Shown in pieces: positions 1 to 64,000 of a DNA stretch of 64,000 bases. The DNA is from Natronococcus occultus SP4. GTDB lineage: Archaea > Halobacteriota > Halobacteria > Halobacteriales > Natrialbaceae. The position numbers and the translations under genes are program-made. The notes beneath the pieces were generated by a model. The model did no database searches. It was not told where the DNA came from and saw only the letters and a list, made by a program, of their open reading frames with translations. Each line of letters opens with the position of its first letter. Position 1 is the stretch's first letter. The DNA is taken from NCBI RefSeq assembly GCF_000328685.1, contig NC_019974.1, positions 3,897,001-3,961,000 on the forward strand. The letters run 5' to 3'.

Positions 1-778
1 GCCCGAGGACGGGGAGGGTAACGGACGTCCCGAGGACGGCGGCGACGAGCAGCGACAGCTGTACCAGCGCCGTGCCGACGAAGCCGACCCACGCCAGGAG
101 TTCGTTGTCGACGAGCGGCGCGCCGAACGCGCGGTCGATACCGGTCAACTCGCCATAGAAGAGGATATCCCGCTGGAGCTCGGTCCCCGACAGCCAGATC
201 TCGAGGGGGCCGTTCAGCGCCTTCCCCCAGGCCGAGCCGACGTAGATGATCGCGACCGCGAGCAGCCCCCACTTGAGTGCGCGCATCCTGTAGGTTCGGC
301 TCGTCTCGCCGCGCAAAACGGCGTTCAGCTCCGCGATCGATCGATCGCTCGTCCGGCGAACCGCGTCGACGGAAAGGACGTCGTCCTCGGCGAACAGCGC
401 GAACAGGAGGATCAGATACGCACAGACGAACAGCGATTCGACGGTGCCAGCCAGGTAGATCGTCGCCTTGACCGACAGCATGTGCATCAACAGGAGGCTC
501 GCGAGACCGCCAGTCCATCGGGTTCGGTAACCGACGATGAACAGTACCAACAGGGCAGCGACGACCCACTGCTGGTAGGGAAGGAGTGTAAAAAAGAGGT
601 CCTGGTGGAGAAAGCCGATCGTCTCGTCGACGTGGAAGTCGGGCCACTCCCCGTAGGCGCCCCACTCGAGCGCGAGGACGCGCCAGAGCACGTAGAGACC
701 GAGCAGGACGCGGACGACCGCGAGGTTGACGGGCGACGGACGGGCGTCGTCGGCGACGTAGTTGACGAACGCGCTCAT
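1..778 (-). CDS. HTTM-like multi-pass membrane protein (3' part outside window)
   Basis: The reading frame is open on the minus strand from ATG at 778 to the window edge, about 259 residues, so the C-terminus is missing. It starts MSAFVNYVADDARPSP and holds several hydrophobic segments (for example NLAVVRVLLGLYVLW, VVAALLVLFIVGY, LFVCAYLILLFALF). The early Arg in helix 1 and the GYRTRW loop resemble HTTM/vitamin-K-carboxylase-like membrane proteins. Its ATG overlaps the stop of the upstream gene (ATGA), so the two are probably translated together. Function is not established; a DoxX-like family is the alternative. Confidence 0.75.
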   Translation of the reverse strand, partial: MSAFVNYVADDARPSPVNLAVVRVLLGLYVLWRVLALEWGAYGEWPDFHVDETIGFLHQDLFFTLLPYQQWVVAALLVLFIVGYRTRWTGGLASLLLMHMLSVKATIYLAGTVESLFVCAYLILLFALFAEDDVLSVDAVRRTSDRSIAELNAVLRGETSRTYRMRALKWGLLAVAIIYVGSAWGKALNGPLEIWLSGTELQRDILFYGELTGIDRAFGAPLVDNELLAWVGFVGTALVQLSLLVAAVLGTSVTLPVLG

Positions 779-1425
779 CGGTCGTCCTCGTGTTCGGTGA
801 CGGTGCCGTCGGTCGGATCGATCGTGACCCGAGGCCGTTCTTCGGTTGATTCGACCGCCGTATTGTCGTCGGTGTAGACGACCGTTCGCTCGTAGACCCG
901 GAGCGCCTCGAACTCGCCGTAAGCCTCGAGTTCGTCGGCGGTCCAGGCCCGGTCGTCGACGTACCGGGGCGGCTGGAGGTGGTCGGTCGTCGATCGGTCG
1001 CCCGACTCGATTTCCTGGCGGTACTCCTGGGCGTTCGAGAGGTAGAACGCGGCCATCTCGAGGCGTTGCTCGTCGGTGTACTCCTCGCTGAGGTGGGCAC
1101 CGATCGTCGACGTCCGCGTTCCGGTTACCGGCGGCGTCGCACGGTCGTCAACGCGGAGTTCGTCGCCCGCCGAGTCGACGACCCGGATCTCGTAGTAGCT
1201 CTCCTCGTCCTCGGAGGGCTGGGCGAACTTGTGCATGTCGACGACGGGCAACAGCGGCATCCCGACCAGCGTAACGGCGAGCAGCGTCGTGAAAAAGCCA
1301 GCGAGCCAGACCTCCCTGGCGTACCGCCGACGGGCAACGGCGAGAACGCCGAGCGTCCCCAGAAAGAACAGCACGTACACTGCGGGGAAGAGAACGGTCG
1401 TCAGCTCAGTGAGGAGAGCACCCAA
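775..1425 (-). CDS. Membrane-anchored hypothetical protein, partner of the HTTM-like gene
   Basis: 216 residues with two N-terminal hydrophobic stretches (about 8-28 and 37-60) and an acidic C-terminal domain of about 150 residues that is probably extracytoplasmic. I do not recognise the family. The codon at 1425 is TTG; an in-frame stop lies four codons upstream and the next in-frame ATG is only inside the second hydrophobic stretch, so TTG is the best start. It is translationally coupled (ATGA overlap) to the HTTM-like gene, which suggests a shared membrane function. Confidence 0.7.
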   Translation of the reverse strand: MGALLTELTTVLFPAVYVLFFLGTLGVLAVARRRYAREVWLAGFFTTLLAVTLVGMPLLPVVDMHKFAQPSEDEESYYEIRVVDSAGDELRVDDRATPPVTGTRTSTIGAHLSEEYTDEQRLEMAAFYLSNAQEYRQEIESGDRSTTDHLQPPRYVDDRAWTADELEAYGEFEALRVYERTVVYTDDNTAVESTEERPRVTIDPTDGTVTEHEDDR

Positions 1426-1457
1426 TACGAACCACTACCACGTCCTCTCGGAACAGG

Positions 1458-1466
1458 TTATATAGG
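1458..1466 (-). promoter_or_regulatory. TATA box for the membrane-protein pair
   Basis: The minus strand reads CCTATATAA here, about 35 bases ahead of the TTG start at 1425, in otherwise GC-rich DNA. This fits an archaeal TATA element with a leader of around ten bases. Confidence 0.5.
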
Positions 1467-1579
1467 TTTTCTGGAGGGTAGCGGCCCCGAGAGTAAATTT
1501 TAGGCGTTAGAGATATGAGTAAAGGAGACGGTCGCGTCGGCAGTAGCTATTTGGTAGCGACACGCGTCGGCAAACGCGG

Positions 1580-2554
1580 ATGGAGTACACGACCCTCGGC
1601 TCGACCGGGATGGACGTCAGCAAGATCTGTCTGGGCTGTATGAGCTTCGGCAGCGGACAGGACTGGATGCTCGACGAGGACGAGAGTCGCGAGCTCATCG
1701 AGCGGGCGATCGAGCTCGGGATCACCTTCTTCGACACCGCCAACGTCTACTCGGCGGGCGAATCCGAGTCGATCCTCGGGGACGTGCTGGCCGACTACGA
1801 CCGCGAGGAGTTCGTCGTCGCCTCGAAGGTCAGGTTTCCCGGCGCCAGCGACCACCGTAACGCGGCGGGGCTCTCGCGGAAGACGATCGAACAGGAACTC
1901 GAGGCCTCCCTCGACCGTCTCGGGCTGGACACCCTCGATCTCTACCAGATCCACCGCTGGGATTACGACACGCCGATCGAGACGACGATGCGGGCTCTAG
2001 ACGACGCGGTTCGGCGCGGGCAGGTTCGCCACCTCGGGGCGTCCTCGATGTGGGCTCACCAGTTCCTCGAGGCCCGGCGGGTGAGCGAACGCGAGGGGCT
2101 CGCGCCGTTCGAGACGATGCAGAACCTCTACCACCTGGCCTACCGCGAGGAGGAACGGGAGATGTACCCCGTCTGTGAGGCCGACGACGTCGGAACGATG
2201 CCCTGGAGCCCCCTCGGCGCTGGCTATCTCGCTCGGCCCCACGAGGAGTTCCGGACGACCACGCGGGCCGACCACGAGGTCGAGAACGCGGGCGTCCCCT
2301 ACCACGAGTTCCCGGCAAGCGAGGCAATCAACGAACGGGTACGGGAGCTCGCCGACGAGTACGGCGTCACGATGGCCCAGATCGCGCTGGCCTGGCAGTT
2401 CCAGAACGAGAACGTGACGGCTCCGATCATCGGCACCTCGAGCGACGACCATCTCGAGGAGGCCGTCGAGGCGCTCGAACTCTCGCTGTCGTCCTCGGAC
2501 GTCGACTACCTCGAGGAGCCGTACGAACCGGTGCCGGTGTACGGCCACGACTGA
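1580..2554 (+). CDS. Aldo/keto reductase
   Basis: 324 residues, the usual AKR length. The TIM-barrel fold is indicated by the N-terminal YTTLGSTGMDVSKICLGCMS and the NAD(P)-site motif GTSSDDHLEEAVEAL near the C-terminus. The catalytic tetrad can be placed at Asp52, Tyr57 (FFDTANVY), Lys83 (VVASKV) and His125 (LYQIHRWD). The family reduces aldehydes or ketones with NADPH in the cytoplasm; the substrate cannot be told from sequence. It resembles the voltage-gated-potassium-channel-beta/AKR11-like branch. It is monocistronic and convergent with the amidotransferase gene. Confidence 0.92.
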   Translation: MEYTTLGSTGMDVSKICLGCMSFGSGQDWMLDEDESRELIERAIELGITFFDTANVYSAGESESILGDVLADYDREEFVVASKVRFPGASDHRNAAGLSRKTIEQELEASLDRLGLDTLDLYQIHRWDYDTPIETTMRALDDAVRRGQVRHLGASSMWAHQFLEARRVSEREGLAPFETMQNLYHLAYREEEREMYPVCEADDVGTMPWSPLGAGYLARPHEEFRTTTRADHEVENAGVPYHEFPASEAINERVRELADEYGVTMAQIALAWQFQNENVTAPIIGTSSDDHLEEAVEALELSLSSSDVDYLEEPYEPVPVYGHD

Positions 2555-2589
2555 ATCGCCACTCTCCGGTGGCTCCCTGCCGGTCGCGG

Positions 2590-3318
2590 TCAACGTGACG
2601 GCTCGGGCGGTCCGCCGTCCGCGTCGAGTCGTTCCGCTTCCAGCTCTTCGACGTACGCGAGGAAGTTATCGAACAGCCGCTTTGCCTCGCAGGCAGCGTC
2701 GTAGTTTCCGGCGTGGATTCCCTCGAGAACCGCGTCGATACGCTCCTCCGAGAGCTGGTCTGACTTCCCCACGGTGACCGATTCGGCCGTCTCCATGTCG
2801 TACTCCGGATGAAACTGCACGGCGAAGACGCGGTCTTTCCGGAAGCCGTGGATTCCGTACTCGTTTTTCGCGAACACCGTCGCGCCCGGCGGCTTCTCAC
2901 AGACGTGGTCGGAGTGGGTAGTAAAGACGGTCATCGCTTCGCCGACGCCCTCGAGGAGACGGTTCTCTCCGTCCTGTTCGACGGTGCGGTAGCCGATCTC
3001 GTACTCGCCCATGGAACTGACGCGACCGCCCATGACGTCAGCGAGGAGCTGGTGGCCGTAACAGACGCCGAGCGCCGGCAGCCCGGCCCGGATCGCATCG
3101 CCGACCCAGGTCTTCAGCCGGCCGATCCACTCCCGATCCCAGTAGACCGACGCTCTCGAACCGGTGACGACGAACCCGTCGTACCGAAAGTCGTCGGGGA
3201 ACTCGCCGGACGGACAGTGAAACGCCGTCAGCTCGGCGTCGAGCTCCCGACGGAAGTTTCGTCGCGTCTCGGTCGCCTCGTGAGCCGCGTTCAGTAGCGC
3301 GAGTCGTAGCTCTCCCAT
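2590..3318 (-). CDS. Class I glutamine amidotransferase-like protein
   Basis: 242 residues with the nucleophile elbow GVCYGHQ (Cys86) and the C-terminal FHPEYD giving the His and Glu of the triad. VTGSRASVYW replaces the usual GG-S-V loop. Proteins of this type are stand-alone GMP-synthase-like amidotransferases or gamma-glutamyl hydrolases; no synthetase domain is attached. It follows the GCS2-family ligase with a gap of only six bases, so the pair is almost certainly one operon. That suggests, without proving, that it trims or transfers a gamma-glutamyl group made by its neighbour. Confidence 0.85.
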   Translation of the reverse strand: MGELRLALLNAAHEATETRRNFRRELDAELTAFHCPSGEFPDDFRYDGFVVTGSRASVYWDREWIGRLKTWVGDAIRAGLPALGVCYGHQLLADVMGGRVSSMGEYEIGYRTVEQDGENRLLEGVGEAMTVFTTHSDHVCEKPPGATVFAKNEYGIHGFRKDRVFAVQFHPEYDMETAESVTVGKSDQLSEERIDAVLEGIHAGNYDAACEAKRLFDNFLAYVEELEAERLDADGGPPEPSR

Positions 3319-3324
3319 TCGTTC

Positions 3325-4518
3325 TCACCGCGAATCGGACCGCGACGTCCTCTCGTCGGCGCTTGGCCGGTGTTCTCGTGGATCGACGGACATCGAACGG
3401 ACGCCTCGAGACAGATCGCGTTCGAGGCGGTCCGCATACCGGAGGCGAAGTGATCGCGCCTCGGCGTTCGTCGGCTCCCCAACCGCAGCGAGTTCGGTCG
3501 AGAGCGGGTCGTACGCTGCCACGTTGAACCCCATTCGTTCGAGGTACGAGCGTACCGAGGACGACGACAGTCCGTCCCGGATGGCGGCGTCGACGTACGG
3601 TTCCAGCGCCTCGAACTCCGGCAGAACGATCGAGTCGCTCGTCACGCGACCGGTCTCTCCCTCGATGCGGACGTCGACCTCGGTAGCGTGCCCGACGAGG
3701 CCGGCGATCTCATCCGCGAGTCGAACGACCTGGCTCGGAAGAGCGGTGTCGGGCGAGCGCCACTCGACGGTCGAGAACCGATCGCGAAGCTTGATCGGCG
3801 TCCAGGCCGTTCCCTCCGGCTCGAAGTGGGACTCGACGGTGTCCCGGTCGAGACCGGCAATCGCGGCCTCGGTCAGGAACTCCTCGTAGCAGCGGTCGAC
3901 GCGCCTCGCCCACGTTTCCCTGTCAGCGGCGTACGGCCACAGTCCCCCCTGGTGGGAGAGCGCGGCGTAGGCCAGCCGGCGGTACAGCTGTGATCTCGCA
4001 CCGGCGGCCAGCTTCGTCGTGCCGAAGTACGGCGAGGAGTTGACCAGCGCCAGCGCGGGATCGAGTGCGATGAGCGTGTTTAGCTGATCGATCTCGCGAC
4101 CGGGTTGCTGTTCGATGTGGATGTGCGTTCCGGCGCAGTGTCGGACGTACTCGAAGTTCTCGCCGAGGACGCGGTCCTGAATCCGCGTGCGCTCGCTCGG
4201 ACGGTCCTCGATCGGGCCGTGGTGGATCGGGGTGGCAAGCGGGACGAGCCGCTTACCTCTGTCCTCGGCCCGACGGAGAACGCGACCCAGCCGGTCGAAC
4301 AGCTCGTCGCGGAGGGCGGCCGTTGACTCACACGGCGTCGTCTTAATCTCGAGCAGCGGCGCGACGAACTCCCGTTCGACGCCCGGGGAGGCATCGAGGA
4401 GGTCACCGGGCTCCGTCAGTCGGCCGCGATCGTCGATCACCCAGTACTCGACCTCGACGCTCCGTCGCACCGGTTCGCCGTCGTTCGACGAGGTTGCGGT
4501 ATCGAGTGGGGCAGCCAT
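3325..4518 (-). CDS. gshA: Glutamate-cysteine ligase family (GCS2) protein
   Basis: 397 residues. The N-terminal EVEYWVIDDRGRL, the metal-binding CAGTHIHIE (about residues 133-141) and the later VNSSPYFG match the GCS2/carboxylate-amine ligase family, which joins glutamate to an amine using ATP. Haloarchaea make gamma-glutamylcysteine as their main thiol with an enzyme of this family, so that is the likely role. The first gene of a two-gene operon with a class I amidotransferase. Start chosen at MAAPLDTATSS; the DNA upstream has no coding character. Confidence 0.85.
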   Translation of the reverse strand: MAAPLDTATSSNDGEPVRRSVEVEYWVIDDRGRLTEPGDLLDASPGVEREFVAPLLEIKTTPCESTAALRDELFDRLGRVLRRAEDRGKRLVPLATPIHHGPIEDRPSERTRIQDRVLGENFEYVRHCAGTHIHIEQQPGREIDQLNTLIALDPALALVNSSPYFGTTKLAAGARSQLYRRLAYAALSHQGGLWPYAADRETWARRVDRCYEEFLTEAAIAGLDRDTVESHFEPEGTAWTPIKLRDRFSTVEWRSPDTALPSQVVRLADEIAGLVGHATEVDVRIEGETGRVTSDSIVLPEFEALEPYVDAAIRDGLSSSSVRSYLERMGFNVAAYDPLSTELAAVGEPTNAEARSLRLRYADRLERDLSRGVRSMSVDPREHRPSADERTSRSDSR

Positions 4519-4877
4519 CTCTCACCCACGGGAGACGCGCGTCGGTCGATCGCTGGGGAACGTCGGTCGCCGCAGAATCGAGGCAGTCGGATCCACGGCG
4601 ATCGCCCCGCTCGCTCCGCGTCTCGGCCGTCGACAAATCGACGGGCCGGCGCTGCGGCCCGGACGGCTGTGCAGGATGTTCACGCGAAGCAAGAACGGAT
4701 TCTGCCTAATAACCGTTGTGTACACACAGTGAATATACACCTTATACACTGTCGAGGTGGTCACTTATTTCCGAGAGGACAACCGATCCAGCGATATTCG
4801 TTGTTCGAGCTGCCCGTCATTCACAGCTCCCCGCCCCGTTCGAAGGGTCGAGGACGGACTCGCTCGCCGACTGGCCG
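4519..4877. other. Gap of 359 bases upstream of the GCS2-family gene
   Basis: No credible gene: the open frames here are Arg- or Ser-rich shadows. The DNA is GC-rich except for an AT-rich stretch at about 4705-4772 that holds a palindrome and TATA-like sequence. If transcription of the minus-strand operon starts there it would carry a leader of about 200 bases. Confidence 0.6.
4717..4752 (-). promoter_or_regulatory. Palindromic operator/promoter candidate
   Basis: TGTGTACACA (4717-4726) is a perfect 10-bp palindrome. It is followed by an inverted repeat ACAGTG (4726-4731) and CACTGT (4747-4752) around a TATA-like core at 4732-4746. The arrangement looks like a promoter with repressor sites for the gshA-like operon. 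The long distance to the start codon weakens the case. Confidence 0.4.
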
Positions 4878-5144
4878 TCAGGAGGTGTTCTCGACGGTCC
4901 AGCCGGGATCGCGACCCGTCCGCTCGATCCGGTCCGATCGACAGGCCGGGCAGTAGTCGGGAGTCACCGTTTCGTTTCGGGGAACGTAAACCGCGCCGCC
5001 ACACTCCACGCAGGCGTCGGGAACGACCGTTACACAGTCCACACAGAGATTGAAATCGTCGACTGTGAGTCCGCGCAGGGGTTCGAGCTGTTTGTCCAGG
5101 ATGTACTCGTCGATGATCGCCTGACAGTTCTGGCACGGTTGCAT
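4878..5144 (-). CDS. Small zinc-ribbon protein, function unknown
   Basis: 88 residues starting MQPCQNCQAIIDEYIL. Four CxxC pairs (CQNC, CVDC, CVEC, CPAC) suggest two zinc ribbons. The start at 5144 is fixed by a minus-strand GGAGGT (5151-5156) six bases ahead of the ATG; an upstream in-frame ATG at 5177 lacks such a site. Proteins of this look are common and conserved in haloarchaea, but no function is known to me; nucleic-acid or protein binding is a guess. Confidence 0.8.
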   Translation of the reverse strand: MQPCQNCQAIIDEYILDKQLEPLRGLTVDDFNLCVDCVTVVPDACVECGGAVYVPRNETVTPDYCPACRSDRIERTGRDPGWTVENTS

Positions 5145-5150
5145 GTCGAT

Positions 5151-5156
5151 ACCTCC
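5151..5156 (-). promoter_or_regulatory. Shine-Dalgarno site that sets the zinc-ribbon gene start
   Basis: GGAGGT on the minus strand, six bases before ATG 5144. Most genes in this window lack such a site, so it is informative for start choice. Confidence 0.6.
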
Positions 5157-5232
5157 GATACTGTGTGATAGTCCCACAAAGTCCTATCGGCCGAACGCAG
5201 TACGGGACGCCCTTCCCCGCGGTCGGCCTCGT

Positions 5233-6159
5233 TCAGGCGTCCGGGTACTCGATCTCGACGGTCTCCCCGTCGTCGGGAACGATCACCTCGCCTGCGAAGA
5301 CCTCCCGAGCCTGCTCGAGGTGAGCCGAGACGTCGCCGGCGTACCGCGAGGAGAGGTGCATCAGCGCCAGCCGCTCGGCGCCCGCGCGGTTACCGATCTC
5401 GGCTGCCTGGCGGGCCGTCGAGTGGGCCGTGTCGGCGGCCCGCTCGGCGCGGTCGTCCGCGAACGTCGCGTCGTGAATCAACAGTTCGGGCTCGTCTGCG
5501 GCCTCGATCGTCCCGGCCGTCGGACGGGTGTCGCCCGTGTAGACGATCGATCGTCCCGGCCGTGGGGCGCCGACTACCTGCTCGGGGTCGACGACGGTAC
5601 CGTCCTCGAGCTCGACCGACTCGCCCTCGTGGAGCGTCGAGAACTTCGGCCCCACGGGGACGCCGAGCTCCTCGGCACGCTCGCGGTCGAACCGTCCCTT
5701 GCGGTCGTCCTCGACCAGCGCATAGCCGACCGAGCGGGTGTCGTGGTCGGTCGCAAACGCCCGTACCTCGTACTCGTCGGCGCGGTAGGCGACGTCACCC
5801 CCGCCGACCTCGTTGATTCGCACCGGAAACGAGGGGCGGTTCCCCAGCGCCTCGACCAGCGATTTCAGTTCCCGGCGCGTGCCACGCGGGGCGTGGATCG
5901 CCAGGGCGTCCTCGCGGTCGTTGAAATCCATCGTCTGGAGCAGCCCCGGAAGCCCGAGGACGTGGTCGCCGTGGAGGTGCGTGACGAAGATCTGGGAGAC
6001 CGCAAACCCCGTCCCGAACCGCATCATCTGGCGCTGGGTCCCCTCCGCGACGTCGAACAGCAGTCCCTCGCCCTCGCGGGCGACGAAGAGTCCGCTGGGA
6101 TTGCGCTCGGTCGTCGGAACGGCCCCGCCGGTCCCCAGAAACGTCACACGCAGTGGCAT
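5233..6159 (-). CDS. rnz: Ribonuclease Z (tRNA 3' endonuclease)
   Basis: 308 residues of the metallo-beta-lactamase fold. VTFLGTGGAVPT opens the protein, THLHGDH (about residues 60-66) is the zinc-binding motif, and ALVEDD, YTGDTRPT and LIHDATF supply later conserved pieces. This matches tRNase Z, which cuts the 3' trailer from precursor tRNAs in the cytoplasm. A GTG one codon upstream (6162) is an alternative start; ATG 6159 is preferred. It stands alone between the zinc-ribbon gene and the divergent DUF7282 gene. Confidence 0.95.
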   Translation of the reverse strand: MPLRVTFLGTGGAVPTTERNPSGLFVAREGEGLLFDVAEGTQRQMMRFGTGFAVSQIFVTHLHGDHVLGLPGLLQTMDFNDREDALAIHAPRGTRRELKSLVEALGNRPSFPVRINEVGGGDVAYRADEYEVRAFATDHDTRSVGYALVEDDRKGRFDRERAEELGVPVGPKFSTLHEGESVELEDGTVVDPEQVVGAPRPGRSIVYTGDTRPTAGTIEAADEPELLIHDATFADDRAERAADTAHSTARQAAEIGNRAGAERLALMHLSSRYAGDVSAHLEQAREVFAGEVIVPDDGETVEIEYPDA

Positions 6160-6313
6160 CACTGCGTGTTCGACGCGCTGAGACTAAACCGCCTTCGGAT
6201 CCGGCGCGACCGTCGGTCGGACACGAAGCAGTCGGCCGTCGGTTCGGAACGGCGAACGGACTGTGCGTTTTACGTCCCTGCAGCCCTAACGTGTCGAGCA
6301 TCACCACCACCAA

Positions 6314-7438
6314 ATGAGTTCGAGAGCGACGTTCGGCACTATCAAGCGAGTTACCGCCATCCTGATCGCGATCGCGGTCGTCCTCGCGGCGGGAATCGTC
6401 GTCGGCCAGGCACCAGTCATCTTCGGCGTCGACGAGGACCCGTCGGCCTCGATCAGCTTCGAGGATCAAGAGAACGACGGTGTGAGCGTCGGCATCGACG
6501 AAGTTACCCTCTCCGACGGCGGCTTCGTCGTCATCACGGACGGCGGCGACGAACCCCTCGCCGTTTCGACGTACCTCGAGGACGGAACCCACGAGAACGT
6601 CACCGTCGAGAGCGAGGACAACGAGACCGAGCTCGCCGGCCAGCTGACCGCGACGGTCCACCAGGACACCACCGGCGACGAGACGTTCCAGTACTACGAG
6701 ACCGACGGCGAGGAGGACCAGCCCTACCTCGAGGACGGCTACCCCGTCAGTGACACTGCGTCGGTGACCCTCGACGAGGACGAGGCGGTCTCCGACTCGT
6801 TCGTCGTCGAATCGATGACGGCGCCGGAGTCGGCGACGACCAACGAGACGATCTCGGTCACCGCGGAGGTCCGGAACCCGACCGAGTTCGCCCAGCAACA
6901 GATCGTCGAATTCCGGCTGAACGGCACCGTCCTCGAGCGCCAGATCCTCGAGCTCGACGGCGGCGAGGACCGCGAAGTCACGTTCGAGGTCGATACGAGC
7001 GGCACGCCGCCCGGAACACAGGCGATCGGCGTCTACACCGACGACGACGGCGAGATCGGCGAGATCGAACTCGAGTTCCACACCGATCCGTCGATCTCGG
7101 TCGTCGACGCCGACACCGACGAAGTGACCGTCGACGTCGCGACTCCCGAGGACGGCTTCGTCGCCGTCGAGGACGACGACGAGCTGCTCGGCACGAGCGA
7201 CGAACTCGAGGCCGGCGAACACGAGAACGTCACCGTCGAGTTCGACGAGAACGCGAGCGTCGAGGATGACGACGAGCTCACGGCCGTCGTCTACGAGGGC
7301 GATCCCGACGACGTCGACGACGCAGAGCCGCTCGAGCACGACGACGAACCGGTCGAGGCGACGTTCAGTATCGCCGATATCGAAGCCGAGGACGAGTCGG
7401 ACGACGAGGACGACGACGCGGGTGACGACGACGAGTAA
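6314..7438 (+). CDS. Exported acidic surface protein with two DUF7282-like repeats
   Basis: 374 residues. An N-terminal hydrophobic segment (about 14-33, TAILIAIAVVLAAGIVV) acts as signal or anchor. Two related beta-rich modules follow, each with a GGFVVI/DGFVAV motif and a HENVTVE motif, at about 50-155 and 255-355, separated by a CARDB-like stretch (TNETISVTAEVRNPTEFA). The C-terminus is a run of Asp and Glu. The modules match the haloarchaeal DUF7282 pattern found in cell-surface proteins. Role unknown; probably cell-envelope. Confidence 0.8.
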   Translation: MSSRATFGTIKRVTAILIAIAVVLAAGIVVGQAPVIFGVDEDPSASISFEDQENDGVSVGIDEVTLSDGGFVVITDGGDEPLAVSTYLEDGTHENVTVESEDNETELAGQLTATVHQDTTGDETFQYYETDGEEDQPYLEDGYPVSDTASVTLDEDEAVSDSFVVESMTAPESATTNETISVTAEVRNPTEFAQQQIVEFRLNGTVLERQILELDGGEDREVTFEVDTSGTPPGTQAIGVYTDDDGEIGEIELEFHTDPSISVVDADTDEVTVDVATPEDGFVAVEDDDELLGTSDELEAGEHENVTVEFDENASVEDDDELTAVVYEGDPDDVDDAEPLEHDDEPVEATFSIADIEAEDESDDEDDDAGDDDE

Positions 7439-7489
7439 CGCGGCGTCCAACCGACCGATTCTTACCGCCCTCTCCCCTACCGACGAGCG

Positions 7490-8494
7490 ATGGACGCGCC
7501 GCTGTGGACCGACACCCACGCCCCGGAGCTGGCCGAGTTGCCACAGGACGACGCTCGCGAGTACTTAGAGCGAGCCGTCGAGGAGCCGCTGAACCTCGTC
7601 CTGCAGGGACCGCCCGGCAGCGGGAAGACCGCGGCGGCGCGCGCGCTCGCTCGAGAAGCGCACGAGGACCCGGACAACGATCTGGTCGAGATCAACGTCG
7701 CTGACTTCTTCGGGCGAACCAAGACGGAGATCAAAAACGACCCCCGTTTCGCCTCCTTCCTAACTGGGCGGTCGTCGATGTCCAAACGCGACATGATCAA
7801 CCGCGTTCTCAAGGAGTCGGCGAGCTACGCGCCCGTCTCCGGGGAGTACAAGACGATCCTGCTCGACAACGCCGAGGACGTCCGCGAGGACTTCCAGCAG
7901 GCGTTGCGGCGGATCATGGAACAACACCACCGGACGACCCAGTTTATCATCGCGACCCGCCAGCCGACCAAGCTCATCCCGCCGATCCGTTCGCGGTGTT
8001 TCCCCGTCTCGGTGCGGGCGCCGACCAGCGAGGAGACCGTCGCGGTGCTCGAACGGATCGTCGACACGGAGGAGGTCGACTACGACGCCGAGGGCCTCGA
8101 GTTCGTCGCCGGCTACGCGAACGGAAACCTCCGGAAGGCGATCCTCGCGGCCCAGACGACCGTCGAAGACGCGGGCGAGCTGACGATGAGCGCGGCCTAC
8201 GAGACGATCGGCGAGGTCGGCCTCGAGGACGAGGTCGAAGAGATGCTCGACGACGCCGAGGCGGGACAGTTCACGGACGCCCGAAAGGCGCTGGACGACC
8301 TGCTCGTCGACGAGGGGCTCGACGGCGGGGAGGTACTGGATCTCGTCCTCGAGGTCGCGCGAAAACGCTACCAGGGCGAGAAGCTGGCCCGTACCCACCG
8401 GCTCGCGGCCGACGTCGAGTTCGAGATGCAGGAAGGGTCGAGCGATCGGATCCACGTCTCGCATCTGCTCGCGGAGCTCGGTCGGAACGCGTAG
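7490..8494 (+). CDS. rfcB: Replication factor C small-subunit paralogue (clamp loader ATPase)
   Basis: 334 residues. Walker A GPPGSGKT at 40-47, Walker B ILLDNAED and the SRC arginine-finger motif (IRSRCFP) identify an AAA+ clamp-loader subunit. The B motif reads DNAE where most RFC small subunits have DEAD. Haloarchaea carry more than one RfcS gene and this is the divergent second type, expected to help load PCNA on primed DNA. The stop is followed by a palindrome with a T-run. Confidence 0.88.
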   Translation: MDAPLWTDTHAPELAELPQDDAREYLERAVEEPLNLVLQGPPGSGKTAAARALAREAHEDPDNDLVEINVADFFGRTKTEIKNDPRFASFLTGRSSMSKRDMINRVLKESASYAPVSGEYKTILLDNAEDVREDFQQALRRIMEQHHRTTQFIIATRQPTKLIPPIRSRCFPVSVRAPTSEETVAVLERIVDTEEVDYDAEGLEFVAGYANGNLRKAILAAQTTVEDAGELTMSAAYETIGEVGLEDEVEEMLDDAEAGQFTDARKALDDLLVDEGLDGGEVLDLVLEVARKRYQGEKLARTHRLAADVEFEMQEGSSDRIHVSHLLAELGRNA

Positions 8495-8500
8495 TCACGT

Positions 8501-8518
8501 TCCGGGCCCGGACTTTTC
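8501..8518 (+). terminator. Hairpin plus T-run after the RfcS paralogue
   Basis: TCCGGGCCCGGA (8501-8512) is a perfect palindrome followed at once by CTTTT, six bases after the stop codon. Archaeal terminators need mainly the T-run, so the hairpin is unusual. Confidence 0.45.
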
Positions 8519-8542
8519 GTCACTCCGAACCGAGACGTGAGT

Positions 8543-8980
8543 ATGCCGACCGTCTGCGAGACCCATATCGAGAACCGATTCCGCGTCCAGCCCAACCACG
8601 CGAACAACAACAACACGCTTCACGGTGGGAACCTGATGAAGTGGCTCGACGAGACCGCCGCGATGTCGGCGATGCGCTTTGCCGGCGAGACCTGCGTCAC
8701 TGCCCGCGTGAACGAACTCGACTTCGAGCGGCCGATCAGGATCGGCGACATCGCGCTGGTCGAGGCCTACGTCTACGACGCGGGTCGTTCGAGCGTCCAC
8801 GTCGCGCTCCGGGCCTGGCGCGAGGAGCCCCGAACCGGCGAGACCGAGAAGACGACCGAGTCCTCCTTTACGTTCGTCGCGATCGACGAAAGCGGAAAAC
8901 CCCAGCCGGTGCCCGAACTGACCGTCGAGAGTGATTCGGGGCGGCGACTCCGGGAGCGCGCGCTCGGCGACGAGCCGTAG
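8543..8980 (+). CDS. Acyl-CoA thioesterase, hotdog fold
   Basis: 145 residues. The N-terminal RVQPNHANNNNTLHGGNLMKW carries the conserved Asn/Asp-HGG-x-hydrophobic helix of YciA/ACOT-type thioesterases. ARVNELDFERPIRIGD forms the central strand region. The family hydrolyses acyl-CoA to free acid and CoA in the cytoplasm. A GTG two codons upstream (8537) is another possible start. It probably has its own promoter after the preceding terminator. Confidence 0.85.
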   Translation: MPTVCETHIENRFRVQPNHANNNNTLHGGNLMKWLDETAAMSAMRFAGETCVTARVNELDFERPIRIGDIALVEAYVYDAGRSSVHVALRAWREEPRTGETEKTTESSFTFVAIDESGKPQPVPELTVESDSGRRLRERALGDEP

Positions 8981-8987
8981 CCGACGA

Positions 8988-9407
8988 TCACTCCCGTCGA
9001 AGGAACGCCTCGAGGACGGGTGCGACCTCCTCGAGGGTCCGGTACTCGGCCACCTCGACGGCGTCGTTGCCCCGCACCATCGCGGACAGTTCGTGCTCGC
9101 CGTCCGGACGGTAGAGCGCGAGGACGGGCGTCTCCCACGCGACGGCCCGGCCGAGCTCGTAGCCGACCCCGAGGCTCGGCGTCGTCACCTCGGCCACGAC
9201 GGCGTCGGCCCGCCGGAGCCAGGCGACGTCCTGGTCGTGGATGTCGCCGTCGGTCAGTCCCGCCGCCTGCTCTTTCGTCTCGACGTCCTCGGTCCCGACG
9301 TGTTCGGTGAGGACCGTTCCGTGTTGCTCGAGGAGAGCGATGAGATCGGCGTACAGATCGACGTCGTCCCGCCCGCCGCGGATGGAGCCGCTGAAGAAAA
9401 TATCCAT
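8988..9407 (-). CDS. DNPH1/Rcl-like nucleoside deoxyribosyltransferase family protein
   Basis: 139 residues. IFFSGSIRGGR at the N-terminus, VLTEHVG and VVAEVTTPSLGVGYELGRA match the 2'-deoxynucleoside 5'-phosphate N-hydrolase (Rcl/DNPH1) branch of the nucleoside 2-deoxyribosyltransferase fold. The Glu in GVGYELGRA is the expected nucleophile. The family cleaves the base from deoxynucleoside monophosphates, including modified ones, so a nucleotide-pool cleaning role is reasonable. It is convergent with the thioesterase gene. Confidence 0.85.
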   Translation of the reverse strand: MDIFFSGSIRGGRDDVDLYADLIALLEQHGTVLTEHVGTEDVETKEQAAGLTDGDIHDQDVAWLRRADAVVAEVTTPSLGVGYELGRAVAWETPVLALYRPDGEHELSAMVRGNDAVEVAEYRTLEEVAPVLEAFLRRE

Positions 9408-9493
9408 GGCGGGTCGTTGTGATATCGGACCTTAACAGTCCCTTATCCGGTCCGTGAGAGCCGACGACGGTTCGGCTCGGTCCCGAACGGCCG

Positions 9494-10570
9494 TCACTCG
9501 AGTACCAGTACGTACCGCGTCAGCGACCGGTGGACGCGGCGTTCGAACGCGGCCTCGAGCTCCCAGCCGACCTCGCGAGCCTCCGCGGCCCACGAGCGGT
9601 CGGCGACGACGACGGCTCGAGAGGCGACCCGACGGGCTTCGGCGAGCGCGCCCGAAACGAGATCCTCGAGGCGGTGGGTGTCGACCTTCGACTGGCGACC
9701 GTAGGGCGCGTCGAAGACGACGCCGTCGACCGCGTCGTCGGCAAACGGCAACCGCGTCGCGTCGCCGCGGCCGACGTGCCACGACCCTCGGGAAACGCCC
9801 GTCGGCGAGGGGTCGTCCCGGTCGAGGAAGTGCTCGAGGTTCCGGCGTGTGCCCACTGCCATCTTCTCTTGGGCGTCGGTGCCGACGACGTCGGCTCCGA
9901 CCAGTCCTGCCTCGACCAGCACGCCGCCTGTCCCACACATCGGATCGAGAACGGTCGCGCCGAGGCGGGCGCCCGCGACGTTCGCGACCGAACGGGCCAA
10001 CAGCGGATCCATGCTGCCGGGCTGGAAGAACGGTTTGTCCGTCGGTGCACGCGAACCGAAGTCCCGGACGCTCGCTGCTGTGAGCCAGCCCAGCGCACAG
10101 ACCGACACCTGCTCACCTCGCGTCGGGTCCTCGCCGTCGGCACTCGAGAGGAGGCCGTCACGTTCGTCGCGCTCGAGTCGCCCCGACGAAAACGCCGCTC
10201 GCAGGACGTGATCGGGGTCTTCGAGGTCGACCGCGAACCCACGGTCGACCAGGATCTGGCCGAGTTCCCGCTCCACGCGGTCGGTCGCGACGCCCGTCGA
10301 GCCGTGAACGTCGGTCGCGCGCACCGCGACTGTTCCCTCGCGGTCGATCGGGGCGGCCTCGAGTAACACCTTCGCACTGGCGAGGTCGGCGTCGGTCCGG
10401 CCCAGCAGCGCGCTCACACGGTGCGTGTAGGCCAGTCCGCGGACACGCTCGGGAACGACGGCGTTCGCGACCGCGAGCCCGGGCGCGATCGGGCGAACGT
10501 CTGCCGCGGCGCTTTCGGCCTCGCAGACTGCGAACGCGTCGTCCTCGCCGCCGAGCTCGAGGAAGTACAC
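9494..10570 (-). CDS. trmG10: tRNA (guanine(10)-N2)-dimethyltransferase, TIGR01177 family
   Basis: 358 residues. An N-terminal THUMP-like region (about 50-150) precedes a Rossmann methyltransferase with the SAM motif DPMCGTGGVLVEAGL and the catalytic DAPYGRQS, a D/N-PPY-type motif. This is the archaeal Trm-G10 enzyme that methylates the exocyclic amine of G10 in tRNA. Asp replaces Asn in the catalytic motif, as usual for this family. Start chosen at MYFLELGGED. Confidence 0.88.
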   Translation of the reverse strand: MYFLELGGEDDAFAVCEAESAAADVRPIAPGLAVANAVVPERVRGLAYTHRVSALLGRTDADLASAKVLLEAAPIDREGTVAVRATDVHGSTGVATDRVERELGQILVDRGFAVDLEDPDHVLRAAFSSGRLERDERDGLLSSADGEDPTRGEQVSVCALGWLTAASVRDFGSRAPTDKPFFQPGSMDPLLARSVANVAGARLGATVLDPMCGTGGVLVEAGLVGADVVGTDAQEKMAVGTRRNLEHFLDRDDPSPTGVSRGSWHVGRGDATRLPFADDAVDGVVFDAPYGRQSKVDTHRLEDLVSGALAEARRVASRAVVVADRSWAAEAREVGWELEAAFERRVHRSLTRYVLVLE

Positions 10571-10756
10571 GTCCGACTATCGCTCGGGCGCGGGTATCAG
10601 CGTACCGTTTTTCGTACTCGAGGTTCGACCGCGTCTCACAGTGGTGAGAGAACGCGGCGCACGATCTCCATCGAACCGCCCGGACGGCGTCGAACGCCGG
10701 CGATTTCGTTACTAGACCGTCCGATATAAACCGGATATATCAGGTGCCGGTACCAA

Positions 10757-10778
10757 CCTTTATAAGCCTTAAATACGT
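10757..10778 (+). promoter_or_regulatory. Promoter of tbp
   Basis: TTTATAAG (10760-10767) and CTTAAATA (10768-10775) lie 20-35 bases before ATG 10794. Spacing fits leaderless transcription. Two overlapping TATA-like cores in front of the gene for TATA-binding protein leave room for self-regulation. Confidence 0.6.
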
Positions 10779-10793
10779 CTTTTTAAGCGACTT

Positions 10794-11354
10794 ATGACGG
10801 ATCCGAAGGACACCATCAATATCGAAAACGTGGTGGCGTCGACCGGCATCGGACAGGAGCTCGATCTGCAAAGCGTCGCGATGGACCTCGAGGGGGCCGA
10901 CTACGACCCCGAACAGTTCCCCGGCCTGGTCTACCGTACGCAGAACCCCAAGTCCGCCGCCCTGATCTTCCGTTCCGGGAAGATCGTCTGTACCGGTGCA
11001 AAAAGCACCGACGACGTCCACGAGAGTCTCCGCATCGTCTTCGACAAGCTCCGGGAACTCCAGATTCAGGTCAACGAGGACCCCGAGATCGTCGTCCAGA
11101 ACATCGTCACCTCGGCCGACCTCGGACGCAACCTCAACCTGAACGCGATCGCGATCGGTCTCGGTCTCGAGAACATCGAGTACGAGCCCGAGCAGTTCCC
11201 GGGCCTGGTCTACCGGCTCGACGAGCCCGAGGTCGTCGCCCTGCTGTTCGGCTCCGGGAAACTCGTCATCACCGGCGGGAAAAAGCCCGAGGACGCCGAG
11301 CACGCCGTCGACAAGATCGTCTCTCGTCTCGAGGACCTCGGCCTGCTCGAGTAA
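10794..11354 (+). CDS. tbp: TATA-box-binding protein
   Basis: 186 residues made of two direct repeats of about 90 residues, each with an EQFPGLVYR motif followed by a strand of the type SAALIFRSGKIVCTGAK. It is the general transcription factor that binds TATA boxes and recruits TFB. Length and two-fold repeat are complete and the acidic surface is halophilic. Haloarchaea often have several TBPs; this copy resembles the main chromosomal type (TbpE), but that assignment is by likeness only. Confidence 0.96.
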   Translation: MTDPKDTINIENVVASTGIGQELDLQSVAMDLEGADYDPEQFPGLVYRTQNPKSAALIFRSGKIVCTGAKSTDDVHESLRIVFDKLRELQIQVNEDPEIVVQNIVTSADLGRNLNLNAIAIGLGLENIEYEPEQFPGLVYRLDEPEVVALLFGSGKLVITGGKKPEDAEHAVDKIVSRLEDLGLLE

Positions 11355-11643
11355 CGAACCCGACGCGATTCTCGCGGTCGTCGCCGCCGTAGATCCATCG
11401 TTCTCACTGACCGTTTCACCGCTTTTGTCGCTGAAAGCGAACGCTGCTTTCGGTTCGCCGCGGTAACCGACTGGGTAACGTCGGTTTAACTCCCTCATTA
11501 TCGCCGAGAGTCGGATTCGACGCGATCGTTCGCTCGAGTTGGTAACCGTTCATACCGGCCCGAATCGTCGGGACTGGCCTGAACCGGAGCGGAGGATCGG
11601 AAACGACCGACCGCGTTTATTCGGCCCGACTGAGTCTCCATCG

Positions 11644-12042
11644 ATGATGACGCTCCATCCGGACCGAACGACGTCCGTCGCCGAGGGACCGAGCGGGGAA
11701 CCGACGCCCCTTCGCGCCCTCACGCGCGGAGAGTTCGGTCGTGTGCTGGCAAACGACCGGCGACGGGAGGTGCTCAGGTACCTGCTGGCCGCCGAGGAGC
11801 CGATCACGGTCCAGCGACTCGTCGGCTGGCTCGCCGACACCGAGGACGAGACGACCGTCCTGACGACGATCCACGAGCTGCGCCAGCGTGTCCACGTCGC
11901 GCTGTGTCGCACTCACCTGCCGCTGCTCGAGCGGTACGGTCTCGTGCAGTACGACCGCGATCGAGGGCTGGTCTCGCCCGCGGCGAACCTCCGGGAGTTC
12001 GAGTCCGTCCTCGAAGACGTCGACCTCGAGCGACCCTGGTAA
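11644..12042 (+). CDS. DUF7344-type winged-helix regulator
   Basis: 132 residues from MMTLHPDRTTSV. The core LTRGEFGRVLANDRRREVLRY and the later LPLLERYGLVQYDRDRGLV match the haloarchaeal DUF7344 domain, a winged-helix DNA-binding fold. The open frame extends upstream to 11539, but that part lacks the family pattern, so the ATG at 11644 (or 11647) is preferred. Target unknown. The 289-base gap after tbp holds no other gene that I can support. Confidence 0.75.
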   Translation: MMTLHPDRTTSVAEGPSGEPTPLRALTRGEFGRVLANDRRREVLRYLLAAEEPITVQRLVGWLADTEDETTVLTTIHELRQRVHVALCRTHLPLLERYGLVQYDRDRGLVSPAANLREFESVLEDVDLERPW

Positions 12043-12104
12043 CGGATTCACCCCACAGTGCAAGCCGTGAGCTTTCGCCTGTGATACACGAGGGGAGCTG
12101 ACGG

Positions 12105-12875
12105 CTAGTCAGCCGCCTGACCGCCGTCGACCGGGACGGTGACGCCGGTCACGAATGATGCGCCCGCGGAGCAGAGAAAGGCCACGACACTCGCCATCTC
12201 TTCCGGTTTGGCGTGGCGCCCCATCGGGACGTCGGACATGGCACTCGTGTCGAACGGCAATTCGCGGGGATCCGAACCGCCCGCCATCGTCTCCTGGATG
12301 TTCGTCTCGGTCGGCCCGGGCGCGATCGCGTTGACGCGGACACCTCGGTCGGCGTATTCGAGTGCGGCCGTCTTCGTGAGTCCGACGACGCCGTGTTTGC
12401 TGGCGACGTAGTTTCCGAGTCCACCCATCCCGACGAGTCCTGCTTCGGACGCCGTGTTCACGATGACTCCCCTCCCCTGGTCTTCCATTACGGGTAGTTG
12501 GGCTTTCATTCCGGCCCAGACCCCCTTCAGATTGACGTTGACGAGCCGTTCCCAGTCGTCCTCGTCGATGTCCGCGATGTCCTCGAAACCGGTGAGGATA
12601 CCGGCGTTGTTGTGGGCGATATCGAGACTTCCGTACGTCTCGACGGCGACCTCGACGAGCCGCTGAACCGCTTCGGGGTCGGTGACGTCGGCCGAGACGA
12701 AGGTGGCGGTTCCACCGTCGTCCTCGATAGCTGTGACCACGTCCTCCCCACGGTCCTCGTCGACGTCGGAAACCACGACGTTAGCGCCCTCGGTGGCGAG
12801 CCGTCGAGCCGTTGCGCGTCCGATTCCCGATCCAGCTCCGGTAACAAGTGCCGTATCGCCAGTAAATCGTTCCAT
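12105..12875 (-). CDS. Short-chain dehydrogenase/reductase
   Basis: 256 residues of the classical SDR family. The cofactor motif TGAGSGIG, the NNAG motif and the catalytic YVASK with upstream Ser (NTASEAGLVG) are all present. DVDED after the second strand favours NAD. Substrate unknown. The gene has a TATA box and a perfect palindrome between TATA box and start, so it is probably controlled by a repressor. Confidence 0.9.
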   Translation of the reverse strand: MERFTGDTALVTGAGSGIGRATARRLATEGANVVVSDVDEDRGEDVVTAIEDDGGTATFVSADVTDPEAVQRLVEVAVETYGSLDIAHNNAGILTGFEDIADIDEDDWERLVNVNLKGVWAGMKAQLPVMEDQGRGVIVNTASEAGLVGMGGLGNYVASKHGVVGLTKTAALEYADRGVRVNAIAPGPTETNIQETMAGGSDPRELPFDTSAMSDVPMGRHAKPEEMASVVAFLCSAGASFVTGVTVPVDGGQAAD

Positions 12876-12882
12876 AGCCCAT

Positions 12883-12896
12883 TGAACGTACGTTCA
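12883..12896 (-). promoter_or_regulatory. Perfect 14-bp palindrome, repressor operator candidate
   Basis: TGAACGTACGTTCA lies eight bases before ATG 12875 and just downstream of the TATA box, in the position where a bound dimer would block initiation. The form is like TetR-family operators. No TetR gene is in the window. Confidence 0.65.
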
Positions 12897-12902
12897 GAGG
12901 AA

Positions 12903-12910
12903 GTATATAG
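12903..12910 (-). promoter_or_regulatory. TATA box of the SDR gene
   Basis: The minus strand reads CTATATAC, centred about 31 bases from ATG 12875, giving a near-leaderless transcript. Confidence 0.6.
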
Positions 12911-13042
12911 TTCAGGACGGATCCTGCCTCGCCCTTGAGCGATCGGTATACGCGACCGACGTCCCGCGCCACGTCCGATCCGTGGCGCCGTTTCACCGGA
13001 ACGGGCCCTCATCGACACTCCTCCGCCAGTCTTTCGAGAACC

Positions 13043-13900
13043 CTACTCGACGAGCCGCTCGATCTCGGTCACGAGAATGTCGCTGGCGCCAGCTTCCTTG
13101 ACGTCGGTGATCGTCTCGAAGACGTTTCGCTCGTCGACGACGGCATGAACCGCGAGCATCTCGTCGCCGTTATCGTCCGCGATGTCCATGATCGTCGGCC
13201 CGCCGAGGCCGGGGATCTCCTCGCGGACGTCCGCGAGCCGGTCCTCGGGGACGTTCATCATCAGGTAGCGTTTCCCCTCGGCGTGTTTCACCGACGACAG
13301 CGCCGTCTGCACTTCCTGGACCTTCGGCTCCTCGAGGACGTCCTCGCGGGCGAACAGCCGGACCGAACTCGAGAGCACCTCCTCGACGATCGCCAGCCGG
13401 TTCATCTTCAGGGTCGTCCCGGTGCTCGTGATGTCGACGATCGCGTCGGCCATCTCGACGTGAGGCGTCAGCTCGGTCGCACCCGAGACCTCGACGATGT
13501 CGGGTTCGACGCCGGCGTCGTCGAAGAAGTCGCGGGTGATGTTCGGGAACTCGGTGGCGACGGTTTTCCCGGCCAGATCCGCGACGCCTTCGATGTCGCC
13601 GTCCTCGGGCGCCGCGAGGACGAGCCGACAGCGCCCGAACTCGAGATCCAGCAGTTCGGCGACGTCGTCGACGCGGGCCTCCCGAACCTGGTCGTAGCCC
13701 GTGATCCCCATCTCGGCCGCGCCGTCGGCGACGTACTCGGGGATGTCGGCCGCGCGGGCGAACAGCACCGAGACGTCGGGGTCGACGGTGTCGGCGTACA
13801 GTTTGCGGTCGGCACCGTTCTCGAGGTGCAGCCCCGCCCGCTCGAGGAGGTCGATCGTCGGCTCGTGCAGGCGGCCCTTGTTGGGAACGGCGATTCGCAT
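13043..13900 (-). CDS. hisG: ATP phosphoribosyltransferase, long form
   Basis: 285 residues, the length of the long HisG with a C-terminal ACT-like regulatory domain (about 210-285, containing the conserved [12 protein letters not shown]-type strand). [23 protein letters not shown] and the PRPP-binding region [15 protein letters not shown] identify the enzyme of the first step of histidine synthesis. The long form needs no HisZ and is normally inhibited by histidine. Other his genes are not adjacent. Confidence 0.95.
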
Positions 13901-14086
13901 TGTCGAACCGTTCGGCGTCGGCGGGGAACTGTCTTTTCATCCCGGCGACGCTGCCGTCCGCGTCGCTGTCGGGAGCCACGACTACCGGAAGCGAGAACCG
14001 AGAGAACGACGACTTCCCGTCATAGCTTCACCTTGTGACCAGAACCACTTAAAGAACGATCCACGGATCCCGAACCCTGACGGCGA

Positions 14087-15920
14087 TCAGATCGAGAGAT
14101 CGACCCGGCGCAGCAGTTGCGCATTGATCGCGACGATCACCGTGCTGGCGGACATAAGCACCGCGCCGACCGCCGGCGAGAGCAGGACGCCGATCGGCGC
14201 CAGCACGCCGGCCGCAAGCGGCAACGCGAACACGTTGTACCCTGCGGCCCAGGCGATGTTCTCCTGCATCTTCCGGTAGCTCTTCCGGCTCAGGCACACG
14301 AGCCGGGCGACGTCGCGGGGGTCGTTCTCGACGAGGACGACGTCGGCCGACTCGACGGCAACGTCGGTCCCCGAGCCGATGGCGACGCCGACGTCGGCGC
14401 GGGTGAGCGCGGGCGCGTCGTTGACGCCGTTCGCAAGAGCGTAGCTCTTGCGAGCCAACCATCGCGACGAGCGTGCCCTCCTCCTGGAGTTCGACGATCT
14501 TCTCGTCTTTGTCCTCGGGCAGGACTTCGGCGAAGACGGTGTCGATGCCCAGTTCGTCGGCGACGCTGTGAGCGACCTCGGCGTCGTCGCCCGTCAGCAT
14601 CGCCACCTCGACGCCCATCCCCTGCAGCGCGTCGATCGCCTCGAAACTCTCCTCGCGGATCACGTCGGCCAGCGCGAGCGCGCCGACGACCGAGTCGTCA
14701 CACAGTACGTAGACGACTCCGTACCCCCGTTCGCCGGCCTCCTGGGCGAACTCCTCGAAGGCGGTCCCGGGCTCGATCCCGAGGTGACCCAACAGATTCG
14801 GGCCGCCGACGGAGACGGTGCGGCCGTTCCGGTCGCCCGGTTCGCTCCTGTCCGCGGTTCCGCCGGGACCGCCCGCTGTTGCGGCCGGAACCGCGTCCCG
14901 TTCGACCGTCGCGCGAACGCCCCGTCCCTCGAGGGCCTCGAAACCGCGAACGTCGGGTGCGGAAAGCTCACGCGCCTCGGCTTCCTCGCGAACGGCCTGT
15001 GCGATCACGTGCTCCGAATCGCCCTCGGCCGCGGCCGCAAGCGTCAACACGTCGTCCTCGCTCCAGCCCTCGATCGTCTCGAGGACGACGTCGGCCGGCT
15101 CCTTTTTCACCGGCGTCGATTCCCCCGTGACCATCGCCTCGTTGACGTTCGACGTCCCGTCCTCGACGACGCCGTCGGCGGGAACGTTCGCGCCCGGTCG
15201 GACGAGTACGAGATCGTCCTCCTCGAGGACGTCGGTCGGAACCGTCCGAGTTTCGCCGTCCTCGGTGATCCGCTCGGCGGTGTCGGGCATCAGCTCGGCC
15301 AGTTCGTCGAGCGCGCCCGAGGCTCGTCTGACCGAGCGCATCTCGATCCAGTGACCCAGCAGGAAGATGATGATCAGCGTCACGAGCTCCCAGAAGAACG
15401 GGTCGCCGATCCCGAAGGCGACCGCCGCGACGCTGTAGCCGAACGCGACCGTGATCGCCAGCGAGATCAGCAGCATCATCCCGGGTTCGCGGTTGCGCGC
15501 CTCGACCGCGCCCATCCGCAGGAACGGAACGCCGCCGTAGGCGAAGACGACCACGCCGAGGACGGGGCCGACGAACTTGCTGCCCGGGATGGTCACGGCG
15601 GTGTAGCCGAGCCACTCCTGGAGCATCGGGCTGTAGTACAACACCGGTAGGGAGAGCACGAGACAGACGAAAAACCGCTTCCGGAACATCTCCTCGTGGC
15701 CCGAGTGGTCGACGTGAGCACCGTGCTCGTGATCGTCTTCGTGAGCGGCGTCCTCGCGGTCGTCGCGACGTTCGACCGGCTTCTGGTCGGGTTCGGGTGC
15801 GTCCCGGTAGCAGTCACACACCCGACAACACGAGCAGTAGCGGTCCGTGGGCCTCTCGCGGCGAGCGGACTCGCCCTCCGGGCGGGCGCCGTCGCCGTGA
15901 TCGTGGGTCGGCTCGGTCAT
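14087..15920 (-). pseudogene. copB: Decayed CopB-type copper P-type ATPase
   Basis: The N-terminal frame (15920 down to about 14450) has a His-rich, Cys-containing head, four membrane segments and TGES, then jumps from VKKEP directly to a nucleotide-binding-domain sequence (ETIEGWSEDD). About 130 residues normally found between these points, including the CPx membrane motif and the phosphorylated DKTGT loop, are missing. A second lesion adds a 23-base hairpin within GDGVNDAP (14434-14456), shifting frame; the rest ([20 protein letters not shown] to the stop at 14087) continues in another frame. Either lesion should abolish transport. The His-rich head suggests the CPH-type CopB group. Confidence 0.85.
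14434..14456. repeat. 23-base perfect hairpin inserted in the ATPase reading frame
   Basis: On the coding (minus) strand TCGCAAGAGC, loop TAC, then GCTCTTGCGA: two 10-base arms that pair perfectly. It sits where the codons of GDG in the GDGVNDAP hinge motif should be. Compared with the family sequence the net gain is 22 bases, a +1 shift. It may be a footprint or a very small palindromic element. Confidence 0.7.
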
Positions 15921-16104
15921 GGATTTCGAGTCCGCTTATCCGGCTCGCTCGCGTTGGCTTCGAGCGTCACTCTCGAGTGATCGTCGCTCGGCTACACTCC
16001 GAATCGTCGGCGGTCGTCGTCGCTAGTTTTCGTCGAATCGTCTTAATTCTCATACACGGTTCTCGATGCCGACGATGGCATCTGCCGGTGCCGTCGGAAG
16101 CGGA

Positions 16105-16116
16105 AACGTATAGGTG
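16105..16116 (+). promoter_or_regulatory. TATA-like element before the membrane winged-helix gene
   Basis: AACGTATAGGTG lies about 30 bases before the GTG start at 16140, matching leaderless spacing. Confidence 0.4.
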
Positions 16117-16139
16117 AGCGACGCCACACGGACTAAATA

Positions 16140-16715
16140 GTGGGCCGAACGACACGCGACACCGCCATCGTCGCGCTGGTTGCCGGGATCCTCCTGCTCG
16201 GTGTCGGGGCCGCCTGGCAGGCGTATCGACAAGCTCAGGCGCACGGCGAGATGATGGGTCACGCTGCGGTTCACGGGACAAATCCGGGCTGGTATCTGCT
16301 CGGCTCGGTTCTCGTTGCGGGGGTCGTCGCTGGCGCGTACTGGATCGTTCGCGAGGAGCGAGGACGGAACCCCAAGCGGCAAACCACACCTCGAGAGGAC
16401 GGCCCGTCGATCGCGGCTGACGACGAGCGAGACGAATCCTCGACCGACCGAACGGACGAGCCAGCGGCTCGGGCGTCTCCTCACATCCTGACCGTTCTGC
16501 CCGAGGACGAACGCCGCGTCCTCGAGCCAGTCGTCGACTCTCCCGGAATTACGCAGATCGCACTCCGGGATCGGTCGGAGTTCTCCAAGAGCAAGGTCAG
16601 CCAGACCGTCACCGACCTCGAGAAACGCGGCCTGCTCTACCGCGAGCGACAGGGGCGGACGTACCGCGTCTACCCGAGCGACGAACTGATCGACGACCTG
16701 GACGGCGAACGGTGA
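16140..16715 (+). CDS. Membrane-anchored winged-helix regulator with an external Met/His loop
   Basis: 191 residues from GTG. Helix 1 spans about 9-26 and helix 2 about 51-69; charge distribution puts both ends inside. The short outside loop holds His35, Met38, Met39, His41 and His45, a good soft-metal site. An acidic linker leads to a C-terminal winged helix (about 110-185: ILTVLPEDERRVLEPVV, SKSKVSQTVTDLEKRGL) of the DUF7343/MarR-like type. It lies between the decayed CopB gene and the His-rich/CopA genes, so I infer a one-component copper sensor. No promoter target is proven. Confidence 0.8.
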   Translation: MGRTTRDTAIVALVAGILLLGVGAAWQAYRQAQAHGEMMGHAAVHGTNPGWYLLGSVLVAGVVAGAYWIVREERGRNPKRQTTPREDGPSIAADDERDESSTDRTDEPAARASPHILTVLPEDERRVLEPVVDSPGITQIALRDRSEFSKSKVSQTVTDLEKRGLLYRERQGRTYRVYPSDELIDDLDGER

Positions 16716-16917
16716 CCGCTCTCCGGCGACACGGGTCGCTTCGGTGCGACGATTGGATCGGCGGGATCGAGACCGCCACACAGAGGCCGAACGAACGGTC
16801 TCTCCGATAAGAAACGATTAGATCGGCGCACGAACGATCTCGAACGATCTCCGACGCGGGTTCACACCCAGATCTACAACCGTTACCCGCCCGTTCGATC
16901 GACTGAGGAGAAGACTA

Positions 16918-17217
16918 ATGACGATACCCCTACTCCGACTCCTGGCAGCCACGGTCGTGATCGTCGCGTTGCTCGGCGGCGTCGCGGTCGTAAGCGCGGA
17001 CACGGGTCCGGTCGACGTCCTCGACCGGATGCACAGCGACGGCGAACATCATGCCGAACATGACCACGGCGAACATCACGCCGAACACGATCACGCCGAA
17101 CACGATCACGGCGAACATGACCACGCTGAACATCACGGCGAACACGATCACGGCGAACATCACGCCGAACACCCCGAGGACAACGGAACGCACCATCAGG
17201 TGGGCGGTCACTGCTAA
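16918..17217 (+). CDS. Exported His-rich metal-binding peptide
   Basis: 99 residues. A signal peptide (about 1-27, LLRLLAATVVIVALLGGVAVVSA) is followed by a tail with 23 His in about 62 residues, arranged as degenerate repeats of GEHHAEHDH type, ending GGHC. The repeats are in the DNA too, so the tail can vary in copy number. It precedes copA by 176 bases. A role as an extracytoplasmic copper or zinc binder that feeds or buffers metal is inferred from composition and position. Confidence 0.75.
   Translation: MTIPLLRLLAATVVIVALLGGVAVVSADTGPVDVLDRMHSDGEHHAEHDHGEHHAEHDHAEHDHGEHDHAEHHGEHDHGEHHAEHPEDNGTHHQVGGHC
17041..17175 (+). repeat. Degenerate tandem repeats coding the His-rich tail
   Basis: Units of the form GAACATCACGCC and GAACACGATCACGCC/G repeat through this stretch, built from 12- and 15-base steps so frame is kept. 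Confidence 0.7.
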
Positions 17218-17286
17218 CCCCGGTTGCGACGGGGTTCCGTCGTCACGGCCGAAGCGATCAATCCGATCATCGCCAGCCGGTTTCAG

Positions 17287-17354
17287 TTAGAAGGGTTCTT
17301 CGAATTCTAAATTTATATTCGAGTTTCTAAATCCGAATTATTTTGGCTATATGA
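17287..17354 (+). promoter_or_regulatory. AT-rich control region of copA with direct repeats
   Basis: TTCTAAAT occurs twice (17305-17312 and 17325-17332), exactly 20 bases apart, so both copies lie on one face of the helix. An upstream TTAGAA (17287-17292) pairs with TTCTAA (17305-17310). TATA-like cores sit at TTTATAT (17312-17318) and CTATATGA (about 17346-17353). It is the most AT-rich spot of the copper block and lies 40-110 bases before ATG 17394. Confidence 0.5.
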
Positions 17355-17393
17355 GACGCAACCCGCTTCAACGTAGAGGACGTACCATCGACC

Positions 17394-20012
17394 ATGAGTA
17401 CCAGACGAGCGCACCTCGAGATCACCGGGATGTCCTGTGCGACGTGTTCGGGCAGCGTCGAGGACGCGGTCGGTGAGCTCGAGGGGGTCGCGTCGGTGAG
17501 CGCGAACTACGCCACCGACGAGGGGACCGTCGAGTACGACCCCGCAGAGACGTCGCTGGCCGCGATCTACGACGCGATCGAGGCGGCGGGGTACGAGGCG
17601 GCCTCGGCGACGGAGACGATCACCGTGATGGGGATGTCGTGTTCGACCTGCTCGGGGACCGTCGAGGACGCGGTCACCGAGCTGCCGGGCGTGGTCCGTG
17701 CGGACGTGAATTTCGCCTCGGACGAGGCCCGCGTCGAGTACAACCCCGACGACGTCTCGATCGGCGAGATCGGCGACGCAATCGAGGAGTCGGGGTACGA
17801 CCCCGTCCGCGACGAGCTCGAGGAGACCCAGGGCGCGAGCCAGCGCGAACGCGCCGTCGAGCGGGAGCTGCGGCGCCAGCGCCGACTCGTGATCGGCGGC
17901 GGGCTGCTGACGCTGCCGTTCGTCCCGATCATGCTGGCGATGTTCGGCCTCGTCGAACTGCCGGAGGCGGTGTTCGGGATCGGATTGGGTTGGGTCGAGT
18001 TCGTCTTCGCGACCGCCCTGATGGCGACGCTCGGCAAGGAGTTCCTCGTCGGCGCCTACCGCGCGTTCGCGAACGACCGCCGGGCGAACATGGACACGCT
18101 CGTGGCCGTCGGCACCTCGGCGGGCTACGTCTACAGTACGGCCGTTCTGCTCGGGATCGTTACGGGCGGGTTCTACTTCGAGGCCGTCGCCTTTATCCTG
18201 TGGTTCATCACGCTCGGGAACTGGCTCGAGGTTCGCTCGAAGGCCCGCGCGGGCAGCGCGCTGCGGGAACTGCTCGAGATGGAGGCCGACGAGGCGACCA
18301 TCGTTGTGGACGGCGAAGAGAAGCAGGTCCCCCTCGAGGACGTCGAGCCGGGCGACGTGATGAAGGTTCGACCGGGCGAGAAGATCCCCACCGACGGCGT
18401 CGTCCACGAGGGCCAGAGCGCGGTCGACGAGTCGATGCTCACCGGGGAGTCCGTCCCCGTCGAGAAAGGGGAGGGTGACGAAGTCGTCGGCTCGACGATC
18501 AACGAGAACGGCGTCCTGCTGGTCGAGGCGACGAAGGTCGGTTCCGAGACGGCGATCCAGCAGATCGTCGAGCGGGTCAAGGAAGCCCAGTCCCGCCAGC
18601 CCGAGATCCAGCGGCTCGTCGATCGGGTCAGCGCCTACTTCGTCCCCGCGGTGATCGTCAACGCCGTCGTCTGGGCGGTGCTGTGGTTCCTCTTCCCCGA
18701 GACGCTGTACGGCCTCTCGGCGGCGCTCGGCTCGTGGATCCCGCTGCTCGAGCCCGTCGGAGGCGGGCCCGTCGTCGGCGGCGTCCCGGTCTTCGAGTTC
18801 TCCGTGGTCGTGCTGGCCTCGGCGCTGCTGATCGCCTGTCCCTGCGCGCTGGGACTGGCGACGCCCGCGGCGACGATGGTCGGCTCGACGCTCTCCGCGA
18901 AAAACGGCGTCCTGTTCAAGGGCGGCGACGTCCTCGAGCAGGTCCGGGGGATCGACACGATCGTCTTCGACAAGACGGGGACGCTGACCCACGGCGAGAT
19001 GACCCTGACCGACGTCGAGCTCGTCGGCGAGCGGGCCGCGACCGACGGAGGCAACGATCCCGCGCCCGACGGCGGCCTGATCATCGAACGCGAGGAGTCG
19101 CCCGAGTCACTGCTGCTGGGCGCCGCCGCGACCGCCGAATCCGGCTCCGAACACCCCATCGCGCGGGCGATCGTCGACGGCGCCGCGGACCGCGGCGTCG
19201 AGGTCGGCGAAGTCACCGAGTTCGAGAACGTCCCCGGCCACGGGATCCGCGCCGAGACCGATCGCGGCAGCGTCCTGATCGGGCGCCGGAAGCTCCTCGA
19301 AGAGGCCGGGATCGACACCGGACCCGCCGAGGAAACCCTGACGCGACTCGAGCGGGAGGGGAAGACCGCGATGCCGGTGGCCGTCGACGGTCGGCTGGTC
19401 GGCGTCCTCGCGGTCGCCGACGAGGTTCGCGCGAGCGCGAAGCGGACCGTCGCGGCACTACACGAGCGGGGAACCGAGGTCGTGATGCTCACCGGAGACA
19501 ACGAGCGCACCGCGAGGGCGGTCGCCGAGCAGGTCGGGATCAACCCCGAGAACGTCCGCGCGGAGGTGCTGCCCGAGGACAAGGCCGACCACGTCGAGGA
19601 CCTCCAGACGGGGGGTGCGAAGGTGATGATGGTCGGCGACGGCGTCAACGACGCGCCCGCGCTGACGACCGCCCAGGTCGGCGTCGCCATCGGGTCGGGA
19701 ACCGACGTCGCCATCGAGAGCGCCGACGTCACCCTGATGCGCGACGACCCCGCCGACGTGTTGAAGGCGGTTCGGATCTCAGAAGCGACGATCTCGAAGG
19801 TGCGCCAGAACCTGTTCTGGGCGTTCGTCTACAACGCGACGCTGATCCCGGTCGCCTCGCTGGGGCTGCTCAACCCCGCACTCGCGGGGCTAGCGATGGC
19901 AGCCTCGAGCGTCAGCGTCATGAGCAACAGTCTCGCGTTCGCGAAGTACGATCCCCACGAGGACTACCGGCTCGCAGTCACGAAACCGCTGTCGTGGCTT
20001 CGCGGGCACTGA
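17394..20012 (+). CDS. copA: Copper-exporting P1B-type ATPase with two heavy-metal domains
   Basis: 872 residues, complete. Two HMA domains carry GMSCATCSG (Cys15/Cys18) and GMSCSTCSG (about Cys83/Cys86). The transmembrane CPC motif is at about 482-484 ([13 protein letters not shown]), the phosphorylated Asp at about 526 ([10 protein letters not shown]), SEHP in the nucleotide domain and [10 protein letters not shown] at about 749. This is the Cu(I)/Ag(I) exporter class, acting in the cytoplasmic membrane. It is the only intact ATPase of the block, next to a His-rich exported protein and a decayed CopB. Confidence 0.96.
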
Positions 20013-20048
20013 CGGCGAACTCGAGCTGTCGCTGTCGGGATCGGGACG

Positions 20049-20058
20049 CCAAAAAACA
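20049..20058 (-). terminator. T-run terminator on the minus strand
   Basis: The minus strand reads TGTTTTTTGG about 40 bases after the stop of the small gene that begins at 20381. Confidence 0.45.
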
Positions 20059-20093
20059 CGTTCGGAGCGAGATCGAGCGTTGGTGGAACGGTT

Positions 20094-20381
20094 CTAGAAC
20101 GACACCGCGTCCGGGGAGTACGGACTGCCAAGCGGCGTCGGATCGCGGTCGCTGTAGCCGACCCGACCGACGGCCTTGTCGCTCACCGCCGAGTAGACGG
20201 CGAACCGGGCGTCCTCCGGATTGTCGAAGGTCTCGGACTCGAGACGCTCGAGTACCTCCTCGACCGTCTCGGTCCCGTTCGGGAGCTCGAGGGTACGGTC
20301 GCCGTGTTCTGCGATCAGTTCCTCGGTGGTCGCGGGGTACTCGTAGTCGTCGATGACTTCGCCGGTGCCGTTGAGCAGCAT
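20094..20381 (-). CDS. Small conserved-looking protein, function unknown
   Basis: 95 residues from MLLNGTGEVIDDYEYP. The sequence is acidic, ends SPYSPDAVSF and has a helical middle (TVEEVLERLESETF). The frame stays open upstream to 20459, but the start at 20381 is supported by a TATA box at the right distance. Family not recognised with certainty; single-domain cytoplasmic protein with no membrane segment. Confidence 0.75.
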   Translation of the reverse strand: MLLNGTGEVIDDYEYPATTEELIAEHGDRTLELPNGTETVEEVLERLESETFDNPEDARFAVYSAVSDKAVGRVGYSDRDPTPLGSPYSPDAVSF

Positions 20382-20406
20382 TACACTACCACCCTCGTGA
20401 ACAATG

Positions 20407-20414
20407 ATTATAAA
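20407..20414 (-). promoter_or_regulatory. TATA box of the small gene at 20381
   Basis: The minus strand reads TTTATAAT, 26-33 bases before ATG 20381. It supports that start over the longer frame. Confidence 0.65.
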
Positions 20415-20530
20415 CATTTTCCATAATCGATCTCTAGGAGTGCCGTACACCTTAAACACCTAGAGGGGGGCGACGCCGGTAACGACGGCACAACAGTGGG
20501 CTTACGATCCCGGGAGGGCTCGGGTATGGC

Positions 20531-21316
20531 ATGGCCTACGCGGATCTACACGTCCACACGACGCGCTCGGACGGGGCACTCGAACTCGAGGAGATTCCCG
20601 CGGCCGCGCGTCGATCGGACGTGGCCGTCGTCGCCCTCACCGACCACGATCGGCTGCAGCCGTTCGACGAGCGCGCGATCGAACGCGACGGCGTAACGAT
20701 CGTCCACGGGATCGAACTCCGGGTCGAGACCGACACCGGCCAGCGCGTCGACTTGCTGGGGTACGGAATCGAGCCGACGAGCGAACTGGAGGCAACGACC
20801 GAACGGATCCAGCGCAACCGGATCGAACGCGGCCGGGCGATCGTCGAGCGGGTCGAGGATCGGCTCGGGATCGACCTCGGCGTCACCGTCGAGGACGGGT
20901 TCGGCCGACCACACGTCGCCAGGGCGATCGACGCCCATCCCGACACGAGCTACGACTACGAGGACGCCTTCGAGCAGCTCATCGGCAACGCCGGCCCCTG
21001 CTTCGTTCCCCGGGAACTCCCGTCGTTCGAGCGCGGACGGGACGTACTGGCCGAGGCCGGCCGAATCGTCTCGCTGGCTCACCCGTTCCGGTACCCCGAT
21101 CCCGCGACCGCCCTCGAGCTGACAAGCGAGCTCGACGCCGTCGAGCGCTACTACCCCTACGGCCGCGAGATCGATCCCGGACCGATCGATCGCGCCATCG
21201 AGCGACGCGGGCTGTTTGCAACGGGCGGCACCGATGCCCACGAGCGTGAACTCGGCGTCGCCGGGCTCTCGGAAGCCGCGTACCGACAGCTCGGACTCGA
21301 GGACGTGCCGAGGTGA
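20531..21316 (+). CDS. PHP-domain metal-dependent phosphoesterase
   Basis: 261 residues. ADLHVHTTRSDG (His7, His9), ALTDHDRL, HGIEL, SLAHPFRY and GGTDAHERELG supply the metal ligands of the PHP fold in order. Stand-alone PHP proteins of this size hydrolyse small phosphates such as 3',5'-nucleoside bisphosphates or nanoRNA ends; which one cannot be told. Cytoplasmic. The next small gene starts about 50 bases later. Confidence 0.88.
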   Translation: MAYADLHVHTTRSDGALELEEIPAAARRSDVAVVALTDHDRLQPFDERAIERDGVTIVHGIELRVETDTGQRVDLLGYGIEPTSELEATTERIQRNRIERGRAIVERVEDRLGIDLGVTVEDGFGRPHVARAIDAHPDTSYDYEDAFEQLIGNAGPCFVPRELPSFERGRDVLAEAGRIVSLAHPFRYPDPATALELTSELDAVERYYPYGREIDPGPIDRAIERRGLFATGGTDAHERELGVAGLSEAAYRQLGLEDVPR

Positions 21317-21366
21317 AGACGGCCGAGAGCGGAGGGTTCAATGTCTCCTGGCTCGTACGGCCATCC

Positions 21367-21531
21367 ATGAACTGCCACTACTGCGACCGCGAAGCGGCCT
21401 TCGCAGCCGAATCCGACGGGCTCAAGGTCGGGCTCTGCGAGGAGCACTTCCGCGAACGGTTGCAGGAACTCGCCGAGGCCGACGGCCTCGAGACGCTCAA
21501 GGAGCAGGTCGACGTCGACCGCGCCGAGTAG
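21367..21531 (+). CDS. 54-residue zinc-finger-like protein
   Basis: Starts MNCHYCDREAAFAAES and contains CxxC (Cys3/Cys6) and a Cys-x2-His pair (LCEEHF), a likely single treble-clef zinc site. An upstream in-frame ATG at 21313 adds residues without this character. Very similar tiny proteins are widespread in haloarchaea (I believe the DUF6757 group, not verified). Function unknown. Confidence 0.75.
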   Translation: MNCHYCDREAAFAAESDGLKVGLCEEHFRERLQELAEADGLETLKEQVDVDRAE

Positions 21532-21903
<372 letters not shown>

Positions 21904-21946
21904 TCACGGCCGAAACTCGCGGCACGGAGCGGCGATCGGGAACGGG

Positions 21947-22735
21947 TCAGTCGTCCCGGTCCCGGATCGCGCGCCGATCGTCGAGCAGTTCGCGGATCCA
22001 GACCGCAAGCCCGTGGTCGTGGCCGTACGTCCAGATCGCCGTCTCCTGGACGACGTCGGGGAGCCCGCCCTCCTTGAGCGCGGCCGCGACGACCGCCTCG
22101 TGGTCGACCAGCAGGAGCTGTGCGGGCCACTCCGAGTAGACGGCGTGTGTCGTCTCGAGGTCGGGGGCGACGACGACGGTCGCGTCCGGAATCGCCTCCT
22201 CGAAGGCGGCCTGGACGTCCTCGGTCGGCACCTCGAGGACGACCTCGACGCCGCGGTCGGTGGCCGATCGCAGCTCCGCGCGGATCGCGTCGTCGACTAC
22301 CTCGTCGGCCGCGACGAGGTGGTGGATCGACTCCTCGGCGTTCGAGAGGAACGTGACGATCCGATCGCTGACGTGGTCGGTCTCCGAGATCGACCAGACC
22401 CCTGCGTCCTCGGTGGAGTCGGGTTTTTCGATCTGCTCGAGGGCGTTCTCGGCGGTGTTGATCCGAGAGTCGTAGTTCTCGCGGATCCGTCGACAGGCCG
22501 TCTCGATCTCGATCGCGCGGTACTCCCGGGGGTCGGACTGCTGGATGTCGACGAGTCCCTTCCGATCGAGCCGCTCGATCGTGTCGTACACCCGGGATCG
22601 CGGGACGTCCGAGACCTGACTGATCTCCTTTGCCGTCCCCGTCGTGATCTTGGTCAGGGCGACGAAACACCGCGCCTCGTACTCGGTGAGTCCGAGCTCT
22701 GACAGCGCGGTGACCGCCTCCTCCGTTTTGGCCAT
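21947..22735 (-). CDS. TrmB-family transcriptional regulator
   Basis: 262 residues from MAKTEEAVTAL. The N-terminal winged helix (LTEYEARCFVALTKITTG, DVPRSRVYDTIERLDRKGLV) is the TrmB domain. The C-terminal part (about 110-250) resembles the phospholipase-D-like sensor domain of this family. TrmB proteins bind sugars or other metabolites and control transport and metabolism. The open frame runs 417 bases further upstream but that part is Arg-rich and lacks family likeness. It is divergent from the symporter gene, its likely target. Confidence 0.88.
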   Translation of the reverse strand: MAKTEEAVTALSELGLTEYEARCFVALTKITTGTAKEISQVSDVPRSRVYDTIERLDRKGLVDIQQSDPREYRAIEIETACRRIRENYDSRINTAENALEQIEKPDSTEDAGVWSISETDHVSDRIVTFLSNAEESIHHLVAADEVVDDAIRAELRSATDRGVEVVLEVPTEDVQAAFEEAIPDATVVVAPDLETTHAVYSEWPAQLLLVDHEAVVAAALKEGGLPDVVQETAIWTYGHDHGLAVWIRELLDDRRAIRDRDD

Positions 22736-23114
22736 ACGTACCCACGAGCGCCGGCGGCCAAAAGTCGGACGCTCTCGCAATCCTCGTCGATTTGGCGCCC
22801 CGAGCCCGCTTTCGCGGCCGGGGGCCCGTCGGGAGTCGACCGTTCGGCGAACGGCAACGCAGGTTCGGCCAACGGCAACACGGAGGCGGCAAACGGCGAC
22901 ACAGGGGCGGCTGTCTCCCCCCCGATCTCGGCTCACGGGTCGCGAGGACGCTCGATCGACGACGGCCGTCGAACGGTCCTCGCTAGTGACGACCGTCCTC
23001 GTCGAAGGCGCTCGACGAGCGCATAACGGGCCTGTATATGCAGGCCGTTCAGCGAAAGTTCCAATTGATGGAGATGTCGTATGACGCGAAGTGATTTTTT
23101 CGCGTGGTACTCGT
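22736..23114. other. Divergent control region between TrmB gene and symporter (379 bases)
   Basis: No gene is supported. All frames are open for long stretches only because the DNA is GC-rich. It holds three 21-base tandem repeats and, near 23040-23100, AT-richer DNA (TGTATATGCAGG at about 23033-23044) that may be the symporter promoter. Confidence 0.6.
22845..22907. repeat. Three tandem 21-base repeats
   Basis: Units at 22845-22865, 22866-22886 and 22887-22907. Each begins CGGC, has AACGGC at positions 6-11 and ends with a CAGG- or GGAGG-like segment. The period is two helical turns, so bound proteins would line up on one face. Only the repeats, not the flanks, show this periodicity. Confidence 0.75.
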
Positions 23115-24599
23115 ATGATTGATACGATCACCGATCCGGTCGTCGCGACCATGATCGGCTACTTCGCGCTGACGCTCGTGGTCGGGATCTGGTTCGGACG
23201 GGGTGCCGGTGAGGGGTACGTCGAGTTCACCCTGGCCGGTCGGAACCTGAGCCTGCCCGTGTACATGATGACCTACTTCGCGACGTTCGCAGGTGGCGGT
23301 CTCACGATGGGGATCGCCCAGGAAGCGTTCATCGAGGGGATCAGCGCCCAGTGGTACGCGATGACCCAGGGGCTGGCCTGGATGACGATGACGCTGTTTA
23401 TCGGCTTCATTTACTCGTTCGAGGTCGTCAGCGTCCCCGAGCTGCTGGGGCGGGTCTACGGCGAGTACACGAAGTACTTCGCCGCGCTGTTCACCGTCGT
23501 CGGCCAGATCGCGTTGACGACGGGACAGACGATCGGGATGGCGTCGGTGCTCGCGGTCACCACCGGACTCGATCTGACGACGGCGTTCTGGGTGAGCGTC
23601 GCGGTCTTCGTCGGTCTCACTGCCTACGGCGGGATGAACACGGTCGCGTACACGGACACGCTCCACGGAATCATCATCATCTTCGGGATGGTCGTCGCGA
23701 TCCCCCTCGCGGTGACCAACGCCGGCGGCGTCGGAACGATCACCGCCGGCGTTCCGGAAGGACACACGAACTGGATCGGCGTCGGGATCGTTCAGATCGG
23801 GACGTGGTACCTGATGTACATCACCGTCGCCGGAGCACAACAACAGATGCTCCAGCGCACCTGGTCCGCCCGCAGCAGAAAGGTCGCGATGTTCGGGACC
23901 TTCCTCGCCGGGACGGTCATCACCGGCTACGGTATCCTCACCGCCGCGGCCGGCATGATCGCCAACGCGCAGGGCGCCGACATCGAGTCCGAGATGGCGT
24001 TCGCCTGGACGATCACGAACATGCTCCCGGACGTCTTCGCCGGTCTGTTACTGGCTGCGGCCGTCTCCTCGGTCATCACCGGCGCGGACTCGTTCCTGCT
24101 GGCCGGCTCGACGAGTTTCATCAACGACCTCTACATCCCGTTCCGGGGCGGGCGCGAGAACCTCACCGACGCTCACCTCGTCCTCGTCACGCGGCTGACG
24201 ATCATCGGCTTCGGCGTCGGCGCCGCGTTGATCGCGCTCAGCGGCATCGAGATCATCGTCATCAACACCCTCGGGATGGGGATTATGTCGGTGCTGTTCG
24301 CGGGGCTGGTGATGATGTTGTGGGATCGCACCGTCCGCGAGTCCGGTCTTCCCGCCTTCATCGTCGGCGGGGTCGTCTTCGTCATCTGGGAGTTCGGCCT
24401 TGGCTCGCCCGAGCTGTTCGGCGAGGGACAGGTCGAGCCGGCAGTCCCCGCAACGGCCGCGGCGATCATCACTATCGTCGTCGTAAGCCTGCTGTACGAC
24501 GGAGAGACCTTCAGCAACCAGAAAGTCAGGGATCTGGCGAGTCGGGACATGGACCGGCTCACCGCCGAGGACGTCCGTTCGGCGGAGGACGACGACTGA
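23115..24599 (+). CDS. Sodium/solute symporter (SSS family)
   Basis: 494 residues with about 13 hydrophobic segments. FTLAGRNLSLPVYMMTYFATFAGGG-like sequence in helices 1-2 and GADSFLLAGSTSFINDLYIP in the sodium-site region are typical of SSS transporters (SLC5-like). It brings in a solute with sodium; substrate unknown. ATG 23115 is preferred; a GTG at 23091 is in frame. It is divergent from a TrmB regulator and followed by an aldehyde dehydrogenase. Confidence 0.9.
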   Translation: MIDTITDPVVATMIGYFALTLVVGIWFGRGAGEGYVEFTLAGRNLSLPVYMMTYFATFAGGGLTMGIAQEAFIEGISAQWYAMTQGLAWMTMTLFIGFIYSFEVVSVPELLGRVYGEYTKYFAALFTVVGQIALTTGQTIGMASVLAVTTGLDLTTAFWVSVAVFVGLTAYGGMNTVAYTDTLHGIIIIFGMVVAIPLAVTNAGGVGTITAGVPEGHTNWIGVGIVQIGTWYLMYITVAGAQQQMLQRTWSARSRKVAMFGTFLAGTVITGYGILTAAAGMIANAQGADIESEMAFAWTITNMLPDVFAGLLLAAAVSSVITGADSFLLAGSTSFINDLYIPFRGGRENLTDAHLVLVTRLTIIGFGVGAALIALSGIEIIVINTLGMGIMSVLFAGLVMMLWDRTVRESGLPAFIVGGVVFVIWEFGLGSPELFGEGQVEPAVPATAAAIITIVVVSLLYDGETFSNQKVRDLASRDMDRLTAEDVRSAEDDD

Positions 24600-24693
24600 A
24601 CGGTCCCTCGAGGCGACGGCCGCGGGTCGAGCCGACCTGCCCCTGCGTTCCGGGAAAGGCGTATCAGCACGGGAGTGGTCGTCAACGCCGTTC

Positions 24694-26295
24694 ATGGAAC
24701 TGGAGTCCCCGGCGACCGCGCTCGCGGCGTCCCGCCTTTCACAGAATCGACTCGAGATCCTATCGAACCGGATCGAGGCCGACGCCACCGATCGCATCCC
24801 CGTCCACGCACCAGCGACTACCGAGCCGATCGGGGACGTCCCCGCCTGTACCGACGACGACGTCGAAACGACCGTCGGTCGCGCTCGACGGGCCCAGACG
24901 TTGTGGGCCGAAACGTTGGTCGACGAGCGTGCCACGATCCTCGAGCGGTTCGGCGATCTCGTCCTCGAACACCGCGCGGAGCTGCTGGATCTGCTCCAGC
25001 TCGAGACGGGCAAGTCCCGCCGCCACGCCGTCGAGGAGGTACTCGATGTACCACTGACCTGCTCGTACTACGCCGACTGCGGGCCGACAGCGGTTACCGA
25101 CGAACGCCGGCGCGGGGCGATCCCGCCGGCGACGACCGCCCGCGTCACGAAGAACCCGGTCGGCGTCGTCGGCGTTATCTCCCCGTGGAACTACCCGCTC
25201 ACGCTCTCGCTCACCGACGTCGTTCCCGCACTGCTCGCCGGGAACACCGTCGTCCTGAAACCCGACGAGAAGACGCCGTTTATCGCGCTCGCGCTCGCCG
25301 AGCTGCTCGAGCGAGCCGGCCTTCCCGACGGCGTCCTCGAAATCGTGACGGGAGCAGGGTCCGTCGTCGGTCCGGCACTGATCGACCACGTCGACTACGT
25401 GAGCTTCACGGGAAGCACCGAGACCGGTCGGACCGTCGCCGAGCGGGCCGGTCGGAACCTGATCGACTGCTCGCTCGAACTCGGCGGGAAGAACCCGCTG
25501 GTCGTGCTCGACGACGCCGACGTCGAGGAGGCCGCCCGCGGTGCGGTCCAGGCCTGTTTCACAAACGCCGGCCAGCTCTGTCTCGCCGCCGAGCGCGTCT
25601 ACGTCGACGAGTCGGTGTACGACGCGTTCGTCGACGCCTTCGTCGGCGAGACGCGGCGACTCTCGCTGGGTACCGGCCTCGACTTCGAGGACGACGTCGG
25701 CTCGCTGATCGACGGCGACCACCTCGAGCAGGTCGAGACCCACGTCGAGGACGCCGTCGAGTCGGGGGCGTCCCTGCTCACCGGCGGTCGCCACCGGCCC
25801 GACGTCGGCCCGTTCTGTTACGAGCCGACGATCCTGACCGACGTCGATCCCGACTCGCTGGTCGCTCGCGAGGAGACGTTCGGCCCCGTTGTCTCCGTAC
25901 GGTCGGTTCCCGGCACCGAGGCGGCGATCGAGGCAGCTAACGACTCCCCGTACGGACTGAACGCGAGCGTCTGGGCCGGTAGCCGAGACCGAGGACGCGA
26001 GGTCGCCCGCCAGATCGACTGTGGCACCGTCTGTGTCAACGACGCCTATATCTCGGGCTGGGCGGCGGTCGACGCCCCGATGGGCGGGGTCGGCGACTCC
26101 GGACTCGGCCGGCGCCACGGCCCGGAGGGGATCGAGCGCTACCTCGAGGCCCGAACGATCGCGACCTCCCGGGTCGGGCCGCTCGACGCACCGCCGGCCG
26201 TGCCGACCTCCTGGTACGCCCGCGGGATGGTCGCGCTGACGCGGCTGCAACGCCGGCTGCCGACCGCCGCGAGCGTCGCGAGGTGGCTCCGATGA
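24694..26295 (+). CDS. NAD(P)-dependent aldehyde dehydrogenase (SSADH-like)
   Basis: 533 residues, slightly long for the family because of a C-terminal extension (VPTSWYARGMVALTRL). VISPWNYPLTLSL, SFTGSTETGR, the general base Glu near 263 (LELGGKNP) and the nucleophile Cys near 296 (NAGQLCLAAERV) are present. It oxidises an aldehyde to the acid; likeness to succinate-semialdehyde dehydrogenases is only general. Its stop overlaps the start of the next gene by ATGA, so the two are coupled. Confidence 0.92.
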   Translation: MELESPATALAASRLSQNRLEILSNRIEADATDRIPVHAPATTEPIGDVPACTDDDVETTVGRARRAQTLWAETLVDERATILERFGDLVLEHRAELLDLLQLETGKSRRHAVEEVLDVPLTCSYYADCGPTAVTDERRRGAIPPATTARVTKNPVGVVGVISPWNYPLTLSLTDVVPALLAGNTVVLKPDEKTPFIALALAELLERAGLPDGVLEIVTGAGSVVGPALIDHVDYVSFTGSTETGRTVAERAGRNLIDCSLELGGKNPLVVLDDADVEEAARGAVQACFTNAGQLCLAAERVYVDESVYDAFVDAFVGETRRLSLGTGLDFEDDVGSLIDGDHLEQVETHVEDAVESGASLLTGGRHRPDVGPFCYEPTILTDVDPDSLVAREETFGPVVSVRSVPGTEAAIEAANDSPYGLNASVWAGSRDRGREVARQIDCGTVCVNDAYISGWAAVDAPMGGVGDSGLGRRHGPEGIERYLEARTIATSRVGPLDAPPAVPTSWYARGMVALTRLQRRLPTAASVARWLR

Positions 26296-27389
26296 GCGGC
26301 GACGACGGCGACGGGGAGCCGCCGACCGTCCTCCTCACCGGCTTCCCCGGTTTTCTGGGTGTAGCGCTGGTCGATCGGCTGCTCGAGCGCGGCGACGGGC
26401 CGATCGCCTGTCTGGTCCAACCGATGTACCGCGCCCTCGCCGAGCGCCGCGCGGCCGAACTCGCCGGCCCCGACGACGACCGGATCCGACTCTACGAGGG
26501 CGATATCACCGAGCCCGGGCTCGGACTCGAGAACTCGCTGGCCGAACTCGAGCCCGTCGAGGAGCTGTACCACCTCGCGGCGATCTACGACCTGGCCGTC
26601 GATCCCGAACCCGCCGAGGCGGTCAACGTCCGAGGAACCGAACACGTCCTCGACGTCGCCGAGGAGCTCGCTGTCGACCGGTTCCAGTACGTCAGCACGT
26701 GTTACGTCAGCGGTCGATACGACGGCGTCTTCACCGAGGCCCACCTGCGTGAGGGCCAGCCGTTTAACAACCACTACGAACGGACGAAGTACGAGGCCGA
26801 AGTCGCAGTCCAGGAGCGACTGGCCGATGGGCTTCCGGCGACGATCTACCGACCGGCGATCACCGTCGGCGACAGCGAGACGGGCGAGACCGAGAAGTAC
26901 GACGGGCCGTACTATCTGCTCCGGATGCTCCGCTCCCAGCCGTCGTGGCTTTCGGTGACGACCAGCCTCCCCGGCGCGGCCGGGAGCGAACTCAACGTCG
27001 TCCCGCGGGATTTCGTCATCGACGCGATCGATCACCTGAGCGCCCGCGAAGACACCACTGGCGAGGTGTACCAGCTCTGTGATCCGGCGCCGCTGTCGGT
27101 GCCCGCGTTCGTCGACGCCGTCGCCGACGCGATCGGACACCGCGTCCTCTCGGTGCCCGGCTCGAAATCGGTCACGAGGCGCCTGCTAGATGTCGCCGCG
27201 GCGCGAGGGGTGCCCGCCGAGCCCGCGACGCTCGACTATCTGGACCATCCGACGCGGTACGCCTGTCCGAACACCCGGCGCGCGCTCGCCGGAACCGGGA
27301 TCGAGTGTCCACCGTTCGAGTCCTACGTCGACGTCCTCGTCGAGTTCGTCCGCGAGAATCCCGAGGTCGATGACGAGGCGATGTCCTGA
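26292..27389 (+). CDS. Extended SDR / NAD-binding reductase-like protein
   Basis: 365 residues. [16 protein letters not shown] is the Rossmann cofactor motif; [25 protein letters not shown] and YERTKYEAE give the extended SDR set with the Tyr-x3-Lys pair. Similarity is to the male-sterility/acyl-CoA reductase-like NAD-binding group as well as to sugar epimerases. It is translationally coupled to the aldehyde dehydrogenase, so the two may act on successive oxidation states of one substrate. Substrate unknown. Confidence 0.82.
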
Positions 27390-27410
27390 CTCCGTCCTCG
27401 AGCGCACCGC

Positions 27411-27415
27411 TTTTT
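27411..27415 (+). terminator. T5 run after the SDR gene
   Basis: CGCTTTTTGTCG 22 bases after the stop. It also sits 24-28 bases before the hemB start, so it might serve as a weak promoter element instead. Confidence 0.35.
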
Positions 27416-27438
27416 GTCGTTCCCTCGGTAGCACCGGT

Positions 27439-28464
27439 ATGGATCTCACACACCGTCCGCGACGACTCCGCCAGGACCGGGTCCGCGGGCTCGTCAGTGA
27501 AACGAGCCTCGAGCCCGCCGACTTCATCGCCCCGGTGTTCGTCGACGCGACGACCGACGAGCGACGACCGATCGAGACGATGCCCGGCCACGAGCGGGTT
27601 CCGATCGACGAGGCCGTCGCCCGCGTCGAGGACGTCCTCGAGACCGGCGTCGAGGCCGTCATGCTCTTCGGGATCCCCGAGTCGAAGGATCCGGAGGGGA
27701 CTCGCGCCTGGGCCGAGGACGGCGTCGTCCAGGAGGCGACCCGGCGAATCACGAGCGAGACCGACGCCTACGTCATCACTGACGTCTGTCTCTGCGAGTA
27801 CACCGACCACGGCCACTGCGGGCCCCTTGAGGAGGAGCTGCGGGCCGAGGACGGCGTCGCGGAGGGTAGCCCGGCCTGCGAGCCGACGCTGACGGTCGAC
27901 AACGACGCGACCCTGGAGGCGCTGGATCGGATCGCCGTCTCCCACGCCGAGGCCGGTGCGGACATGATCGCCCCCAGCGGGATGATGGACGGGATGGTCG
28001 CAGCGATCCGCGAGGGGCTGGATCGCGAGGGGTTCGAGCACGTTCCGATCATGAGCTACGCGGCGAAGTACGAGAGCGCCTTCTACGGGCCGTTCCGGGA
28101 CGCGGCCGACGGCGCCCCCGCCTTCGGCAACCGGCGACACTACCAGATGGACCCCGCCAACGCTCGCGAGGCGATGCGGGAGGTCCGGCTAGACGTCGAG
28201 CAGGGTGCGGACGTTCTGATGGTCAAACCTGCCCTGCCGTACCTCGACATCGTCAGCGGGCTCCGGCGGGAGTTCGATCACCCGATCGCGGCCTACAACG
28301 TCTCCGGGGAGTACGCGATGTTACACGCCGCGAGCGAGAAGGGGTGGCTCGACCTCGAGGACGTCGCCCGGGAGTCGCTGCTCTCGATCAAGCGTGCGGG
28401 TGCGGACCTGATCCTCACGTACTTCGCCGAGGACGTCGCGAGGCAGCTCCCCGATCGAAACTGA
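27439..28464 (+). CDS. hemB: Porphobilinogen synthase (delta-aminolevulinate dehydratase)
   Basis: 341 residues from [12 protein letters not shown]. The active-site lysines are Lys210 ([15 protein letters not shown]) and Lys263 ([10 protein letters not shown]). The metal site [14 protein letters not shown] has Cys117, Cys119 and Cys127, the zinc-dependent type. The enzyme joins two aminolevulinate molecules to porphobilinogen. The frame is open 249 bases upstream, overlapping the SDR gene; the ATG at 27439 matches where the family begins. First of five tetrapyrrole genes in this stretch. Confidence 0.95.
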
Positions 28465-28925
28465 TCGGACGCGTCCTCGGTTCGATCGATGCGAGCGGAG
28501 TAGCTCGGAACGGAGAGCTAACGCGCCGACGAGCGGTTTCGGACGAACGTCCAACGACGGACCGACGGCTGTCGCCGCTCGGCAATATCTTCCGCGCGGG
28601 CTCCGATCGGCACCGACGGAGAAGAAATTTACCCCAAGCGGCGATAATCTCACGCGACAGCCGCTTACAATCGGCTCGTCGGCGGGCGAGACCGCGTCCG
28701 TGACCGGGTTCGAACCCCCTTATACAGGATATATTGCCTTTAAATAGCTACGCTCGTCACGAATATCCACATATAGATGGTCAACCGTCAACGCTAAACC
28801 TTATACTATTGACTTCCATCAGCTGTATCCGTGATTCAGAGCACATACACGGAAGAAGGTGGATGGGTGTCGGACAATCGTTTACAGCTCCTGGACGGAG
28901 GGTCGACGGCGGAGGTGAGCGACCC
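28465..28925 (+). promoter_or_regulatory. AT-rich leader and promoter region before amt (461 bases)
   Basis: No gene is supported. TATA-like elements occur at TTATACAG (28720-28727), CTTTAAATA (28738-28746), ACATATAG (28769-28776) and CTTATACT (28800-28807). Several candidate starts of transcription suggest complex control, as expected for nitrogen uptake. The real start codon lies well downstream, so the messenger would have a leader of roughly 100 bases or more. Confidence 0.55.
28911..28918 (+). promoter_or_regulatory. Strong Shine-Dalgarno site that sets the amt start
   Basis: GGAGGTGA lies seven bases before GTG 28926. It argues for that start over the upstream ATG at 28863, which has only a weak GAAGGTGG. 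Confidence 0.7.
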
Positions 28926-30728
28926 GTGATCGAGCCGATCGCGCTCGAGGTCTCGACGGGGGACATCGAACAGCTTGCGACGGGAATGAACCTGATGTGG
29001 GCGCTGACGGTCACCTTCCTGATCTTCTTCATGCACGCCGGCTTCGCGATGCTCGAGGCGGGGCAGGTCCGCTCGAAGAACGTCGCGAACCAGCTGACGA
29101 AGAACATGCTGACCTGGGCAGTCGGCATCTTCGTCTTCTTCGTTATCGGAATGGGGATCTCGAACAACGTCGGCGCGGCCCTTGGTGGCGGCGACGCCGG
29201 CCCGCTGACGATGTTCGGCGAAGGATCGTTCGACTGGGCGATGTGGCTGTTCAGCGCGGTGTTCGCGATGACCGCGGCCACGATCGTCTCCGGGGCCGTC
29301 GCCGGCCGCGCGAAGCTCCGGGCGTACGTCACGTACACGTTCCTGCTCGCGGCGGTCATCTACCCGGTGGTCGCGGCGATGGTCTGGTACGCACCGGGCG
29401 GAGAGCCGATCCTCGCGAGCTTCGGCTTCTCCGACTTCGCTGGCGGGATGGTCGTCCACGGCGTCGGCGGCGTCGCCGGGCTCACCGCCGCCTGGATCCT
29501 CGGCGCCCGGATGGACAAGTACAACGAGGACGGGAGCGTCAACATCATCCCAGGTCACTCGATGACCTTCGCGGTACTGGGAACCCTGATCCTCTGTTTC
29601 GGCTGGTTCGGCTTCAACGTCGGGACGGCCGCGACGGTCGTCGACGTCGACGCCGGCGCTGCGGCCGGCGAGGTCGTCGGACTGGCCGACTTCGAGTACG
29701 TCGGGAGCGTCGCGATGGTCACCGCGCTCGGGATGGGTCTGGGCGCGATCGGCGCGTCGTCGGTCTCGCTGGCGATAAACGGTAAGGTCGACACGCTGTA
29801 CGTCGCCAACGGGATGCTCGCCGGACTCGTCGGCGTCACTGGACCGACGGACCTCATCACACCGATGGGCGCGATCGCGATCGGCTTCCTCGCCGGCGCG
29901 CAGCTCCCGATCGTCTTCAAACTCGTCGACGAGCGGCTCAATATCGACGACGTCTGTGCGGTGTTCCCGGTCCACGGGTCGGCGGGAATGCTCGGACTGA
30001 TCGTCTACCCGCTGTGGTCGATCGAGGGAACCGCGATCGGCGGCGGCGTCGTCGCCGGCGGGATTCTGTCGATCGAGGCGAGCGCGTTCGCTCCCCAGAT
30101 CGTCGGCGTCGCCGTGATCACGGTCTGGACGGTCGTCGCGACCGCCGCGGTCTGGGGCGCGTTCAAGGCGATCGGACAGGCCCGCGTAACCCCCGAGCAC
30201 GAGCGCGACGGGCTCGACGTTGCCGAACACGGCGTCGACACCTACCCCGAGTTCGGCAAACCCGACATCGCCGCCGACGGCGGACACGCCCTTGACGACG
30301 GCGTTCGCACCGACGGCGGTGAGCCGACCGATGCGAGGCGATCCTCGTCCGAGCTGTGCTCCGACGGCGGACGCCCCAACGACGGCGAGATCAAGATGGT
30401 CACCGCCATCGTTCGTCCCGACCGCCTCGGCGCAGTCAAGCAGTCACTGGCGGAAGCCGGTGCGCCGTCGCTGACGGTCACGAACGTCTCCGGCCGGGGG
30501 TCCCAGCCCGCCAAGAAGGGCCAGTGGCGCGGCGAGGAGTACACCGTCGACCTCCACCAGAAGGTCAAGATCGAGTGCGTCGTCGCCGACATTCCGGCCG
30601 AGGCCGTCGTCGACGCGATCTGCGAGGGCGCAAACACCGGCGAACCAGGTGACGGGAAGGTCTTCGTCACCCCCGTCGAGCGCGCCGTCCAGATCCGGAC
30701 CGGCAAGACCGGCACCGACGCGGTCTGA
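28926..30728 (+). CDS. amt: Ammonium transporter fused to a P-II signalling domain
   Basis: 600 residues from GTG. Residues 1-430 form the Amt/Rh channel with about 11 helices, including the twin histidines of the pore (MVVHGVGG and FPVHGSAG). An acidic linker of about 60 residues leads to a complete P-II domain (about 489-595): [14 protein letters not shown]-loop with Tyr539 in RGEEYTVDL, and the nucleotide-binding [23 protein letters not shown]-like B/C loops. In most haloarchaea amt and glnK are separate neighbouring genes. Here the P-II part would stay tethered to block or open the channel according to ATP/ADP and 2-oxoglutarate. It sits between hemB and hemL. Confidence 0.93.
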
Positions 30729-30843
30729 ACCCGGGCAGGTAGCTTTTCTTCGGTCGGATCGAGACGAGGACGCGATCCCGGCGAGCGCGAGCCGGCGAGC
30801 GAACCTCGGTACTACTTTGCCGTCCGACCGACAAGGGCCGCTC

Positions 30844-32121
30844 ATGAACGACGACCACTCTCGTGAGCTGTACGATCGGGCGCTGTCGGTACTGCCTGGC
30901 GGTGTCAACTCGGCGGTTCGAGCCGCGATCGAGCCATATCCGTTCTTCGTCCGGAAGGGTGACGGCGGCCACATCATCGACGCCGACGGCAACCGCTACG
31001 TCGACTGGGTGATGGGGCTCGGCCCCTTGCTGCTGGGCCACGACCTGCCCGAGTCCGTCCGGGCCGGCATCCAGCAGAAGGCCAGCGAGGGACCGATGTA
31101 CGGCGCCCCGGCCGAGGTCGAGGTCGACCTCGCGGAGTTCGTCGTCCGCCATGTTCCAAGCGTCGAGAAGATCCGCTTTGTCAACTCCGGGACGGAGGCG
31201 ACGACCTCCGCCGTGCGACTGGCCCGGGGGTACACCGGGCGAAACAAGATCGTTGTCATGCAGGGTGGCTACCACGGTGCCCAGGAGTCGACGCTGGTCG
31301 AGGGCGACCACGAGAACCCGAAACCGTCCTCGGCGGGGATCCCCAGCTCGTTCGCCGAGCACACCCTCCCGGTGCCGTTCAACGACGAGGACGCCGTCCG
31401 CGAGGTCTTCGAGGAACACGGCGACGATATCGCGGCCGTTCTCACCGAGCCGATCCTGGGCAACCACGGGATCGTCCACCCCGAGGACGGCTACCACGAG
31501 TTCCTCCGGGAGATCACCGACGACCACGGCGCCCTGTTGATCTTCGACGAGGTGATCACCGGGTTCCGAGTGGGTGGTCTGGGCTGTGCCCAGAGCGAGT
31601 TCGGGATCACGCCGGATCTGACGACGTTCGGCAAGATCGTCGGCGGCGGCTTTCCCGTCGGCGCGATCGGCGGCCGCGCGGAGATCGTCGAGCAGTTCGC
31701 GCCCTCGGGGCCGGTGTTCCAGGCCGGCACGTTCTCGGGCCACCCAGTCACAATGGCGGCCGGCCTCGAGACCCTGCAGTTCGCCGCCGAGAACGACGTC
31801 TACGACCACGTCAACGAACTCGGTGATCGGCTCCGGAGCGGTCTCGAGGACGTCGTCGCCGACCAGGCGCCGAGCTACACCGTCGCCGGGACCGACAGCA
31901 TGTTCAAGGTCATCTTCACCCGAGAGGGAACGGGGGTACCGGCGAACGCCGCCGACGTGAAAAACGCCGAAACCGACCGCTGGCGGCGAATCTTCTGGGG
32001 CCAGATGCGGGATCGGGACGTGTTCCTCTCGCAGAACCAGTTCGAGTGCCAGTTCGTCAGCTACGCCCACACCGACGAGGACGTCGAGGCGACCCTCGAA
32101 GCGTACAAGGAGGCACTGTAG
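30844..32121 (+). CDS. hemL: Glutamate-1-semialdehyde 2,1-aminomutase
   Basis: 425 residues from [24 protein letters not shown], the PLP-phosphate site [27 protein letters not shown] and the PLP lysine Lys264 ([15 protein letters not shown]) identify the enzyme that makes 5-aminolevulinate from glutamate semialdehyde (C5 route). The frame is open upstream to 30649 but that part overlaps amt. It has a short gap of 115 bases after amt. Confidence 0.96.
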
Positions 32122-32203
32122 GCGCGGCGCCGATGGCCGTCCCCGAACGCGACCGTGATCCGTCGACGGCCCGACCGACTGGCAGTCGATTTCACGACGC
32201 CGG

Positions 32204-32890
32204 ATGAACGTCGACCTCCCCGTAAGCGCCGACGCGCTCGACTGGGCCCGCGTCGTCGAGCGGCTGCTCTATCTGTTCCCGCCGGTGGTCGGCGTCGGCG
32301 TCGTCGGCGTGCTCCGGGAGGCCGACCTCGGGGTCCCGCTACTCCAGCGGGGGCTGGTCCTGTTCGGCACGTTCGGCTACACGGTTCTGACCCTCGGACT
32401 GGCGGGAGCGATCCTCCTGGACGCCCGTCGAGTCCGTCGGCAGCCACGAGCGAGCGGCGAGTGGCGGCCCAGCCCGTGGCTCAACGCGGGCTTCGCGCTG
32501 CTGTGGGCGCCGCTGGCGGGCGTCGTCTACCTCTTCCGGCGCCACCGTCGATTCGGAACGCCCCCCGGGTGGGGCGGCTGGTGGCTCGTCGTCGCGGTCT
32601 CGCTCGCGGCGACCGTGATCGGCCTCGTCGCGGCGACGATCGCCGTCGTCCTCGCGTTTCCGGGATCGCTGCGGACGGTGATCGGCGTCACCGGAGCGAT
32701 CGCGTTCGGTACGTTCCCGATCGCGATCCACCAGGACGCGGCCTACGTCTGTACCCGAAGCGACGCCTGGCGACCGAACCCGGGGCTCTATCTGGGGCTT
32801 GCCTTTCTGAGCCTCTCGATCGCACCGCTGCAGCCGCTACTGGCGGGGTACTACCTCCTGCGTCGGCGCGAAACGCTCGGAACGCCGTAG
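32204..32890 (+). CDS. Multi-pass membrane protein, function unknown
   Basis: 228 residues with about six hydrophobic segments and few charged loops (PPGWGGW, RSDAWRPNPG). Not recognised. It lies within the heme stretch, but with 82 bases of separation from hemL and a convergent globin gene downstream. Confidence 0.75.
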   Translation: MNVDLPVSADALDWARVVERLLYLFPPVVGVGVVGVLREADLGVPLLQRGLVLFGTFGYTVLTLGLAGAILLDARRVRRQPRASGEWRPSPWLNAGFALLWAPLAGVVYLFRRHRRFGTPPGWGGWWLVVAVSLAATVIGLVAATIAVVLAFPGSLRTVIGVTGAIAFGTFPIAIHQDAAYVCTRSDAWRPNPGLYLGLAFLSLSIAPLQPLLAGYYLLRRRETLGTP

Positions 32891-32892
32891 CT

Positions 32893-33258
32893 TCAGTCCG
32901 ACGCGGTGACGATCGCCGGACGGTAGCTGTCGACCGCCTCGAGGACGGCCCGCCGGTCCGCCTCGTCGACGTCGAACTCGGCCAGCGCGTCGTCGAGGTG
33001 GGTCGCGATGGCGTCGAACTCCGTCGGCGTGATCCCCATCCCCTCGTGGGCCGCCTCCATCTCCTCGCCCGTGTACTCGACCGGCCCCCCTGCTACGGAG
33101 CTGATGAACTGGGTCTGGTGGGCCCGCTGTTTCTGCATGTCGACGTCCTCGAAGTAGTAGGCGACCCGTTCGTCGGCCACAACGCGGTCGTAGAACTCGT
33201 CGACGACGGCACCGATCGCGTCCCGGCCGCCGAGTCGATCGTACAGCGTGTCTGTCAT
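32893..33258 (-). CDS. Truncated hemoglobin (group I-like globin)
   Basis: 121 residues from MTDTLYDRLGG. DAIGAVVDEFYDRVVADERVAYYF matches the start of the 2-on-2 globin fold; QRAHQTQFISSVAGGP covers helix E and the EF loop, and AHEGMGI contains the expected proximal His (about residue 73). Such proteins bind heme and handle oxygen or nitric oxide. It is surrounded by heme-synthesis genes on the other strand. It has a strong TATA box. Confidence 0.9.
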   Translation of the reverse strand: MTDTLYDRLGGRDAIGAVVDEFYDRVVADERVAYYFEDVDMQKQRAHQTQFISSVAGGPVEYTGEEMEAAHEGMGITPTEFDAIATHLDDALAEFDVDEADRRAVLEAVDSYRPAIVTASD

Positions 33259-33284
33259 CACACACGGGTTGGCAGTTGCAGGGG

Positions 33285-33295
33285 ATAAAATATAA
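33285..33295 (-). promoter_or_regulatory. TATA box of the globin gene
   Basis: The minus strand reads TTATATTTTAT, centred about 31 bases before ATG 33258. Spacing fits a leaderless messenger and supports this start rather than the GTG one codon earlier. Confidence 0.65.
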
Positions 33296-33476
33296 CCCGA
33301 ATATGTTGGCTAAAATATGGTTGGAGATGACACGCACGACTGCTACCTGCCCGACTGCAGCCGATCGTCGACGGAGCGGCCCGAACCGGACGAACGGCGA
33401 TCGGTTCGAGATCGGATGCGGCGCAAGTCGCGCGACAAGCGTGCGCTTTTCATACCCCAGGCGACGAGTACTGCCC

Positions 33477-34604
33477 ATGAGAACGCGCGGGACGCTGCGA
33501 CTGGCGACGCGGGGTTCGGACCTGGCCCGACGACAGGCCACCCTCGTGAAGGAGGCCCTCGAGGACCGACGGTACGAGGTCGAGCTGGTTACCGTCGAAA
33601 CGAAAGGCGACCAGATCCGGGACGAACTGATCCACCGGCTGGGGAAGACGGGAGCGTTCGTCCGCGAACTCGACGAGCGCGTCCTCGAGGGAGACCTCGA
33701 CGGGGCGATCCACTCGATGAAAGACATGCCGACCGACCAGCCCGACGAGCTGGTGACCGCGGCAGTTCCCGAACGAGGACGCCCGGGGGACGTCCTCGTC
33801 ACGCCCGACGGGGCGACGCTGGGGGAGCTACCGGACGGGGCAACCGTCGGCACCTCGAGCCTGCGCCGGCGCGCGCAGCTGCTGTCGGAACGCCCCGATC
33901 TCGAGGTCGAGCCGCTGCGGGGGAACGTCGACACGCGCCTCGAAAAGCTGCTCGCGCCCGGGCTCCAGGAGGAACACCAGAAGCGCAGCGAGGCAGACAA
34001 GGAGCGCAAGGGGAACGCGGACGACGAGGAGTTCGAGCCCGAGTACGACCGCACGGTCGACGAGTGGTTTGACGACCTCTCGGAGCTCGAGAAACAGGCA
34101 CTGGGCCGGGAGGTCGAGACCGAGTACGACGCGATCGTGCTCGCCGAGGCCGGTCTCGAGCGCAGCGGGCTCGCCCACTACGTCGACTACCGGGAGCTCT
34201 CGCCGACGACGTTCGTTCCCGCACCCGGACAGGGAGCGCTGGCGATCACCGCGGTCGACGGCGAGACCGCCCGCGAGATCCAGTCGCTGATCGATCACCC
34301 ACGGAGCCGCGTCGAAACGACCGTCGAGCGCACCGTCCTCGCCGAGCTTGGCGGGGGCTGTATCGCCCCGATCGGCGTCTACGCCGTCCTCCAGGGCGAG
34401 TACGTCCATGCGTCGGTCACCGTCTTCGACCGCGACGGCGAGGAGTCGGTAACCGCGAGCCGGGACCTCCCGGTCGATCGCCACGCCGAGGCCGCCCGCG
34501 AGTTCGCCGCCGACCTCGCCGACCGGGGCGCCGCGGAACTGATCGAGGCCGCCCGCAAGGACGAGAACGAACCCGCGCCGGAGGAGCAACCGGAGGGAAA
34601 GTAG
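33477..34604 (+). CDS. hemC: Hydroxymethylbilane synthase (porphobilinogen deaminase)
   Basis: 375 residues from MRTRGTLRLATRGSDLARRQ. The dipyrromethane cofactor is attached to Cys295 (LGGGCIAPIG). HSMKDMPT and SSLRRRAQL form the substrate site. An acidic insert of about 50 residues (EEHQKRSEADKERKGNADD and after) lengthens it relative to bacterial enzymes, as usual in haloarchaea. It polymerises porphobilinogen to hydroxymethylbilane. The next gene begins on the base after its stop. Confidence 0.96.
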   Translation: MRTRGTLRLATRGSDLARRQATLVKEALEDRRYEVELVTVETKGDQIRDELIHRLGKTGAFVRELDERVLEGDLDGAIHSMKDMPTDQPDELVTAAVPERGRPGDVLVTPDGATLGELPDGATVGTSSLRRRAQLLSERPDLEVEPLRGNVDTRLEKLLAPGLQEEHQKRSEADKERKGNADDEEFEPEYDRTVDEWFDDLSELEKQALGREVETEYDAIVLAEAGLERSGLAHYVDYRELSPTTFVPAPGQGALAITAVDGETAREIQSLIDHPRSRVETTVERTVLAELGGGCIAPIGVYAVLQGEYVHASVTVFDRDGEESVTASRDLPVDRHAEAAREFAADLADRGAAELIEAARKDENEPAPEEQPEGK

Positions 34605-35402
34605 ATGACCGATCCCGAACCGGGAACCGTCTACCTCGTCGGTAGCGGCCCCGGTGATCCCGAACTGTTGACCGTGAAGGCGAGACGACTGCTCGATGGG
34701 GCCGACGTGGTGCTCCACGACAGGCTTCCGGGTCCCGAGATCCTCGAGCAGCTGCCGACCGACCGCAGCGAGGACGTCGGCAAGCGGGCCGGGGGCGAGC
34801 GCACGCCCCAGTCGGAGATCAACGAGCGACTCGTCGAACTCGCCCGCGAGGGGAACTCGATCGTTCGGCTGAAAGGCGGCGACTCGTTCGTCTTCGGTCG
34901 CGGCGGCGAGGAAGCCGAGTACCTCGCGGCCCACGACGTCCCGTTCGAGGTCGTCCCCGGGGTCACGTCAGCGACCGCCGCGCCCGCCGTCGCCGGCATC
35001 CCGGTCACTCACCGTGACCACGCGTCCTCGGTCTCGCTGGTCACGGGCCACGAGGACCCGATGAAAGAGGAGTCAGCCGTCGACTGGGAGGGGCTGGCCG
35101 CCGTCGGCGGGACGATCGTCGTCCTGATGGGCGTCAGTCGGCTGCCCGAGTACACTGCGGCGCTGATCGAGGCCGGCATGGCCGCCGAGACTCCGGTCGC
35201 GCTCGTCGAGCGTGCCACCTGGCCGGACCAGCAGGTCGCGACGGGCACCCTCGAGACGATCGTCGAGGCCCGCGACGAGGTCGGTATCGAGCCGCCCGCA
35301 GTGACCGTCATCGGCGAGGTCGCCGCGACCAGATCGCAGGTTCTTGACTTTCTGGCGAACGAACCCGACTACAACTCCGTCGAGACCGACGAGGGGGTGT
35401 AA
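34605..35402 (+). CDS. cobA: Uroporphyrinogen-III C-methyltransferase
   Basis: 265 residues. VYLVGSGPGDPELLTVKA is the SAM-binding entry of the family; LLDGADVVLHDRL, VRLKGGDSFVFGRGGEE and VVPGVTSATAAPA follow in order. It adds methyl groups at C2 and C7 to give precorrin-2, leading to siroheme, cobamides and, in archaea, heme by the siroheme route. It starts directly after hemC and is preceded by GGAGG, so the two are coupled. Confidence 0.95.
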   Translation: MTDPEPGTVYLVGSGPGDPELLTVKARRLLDGADVVLHDRLPGPEILEQLPTDRSEDVGKRAGGERTPQSEINERLVELAREGNSIVRLKGGDSFVFGRGGEEAEYLAAHDVPFEVVPGVTSATAAPAVAGIPVTHRDHASSVSLVTGHEDPMKEESAVDWEGLAAVGGTIVVLMGVSRLPEYTAALIEAGMAAETPVALVERATWPDQQVATGTLETIVEARDEVGIEPPAVTVIGEVAATRSQVLDFLANEPDYNSVETDEGV

Positions 35403-35406
35403 CCGA

Positions 35407-36150
35407 ATGCGAGACCTTTCCGTCGCCGTGTTTCGGCCCGACGACGAACGGCTCGCCGACGCCGTCGAACTGCTCGACTCGCTGGGTGCAACCCCGGTAC
35501 CGGATCCGATGCTGTCGGTCGAAGCGACGGGTGCAACGCCCCGCGAGGACGCCGACTACGCCGTCCTGACGAGCAAGACGGGCGCTGAGCTGGTCGCCGG
35601 CTCCGGCTGGGAGCCCGGTTCGGCGACCGTCTGTGCGATCGGCCCGAAGACCGCCGACGCCGTTCGACGGGTCGGCTACGACGTCGACGTCGTCCCCGAG
35701 GAGTACACCTCGAGCGGACTGGTCGAGACCCTCGCCGACGAGCTCGACGGGGCACGCGTCGAGGTCGCCCGCAGCGACCACGGCAGCCCCGTTTTGCTTT
35801 CGGGGTTCGAGGACGCCGGGGCGTACGTCCACGAGACGATCCTCTACCGGCTCGTCCGCCCCGCGGGGAGCGGCGAGTCGGCCGAGCGGGCCGCCGCCGG
35901 CGAGCTCGACGCGGCTTGCTTTACGTCCTCGTTGACCGTCGAGCACTTCCTCGAGGCGGCCGCCGACCGCGGCCTGCGCGAGGAGGCGATCGCAGGACTG
36001 GAAGCGGCAACCGTCGGCGTCATCGGTGAGCCGACCCGCGAAACCGCCGCTGAGCTGGGGCTCGACGTCGATCTGGTCGCGAGCGAGGCGACCTTCGACG
36101 CGCTGGCCTGCGAGACCGTCGAGGCGGCCGCCCCGACCTACCACGACTGA
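35407..36150 (+). CDS. hemD: Uroporphyrinogen-III synthase
   Basis: 247 residues from MRDLSVAVFRPDD. The fold has two similar alpha/beta lobes; conservation in this family is low but AVLTSKTGAELV, ACFTSSLTVEHFLE and VGVIGEPTRETAAELG are typical. It closes hydroxymethylbilane to uroporphyrinogen III. It lies four bases after cobA, and hemC-cobA-hemD form one operon. Confidence 0.92.
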   Translation: MRDLSVAVFRPDDERLADAVELLDSLGATPVPDPMLSVEATGATPREDADYAVLTSKTGAELVAGSGWEPGSATVCAIGPKTADAVRRVGYDVDVVPEEYTSSGLVETLADELDGARVEVARSDHGSPVLLSGFEDAGAYVHETILYRLVRPAGSGESAERAAAGELDAACFTSSLTVEHFLEAAADRGLREEAIAGLEAATVGVIGEPTRETAAELGLDVDLVASEATFDALACETVEAAAPTYHD

Positions 36151-36314
36151 GGCGGATCGCTGGACCGCAGTTTCCACGGTCCGGGTCGACGGCTCGGCGC
36201 GTCGTTCCGTTCAGTGTCGAGAGACGGTCTCGGAGCCGAACAGGTGCGACGGGGTCCCAAACCGGAGCTGGCAGGGCCACTCCATAATCACCTCCGGGAC
36301 CTACTGGCGGCGGG

Positions 36315-36674
36315 ATGACGAACGTACGAACTCCCGGGATCGACGGCATCGACCTCGACCCACCCGGCTCGATCGGGATGCGAGCGATGTTTTTCGTCCT
36401 CTGGGGGATCGATATGGTCGCCGCTACCCTGTTCTTTCTCGTGCCGTACGCGACCGAGCTCAACCCCGTCACCGTGTGGTTCTACGAGCAGTTCGGGCTG
36501 GGAGGCGTCCCCATCGCAGCGATCTGTTACGCCGGACTCGTGGTCGCGATCGGCCACTACCTCTCGGAGCCGATCGATCGCCGGTTCGTCGGCGCGATGG
36601 TCGTCGTCTACTTCGTGCTCGTCACGAACAACGTCGTCCTGCTGCTCTCGGGGGACGCTCCGCTCGGTGTCTGA
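36315..36674 (+). CDS. Small three-helix membrane protein
   Basis: 119 residues with three hydrophobic segments (about 23-44, 62-82, 90-113) and the motif ELNPVTVWFYEQFG after helix 1. The ELNP motif recalls DUF5658-like proteins, but I cannot confirm this. It lies 164 bases after hemD and 51 bases before the DHH gene. Confidence 0.7.
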   Translation: MTNVRTPGIDGIDLDPPGSIGMRAMFFVLWGIDMVAATLFFLVPYATELNPVTVWFYEQFGLGGVPIAAICYAGLVVAIGHYLSEPIDRRFVGAMVVVYFVLVTNNVVLLLSGDAPLGV

Positions 36675-36725
36675 TGGCACGCGAGGACCGGAGGTTTATT
36701 TCCGAAGCCGCCCCACCATCGACCG

Positions 36726-38210
36726 ATGACCGGGCCGGTTCCCGAACTCGCCGAGCGAGCGACCGCCTGTGCGGAGTTCCTCCGCGACTGCGATCGCGTT
36801 CTGCTCGCCTCCCACATCGACGCCGACGGACTGACCAGCGCCGCGATCGCCGCGACCGCCCTCGAGCGCGCGGGGATTCCCTTCGAGGTCGTCTTCGAGA
36901 ACCAACTCGACGAGGACGCGATCGCCGAGATCGCCGCGACCGACTACGACACCGTCCTCTTTACCGACTTCGGGAGCGGCCAGCTCGATATCATCGGCGA
37001 CCACGAGGACGCGGGCGCGTTCACACCAGTCATCGCCGACCACCACCAGCCCGCCGACCGTGACACCCAGTACCACCTCAACCCGCTTTTGTTCGGGATC
37101 GACGGCGCCGCCGAACTGTCGGGCGCGGGGGCGAGCTACGTCCTCGCGCGAGCGCTGGCCGAGGCTGCCGACCACGACGTCGCGGCCGACGGCGGACAGA
37201 CGGCCACGACCGCCCGCGCCGACAACCGCGACCTCGCCGGGCTGGCGGTCGTCGGTGCGGTCGGCGACATGCAGGCCTCCGGCGGCGAGCTCCACGGCGC
37301 CAACGAGGGGATCGTCGCCGAGGGCGTCGAGGCCGACGTCCTCGAGACCGGAACCGACCTCGCGCTCTATGGCAAACAGACTCGGCCGTTGCCGAAGCTC
37401 CTCGAGTACGCGACCGACGTCCGAATTCCGGGAATCTCGGGCGATCAGAGCGGTGCGTTACGGTTCCTCGACGGACTGGATCTCGATCTGAAGGCCGACG
37501 GCGAGTGGCGTCGCTGGGCGGAGCTCACCCCCGCGGAGAAACAGACCGTCGCGAGCGCACTCGTCAAGCGGGCCGTCTCACGAGGCGTCCCCGCCAGCAA
37601 GATCGATCGGCTCGTCGGTACCAGCTACGTCCTCAGCGAGGAACCAGTCGGAACCGAGCTCCGGGACGCCAGCGAGTTCTCGACACTGCTGAACGCGACC
37701 GCCCGGTACGAGCGGGCCGACGTCGGGCTGGGCGTCTGTCTGGGCGACCGTGACGAGGCTCTCGAGCGCGCCCGAACCCTGTTGCGGAACCACCGTCGGA
37801 ACCTCTCGGAGGGGATCGAACTCGTCACCGAGGAGGGGGTTACCCACGAGGACCACCTCCAGTGGTTCCACGCCGGCGACCGGATTCGCGAGACGATCGT
37901 CGGGATCGTCGCGGGGATGGCGATGGGCAACGCGGGCGTCAGTCGATCGAAGCCGATCGTCGCCTTCGCCGAAAAGACGGCGGACGAGGGTGACGACGCC
38001 GACGCCGATGCGGTCAAGGTCTCGGCCCGCGGCACGCACAGTCTCGTTCGCGAGGGGCTCGACCTCTCGGTCGTGGTCGGCGAAGCCGCCCGCGACGTCG
38101 GCGGGGACGGGGGCGGACACGACGTCGCCGCCGGCGCGACGGTCCCCGCGGGTCGAGAAGCAGAGTTCGTGGACCGCGCCGACGAGATCGTCGGCGAGCA
38201 GCTCGGGTAG
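36726..38210 (+). CDS. DHH-family phosphoesterase (RecJ-like/GAN-like)
   Basis: 494 residues. ASHIDADGLTSA, FTDFGSG and ADHHQP are the DHH-family metal motifs; a DHHA1-type domain near the C-terminus ends with VKVSARGTHSLVREGLDLS. Archaeal proteins of this kind are single-strand nucleases, some of which join the replication fork (GINS-associated nuclease). Which substrate this one cuts is open. Only a small gap of 51 bases separates it from the preceding gene. Confidence 0.88.
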   Translation: MTGPVPELAERATACAEFLRDCDRVLLASHIDADGLTSAAIAATALERAGIPFEVVFENQLDEDAIAEIAATDYDTVLFTDFGSGQLDIIGDHEDAGAFTPVIADHHQPADRDTQYHLNPLLFGIDGAAELSGAGASYVLARALAEAADHDVAADGGQTATTARADNRDLAGLAVVGAVGDMQASGGELHGANEGIVAEGVEADVLETGTDLALYGKQTRPLPKLLEYATDVRIPGISGDQSGALRFLDGLDLDLKADGEWRRWAELTPAEKQTVASALVKRAVSRGVPASKIDRLVGTSYVLSEEPVGTELRDASEFSTLLNATARYERADVGLGVCLGDRDEALERARTLLRNHRRNLSEGIELVTEEGVTHEDHLQWFHAGDRIRETIVGIVAGMAMGNAGVSRSKPIVAFAEKTADEGDDADADAVKVSARGTHSLVREGLDLSVVVGEAARDVGGDGGGHDVAAGATVPAGREAEFVDRADEIVGEQLG

Positions 38211-38233
38211 CCCGTCGCCCTGACAGTCGTTTT

Positions 38234-38239
38234 CTATAG
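38234..38239 (+). promoter_or_regulatory. TATA element of a small membrane-protein gene
   Basis: CTATAG, followed by a second AT-rich spot (TACTAT), lies 20-25 bases before ATG 38259. Confidence 0.4.
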
Positions 38240-38258
38240 TACTATCGTAGACGCAGGT

Positions 38259-38441
38259 ATGAACAGAACCCTGCTCGTCGGAGTCGCGTTAGTGTTCGCG
38301 ACCGGCGTTCAGCTCTGGATAACGACCCTCGTCAGCGGCTACACCCTGCAAGTGCTCTCCGCACTGGCGACGGTCGGACTCGCCGTCGCCGCCGTCGCCG
38401 TCCTCGCTCGGTCATTCGATGGTAGTACTGGTCGCGGTTGA
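38259..38441 (+). CDS. 60-residue membrane protein
   Basis: Two hydrophobic segments (about 4-22 and 29-52) and almost no charge. It has a TATA-like element at leaderless distance, which makes it more likely to be a real gene. Not recognised; small two-helix proteins like this are common in haloarchaea. Confidence 0.55.
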   Translation: MNRTLLVGVALVFATGVQLWITTLVSGYTLQVLSALATVGLAVAAVAVLARSFDGSTGRG

Positions 38442-38627
38442 CCCGGCGATCGCTCGGACGGTTCCTCGAGTCCATCCTCGGACTAGTGGTTGCCGAGGTC
38501 TGATTTCTATATCGTAATATGGGATTTATTGGGTGTATATCGGCGGTGTGAATCGGACGGTACGTTACCTCGAAAAGCTGCGCCTCGAGCGGTCGGATCG
38601 ACGGTAAGCCGCTGTTACCCGATCGGA

Positions 38628-39014
38628 TCACGACGTGCTCGAACCGTCCGGGATCGCGTCGGCGAACGAGATATCGGCCAGCAGACCACGGAGCTCGGCC
38701 GGATCGGGCTGGTCACCGACGCGACCGTGAATCCGGGACATACACTCGAGCAATCCTTCGACCGCGGCGTGACGAGTCGAGACGCAGCCGATACGCTCCG
38801 TAATCGTTCGGTCCTCGAGCAGACACTGGAACTGAAGTTCCCAGTAACACCCCAGACCGAGTCCGGGATGACAGCCGTCTGCGGTCGTGCGGTCCGCAAT
38901 GAGTTCGATCGGTGGTCGAGCGCGACGGTACGCGAGGTAGTCACGACAGCACTCGACCGGCCCCCATCCCGGCGGAAGTGCCTCGGGCGGGACAGGGTGT
39001 TGATCGGATGACAT
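38628..39014 (-). CDS. Conserved-looking haloarchaeal protein, function unknown
   Basis: 128 residues from MSSDQHPVPPEALPPGWGP. It has a beta-rich pattern (LGCYWELQFQCLLEDRTITERIGCVSTRHAAVEGLLECMSRI) of the kind found in small single-domain haloarchaeal proteins. No catalytic motif or membrane segment. I can name no family with confidence. Confidence 0.7.
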   Translation of the reverse strand: MSSDQHPVPPEALPPGWGPVECCRDYLAYRRARPPIELIADRTTADGCHPGLGLGCYWELQFQCLLEDRTITERIGCVSTRHAAVEGLLECMSRIHGRVGDQPDPAELRGLLADISFADAIPDGSSTS

Positions 39015-39177
39015 CGTAGCTCGCTATCCCAGTGAGAGGAATGTTGGTGCCGCTTGCGTACGCGTGTGTCGTATGTAGGTACCCCGTACCGTATCAGCGC
39101 CGCTACTAGTGTCTGCGTTACCCGGTTGCGAGCGCCCAATCGTCCGACTTTTGTCCTCGCTCGCGTTCGTACACGGT

Positions 39178-39495
39178 ATGGCAGAGTTCGACCCCGAGAA
39201 GTTCGAGGACAAGTACGCCAACTACTTCCCTGAACTCCAGCAGGCATACAAGAACGCGTTCAACCGAATGAACGACCGCTACGACTCCGAGCTCGTTCAC
39301 GCGATCGACCAGCAGGTCCTCAACGAAAGCGAACCCTTCTACGAGGGCGACGGCGAGTTTCGCGTCGAGCTTCCCGACAACCCCTACGAGCGGGTATCGG
39401 GGGTGCTCGTCGAGGAGGAGCGTTTCGAGGACGTCCTCGAGATCCACGTCGAGGAGATCGAGACCGAACTCGAGCGGGTCTTCGAGTTCGACTGA
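39178..39495 (+). CDS. Small acidic protein (DUF5783-like)
   Basis: 105 residues from MAEFDPEKFEDKYANYFPELQ. Helical N-terminal half and a C-terminal beta/alpha part (YERVSGVLVEEERFEDVLE). It looks like the haloarchaeal DUF5783 family; function unknown. The frame is open upstream to 39109 but ATG 39178 begins the conserved part. It is followed by the NifU-like gene after 48 bases. Confidence 0.8.
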   Translation: MAEFDPEKFEDKYANYFPELQQAYKNAFNRMNDRYDSELVHAIDQQVLNESEPFYEGDGEFRVELPDNPYERVSGVLVEEERFEDVLEIHVEEIETELERVFEFD

Positions 39496-39543
39496 CCGGG
39501 AAGCGACGGAAGGTTTAGGAAGGTTGGCCCCCAACGGCGAGAC

Positions 39544-39900
39544 ATGAGCACCGAAACTCAGGGTGGAGACGATCTCGAGGACCGCGTCTCGAACTTCCTG
39601 CGACGGAACTTCCCGCAGATCCAGATGCACGGCGGCTCGGCGGCGATTCAGGATCTCGACCGCGAGAGCGGCGAGGTCACCATCGCGCTCGGTGGCGCCT
39701 GCAGTGGCTGTGGCATCTCGCCGATGACGATCCAGGCGATCAAGAGCCGGATGGTCAAGGAGATCCCCGAGATCGAGAAGGTCAACGCCCACACCGGAAT
39801 GGACGGTGGCGACGACATGGGCGGCGGCATGGAGCCGTCGTTCCCCGGCGAAACCGTCGACGACGGGGAAGCCGACGAAGGTCCCGAAGCGCCGTTCTAA
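39544..39900 (+). CDS. NifU C-terminal-domain iron-sulfur scaffold
   Basis: 118 residues. FLRRNFPQIQMHGGSAAIQDLD and GACSGCGISPMTIQAIK, with the CxxC pair that holds a 4Fe-4S cluster, define the Nfu domain. It assembles and passes on iron-sulfur clusters in the cytoplasm. The C-terminal 35 residues are acidic and Gly/Met-rich with no known role. Confidence 0.92.
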   Translation: MSTETQGGDDLEDRVSNFLRRNFPQIQMHGGSAAIQDLDRESGEVTIALGGACSGCGISPMTIQAIKSRMVKEIPEIEKVNAHTGMDGGDDMGGGMEPSFPGETVDDGEADEGPEAPF

Positions 39901-39924
39901 CGCGTCCTCGTTCTCGATCCGTTC

Positions 39925-39936
39925 TCGTGTTTTTCA
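39925..39936 (+). terminator. T-run after the NifU-like gene
   Basis: CGTGTTTTTCAG begins about 25 bases after the stop and separates it from the convergent panE gene. Confidence 0.4.
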
Positions 39937-39955
39937 GTCCGGTAGCTGCCGCACT

Positions 39956-40855
39956 CTACCGGAGGTCGTGGCCGCGCTCCCAGGCCCGGACGAGCGCCGC
40001 GAGGACGCGGTTCGACGGGACCTCGATCCCGTGTGTGGCCCCACACTCCAGAACGTAGCCGTTGATCGCGTCGATCTCGGTCCGCCGTTCGGCCCGGACG
40101 TCCTGGCGCATCGAGGAGGTGTTGGCGGCCGTCTCAGTCGCGACCGTCTCGAGGGCGGTAAGCGCCTCATGGTCCGAGAGGGCGACACCCTCCGCGCGGG
40201 CGACGCAGGCTGTCTCGCGGGTCGCGTCCCGGGCGACGTCCTCGGCCGGCGCCTCGAGAACCGCGCCGTTCTCGGTCGCGGTAAGCGCGGTCACGGCGTT
40301 GATCCCGGCGTTGACCGCGAGCTTCTCCCACAGTTGGCGATCCATCTCGTCGGTGGCGGTCGTTTCGAGACCCGACGCACGGAACGCCGCGCCGACGCGG
40401 TCGGCGATCGCAGAGGCGGTGCCGCGGCGGTCGCCGAGGACGATCTCGCCGACGCCGGTACACTCGACGACGCCCGGCTCCCGTAAAACGGCGCCGTAGG
40501 AGGCCGTTCCCGCGAGCACGGGACAGGCGAGCGTGTCGGCGAGCGTCTCCTCGTTGCCCATCCCGTTTTGCAGGGAGAGAACGGCCTCAAACGCGCCCGT
40601 CGCGAGGACGTCGGCGGCCCGCGGCGTGTCGGCGGATTTTACCGTCACGACCGCGAGATCGGCCACCAGCTCCGTTCCGTCGGTCGTCGCCCGCGGCGCG
40701 ACCGCGGCCTCGAGCTCGCCCTCGAGGACGAGCCCGTGCTCTCGGACGGCCTCGACGTGGTCCTCGCGGCCGACGAGCGTTACCCCGTGGTCGCGCGCGA
40801 GGACGGCGCCGACGAGGCTCCCGAGGCTGCCGGCGCCGAAGATGACGATCTCCAT
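39956..40855 (-). CDS. panE: 2-dehydropantoate 2-reductase
   Basis: 299 residues. The Rossmann motif IFGAGSLGSLVGAVLA, the loop VTVKSADT, LSLQNGMGNEE and the C-terminal WEKLAVNAGINAVTALT, with its catalytic Lys, are in order. It reduces ketopantoate to pantoate for coenzyme A synthesis, with NADPH or NADH. It is monocistronic. Confidence 0.93.
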   Translation of the reverse strand: MEIVIFGAGSLGSLVGAVLARDHGVTLVGREDHVEAVREHGLVLEGELEAAVAPRATTDGTELVADLAVVTVKSADTPRAADVLATGAFEAVLSLQNGMGNEETLADTLACPVLAGTASYGAVLREPGVVECTGVGEIVLGDRRGTASAIADRVGAAFRASGLETTATDEMDRQLWEKLAVNAGINAVTALTATENGAVLEAPAEDVARDATRETACVARAEGVALSDHEALTALETVATETAANTSSMRQDVRAERRTEIDAINGYVLECGATHGIEVPSNRVLAALVRAWERGHDLR

Positions 40856-40894
40856 CGCTCGACGGTGACGCCCCAGCGGTGAAAACGGTTGTCG

Positions 40895-41194
40895 TTAGTC
40901 CTCGGTCCAGTAGTACAGCTCCTCGCGCTCGGCGCCACAGGAGGGACAGTTCTCGGGTAGCTCCGAGTCGAGCCGACCCATCTCACCACACTCCCAGCAG
41001 CGCCACATGAGGTGGGCCTCGCCGAAGTTCTTCCCCGAGCGGACGTGCTCGACGCTCATCCCCTCGAGTCCCTCGCGCACCGTGACGTAGAACCCGTCCT
41101 CGTCGAACCCGCGGATACGTCCGACCTGGGTTCCGTCCTCGGTGTAGATTCGCGTTCCGAACCCGAGACGGGTGGTGTCTCTTTCTTCGGCCAT
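40895..41194 (-). CDS. PRC-barrel-like plus rubredoxin-like zinc protein
   Basis: 99 residues from MAEERDTTRLGFG. The N-terminal half (TRIYTEDGTQVGRIRGFDEDGF) looks like a small beta-barrel; the C-terminal half has CWEC and CPSC pairs that make a rubredoxin-like zinc or iron site. Similar proteins are common in haloarchaea; function unknown. An upstream GTG at 41221 is less likely to be the start. Confidence 0.78.
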   Translation of the reverse strand: MAEERDTTRLGFGTRIYTEDGTQVGRIRGFDEDGFYVTVREGLEGMSVEHVRSGKNFGEAHLMWRCWECGEMGRLDSELPENCPSCGAEREELYYWTED

Positions 41195-41455
41195 ACGACC
41201 CCCGACGTTGCCGAGCGTCATAAAGGAGGGACGGTCTTCGGACGGTCTGAACGTACTGTTTTCGAGACTGTCCCGTTCGCGGTCCGGACGACCGGCAGTT
41301 CAGTGATAAACCAGTAACCACGATACTAATTTCAGTTGACCTCGACCACGGTCGATCCGGAGGAGAGCGGACGTCGAGCAACGAGCGTCGGAATATTGGC
41401 CTTCCGGGCACCAACCGTCGAGATCTCTCAGTAGGGTGTTCGCGTCAGGGATGAG

Positions 41456-42991
41456 TTACTTGACACCCAGCGCGTCAGCCATCACGTCAGCGATATCGGT
41501 GTTGTCTCGTGCCCGGTCGAAGAACTCCGCGTTCGGCCCATCGGCGTACAGCGGCACGTCGACGCCCGTGTGGCCGTGGGAGGTGAAGTCGATCAGCATC
41601 TGTCGGTTGAGCATGTCCCGAAGCGCCGGAACTTCGGCGTACAGGGGCCCGAGGTCGATCGACCGGTAGATATCGGCCTCGGAGTGGTTGCGGTCGACGT
41701 CCTCGAGTTCGATCCCGGCGACCTCGGACATGACTTCCTGGAGGTCCGTGACGTCCTCGACGTCGTCGTCGATCGCCGGGACGATCCCCTCGGTGACGCT
41801 GGCCTCGAGGGCGTCGATCATCTCGTAGTCGACGTTGTAGATCCCGTCACGGCCGAGCGAGAAGCCGCCACACTCGTGGTCCGCCGTCGTCACGACGCTG
41901 GTCGGCGCCGTCGCGTCGTCCCGCGCGAAGTCCAGACAGGTGCCGACCGCTCGGTCGCCCTCGAGCTGTTCGTCGAGGATCGCCGGATCGTTCTTGTGGC
42001 CGCAGTGGTCGACCCGTCCCGCCTCAACCATGATGAAAAAGCCCTCGTCGTTCTGCGAGAGCAAGTCGAGAGCCTTCTCGGTCATCTCGACCAGCCCCGG
42101 CTGGGTCGTCCCCGACTGGCGGTCGAGGTAGTAGTTCAGGTGGCTGTCGTCCTCCGTGAAGAGCCCGAGGACCGGCGACTCATCCACGTCGGCGAGCTCC
42201 TCGTCGGTCTCGACGATCCGATACCCCTGTTCCTCCGCGGCGCCGAGCAGGTCCCGGCCGTCCTCACGCTGGTCGGGATCGAAGTGGGCCTTCCCGCCGC
42301 CCAGCAACACGTCGACGTCGGCGTTCTCGACGTACTGTTCGGCGATTTCGTCCTCCATCGACCGGTGGGGGACGTGGGCGGCGAACGCCGCCGGCGTCGC
42401 GTGGGTGATCCGCGTGGTCGTCACCAGCCCCGTCGCGAGCCCCGCGTCGCTGGCCGCCTCGAGGATCGTCTCGACCGGGACGAACTCGCCGTCCTCGTTT
42501 CTGATGCCGCCGATCGCGCCGTTGTACGTCTTGACCCCGGCACCGATCCCGGTAGCCGAGGCGGCACAGTCGATCGCACCTGGGCTCGTCGCCCCCGCCG
42601 CCGAGTCGATGACGACCTCGTTTGGATCGTCGGGGAAGACGGTCATCGTCCCGTGGGCCTCGTGGCGATCCATGTGCAGCGGCGTCTCGGACGGATCGGC
42701 GTTCAGCGGGAACTGCTCGGCGTCCTCCTGGTAAGCCTTGAGGTAGCGAGCGCCCGTGACCTGGGTCGGCCCCATCCCATCGTGGATGAACATGATCGCG
42801 TTTCGACACTCCTCCGCGGAGTCCGCGTTGCTCTCCTCGTCGGTGTCGTCGGCGGCCGCTCGACCGGAGAGCGCGGCGCCCCCGGTGAGCGCACCGACCC
42901 CCTTGATAAAGGATCGCCGCTCGGTCGCGATCGGCGGGAGACTGTCCGGGTCCGGCGCGATACTACCGGTACAACAGTTATTGCGGCTCAT
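41456..42991 (-). CDS. phoA: Alkaline phosphatase, Tat-exported
   Basis: 511 residues. ERRSFIKGVGALTGGAAL is a twin-arginine signal (about 24-42). IMFIHDGMGPTQ binds the first metal, the nucleophile Ser is in VIDSAAGAT, and VEAGRVDHCGH, TADHECGGF and SHGHTGVDVP give the remaining metal ligands of the PhoA family. It releases phosphate from organic esters outside the cell. A Cys pair near the N-terminus (NNCCTGS) precedes the signal. The gap of 261 bases downstream to the PRC-barrel-like gene holds no supported gene. Confidence 0.94.
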   Translation of the reverse strand: MSRNNCCTGSIAPDPDSLPPIATERRSFIKGVGALTGGAALSGRAAADDTDEESNADSAEECRNAIMFIHDGMGPTQVTGARYLKAYQEDAEQFPLNADPSETPLHMDRHEAHGTMTVFPDDPNEVVIDSAAGATSPGAIDCAASATGIGAGVKTYNGAIGGIRNEDGEFVPVETILEAASDAGLATGLVTTTRITHATPAAFAAHVPHRSMEDEIAEQYVENADVDVLLGGGKAHFDPDQREDGRDLLGAAEEQGYRIVETDEELADVDESPVLGLFTEDDSHLNYYLDRQSGTTQPGLVEMTEKALDLLSQNDEGFFIMVEAGRVDHCGHKNDPAILDEQLEGDRAVGTCLDFARDDATAPTSVVTTADHECGGFSLGRDGIYNVDYEMIDALEASVTEGIVPAIDDDVEDVTDLQEVMSEVAGIELEDVDRNHSEADIYRSIDLGPLYAEVPALRDMLNRQMLIDFTSHGHTGVDVPLYADGPNAEFFDRARDNTDIADVMADALGVK

Positions 42992-43086
42992 GGTAGAGCG
43001 TCGACAGATCCCGTTATTTGATTTCTGCCTTCTGATTAATGGTAAATATACAATCCGTCCGGACGGAACTCACGAAGTCCGCGAGA

Positions 43087-46000
43087 TCACATGAAGTCCT
43101 CGATCCCGGACTGTTTGTTCTTGTCGTCCTCGAAGATGCTCTCGAGCGACTTCTCGAGCACCTCCAGGCGCTGTTTCGTGTAGTCCCGACAGTCGTACTC
43201 GTCGGCGACCTGGATCGCGGTCTGCATGTACTTGTTGACCGACCCCTGGTGGACCGTGAGGTTGACGCGGCCGCCACACTCCCGACAGTCTCCGGTCAGG
43301 GGCATCCGCCGGAACTTCTCACCGCAGTCCAGACAGCGGGTCTCCTGGCGAGAAAAGGCCCGCAGGTTCCCGATCAGGTCCGGCAGGAAGTGGTACTCGA
43401 TCACTCGTTCGGCGACGTCGGTCTCGTCGACCGCCCGGAGTTTCCGCGAGAGTTCGAGCTGGGCGTCCATCTTCTCCATCATCGAGCCCAGCGTCTTGTA
43501 CGCCGATAGGTCCGGCCCCATCGCGATGTCGGTGACGTCGTGAGTGTGCTCGAATCCGGTGTACTCGCCGTCGGTTCCCAGCGTGTCCTCGCCGACCTGG
43601 ATGTCGACCGCGTCGGGATCGGCCTGCTCTAAGGTCGCGAGGTAGAACTCGCGTGGGTACTGCGAGACGATGTCCATATTGTGGGCCTCGTCGTCGATCT
43701 CCGAAGGATCGATCCGCGAGGACATGACGAGGGGTGCGTCCATTTTTCCCCCTCTTTTATCAGGCAAGAAAGACTTACTGAAGTTCAACAATCCGTCGAG
43801 AAGAAGCATCACACAGTCCTCGTCACCGTCGCATTGTTTCTGTGACATGTTGTTCGCGACGAGCGAGTGTGTCTCCGCGACGGTGAGACAGTAGACCGAA
43901 TCGACGGTCGATTCGACGTACTCGACCGTCGAGATCGGTTCGACGAGCGCGGACTCGGCCCCGCCGTCGAACACGCGCCGTCCGCGCGGAGTGATAGCGT
44001 CGATCTGGGACCGTAACCGGTCGTCCTTTCGAGTGAGGTGGAATCCGACGGTCTCGGCGAACCGGGTCGCGTCCTCGGACGAAATCTCGAGGACGTACGA
44101 CGTCGCGGTCATCGAGGAATCGTCGGCCGCGTAGAGCTCCGGGAACTTCTCGGAGGGCGGTACCGGATCGGTGACGGTTACTCGGCCACAGATGCCCAAT
44201 CGACTCAGTAGGGCGAGGACGTCTTCCTTGAGTTCGCGACTGACGGTCGTCGCCGAAACCAGCAACCCGTTCGAATCGACGCCGCCGTCGCCGCTGAAGT
44301 AGCCGCGAAGGTAGGCGGCGACAACCTCGTCGGACGCATCAAAGATCGGCTGGGGAACGCGTTTCGTCTCCGCGAAGATCCCCGCCTCGAGCACCGACTC
44401 GAAGAAGACCCGGAGGAGCCGACCCGAAACGGTGACTTTCGCCTCGTTCTCGCGGTACGGTTCGACACCGAACGCCTCGCGAAGCACCTCCACGTAGAAC
44501 TCCCGCGCTTCGGTCTCGGTGCCACAGATCGTCGTCTGGTGGATCCGTCCCTTCGGCGTTTCCTGCTCGCGCGCGAACCCCTCGGCGGCGTAGTACCCTA
44601 ACAGGGTTCCGACGCGTTCGTCGAGTTCGACGAACCGATCTATCTCGGTCCGGTCACGTCGCATCCCGAGACTGACGTCGTCCGGAACGAACTCGAGTAA
44701 CGCCTCGCGGGAATCGAACAGGTCGAGAAGCAATGCCGCGGGGAAGCTCTCCCGGTACAGGTAGTTGCTGAACGTCTTCTTGCTCAGTCCGAACTGTTCG
44801 GCCGTACTCGTAAGCGGATAGAACTGTCCGTCCCACTCCTCACCGAGTCGGTCCTCGAAGAGGTCGTACAGTCGATCCTTCTCCAGGCCCTTGATCATCA
44901 GCCTGGACGAGTCGACGGCGTCGGTTTCGAGAAACTCCTCGAGAAGGTCGAAGACGCGAGGATCGTCGGTTCCCTCGACGATATCGAGGTCCTCGGGAAC
45001 GACGGCATAGTCCTCCGTCGTCAGGTTGCCGGCCCGCTTCGATCGGAGCTCGCCGTTCTCGGAGACGTGCACCTCGTGGTCCGGCGTGAGCGTGATCTCG
45101 CGACCGCTGCGTGTCTCGAGTCGAACGAGGTGGTCGGGAGCGGGATGTTTCGAGACGGCGTCGATCGGTTGTTCGGTGAGAGTTCCGGTGTCGTCGATCG
45201 ACGGGACGGCGAGCTCGCCGTCGAGTTCCTGAACCAGCGTTCCGAAGTCGTCCCGTTCCGGATCGTCCAGTCGCTGTTCGACGAGCGTTTCGATCCGTTC
45301 GTGGTGCCACTCGTCGGCTTCGTCTCGATACCAGACCTTTGTCCTGGGATGGAAGCAGTTCCGGCGTTTCGCGGCGTGAAAGTACGGATGCGCGTATCCC
45401 ACTGCGGCGCTCGTAAATCCGATCACTCGACCGACAGTTGCCGCACTCGTGTGAGGTGCCATCCCGAAGACGAGTTCGCCCACGAGATCCTGGCGGTCCT
45501 CGAGCTCGTAGAACGGCTCGAGCCCGTAGTACTGCTCGAGGAGATCGTCGATGAACGCCGCGGTCTGTATCATGTGCTCGGCGGCGCCGTCCGAGAGGAC
45601 GACGTCCTGGACTTTCAGCTCCACGAGCTGGTCCTCGTGGACGAGCGGTTCGCCGTGGATGTCCTCCTCGTAGCCAAGCGCCTGGAGCTGGCCGACGTCG
45701 ACGTCGAGTTCGCTGGCCCGCACGGCGGTGACGGGGAGGTCGGTCATGTCGTAGCGGACGGTGCCGTCCTTGAACGCCGAGACGTCGTGTTTGGCCCGCA
45801 ACACTCCCTTCTCGATCGGTTCGGGAACCTTCGTTGTCGAGGTCAGTCCCTTGACCCCCTTGAGGATCTCGAAGGCGTTCTCGCGCTCGCCGACCGATCC
45901 GAGGGCGTCGCGGTACTGCGCGTTGAGATCGACCTCGCGGGTCTCGACGCAGGTCGCCTCGACCTCGCAGCGACCGCACTCGACGCGGCCGGCCTCGTCG

Positions 46001-48210
46001 GGTTCGATCTGGCTGTCACAGTCCGGACAGCGGTAGTCGGGGGTCGTGCGCTCGTTGCAGTCCGGACACCGGTTCTCGAACGTCTCGGTCCCGCAGTTCT
46101 CGCAGCGCTGGCGGCCGATCTGGAGCTCGACGACGCCGGGCGTATCCGACATCGTCTCGGCGTGTTTGGCCGCGTCCGCGACGTTTCGCTGGGGACCGCC
46201 GGCCTCGCCGATGGGAAACAGCGTGTGGACCGGCGGGCTCAGATCCCGGCGCTCCGATTTCTCGGGCCGACCCATCCGATTCCCGACCCGCGTCGGGGCG
46301 CGCTCGCGCACGTCGAAGGGGGCGACCTCGGCGACCGCCTCGATCGCGTTCGCGCCGTCGGGCTCGTCCTCGTGGCCCCACGTCCGAGCCCGTTCGGAGA
46401 GGTCGTCGTCGGACCAGGTGCGTTCGAGCTCGACGGTCGGTTCCTCGAGGACGGCGCCGTCGGCCGACGCGCGCCGGATTTCACAGCCGAGCGAGCGGGC
46501 GAGCGGTCGCCAGTCGTCGACCTCGAGGCGGTCCTCGCGCTGGCGGTGTTCGATCACGATCGTCTCGAGGGCCTCCCGAACGGTGTCGGTGTGCTCGAGG
46601 ACGAGCGTCTCCCCGGCGTTCGTGACGCGGCCGTCCGCGACGGCGTCGGCGAGGGTACAGAAGTTCTCGACCGAGAGGTCGTGCCAGAGGTAGGTGTAGG
46701 CGGGGTGTAACGGCGCGTCGTACTCGGTCGCCCACTCGAGGACGCGGTCGGCGTCGGGATCGGTGAGATCGATCCGGGGGTCGTCCTCGAGGGCCTGGAC
46801 GTCGGCGCCGGCGGCCGCGAGGTCCTGGATCCACCATTCGGGGGTGTAGGAAGCAGGTGCAAGCGGGTGGTTGTTCTCGACGAACTCGCCGTAGTTGACG
46901 AGGTACTCGCCGAGATCGAGGATCTCCTCGACTCCGTTTCTGATCTCTTTGGCCTCTTCGGGGTCGTCGATCCGACGGACGTCTCCGTTCGCGAGTTTGA
47001 CCGTCGGCCCCGCGATCGTGTCGACGGGGACGACGCCGGCGGCCTTCCCGGGTCGTTCGGTCTTGATCTGGGTGCCCGTCGCCAGGAAGTCGTCGACCAG
47101 GTGCATCGCGGCGGGGTGGACGCCGGCGGTCGCGAACCCGTGGTTGCGGGCTCGCCCGTAACGAAGCCTGAACCCGCCCTCAGAACAGGGGTGAGAGAAG
47201 ACTGGGCGGCCGGCGATCAGATCTCGGAGGAACTTCTTCGAGGTCCCGACGCGGGGCGGGCCCGCGGGGTCGTCGCTTTCGTCGAGAGCGTCCTCGTCCT
47301 CGAGGCTTTCGGCCTCGTCCTCGGCGTCCTCGTCCGTTTCGGCGTCGTCGGGCCCGTCCTCGGCGTCGGCCTCGTAGTTCCCGTCGATCAGGTCCTGGAG
47401 CCAGGGCCAGTCGATCTCGTCGAGCGCGGAGGTGTACCGTTGAATCTTCGGCGCCTTCAGCGCGATTCCCTCGGCCAGAACGAGACACATCCCGCCGCGG
47501 GCGTTGTTGGTGTCGACCCGCTCTAGGTCCCGAAAGCCCGAGACCTCCTCGTCGCCAGTGGCCTCTCCATCGAGCATGATCGGGAGGTGCGTGGCGATGA
47601 ACTTCGTCTCCTTGTCCTTGGGGGTGTACTGCAGCCCCGTCTCCTTGTCGTAGAGGCCGATCTCCTCGGCGTAGCGCTCGACCTCTTCCTGGCGTGCGTC
47701 GTACTGTTCGATCCCGACGAGCGCGCGCGTGTAGTCGGCGACGAGCACTGAGAGGGCCTGTGCGGTCCCGCCCGCCGAGCGGATCGGTCCCGCGTAGTAA
47801 ACGTTGACGAACTCGGTGCCGTCGTCGTTCTCGAGGAGTTCGACCTTGTCGATCCCCTCGATCGGTGCGGCGACGACCCCCTCGGTGAGCAGGGCGACCG
47901 CCGTTCGAACCGCACCCTCGACCTTCCCGGCTTTCGTCTCGTAGTCGCCGACCCGTCCCTCCGCGAAGTCCTCGGCGAGTTCCAGCGCCGCCTCCTCGCG
48001 GCTCATCTCACCCTCGAGCTCGCGGACCCGCTCGGCGACGCCGTCGATCCCGAGGATGTTCTCGACGCGGTCGGCCATGTCCTTGGCGACGGGAATCTCG
48101 ACCTCGGGTTCGGGGTCCGCGCCGCGCTCTTTGGCCCGCTCGGCGACGTCGAACGCCGTGTCGAGCTGGGATTCGAGGCGTCGGAAGTAGCGTTCGTCTT
48201 CCTCGCGCAT
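43087..48210 (-). CDS. polC: DNA polymerase D large subunit (DP2) with intein
   Basis: 1707 residues before splicing, about 1199 after removing a 508-residue intein. RSAGGTAQALSVLVADY and FSHPCSEGGFRLRYGRARNHG are DP2 landmarks; a zinc-ribbon block with repeated CxxC (around 670-750), an acidic insert and the catalytic RN-CDGDEDCVMLLLDG follow. The intein interrupts exactly between RN and CDGDEDC. A second zinc finger (CLDCGEKF, CRECGG) lies near the C-terminus. DP2 with the small subunit DP1 forms the archaeal replicative polymerase. A 33-residue frame ends one base before this start. Confidence 0.97.
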   Translation of the reverse strand: MREEDERYFRRLESQLDTAFDVAERAKERGADPEPEVEIPVAKDMADRVENILGIDGVAERVRELEGEMSREEAALELAEDFAEGRVGDYETKAGKVEGAVRTAVALLTEGVVAAPIEGIDKVELLENDDGTEFVNVYYAGPIRSAGGTAQALSVLVADYTRALVGIEQYDARQEEVERYAEEIGLYDKETGLQYTPKDKETKFIATHLPIMLDGEATGDEEVSGFRDLERVDTNNARGGMCLVLAEGIALKAPKIQRYTSALDEIDWPWLQDLIDGNYEADAEDGPDDAETDEDAEDEAESLEDEDALDESDDPAGPPRVGTSKKFLRDLIAGRPVFSHPCSEGGFRLRYGRARNHGFATAGVHPAAMHLVDDFLATGTQIKTERPGKAAGVVPVDTIAGPTVKLANGDVRRIDDPEEAKEIRNGVEEILDLGEYLVNYGEFVENNHPLAPASYTPEWWIQDLAAAGADVQALEDDPRIDLTDPDADRVLEWATEYDAPLHPAYTYLWHDLSVENFCTLADAVADGRVTNAGETLVLEHTDTVREALETIVIEHRQREDRLEVDDWRPLARSLGCEIRRASADGAVLEEPTVELERTWSDDDLSERARTWGHEDEPDGANAIEAVAEVAPFDVRERAPTRVGNRMGRPEKSERRDLSPPVHTLFPIGEAGGPQRNVADAAKHAETMSDTPGVVELQIGRQRCENCGTETFENRCPDCNERTTPDYRCPDCDSQIEPDEAGRVECGRCEVEATCVETREVDLNAQYRDALGSVGERENAFEILKGVKGLTSTTKVPEPIEKGVLRAKHDVSAFKDGTVRYDMTDLPVTAVRASELDVDVGQLQALGYEEDIHGEPLVHEDQLVELKVQDVVLSDGAAEHMIQTAAFIDDLLEQYYGLEPFYELEDRQDLVGELVFGMAPHTSAATVGRVIGFTSAAVGYAHPYFHAAKRRNCFHPRTKVWYRDEADEWHHERIETLVEQRLDDPERDDFGTLVQELDGELAVPSIDDTGTLTEQPIDAVSKHPAPDHLVRLETRSGREITLTPDHEVHVSENGELRSKRAGNLTTEDYAVVPEDLDIVEGTDDPRVFDLLEEFLETDAVDSSRLMIKGLEKDRLYDLFEDRLGEEWDGQFYPLTSTAEQFGLSKKTFSNYLYRESFPAALLLDLFDSREALLEFVPDDVSLGMRRDRTEIDRFVELDERVGTLLGYYAAEGFAREQETPKGRIHQTTICGTETEAREFYVEVLREAFGVEPYRENEAKVTVSGRLLRVFFESVLEAGIFAETKRVPQPIFDASDEVVAAYLRGYFSGDGGVDSNGLLVSATTVSRELKEDVLALLSRLGICGRVTVTDPVPPSEKFPELYAADDSSMTATSYVLEISSEDATRFAETVGFHLTRKDDRLRSQIDAITPRGRRVFDGGAESALVEPISTVEYVESTVDSVYCLTVAETHSLVANNMSQKQCDGDEDCVMLLLDGLLNFSKSFLPDKRGGKMDAPLVMSSRIDPSEIDDEAHNMDIVSQYPREFYLATLEQADPDAVDIQVGEDTLGTDGEYTGFEHTHDVTDIAMGPDLSAYKTLGSMMEKMDAQLELSRKLRAVDETDVAERVIEYHFLPDLIGNLRAFSRQETRCLDCGEKFRRMPLTGDCRECGGRVNLTVHQGSVNKYMQTAIQVADEYDCRDYTKQRLEVLEKSLESIFEDDKNKQSGIEDFM
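43834..45357 (-). other. Intein in polC with LAGLIDADG homing endonuclease, C-terminal Gln
   Basis: Residues 952-1459 of the precursor. Block A is CFHPRTKVWY, block B TPDHEVHV, the two endonuclease motifs are LLGYYAAEG and LRGYFSGDGGVD (both with acidic residue kept), block F is VYCLTVAETHSLVANN. The last residues are MSQKQ, so the usual His-Asn end is Lys-Gln, followed by extein Cys. Gln-ended inteins are known at this same PolC site in Pyrococcus. The endonuclease looks intact. Confidence 0.93.
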
Positions 48211-48211
48211 C

Positions 48212-48313
48212 TCAGAGCCAGCGATCGAACGCGGTCGTCTCGTCGTCCTCGCGCTCGGAGCGAACGGAACGAAGGTCGTACTCGTTCGCAGCGTCGACGG
48301 CTCGATAGGTCAT
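48212..48313 (-). CDS. 33-residue frame coupled to polC
   Basis: ATG 48313 to TGA 48212, starting MTYRAVDAANEYDL and ending FDRWL; acidic and basic residues mixed. The stop ends one base before the polC ATG, as in a coupled pair. CTTTTTCT about 26 bases upstream could be a weak TATA. Too short to judge by composition alone; it could be a leader peptide or chance. Confidence 0.45.
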   Translation of the reverse strand: MTYRAVDAANEYDLRSVRSEREDDETTAFDRWL

Positions 48314-48514
48314 ACGACACTACTGTGGCGGCCGGGAGAAAAAGCGCACCGGTCGCGACCGAGTGCTCTCGTGATCGCGTTCCGGATCTGTACCCGTCCG
48401 TCAGAAGTAGAATTAGTAACTGAGTATTGTGAAAACCCACTCGGAACACGCGAGAACGACAGGCATGTTATACGATCGAGGTGCGATCGACCGATTTCTA
48501 GGGATAAACCAAAA

Positions 48515-48523
48515 CATATATAG
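48515..48523 (+). promoter_or_regulatory. TATA box of the peptide transporter operon
   Basis: CATATATAG ends 27 bases before ATG 48551. It lies in the 237-base divergent gap between polC and the transporter. Confidence 0.6.
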
Positions 48524-48550
48524 TTTGCTGCTACGGCCATTACTGTGAGA

Positions 48551-50224
48551 ATGGCAAACAACCAGCAGGTTTGGACCCGACGGCGAATTCTCGCCTCGGG
48601 TGCCGCGGTCTCCGCCGCGGCCGTTGCAGGGTGCATCGGTGGGAACGGCGACGAGGACGAAGAGGGCGGCGAGATCCTCGACCCCGAGGAGTACGACTAC
48701 GAGCGAGACGAACCGGACGACCCCGACGCCGTCAGCGACGGGACGATGGTCTACACGCAGGAGCTCGAGCGCGACGAGGACTTCGACCCCGTCGTCTCGA
48801 ACGACGCCTACAGCTTCCAGATCATCACGCAGGTGTTCGACGGGCTCTACGAGTTCAACTACGACTACGAACTCGAGCCGAAGGTCGCGGTCGACTTCCC
48901 GGAGGTCGAACGGGACGACACCCGGTATCTCTACGAGATTCACGACGGGATCGAGTTCCACAACGGTGAGGAGCTCACCGCCGAGGACGTCGCCCACTCG
49001 TTTACGGCGCCCGTCGAGGAGGAGACGCCGAACATGTCGGAGTTCGACATGATCGAAGACGTCGAGGTGATCGACGACTACCAGCTCCAGGTCGACCTCG
49101 AGAACCCGTACGGCCCCTGGGAGATGTTCAACCACGCGGTCGAGATCGTTCCGGAGGGGGCCCGGACCGACGACCGCGAGGAGTTCAACCAGAACCCGAT
49201 CGGTTCGGGGCCGTTCGAGTGGAGCGATTTCGAGTTCGGCGAGTTCATCGAGCTCGAGCGGTTCGACGACTACTGGGACGACCCCGTTCCACATCTCCAG
49301 GGGATCCGGTTCGAGGACAACGTCGACGACGCGAGCCGGGTCAGCGAGATGCTCTCCCACGACACCGACGCGATCGGCGACGTTCCCAACGACGACTGGG
49401 ACGAGCTCGAGGGCGAGGACGACATCAGCGTTCACGTCACCGAGAGTCCGTCGGTAACGTACATCTTCTTCAACACCAACGAGGGTGCGGGGACGGCCGA
49501 TCCGAACGTTCGCCGGGGGATCGCCCACGCGTTCTCGATGCAGGATTACGTCGAGACGTACCTGAACAACGCCGCGATCCCGCTGGTGACACCGACGTCC
49601 CGGATCACCAACGACCTGTGGGATTTCCCGATCGACGAGTGGGAAGAAGACGTCTATCCCGAATACGATCCCGAGCAGGCCGAGGAGCTGCTCGACGAGC
49701 ACGCGCCCGACGACTGGAACCCGACGTTCATGGCGCCCGACGACGAGCGGGCGACCCTCGCCGAGCGCGTCGCGACCCGCCTCGACGAGATCGGCTACGA
49801 TATGGAGGTCCAGACGATGGACTTCGGCGCCATGCTCGAGCAGACGATCTACAGCGAGGCCAACCCCGACGACTACGAGCTGTACATCCTCGGCTGGACC
49901 GGCGGCCCGGACCCGGACCAGTACCTCTACTCGCTGTTCCACGAGAGCATGGAGGAGCTGAACAACGGCCACCACTACGAGGGACGCGACGACTTCCACG
50001 ACAGAATCGTCGAAGCACGCCAGTCCGCCGACGACGACGAGCGCGAGGAGCTCTACATCGGAATCATCGAGGAGATCCTCGAGGAGCTGCCGGCGCTACC
50101 GGCCTACACCGAGCACAACTCGATGGCGACCGGCGAGCAGATCAGGGATATGCACGTCCATCCACAGATGCAGTACAACCCTAACCTCGTCTCCGACGAG
50201 AGCAACGTCTGGGTCGACGACTAA
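48551..50224 (+). CDS. dppA: Peptide ABC transporter substrate-binding lipoprotein
   Basis: 557 residues. TRRRILASGAAVSAAAVAGC is a Tat signal with lipobox ending at the Cys that becomes lipidated (about residue 29). The mature part matches the SBP_bac_5 family: GLYEFNYDYELEPKVA, LYEIHDGIEFHNGEELTAEDVAHSF and NPIGSGPFEW. It captures peptides or similar ligands outside the membrane. A GTG at 48545 is another possible start. First of five genes. Confidence 0.94.
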   Translation: MANNQQVWTRRRILASGAAVSAAAVAGCIGGNGDEDEEGGEILDPEEYDYERDEPDDPDAVSDGTMVYTQELERDEDFDPVVSNDAYSFQIITQVFDGLYEFNYDYELEPKVAVDFPEVERDDTRYLYEIHDGIEFHNGEELTAEDVAHSFTAPVEEETPNMSEFDMIEDVEVIDDYQLQVDLENPYGPWEMFNHAVEIVPEGARTDDREEFNQNPIGSGPFEWSDFEFGEFIELERFDDYWDDPVPHLQGIRFEDNVDDASRVSEMLSHDTDAIGDVPNDDWDELEGEDDISVHVTESPSVTYIFFNTNEGAGTADPNVRRGIAHAFSMQDYVETYLNNAAIPLVTPTSRITNDLWDFPIDEWEEDVYPEYDPEQAEELLDEHAPDDWNPTFMAPDDERATLAERVATRLDEIGYDMEVQTMDFGAMLEQTIYSEANPDDYELYILGWTGGPDPDQYLYSLFHESMEELNNGHHYEGRDDFHDRIVEARQSADDDEREELYIGIIEEILEELPALPAYTEHNSMATGEQIRDMHVHPQMQYNPNLVSDESNVWVDD

Positions 50225-50305
50225 TCAGTTCGACGACCCGAATAGAACAGAAACGAAAATACCTACATACCCCTTTCCGACAACTACTGATAGCACGATA
50301 TCCAG

Positions 50306-51307
50306 ATGGGACTACTTCGTTACACGCTGTACCGGCTCGTTCAGGCGGTTCCCGTACTGATCGGTATCACGATCATTACGTTTCTCCTCGCGAACTCGGC
50401 GCCGGGTGATCCGGTCCGGCTCATGCTACAGGGCCAGGAGGTCGACGAGGAGCTGATTCAGACCATCGAGCAGCGGTACGGTCTCGATCAACCGCTTCAC
50501 GAGCGGTATCTGACGTATATGAGCGGTCTCGTACAGGGCGATTTCGGACACAGCATTCACTACAACGAACCGGTGTCGGATCTCATGTGGAGCCGGCTCG
50601 GGCCGACGCTGTTGCTCGTTCTCTCGGCGTACGCGTTCGCGGTCGTCACCGCGATTCCGCTCGGAATCCTGGCGGCGACGAAACGAAACGAGCCGACCGA
50701 CCACGTCTCCCGTATCGTGGCGCTGCTCGGTGTGAGCACCCCGTCGTTCTGGATCGGGATCATGCTGATCCTGCTCTTTGCCGTCCAGCTCGGCTGGTTC
50801 CCTTCGACCGGGCTCGTCTATCCGTGGTGGGGCCCCGAGGGGTACGACTGGATCGACACGTGGCCCGAGTTGCTCTACCAGACGGCGTTGCACCTGTTGC
50901 TCCCGATGATCGCTCTCGGGACGTTACAGATGGCGACGCTGATGCGCGTCGAACGCACACAGATGATCGAGTCGCTGCAGGGCGAGTACGTCAAGCTCGC
51001 GCGTGCCTACGGTGTTCCGGAGCGGACGATCCTCCGGAAACACGCGTTCCAGAACGCCCAGCTGCCGATCATCACGATCATCGGACTGAACCTCTCGACG
51101 GCGCTTGGCGGGGCAGTCCTGATCGAGTACGTCTTCAACATCAACGGGATGGGGCGGCTGTTCATCGAGGCGATCCAGACGCTCGACTACCAGCTAATCA
51201 TGGGGATCACGATCGTGATCGGGACGATGTTCGTCATCGGCGTGATCATCACGGACATCTCCTACGCCTACATCGATCCCCGCGTCACCTACGGTGAGGA
51301 GGAGTAA
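50306..51307 (+). CDS. dppB: Peptide ABC transporter permease, first subunit
   Basis: 333 residues with six hydrophobic segments. FLLANSAPGDPVRLML near the N-terminus and the EAA-type loop KLARAYGVPERTILRKHAF mark the DppB/OppB family. It forms half the membrane channel with the next gene product. An 81-base gap follows dppA. Confidence 0.95.
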   Translation: MGLLRYTLYRLVQAVPVLIGITIITFLLANSAPGDPVRLMLQGQEVDEELIQTIEQRYGLDQPLHERYLTYMSGLVQGDFGHSIHYNEPVSDLMWSRLGPTLLLVLSAYAFAVVTAIPLGILAATKRNEPTDHVSRIVALLGVSTPSFWIGIMLILLFAVQLGWFPSTGLVYPWWGPEGYDWIDTWPELLYQTALHLLLPMIALGTLQMATLMRVERTQMIESLQGEYVKLARAYGVPERTILRKHAFQNAQLPIITIIGLNLSTALGGAVLIEYVFNINGMGRLFIEAIQTLDYQLIMGITIVIGTMFVIGVIITDISYAYIDPRVTYGEEE

Positions 51308-51310
51308 ACG

Positions 51311-52309
51311 ATGGCGATAGGCGAATCTCAGATGGGGGACGAATCGGGCCCCTCCGAGGAGGTCGAGGCGAAGTTCGGGTGGCGCTACACCCTGAAGAAG
51401 GTGATGGACGACGCGACCGCACGGTGGGGGCTGTACATCGTCGCGGTCGTGATCGTGATCTCGGCGTACACGATGGTCGACAGCAACCTCTCTCGGATCA
51501 CGTTCGGGATGGTGTCGGACTTTACGTTCGCCGAGGCACTACCGATCTTCGATCACCCCGAGCGCATCCCGCCACCGGGCGAGGGCGAGAGCCACGTACC
51601 GCCGGCGTTCCACGCCGACGGATCGATGGCCCACCCGCTGGGCACCGACGCCGACGGCCGCGACTACTTCACCAGAATCGTCTACGGCGCGCAGGTGTCG
51701 GTCAGCGTCGGCATCGTTTCGACGCTGATCGGATTCGTCGGCGGGACGATCGTCGGCGCGGTCGCGGGCTTTTACGGCGGAAAGATCGACGACGTCCTCA
51801 TGCGGGCCGTCGAGACGGTCTACGCCATCCCTCCGCTGATCCTCATCATCGTCTTCACCGTGTTCGTCAGCGGCGGCAGCCCCGACATCACCTACGCGAT
51901 ACTGGGCGTCGGGATCACGTTCATTCCGGTGTTTGCCCGCATCATCCGCAGCGAGGTGCTCTCGATCCGCGAGATGGATTACATCGAGGCCGCCAGGGCC
52001 TCGGGGGTCAAAAACCGGAACATCATCCTCCGGCACGTGATCCCGAACAGCTTCGCGCCGGTGTTGGTCTACGCGACGCTCCAGATCGGCGTCACGATCC
52101 TGATCGTCGCCGGCCTCTCGTTCCTGGGGTACGGCGCCCAGCCGCCGACGCCGGACTGGGGCGAGATGCTGAACGTCTCGCACGGGTATATGCACGCGAA
52201 CGTCTGGCTGAGCGTCTGGCCGGGCCTTGCCATCCTCGTCACCATCATGGGGTTCAACCTCTTCGGCGACGGCCTGCAGGACGCGCTCGATCCGCGACTC
52301 AAGAACTAA
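51311..52309 (+). CDS. dppC: Peptide ABC transporter permease, second subunit
   Basis: 332 residues. LGTDADGRDYFTRIVYGAQVSVSVG and the EAA loop DYIEAARASGVKNRNIILRHV identify DppC/OppC. The N-terminal cytoplasmic part is followed by about six helices. It begins three bases after the dppB stop with a GAGGAG site upstream. Confidence 0.95.
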   Translation: MAIGESQMGDESGPSEEVEAKFGWRYTLKKVMDDATARWGLYIVAVVIVISAYTMVDSNLSRITFGMVSDFTFAEALPIFDHPERIPPPGEGESHVPPAFHADGSMAHPLGTDADGRDYFTRIVYGAQVSVSVGIVSTLIGFVGGTIVGAVAGFYGGKIDDVLMRAVETVYAIPPLILIIVFTVFVSGGSPDITYAILGVGITFIPVFARIIRSEVLSIREMDYIEAARASGVKNRNIILRHVIPNSFAPVLVYATLQIGVTILIVAGLSFLGYGAQPPTPDWGEMLNVSHGYMHANVWLSVWPGLAILVTIMGFNLFGDGLQDALDPRLKN

Positions 52310-52310
52310 C

Positions 52311-53426
52311 ATGAGCTCCGAACCACTACTTCGCGTCGAGAATCTCAAGACGCAGTTCTTTACGGACGCTGGCACAGTACGCGCAGTCGACGGGATCTCT
52401 TTCGAGGTCCACGAGGGCGAGATCGTCGGCCTCGTCGGCGAGTCGGGGGCTGGCAAATCGGTCGCCTCGATGAGCCTGTTACGACTCGTCGAGAACCCCG
52501 GCGAGATCGTCGCCGGCGAGATCACCTACAAGGGTGAGACGATCTTCGGCCTCGAGGAGGGTTCCGATGGCGACCTCCGCGAGCGCGAGGACATGCTCTC
52601 GAACGAGGCGGTCCGGGATCGGATCCGGGGTAACGAGATCGCCGTCATCTTCCAGGATCCGATGGAGTCGCTCAATCCCGTGTTCACGGTCGGGGGGCAG
52701 CTCCGCGAGTTCATCGAGCTCAACCGTGACCTCTCGGGGGCGGAAGCAAAGGAGGAGGCGATCGAGATGCTCCGGGAAGTCGGTATCCCCGATCCCGAGG
52801 AGCGCTACGAGGAGTACCCCCACCAGTTCTCGGGCGGGATGCGCCAGCGCGTATTGATCGCGATGGCGCTTGCCTGCGAGCCGAACCTCATCATCGCCGA
52901 CGAGCCGACGACGGCCTTGGACGTCACCGTCGAGGGCCAGATCATCGACCTCGTCGACGACCTCCAGGAGAAGTACAACACGAGCTTCATCTGGGTCACC
53001 CACGACATGGGCGTCGTCGCGGAGATCTGCGACCGGGTCAACGTCATGTATCTCGGCGAGATCATCGAGCAGGCGCCGGTGGACGAGCTGTTTCACGACA
53101 CCAAACACCCCTACACGCAGGCACTGTTGAACTCGATGCCCCGACCCGACCGGACCGTCGAGGAGCTCGAACCCATCGAGGGCGTGATGCCCGAAGCGAT
53201 ATCACCGCCCTCGGGCTGTCGGTTCCACCCGCGCTGTCCGGACGCCAGGGAGGTCTGCCAGCGAGTCCACCCCGAGCCCAAGGAGGTCGCCCGAGCCGAC
53301 GGCCACCCGCACAACGCGGCCTGTGTCAAACACGACGTCTTCGACGTCGGCTACGACGAGAGCCCGCCCTTCGAGGAGGAGCCACAGCTAACCGCGGGGA
53401 CGCCGGGAGGTGAGGACGGTGAGTAG
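52311..53426 (+). CDS. dppD: Peptide ABC transporter ATPase DppD
   Basis: 371 residues from [14 protein letters not shown]. Walker A GESGAGKS, signature SGGMRQR, Walker [12 protein letters not shown] and the C-terminal oligopeptide-transporter domain with [14 protein letters not shown]. It drives uptake with DppF. ATG 52311 lies one base after the dppC stop. Confidence 0.95.
53406..53413 (+). promoter_or_regulatory. Shine-Dalgarno site that sets the dppF start
   Basis: GGAGGTGA lies five bases before GTG 53419. The earlier GTG at 53410 is part of this site and so is not the start. Confidence 0.55.
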
Positions 53427-54738
53427 TCCCGTCGGCTCCGGAGCGACCGGCGAGGAGCCGCTGCTCCGGGTCCGAAACCTCAAGAAGTACTTCAATCAGG
53501 ACTCGGGGCTCCTGAGCGGGATCTCCTTCGATTCGGACCAGTTTCCGCCGATCGACGTCGGCCAACAGCGGGTCAAGGCCGTCGACGACGTCGACTTCGA
53601 GATCCGACGGGGCGAAACCCTGGGACTCGTCGGCGAGTCCGGCTGCGGGAAGAGTACACTCGGGCGAACCCTGCTGCGTTTGCTCGAGCCGACGGAGGGA
53701 ACGATCGACTTCAAGGGCGAGGACTTGGCGGAGTTAAGCGGCGAGGAGCTCCGCCAGAAGCGCTCGGAGATTCAGATGATCTTCCAGGATCCCCAGGCCT
53801 CGCTCGATCCGCGGATGAAGATCGGCCAGATCGTCGAAGAGCCGATGCGCGCCCACGGAATGTTGGACGACGAGGGTCGCGAGCAACGCGCGAAGATGCT
53901 GCTCGAGAAGGTCGGGCTCGACCCCCACCACTACAACCGCCACCCCCACGCGTTCTCCGGCGGGCAGCGCCAGCGGGTCAACCTCGCTCGAGCGCTGTCG
54001 GTCGATCCGGAGTTTATCGTCTGTGACGAGCCCGTCTCGGCGCTGGACGTCTCGATCCAGGCCCAGGTGCTGAACACGATGGAGGAGCTCCAGGAGGAGT
54101 TCGGTCTGACCTACCTCTTTATCGCCCACGACCTCTCGGTGATTCGGCATATCTCCGATCGGGTCGCCGTGATGTATCTGGGCAACATCGTCGAGCTCGC
54201 GGACAAGGAGGAGCTGTTCGAGAACCCCCAGCACCCCTACACGAGGGCGCTGCTCGACTCGATCCCCGTTCCCGATCCGCGGGAGCGAGACGCCCGGGGC
54301 GTCCTCGAGGGCGAGGTACCGAGTCCGGTCGATCCGCCCTCCGGCTGTCGATTCCGGACCCGGTGTCCACGGCTGATCGCCCCCGAGGAGTACGAGCTGA
54401 CCGACGAGGAGTGGGCCCACACCCGGACGTTCATGCGCGCGGTCAAACGCCGGACCCTCGAGCCGATGTCGGCCGACGAGCTCCGCCGGGAGTTCTTCGG
54501 CGGGGAGCTCCCCCGCGGCGAGGCCGGCGAGATCGTCGCGGAGGCGATCGACCTCCTCGAGACCGATCCCGAGTCGGCGGCGGTCGCCGACGACCACGAG
54601 GACTGGGAGGAGGCCCGTGAGCTCCTGCTCGAGTCGTTCGCCCGTCGAAGCATCTGTGCAACCGAGCGGCCGGCCTACGAGCTCGAACCCGAGTACGGCA
54701 CCGATCCCCACTTCGCGGCCTGTCACCTCCACCGCTAA
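53419..54738 (+). CDS. dppF: Peptide ABC transporter ATPase DppF
   Basis: 439 residues from GTG, overlapping dppD by eight bases. Walker A GESGCGKS, signature SGGQRQR, Walker [11 protein letters not shown] and a domain with [10 protein letters not shown]. The C-terminus carries about 110 extra residues ([20 protein letters not shown] and on, ending with another Cys, His and Arg cluster), a feature seen in haloarchaeal members. Second ATPase of the importer. Confidence 0.93.
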
Positions 54739-54853
54739 TCGCGGCCGGTGGGTTCCGATTCGGGAGTTTCGAGTCGCAAGCCATCGGCTCGCTCGCACTC
54801 CGTTTCGGCGCCGTTTGGGAAGCCGAGACGTATCCCGTGCGAATTATTCTACA

Positions 54854-54883
54854 ACACCATTGTTGGTGGCATAAACTCTTAAG
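54854..54883 (+). promoter_or_regulatory. Inverted repeat and TATA element after the dpp operon
   Basis: Overlapping inverted repeats CAACA/TGTTG and CACCA/TGGTG lie at about 54852-54868. CTCTTAAG (54876-54883) is 27 bases before ATG 54910, so it fits as promoter of the small gene there. Confidence 0.4.
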
Positions 54884-54909
54884 CGGCCGGCCTCATTATT
54901 AACTCGTGA

Positions 54910-55065
54910 ATGAGTAAGATTATGTCCGTCCTGACGACGACCGCCGTGTTCGGCACCAAAGTACGACGAGCAATCGACAACTCGCCGGAGTTCACCGGCG
55001 TTCAGACGAGCGACGACGGCCGACCGGAGACGCAGGCTCCGGCCGGCGGCATGCTGACGGGGTAG
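54910..55065 (+). CDS. 51-residue protein, function unknown
   Basis: ATG 54910 to TAG 55065, starting MSKIMSVLTTTAVFG and ending PAGGMLTG. Hydrophobic N-terminus of about 15 residues then a polar tail (RRAIDNSPEFTGVQTSDDGR). It has a promoter element at leaderless distance. Not recognised, but codon positions look coding (G/C in third positions). Confidence 0.55.
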   Translation: MSKIMSVLTTTAVFGTKVRRAIDNSPEFTGVQTSDDGRPETQAPAGGMLTG

Positions 55066-55077
55066 ACGAAGACGTCC

Positions 55078-55578
55078 CTACCGGATCGCAACCGTGGTGG
55101 TATCGCTCGGCGTGTACGCGTCCTCGTGGGTGGCGACGAAAACCCGAAGTTCGTACTCACCGGGGTCGGGGACGACCGACTCGCGGAGGGCGTCCTCGCG
55201 ATGCCGTTCGAACCGACCGTTCCACGTGAACGACGTTCGTTTTCGTTCTCCGCCGCCAAAGGAGAAGGAGCTTGGCCGGCTACGGGTGTAGCGGTTCTCG
55301 TCGCTGGCCTCGAGTTGGCCGTCGATCGTCCACCCCCAGCGGCGTTGCTCGGGGGTCGGGATGTCGATCGGTACCGGCAGCGGGTTCTTGAACTCGACGG
55401 TGATCTCGACCGGTTCGTCGCGGTCGTACGTCCGTTGGTCGGTCTCGACGGAGACACGAAGCAGCCGTCGAGCCAGCGCTGTCGGAACCAGCGCGGCGAG
55501 GACGTTCGCGGTCGTGTACCGGGAGTCGTCGGCGTCGGATCCGTCGGTCCGATCGCTCCGGGGGCGCGGTCCAACCAT
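55078..55578 (-). CDS. Beta-sandwich protein, function unknown
   Basis: 166 residues. The core LLRVSVETDQRTYDRDEPVEITVEFKNPLPVPIDI and GEYELRVFVATHEDAY looks like a single immunoglobulin-like (BsuPI- or bacterial-adhesin-like) domain. A hydrophobic patch (NVLAALVPTALA) near residue 25 may anchor it weakly. No function known. Confidence 0.7.
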   Translation of the reverse strand: MVGPRPRSDRTDGSDADDSRYTTANVLAALVPTALARRLLRVSVETDQRTYDRDEPVEITVEFKNPLPVPIDIPTPEQRRWGWTIDGQLEASDENRYTRSRPSSFSFGGGERKRTSFTWNGRFERHREDALRESVVPDPGEYELRVFVATHEDAYTPSDTTTVAIR

Positions 55579-55635
55579 CTACCGAAAACGAACGGCCGGA
55601 GGAGCAAGTACTGTACGGAGGCGACGCGAACCGCC

Positions 55636-55794
55636 CTACCGCATCGACGGCAGCGTCGGCGCCTCGTCGGCCCGCATCGAGAGCCACGCCCCGTCGACGG
55701 CGATATCCGCGATGATATACCGGTCGGCCGACTCGGCCGGATCGATCGCACCGACGACCGTCTCGTCGGCTCCGACCGTGACATCGGATGACAT
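55636..55794 (-). CDS. 52-residue small protein
   Basis: Starts MSSDVTVGADETVV and contains ADRYIIADIAVDGAWLSMRADEAPTL, a pattern of small haloarchaeal proteins (DUF7556-like, not verified). A TATA box lies at leaderless distance. An in-frame ATG at 55797 could also be the start. Confidence 0.7.
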   Translation of the reverse strand: MSSDVTVGADETVVGAIDPAESADRYIIADIAVDGAWLSMRADEAPTLPSMR

Positions 55795-55819
55795 CATACA
55801 CGAATGTGAATCCCACTCA

Positions 55820-55827
55820 CATATAAA
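55820..55827 (-). promoter_or_regulatory. TATA box of the 52-residue protein gene
   Basis: TTTATATG on the minus strand, about 27 bases from the start at 55794/55797. Confidence 0.55.
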
Positions 55828-55899
55828 CACGTCGAATCGTCGACCGCACGTTCGGAGCCGACTACGAACGGGGGGCCGTCCGCAGGTGAAACACTGGGT

Positions 55900-55907
55900 T
55901 TATACTC
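55900..55907 (+). promoter_or_regulatory. TATA box of the CBS-glyS operon
   Basis: TTTATACT lies 23-30 bases before ATG 55930, fitting a leaderless messenger. Confidence 0.6.
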
Positions 55908-55929
55908 ATTTTCGCCGTACCGGGAGTAT

Positions 55930-56781
55930 ATGAACGTAGCCGACGCGATGACGCAGCGGGAAGACGTGGTGACCGTCGAGTTACCAGGCACTCGCGAGGA
56001 CGTCCTCGAGTACCTGCAGGAACGGTCGTTTTCGTCGGTTCCGGTCGTCAGCCGGACCGACAGCCGCCTCGAGTACCGCGGACTGGTCTCGCGTGACGCG
56101 CTGATCGAGCAACCCGACGAGGACCAGCTCGTCATGCTGATGGACGACGTTCCCTCGGCGACCGCCGACACCGCCCTCGAGGAGGTCGCGAAGCTCATGT
56201 TCGACGAGGGCGAGCGTCGGATCCCGGTCGTCGACGGAGAGTTCGAAGGGATCGTTACGGTGACTGACGTCGTTCACGCGATCGCGGCCGGCGATCAGGA
56301 GACCGACGACACCGTCGAGGGTCACTCGAGTGGGAACGTCAACACGACCTACGAGGGGGCACCCCTGGCCGTCGCCGAGCGCGAGCTCTACTACGCGAAC
56401 GTCCCCTACACCGTCGCGCTGGACGACGAGGGCCGAATGAGCGGCGTGCTGACCGAGGTCGATATCATCGACGTCGCGCGCATCGTCGAGGGCGAGGAGG
56501 AGACCGGGGACAACTTCCCCGATCAGGACGCCGAGTGGTCCTGGGAGGGGATCAAAGGCGTCGGGAGCCGCTACCTGCCGACGCGGGACATCGAAATCCC
56601 GAACGGCCCCGTCAGCGAGTTCATGAGCGAGGACGTCGTGACGGTCTCGGCCCAGACGTCGGTCCAGAACGCCGCACAGAAGATGATCAGCAACGACGTC
56701 GAACAGCTTCCGATGGTGACGGGCGAACAGCTCGTCGGCGTGGTCCGGGACGTCGATCTCCTGGAGGCGCTGTATGAGTGA
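55930..56781 (+). CDS. Four-CBS-domain protein
   Basis: 283 residues built of four CBS motifs: about 1-60 (VADAMTQREDVVTV), 65-125 (IPVVDGEFEGIVTVTDVV), 140-200 (GRMSGVLTEVDIIDVA) and 225-283 (VSEFMSEDVVTVSAQTSV). CBS pairs bind adenine nucleotides or SAM. Its end overlaps the start of glyS by eight bases, so the two are coupled. This suggests nucleotide sensing linked to tRNA charging or simply shared expression. Confidence 0.88.
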   Translation: MNVADAMTQREDVVTVELPGTREDVLEYLQERSFSSVPVVSRTDSRLEYRGLVSRDALIEQPDEDQLVMLMDDVPSATADTALEEVAKLMFDEGERRIPVVDGEFEGIVTVTDVVHAIAAGDQETDDTVEGHSSGNVNTTYEGAPLAVAERELYYANVPYTVALDDEGRMSGVLTEVDIIDVARIVEGEEETGDNFPDQDAEWSWEGIKGVGSRYLPTRDIEIPNGPVSEFMSEDVVTVSAQTSVQNAAQKMISNDVEQLPMVTGEQLVGVVRDVDLLEALYE

Positions 56782-58543
56782 GCCGACTGACGCGACCGAC
56801 CAGCCAACCAGCGAGAAGCTGGTCGAACTCGCCAAACGCCGAGGGTACTTCTTCCAGTCCTCGGGGGCCTACGGCGGCGTCGGCGGCTTCTACACGTTCG
56901 GTCCGCAGGGCGCCGCGCTGAAGGGCAACGTCGAGGACGCCTGGCGGGACCGCTTTGCCGTCGCAGAGGGGAACATGGAGATCGACGCCCCGACGATCAT
57001 GCCCGAGCCGGTCTTCGAGGCGTCGGGCCACCTCGACGGGTTCGACGACATGCTCGTCGAGTGTCCCGACTGCGGCGAGAGCCACCGCGCAGACCACGTC
57101 GTCGAGGACAACACGAAGTACGAGGACGCCGAGAGCCTCCCCATCCCGGAGGTCGAAGAGGTCATCGCCGAGTACGAGCTCGTCTGTCCTGCCTGTGGCG
57201 CAGGACTGGCGGGCCAGGCCGTCGAGACGTTCAACCTGATGTTCGACACGAACATCGGCCCCGGCGACTCCCAGCCGGGCTATCTGCGCCCCGAGACCGC
57301 ACAGGGGATCTTCGTCGAGTTCCCCCGCCTGAAGGAGTACGCCCGCAACCAGCTGCCGTTCGGCGTCACCCAGATCGGTCGGGCCTACCGCAACGAGATC
57401 AGCCCGCGGCGCTCGATCATCCGCACCCGCGAGTTCACCCAGGCCGAACTCGAGTACTTCGTCGACCCCGAGGAGGACGAACCGCCCCTCGAGCGCGTCG
57501 AGGACGTCGAAGTGTGCCTGTACCCCGTCGGCGAACAGAACGACGAGGACGGCGAAGAGATCGAGACGACGATCGGCGCGGCCGTCGAGGAGGGGATCGT
57601 CGCCGACGAGTGGGTCGCGTACTTCCTCGGGATCGCCAAGCCGTGGTACGAGGCCGTCGGCGTCGACATGGATCGGTTCCGGTTCCGCCAGCACCTCTCG
57701 GGCGAACGGGCCCACTACGCGGCGGACTGCTGGGACGCCGAGAGCGAAATCGATGGCAACTGGATCGAGATGGCTGGCTTCGCCAACCGGACCGACTACG
57801 ACCTCTCGAAACACGAGGAGTACTCCGAGGACCGCTTTACCGTCTTCAAACAGTACGACGAACCCAAAACGGTCGAACGTGCGACCGTCGATCCCGACAT
57901 GAGCTATCTGGGACCGGAGTTCGGCGGCGCGGCCCAGGACGTCGTCAGCGAACTCGAGACGCTGGCCGAACGGGACCGTTCTGCGTTCGAGGGCGAGACC
58001 GTCGAGATCGAACTCGACGGCGAGAGCCACGAGCTCCCCGTCGAGAAGACCGGGTTCTCGGTCGACGAGGAACGGATCGCCGGCGAACACGTCACCCCCC
58101 ACGTCATCGAGCCCTCCTTCGGCGTCGATCGGGTCGTTTACACCGTCCTCCACCACGCCTACAGCGAGGACGAGGTCGACGGCGAGAACCGCACGTATCT
58201 CGAGCTCGAGCCCGAGGTCGCGCCCACCTTCGTCGGCGTCTTCCCCTTGCAGAGCGACGACGAGCTCGAGGCCGTCGCGAACGACGTCGTCGACGACTTG
58301 CGCGAGGCGGGACTCTCCGTAACGTACGACGACTCGGGGAACATCGGTCGGCGCTACCGCCGTCAGGACGAGGTCGGCACGCCGTTTTGCGTGACGGTAG
58401 ACTACGAGACCGTCGAAGCAGCGGAGACGACCGTCACGGTTCGGGAACGGGACACGACCGACCAGAAGCGACTCGCGGTCGACGAACTCGCGGAGACGCT
58501 GGCCGCGATCCGCGCCGGCGACCTCGCCTTCGAGGAGCTGTAG
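56774..58543 (+). CDS. glyS: Glycine-tRNA ligase
   Basis: 589 residues, class II, dimeric eukaryote/archaea type. LVELAKRRGYFFQSSGAYGG and YTFGPQGAALK open the catalytic domain; AQGIFVEFPRL, YRNEISPRRSIIRTREF and the final GVDRVVYTVL are class II motifs. An insert with CPDCGESHRADH and CPACGAGL is a likely zinc ribbon. An anticodon-binding domain (HGTP type) ends the protein. GGAGG at 56763-56767 sets the ATG at 56774 inside the previous gene. Confidence 0.97.
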   Translation: MSEPTDATDQPTSEKLVELAKRRGYFFQSSGAYGGVGGFYTFGPQGAALKGNVEDAWRDRFAVAEGNMEIDAPTIMPEPVFEASGHLDGFDDMLVECPDCGESHRADHVVEDNTKYEDAESLPIPEVEEVIAEYELVCPACGAGLAGQAVETFNLMFDTNIGPGDSQPGYLRPETAQGIFVEFPRLKEYARNQLPFGVTQIGRAYRNEISPRRSIIRTREFTQAELEYFVDPEEDEPPLERVEDVEVCLYPVGEQNDEDGEEIETTIGAAVEEGIVADEWVAYFLGIAKPWYEAVGVDMDRFRFRQHLSGERAHYAADCWDAESEIDGNWIEMAGFANRTDYDLSKHEEYSEDRFTVFKQYDEPKTVERATVDPDMSYLGPEFGGAAQDVVSELETLAERDRSAFEGETVEIELDGESHELPVEKTGFSVDEERIAGEHVTPHVIEPSFGVDRVVYTVLHHAYSEDEVDGENRTYLELEPEVAPTFVGVFPLQSDDELEAVANDVVDDLREAGLSVTYDDSGNIGRRYRRQDEVGTPFCVTVDYETVEAAETTVTVRERDTTDQKRLAVDELAETLAAIRAGDLAFEEL

Positions 58544-58675
58544 CGGCTCCGTCCTTGCGGTCCGACCGAAACCGCCGCGTTCCTTATTCCGATCGCGTTC
58601 CTACCGTTCTCGGATGAAGGGTGTACACAGTTCGGACTATCGGCCGACGGGCGGATCGATCGCGGTCGCGGGCGG

Positions 58676-59878
58676 GTGCCCCGAAAGCGAGGGGTCAGCG
58701 ACGAAGCGTCGAAGCGATCCGACGGCGGTGAAGCGGTGACTGGAACGCCGTCGGACGACCGTTCCGACGATAGAGCGGACGCCGACCGACCGACCGAACG
58801 GACGCAGTCGCCTCCGGGAGATCTCGCGCGGCGATTCTTCGACGCGACTCCGGTCGGGACCGCCGTGATCGACGCGGACGGCGATTATGTGTTCGCGAAC
58901 GAGCGGGCGAGGACGGTGCTCGGGCTGACGGACGAGGAGCTCGCCGATCGACCGTACGACCACGACGACTGGAAGCTCTACTACGACGACGGAACTCCCG
59001 TTCCGGTGTCGGAGAACCCGGTGATGCAGGTCTTCGAGACCGCCGAGCCAGTGTATGGGTTCCAGCACTGGCTCGAGTTTCCTGACGGCTCCGAGCGGTG
59101 GCTCTCGAGCAACTCCGCGCCGATCCTGGACGAGGCGGGCGACGTCGAGTTCGTCGTCATCGCCTTCGAGGACGTCACCGCGCTGAAGCGCCGCGAGAAA
59201 CGTCTGACCAGCGACCACGTGCGTCGCCTCGAGTTTCGCGCCGACGGGCCGGCGGTCCCGTCCTCGCTTCGCGTCGAGGGTGGGGAGACGCGCATCGAGA
59301 TCGATTCGGTCGTCTCGCTGTCGGACGAGACGGCCGTCCAGTACATGGGAACGGACGACCTCGGTCCCGGCGAGTTCGTCACGGCCGTCGAAGAGGTACC
59401 TCACTACAAGGACGCGCGCCTGCTCAGCTCGATCGACGGCTACAACCGCGTCGAGGCCTACGCCGAGCCGACGACCGTCGCGTCGGTGTTTCCCTCGCTC
59501 GGGGGTCGCGCCCGCAGCATCGTCATCACGCCGGACGAGGTCAGGTTCCGGGGCGAGCTACCGGGCGACGTCGATCCCCGGCTGGCCGCCGAGGGGATCC
59601 GGGAGTTCCACCCCGACGTCGAGCTCGTCTCCGAGGACCTCGTCTACTCGCCACACCTGCTGTACGACGTCGTCGCCGACGCGCTCACGGATCGGCAGCT
59701 GGCCGTCCTCGACGCCGCGTACTTCGGCGGCTACTTCGACACGCCGCGGGCGAGCACCGGTGACGAGCTGGCCGACAGGTTCGGCGTGACTCGACAGACG
59801 TTCAACCAGCACCTCCGCAAGGCCCAGCAGACGGTCTTCCGGCACCTCTTCGAGGAATCCGGTGCGGAGGCACGCTGA
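58676..59878 (+). CDS. PAS-containing bat-type HTH_10 regulator
   Basis: 400 residues from a GTG; the true start is uncertain because the first 45 residues are acidic and low-complexity. A PAS domain (about 52-170, DATPVGTAVIDADGDYVFANERA) is followed by a bacterioopsin-activator GAF-like region (about 185-330) and a C-terminal HTH_10 (LTDRQLAVLDAAYFGGYFDTPR, GVTRQTFNQHLRKAQ). Such proteins sense redox, light or small molecules and act on DNA. Target unknown. Confidence 0.87.
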   Translation: MPRKRGVSDEASKRSDGGEAVTGTPSDDRSDDRADADRPTERTQSPPGDLARRFFDATPVGTAVIDADGDYVFANERARTVLGLTDEELADRPYDHDDWKLYYDDGTPVPVSENPVMQVFETAEPVYGFQHWLEFPDGSERWLSSNSAPILDEAGDVEFVVIAFEDVTALKRREKRLTSDHVRRLEFRADGPAVPSSLRVEGGETRIEIDSVVSLSDETAVQYMGTDDLGPGEFVTAVEEVPHYKDARLLSSIDGYNRVEAYAEPTTVASVFPSLGGRARSIVITPDEVRFRGELPGDVDPRLAAEGIREFHPDVELVSEDLVYSPHLLYDVVADALTDRQLAVLDAAYFGGYFDTPRASTGDELADRFGVTRQTFNQHLRKAQQTVFRHLFEESGAEAR

Positions 59879-59924
59879 CTGGTCAGCCTCCACGCTTACG
59901 CCGGTGGCGTAGTACTGTGGAACA

Positions 59925-60251
59925 ATGAGCGACAGGCCGACCTCCGCAGACGCCGTTCCCTCGATCGACGCCGACGGCGTTGGCTACGACCCCACCACCG
60001 AAACGCTTCACGCCCGGTTCGATCCGGAAGCGGAATCGATTACAGTGTCGCTCGTCGAAGCGGTCGCGACCGCGATCGACCGCGACCCGGTCGCAATGAC
60101 GCCGCTGTTCGAGGCCGTCGATCCCGAGGCGCTCTCGGCACTTGTGGCCTCGACCCGGGACGGACCCGTCGAGGTATCGTTCGCCTACGAGGACTGTTAT
60201 GTAACCGTCTCGACCTGTGGCGACGTCGTCATCGAACCGCCCGAGACCTGA
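59925..60251 (+). CDS. HalOD1 output-domain protein
   Basis: 108 residues. SLVEAVATAIDRDPVAMTPLFEAVDPEALSAL and VSFAYEDCYVTV match the HalOD1 domain, found as the output part of haloarchaeal signalling proteins. Here it stands alone, 46 bases after the bat-type gene, and may act with it. Confidence 0.82.
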   Translation: MSDRPTSADAVPSIDADGVGYDPTTETLHARFDPEAESITVSLVEAVATAIDRDPVAMTPLFEAVDPEALSALVASTRDGPVEVSFAYEDCYVTVSTCGDVVIEPPET

Positions 60252-60324
60252 CCCCCGCGGTCTCAGCCTGTCAGCCGAAACATAACCGACGCACTGAAGG
60301 TCACTTCCTTCGAGGCACGAGGTG

Positions 60325-60909
60325 ATGGCCGACGAACTGAAGCGCCGGCTGGTCCACTCGAGCGGAGCGGGGCTGGTCGCACTGTATCTCCTCGCTGACT
60401 ATTTCGGGGTCGGACTCACCTGGGATCGGTTCCGGCTCCTGATGGTGGCGCTCTCGCTCGGCGTCATCGGGCTCGAGTTTCTGCGGCTGCAGGTCGGGCT
60501 CGACTGGTGGATCTACGAGAAGCTGACCCGCGAGTACGAACAGGATCAGTTCGCCGGCTACGGCTACTACATGGTCAGCATGACCGTCGCGGTCCTCCTG
60601 TTCGAACCACAGATCGCCCTCCCCGCAATGTTGATGCTCGCGATCGGCGATCCGATCAGCGGCGCTGTCTCCGACGACACGCTCAAGACCGTCAAGGGAC
60701 CGACGGTGCTCGGGACGATGTTCGTTGTCAGCGCCGTCCTCGCGGCACCGTTCCTCTACGAGGCGCCGCCGGCGGTGCTCGCGGCCGCGCTCGGCGCGAC
60801 GATCGCCGACGGGATCAAGGTACAGGTCGGCGACTTCATCGTCGACGACAACCTGACGATCCCCATCTACGCAAGCGTGCTGGCGTATCTCGCCCTCGAG
60901 TTCCTGTAG
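60325..60909 (+). CDS. CTP-dependent lipid kinase family protein (dolichol kinase-like)
   Basis: 194 residues with about six hydrophobic segments. ELKRRLVHSSGAGLVALY at the N-terminus and the conserved LAIGDPISGAVSD and VKGPTVLGTM motifs match the dolichol/diacylglycerol kinase-cytidylyltransferase group. It probably phosphorylates a polyprenol or lipid in the membrane. A GTG one codon earlier (60322) may be used. It is convergent with the next gene with no gap. Confidence 0.82.
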   Translation: MADELKRRLVHSSGAGLVALYLLADYFGVGLTWDRFRLLMVALSLGVIGLEFLRLQVGLDWWIYEKLTREYEQDQFAGYGYYMVSMTVAVLLFEPQIALPAMLMLAIGDPISGAVSDDTLKTVKGPTVLGTMFVVSAVLAAPFLYEAPPAVLAAALGATIADGIKVQVGDFIVDDNLTIPIYASVLAYLALEFL

Positions 60910-61557
60910 CTACGGCCCGCCGTCGAGGACGCCCGCCACCGCTCGCGCTTCGCCCCGGCGCAGCAGCCCGGAGGCCGTCGACACCGCACAGCCGAGCTCG
61001 GCGGCGACGTCCTCGATCCCGTTTCGTCGGGGCACCTCGTAGTAGCCGAGCTCCCGGGCGACCGCGAGAGCCTCCCGCTGGCGGTCCGAAACGACGTCCC
61101 CGGAAACGGGAAGCTCGTCGCTCGCCCACAGCACCTCCAGCGAGACGCCCTCCGGCACCGTCTCGAGGATCGTCCCGAGGTCGTCGGGGTGGCCCACGAG
61201 CGTCAGGCGCATGGTCCGATCGGCACGAACCTCGATCGGCGGGACGACCACCACGGTCTCTCGCGCGAGCGCGTCCAGCAGCGAGCGTCCCTCCGGGCCG
61301 AGTTCCTGGCGCAAGTAGAGGAAGAACCCGTCCTCGGCGGGCGTGATCTCGTACTCCAGAACTCGCTCGGAGTCGGCGAGCAACGGCTCGTAGGCTGCCG
61401 GGTCGCCGTCGACGAACGACGTGATCGTCTCGACGTCCTCGACGGCCTGCCCGCCGAGGATCAGCTCCCGCTCGAGGTCGGGCGACGTACAGATCCCCTC
61501 GTGGATCGGGGGAAGCGCCTCGCTGGCGTATCGGAGTTCGATCCCGACGGACTTCAT
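60910..61557 (-). CDS. bat-type HTH_10 regulator
   Basis: 215 residues from MKSVGIELRYASEALPP. A ligand-binding-like N-terminal region is followed by HTH_10 (VVSDRQREALAVARELGYYEVPRRNG, GIEDVAAELGCAVSTASGLLRRGE). The TATA box at leaderless distance supports ATG 61557 over upstream starts to 61707. One-component haloarchaeal regulator; target unknown, perhaps the divergent gene at 61641. Confidence 0.85.
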   Translation of the reverse strand: MKSVGIELRYASEALPPIHEGICTSPDLERELILGGQAVEDVETITSFVDGDPAAYEPLLADSERVLEYEITPAEDGFFLYLRQELGPEGRSLLDALARETVVVVPPIEVRADRTMRLTLVGHPDDLGTILETVPEGVSLEVLWASDELPVSGDVVSDRQREALAVARELGYYEVPRRNGIEDVAAELGCAVSTASGLLRRGEARAVAGVLDGGP

Positions 61558-61580
61558 GTCCGTCGGTACGGACGGCGATA

Positions 61581-61588
61581 ACTTAAAA
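61581..61588 (-). promoter_or_regulatory. TATA box of the HTH_10 regulator
   Basis: TTTTAAGT on the minus strand, 24-31 bases before ATG 61557. Confidence 0.55.
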
Positions 61589-61640
61589 TGGCGATAGGTT
61601 TCGGGAGTACTGCAAACCGAAGTCGTGCCGATCGTTCGGT

Positions 61641-62561
61641 ATGGAGTTTCGAACCTGGAGACGCCGAACCGTCGCGCTGGGAGCGCTCGTCGCCGCCAGC
61701 TACGCATGGCAGCGGACGCGTCCGGCTCGAGCCGACGATCGGCAGGGAACGATCACCGAGCGCCACGGCGCGGCCTTTCTCGTACGCCGACCCGTCGACG
61801 CGAATCGAGTCGAGTCGGTCCGCGAGGCGGTCGCGGGACTCTGTGCGGACCCCGACGACCCCAACCCGCTGCTCGGTCTCGAGGACGCGACCACGGCGTC
61901 ACTGTTCCTCGACACCGGCGGCGAATCCCCGTCGCTGTGCTGGTACGTCGAAATCCCTCGCTCCGCGATCGTCGACTGGGCCGATCCCGAATCGCGCGTC
62001 GAGGCGGCGTTTCCCCTCGAACACGGTGCGATCGGTGACGAAATGGCGGTCGACCGCGAGCTGCTGGTCCACGCGGTCAATCCGAACCGACCCCGAACCG
62101 CGACGGGGACCGACGACGGCCCCCTCGTCGTCGGCCCGGACGGCGAGTGCGGCGTCGACGTCGACCTCGTCCAGTTGCACCTGAAACCGGGGGTGGCCGA
62201 GCGGCTCGCGGACAGATTCGCCGGACTCTCCCGGCGCGTCGCGGCGGGGGAGGTCGAACTCGGCCCTGTCGAAACGTGGAGCGCGGCGATGCTCGAGGCC
62301 GAGGAGATGTACACCGAGTCGGTCGTCCTCGAGCGACGACCCGAGGGATACCTGCTCTACGGATACATGGAGACCGCCGAGATGGCGAGGGTGTACGACG
62401 CTTACTACGACACCTGGAACCCGATCGCCCGGCTCTCGGAGCTGGTTCTCGGGCGCGTCCTCGAGGAGCCGGCCCAGATCCTCGAGTATCCGCTCGGGAG
62501 CGATGTCGACGTCCTCGCCCACGCGGTCGATCCGGACCGACCGCGCCGACCCGAGGAGTGA
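61641..62561 (+). CDS. Tandem DUF6176-like domain protein
   Basis: 306 residues. An N-terminal basic and hydrophobic segment (about 6-22, RRRTVALGALVAASYAW) may anchor it. Two related domains follow; the second, at about 175-265, contains LHLKPGVAERLADRFAGL and YTESVVLERRPEGYLLYGYMETAEM, the DUF6176 pattern (dimeric alpha/beta-barrel type). The first copy at about 40-160 is weaker. Function unknown. Divergent from the HTH_10 gene. Confidence 0.75.
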   Translation: MEFRTWRRRTVALGALVAASYAWQRTRPARADDRQGTITERHGAAFLVRRPVDANRVESVREAVAGLCADPDDPNPLLGLEDATTASLFLDTGGESPSLCWYVEIPRSAIVDWADPESRVEAAFPLEHGAIGDEMAVDRELLVHAVNPNRPRTATGTDDGPLVVGPDGECGVDVDLVQLHLKPGVAERLADRFAGLSRRVAAGEVELGPVETWSAAMLEAEEMYTESVVLERRPEGYLLYGYMETAEMARVYDAYYDTWNPIARLSELVLGRVLEEPAQILEYPLGSDVDVLAHAVDPDRPRRPEE

Positions 62562-62570
62562 GGGGACCAC

Positions 62571-63071
62571 TCAGGCGTTCAGTCGCCAGATCTCGAAGTT
62601 GAGGACGGCGGCGAAGCTCACCCAGAGGAGGTAGGGGACGAGCAACGCGGCGGCGCGGCGATCTACCCGTCGGAAGGCGGCGATGGTCGCGACGACGAGC
62701 ACCCAGAGGAGGGCGATGATCCCGAACGCGACGAGCAGCCGCTCGAGCGAGAAAAAGGCGGGCGTCCAGGAGACGTTGACCGCCATCTGGACGACGAACA
62801 GGCCGAGCGCGAGCCGACGGCCGTCGCTGTCGCTGCGCCAGACGAGCCAGATCGCGACGCCCATGAGCGTAAACAGTAGCGTCCAGACGATCGAGAAGGC
62901 GATCCCGGGCGGGTAGAACCAGGGTTTGTCGAGCGCCTGGAACCAGGCCGTATCCGACGACGAGATCAGCGCGGGTGCGCTGCCGACGGCGTTGACCAGG
63001 ACGACGAAGCCGACGGCGGTGAGGATCGATCGCGGCTCCGGCAGACCGAGGGTGCGCCTCGAGGTTTCCAT
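62571..63071 (-). CDS. TspO/MBR family membrane protein
   Basis: 166 residues with five hydrophobic helices. WFYPPGIAFSIVWTLLFTLMG in helix 2 and VPYLLWVSFAAVLNFEIWRLN at the end are the TspO signature. The family binds porphyrins and other ligands and is tied to stress and tetrapyrrole handling. It starts at METSRRTLGL; a longer start at 63089 is possible. Convergent with the DUF6176-like gene. Confidence 0.92.
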   Translation of the reverse strand: METSRRTLGLPEPRSILTAVGFVVLVNAVGSAPALISSSDTAWFQALDKPWFYPPGIAFSIVWTLLFTLMGVAIWLVWRSDSDGRRLALGLFVVQMAVNVSWTPAFFSLERLLVAFGIIALLWVLVVATIAAFRRVDRRAAALLVPYLLWVSFAAVLNFEIWRLNA

Positions 63072-63116
63072 ACGTCCTCGACGAGCCACAGCTGCTTGGA
63101 GGGTGACGTTGCAACG

Positions 63117-63509
63117 TCAGAGAAATGTGACCTCGAGCAAGTTAGTGAGTGCTGCGACTTCGAAGTCGGCGTCTGCGACGACGAGGAGTTCGTCGTGGGC
63201 TATCGAAGCCCCTGCGATGAACGCATCGCGGGCGGCGAGGGGTTGTCCTTGGTTGCGTAGTTCGTCCTGCAACTCCCCTGCAGCGCGGGCGGTTTCACCG
63301 GCAGTTTCGACGGTCGTTACCCACTCGAGCGCACCGTCGACCGCATCCAGATTCGTCGGGCCGTTTTTGAATATTTCCCCCTGGTACACCTCGAACAACG
63401 CGAGCGGCGGCGTAACTGCGCGCTCGTCGAGGTGGCTCTCGACGTACGAGACGACGTCATCGTTGCCGTCCAAGTACTCGATCAGCACGCTGCTGTCGTA
63501 CAGTGTCAT
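63117..63509 (-). CDS. vapC: VapC-type PIN-domain toxin
   Basis: 130 residues. LYDSSVLIEYLDG supplies the first acidic ligand, FEVYQGEIF the Glu, and ARDAFIAGASIAHDELLVVADADF the remaining PIN acids. It probably cleaves RNA with magnesium. Overlaps the antitoxin gene by four bases. Confidence 0.9.
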   Translation of the reverse strand: MTLYDSSVLIEYLDGNDDVVSYVESHLDERAVTPPLALFEVYQGEIFKNGPTNLDAVDGALEWVTTVETAGETARAAGELQDELRNQGQPLAARDAFIAGASIAHDELLVVADADFEVAALTNLLEVTFL

Positions 63510-63724
63510 CCGTCGTCGGAGCCGATTCCGCGTTTCATCTCCGTTCGAGCCTGCCGAGCTTTCTCGGCGGCGTCGGTATTCGCCCAGAGTCCGGCCCCTT
63601 CACGAACCGTTTCGCGCCGTTCGCTGACGAGTCGCGATAGCAGGTCGTCGAACGTTTCGTCCTCACCCTTGAGTGCTGCGAGTGCTGCGTGCGTATCCTC
63701 GTCGACACGGATACTCTTGCTCAT
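63506..63724 (-). CDS. vapB: VapB-type antitoxin
   Basis: 72 residues. SKSIRVDEDTHAALAALKGEDETFDDLLSRLV is a ribbon-helix-helix-like DNA-binding region; the acidic/basic tail binds the toxin. It precedes and overlaps vapC, the normal order. Two direct repeats lie in its promoter. Confidence 0.88.
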   Translation of the reverse strand: MSKSIRVDEDTHAALAALKGEDETFDDLLSRLVSERRETVREGAGLWANTDAAEKARQARTEMKRGIGSDDG

Positions 63725-63732
63725 ACTAGTGT

Positions 63733-63752
63733 GTATACAACGCCGTATACAA
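63733..63752 (-). promoter_or_regulatory. Direct repeats in the vapBC promoter
   Basis: GTATACAA (plus strand) at 63733-63740 and 63745-63752, 12 bases apart; each contains the palindrome GTATAC. On the minus strand the outer copy (TTGTATAC) is at TATA distance from ATG 63724 and the inner copy between it and the start. This suits self-repression by VapB. Confidence 0.55.
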
Positions 63753-63836
63753 GAGTATTGTGTCGGTTCCGGATACCAGCTTCACTTTCACCCCGATACG
63801 CGAACCCTTATTCGCGGCGAGGATGAACGCCCGGCA

Positions 63837-64000
63837 ATGGCAGCGACGGACGAGGACGGCGGACAGCCGACGATCGATCACCCCTTACTCGAGCCGAACT
63901 TCCTCGAGCGACGGCTCTACCAGCTGAAGCTCGCGGGCACGGCCGCGAACCACCACACGCTGGTCTGTCTGCCGACGGGGCTGGGGAAGACGACGGTGAG
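63837..64000 (+). CDS. hef: Start of a Hef-type helicase/nuclease (truncated by window)
   Basis: 54 codons are visible from ATG 63837. IDHPLLEPNFLERRLYQLKLAGTAA leads to Walker A (CLPTGLGKTT) at about 45-54. The start matches archaeal Hef (XPF/FANCM-like), which repairs stalled forks; the nuclease part lies outside the window, so the assignment rests on the N-terminus. Confidence 0.8.
   Translation, partial: MAATDEDGGQPTIDHPLLEPNFLERRLYQLKLAGTAANHHTLVCLPTGLGKTTV

Follow-up and report, generated by a model that had tools for sequence, protein, structure and literature searches.

The 191-residue protein encoded at 16140..16715 on the forward strand of the window, the 64,000-nucleotide stretch of DNA analysed here, is likely to be a membrane-anchored one-component sensor of an outside Cu(I)-type metal that controls the gene of a small secreted protein, as judged from sequence comparison and structure prediction. 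Such a regulator would probably enable a direct cellular response to copper detected on the outside. We assign it a copper role because of the residues in its outer loop and because of its gene neighbours, and we infer from the same kind of data the identity of the metal, metal binding, DNA binding, the direction of control and dimerisation.

Hydropathy, charge distribution, AlphaFold2 and Pfam agree with the architecture given in the initial annotation, namely two helices and a short external loop joined to a cytoplasmic winged helix. The gene has a GTG start and encodes no cysteine, and homologues align to the same start position, with GTG or ATG. Two hydrophobic segments (approximately residues 7-30 and 48-72) correspond to a first transmembrane helix, predicted with its N-terminus inside and with its core at 16164..16220 on the forward strand (residues 9-27, within an AlphaFold2 helix spanning 3-36), and to a second at 16284..16352 (+; residues 49-71, from hydropathy and AlphaFold2). 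AlphaFold2 models the two helices at residues 3-36 and 49-75, with a mean pLDDT of ~80-86 over most of both, and a loop at 37-48. Both ends of the protein are predicted to lie inside because Lys and Arg are distributed as two in the N-terminal eight residues, one in the loop and six in the 20 residues after the second helix. An acidic, poorly conserved cytoplasmic linker (16353..16484, +; residues 72-115 by alignment; pLDDT <50 for residues 93-114) leads to the winged helix (16485..16688, +; residues 116-183), which matches DUF7343/MarR_2, is modelled at low confidence and is the most conserved part of the protein.

To evaluate the outer loop (16242..16286, +; residues 35-49 by alignment), we used a genome scan that returned 80 loci, each taken with flanks of up to 10 kb; together with the window these gave 58 unique proteins. 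All 58 have Met39 and His45, and 54 have Met38; Gly46 and Pro49 are likewise invariant. The five loop residues named in the initial annotation (His35, Met38, Met39, His41 and His45) are all present in the window protein, but conservation holds only for Met38, Met39 and His45; His35 and His41 each occur in 9/58, confined to the clade of the window protein. Most homologues carry extra Met in place of His35 and His41, usually giving four to five Met and one His, and the loop sequence in most relatives is MGSMMGTSMGAVHGTNPLWY. Across the 58 proteins the loop is 20.5% Met plus His against 0.9% in the rest of the regulator. A few divergent members have no equivalent of His45 and keep the Met residues. 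As the regulator has no cysteine, the usual Cys-based cytoplasmic copper site is impossible, and any copper sensing must therefore use Met and His.

The gene order of the initial annotation, copB remnant, regulator, His-rich open reading frame and copA, is correct. CopA is a P1B-type ATPase (17394..20012, +) with a CPC motif and two HMA domains. The copB remnant (14049..15920, -), a divergent P1B ATPase, has lost 441 bp in frame and carries a 22-nt insertion, the latter forming an inverted repeat near 14437-14458, and copB is unbroken in close relatives (loci L031, L032 and L034). A P1B-type ATPase lies within 10 kb of the regulator in 28 of the 51 non-redundant loci against ~3.7% expected for a random 20-kb stretch, given seven P1B ATPases above cut-off in the genome; clustering of neighbouring open reading frames places P1B ATPases in 56 regulator loci. 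The islands also hold genes for CopZ-type HMA, DUF411, multicopper oxidase, plastocyanin-type and Lrp-TRASH proteins. On plasmid pNG600, for example, the order is P-type ATPase, HMA protein, HTH, amidohydrolase, permease, regulator and hypothetical secreted protein, followed by SHOCT, DUF302, SHOCT, thioredoxin, plastocyanin-type, ABC transporter, AsnC regulator, YHS and DUF411. Full-length homologues keep the Met/His loop and lie mostly in copper loci, rather than lacking the loop and lying beside unrelated genes, which supports the copper role put forward in the initial annotation and does not refute it.

These islands repeatedly contain small proteins that combine a Met-rich transmembrane hairpin with a SHOCT tail, as well as halocyanin-like proteins that have a hairpin of this type at their end (clusters c3 and c7; L077 and similar loci), and the Met-rich hairpin may be a metal-binding module shared across island proteins. 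Comparison of the regulator hairpin with the SHOCT hairpins using hhalign gave 94% over 46 columns, but the aligned segments are low-complexity membrane sequence, so a common origin is suggested at most.

The most constant partner of the regulator is not copA, which follows next in the window, but a small secreted Met/His-rich protein (16918..17217, +), likely the target gene, whose mature form is 34% Met plus His and has GGHC at its C-terminal end. It belongs to cluster c2 in most genera and to the His-rich cluster c24 in relatives of the window. The regulator is present in 102 of the 105 genomes that have the c2 protein, and the element described below is missing in all three of the others. 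Four divergent regulators with no recognised P1B ATPase nearby were checked, and each has a small secreted Met/His-rich open reading frame next door, three of them differing in sequence from c2. One genome without the regulator (L158) has only a remnant of the secreted gene, joined in frame to a SHOCT tail.

The promoter of the secreted-protein gene is strongly conserved between species, with RAACGNTCTCGAACGNTCTC accompanied by a half-site ~39 bp upstream and, on the downstream side, a TTCACACCC box. In the window the alignment places the half-site GAACGGTCTC at 16793..16802 (+), the candidate operator, a tandem GAACGATCTC-GAACGATCTC, at 16832..16851 (+), 86 bp upstream of the secreted-protein start codon (ATG), and the conserved box GTTCACACCC at 16860..16869 (+). 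The element at 16832-16851 is the only exact match in the 4.31-Mb genome. In 44 of the 51 non-redundant loci the element and a secreted Met/His-rich open reading frame are a fixed distance apart, nearly always ~86 bp. By leave-one-out scoring there is, as a rule, a single element per locus, located ahead of the secreted gene, and it stays with that gene even at 1.7-7.8 kb from the regulator. A TATA-like stretch, weak in the window, directly precedes the element in many species, and a Shine-Dalgarno-like GAGG follows well downstream.

The likely DNA target of the regulator is the promoter of the secreted gene, since the element is found there and no second match above background is found nearby. 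The initial annotation had pointed to the copA control region, a target we rejected as the surroundings of the window gene, copA promoter included, hold no second match above background. The AT-rich copA promoter does contain an inverted repeat (TTAGAA...TTCTAA, 17286-17345), possibly a site for another regulator. Autoregulation through the same element was also rejected, since the promoter of the regulator gene itself shows another conserved pattern. Across 391 genomes, in counts that ignore shared descent, 118 have both regulator and element, 20 have the regulator alone, the element being absent or diverged, seven have the element alone and 246 have neither, for totals of 138 with the regulator and 125 with the element. 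A co-moving island alone would give such co-inheritance of regulator, target and element, which is therefore not proof of binding. Two genomes (L156 and L157), which share one element, have it in decayed form ahead of a DUF302 gene and have neither regulator nor secreted gene, a pattern that resembles loss of both.

The family occurs in 138 of the 391 Halobacteria genomes sampled and in 49 of 86 genera, and is frequently plasmid-borne; plasmid records label the protein 'MarR family transcriptional regulator'. A near-identical copper island lies beside an integrase gene on Haloarcula marismortui pNG600 and Halobacterium hubeiense pSTJ003 (L154 and L155), and its presence on plasmids of different genera, next to an integrase, suggests recent transfer. 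The pSTJ003 copy has an ISH28 element immediately upstream of the regulator gene, and translation from the annotated start of that gene would omit the first 46 residues, including the first transmembrane helix. Beyond Halobacteria, a family of small genomes that resemble Archaeoglobi, with dsrA above cut-off in five of the ten tested, encodes proteins of 160-190 residues that share this architecture and carry loops of the HHMMM type. Some of these homologues are near P1B ATPases and several are not beside copper genes. Their relationship to the haloarchaeal regulators is drawn from the winged helix and the architecture, not from the hairpin, for which a hairpin-only profile comparison between the two groups was not significant.

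In the mechanism that we propose, the two helices would hold the regulator in the membrane with both ends inside, and the outer loop (Met38, Met39 and His45 with the extra Met or His) would bind Cu(I) or Ag(I) at the outer face. Metal binding, most simply through bridging of two copies in a dimer, would alter how the cytoplasmic winged helices pair or are placed on the tandem/inverted element. The resulting change in occupancy would allow the secreted Met/His-rich protein to be made when metal arrives and to buffer it outside. Because the element appears to lie over the core promoter, we tentatively favour a repressor that is released by metal, and an activator is possible. Whether this amounts to an archaeal class of one-component sensors, in which a Met/His hairpin reads copper at the outer face and directly switches a secreted copper-binding protein with neither kinase nor soluble regulator, in haloarchaea and Archaeoglobi-like lineages, we regard as an even call.

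The element might instead be bound by another island regulator, of the Lrp-TRASH CopR type or ArsR-like, with the membrane protein acting elsewhere or only modulating. Genes of both types do occur in some of the same islands, and co-inheritance by itself does not identify the element's binder. We nevertheless consider this unlikely, as an Lrp-TRASH gene lies within 10 kb in only six of the 51 non-redundant loci, whereas the element tracks the membrane regulator and is found in none of the three cases in which a c2 gene occurs without it. A role of the hairpin solely in membrane anchoring or in buffering copper locally, with no metal-responsive control of transcription by the protein, would fit the presence in the same islands of SHOCT Met-rich hairpins that have no DNA-binding domain and align weakly with that of the regulator. 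This appears very improbable for a protein in which the winged helix is the part under strongest conservation and whose gene travels with a promoter element at fixed spacing.

The sensor could also be real but serve mainly another soft metal or stress, such as Ag, Hg or the redox state of Met, in place of copper. Met/His sites also accept Ag(I) and Met residues are oxidisable, and both properties count towards a signal other than copper. So does the silver transcriptome of Haloferax alexandrinus, in which copA is induced by silver (PMC10694973). The neighbours, however, are mostly of copper type (CPC and CPH P1B ATPases, CopZ-type HMA, multicopper oxidase and plastocyanin), and Met oxidation leaves the invariant His45 unexplained, so we hold a principal signal other than copper to be quite unlikely.

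Archaeal copper control has so far been described through cytoplasmic regulators such as CopR. If the proposed copper-sensing role is true, a membrane regulator with an outer Met/His loop would give archaea a direct route for reading outside metal. The analysis names together a regulator, its candidate target gene and a DNA element, testable in genetically tractable haloarchaea, and offers a probable function for a gene whose only annotation is 'MarR family' and for a secreted protein so far called no more than hypothetical.

Among known copper regulators, CopR of Halobacterium salinarum (VNG1179C) has experimental support and is described as a cytoplasmic, DNA-bound protein with Lrp and TRASH domains (PMC3551603, PMC5605881), which for this case bears out the earlier remark that known archaeal copper regulators are soluble. 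A haloarchaeal role in the copper response, and the occurrence of Lrp-TRASH genes in some of the same islands, make CopR comparable to the present regulator; it differs in being cytoplasmic, in its fold, in having its metal site in the TRASH domain and in having no membrane part. Lrp/AsnC and TRASH domains gave no Pfam match in the regulator, whereas a separate island protein matches both. Our literature search, which had most subscription papers outside its reach, found no membrane-bound archaeal copper regulator. The CopY/TcrY repressors share a winged helix and copper loci with the regulator but are soluble and Cys-based, whereas the regulator is without Cys, and their model scores 13 bits on it against a cut-off of 121.95; the ArsR/SmtB-type HTH_metalloreg model is likewise below cut-off (18.5 vs 55 bits). 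CusS-type sensor kinases sense periplasmic copper or silver between two transmembrane helices and are two-component kinases. The regulator would resemble them in sensing outside between two helices and differ in uniting sensor and DNA-binding domain in one chain.

By domain, the regulator matches DUF7343 (PF24034; 35.1 bits against a curated cut-off of 27.6) and MarR_2 (33.7 against 27), with the MarR model just below cut-off (24.3 vs 24.6), and the nearest solved structure is a marginal match to the MarR-type protein 2eth (E 0.0057). It shares the winged helix of DUF7343/MarR_2 proteins, and differs in that the domain is short and is attached through an acidic linker to a membrane hairpin. 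Some 68 residues come after the linker, and in a check for the flanking helices of the MarR dimer interface AlphaFold2 predicts, at low confidence, no long C-terminal helix. The other strong DUF7343 matches in this genome sit in open frames that are mostly longer, and they score higher for the family than the regulator. A transmembrane transcription regulator (TTR) is defined by a predicted transmembrane region and a predicted DNA-binding domain in one chain (PMC10269533), and Pfam, hydropathy and AlphaFold2 together find both in the regulator. Membrane-bound regulators are common in archaea according to the TTR survey, ArnR of Sulfolobus being an archaeal example, and a term search of its main text found no mention of copper or metal (PMC10269533). 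The regulator follows the one-chain plan of TTRs and differs from them by its two-helix hairpin, its Met/His loop and its copper loci; we therefore file it as a TTR whose domain is of DUF7343/MarR type and whose sensor hairpin is of a new kind.
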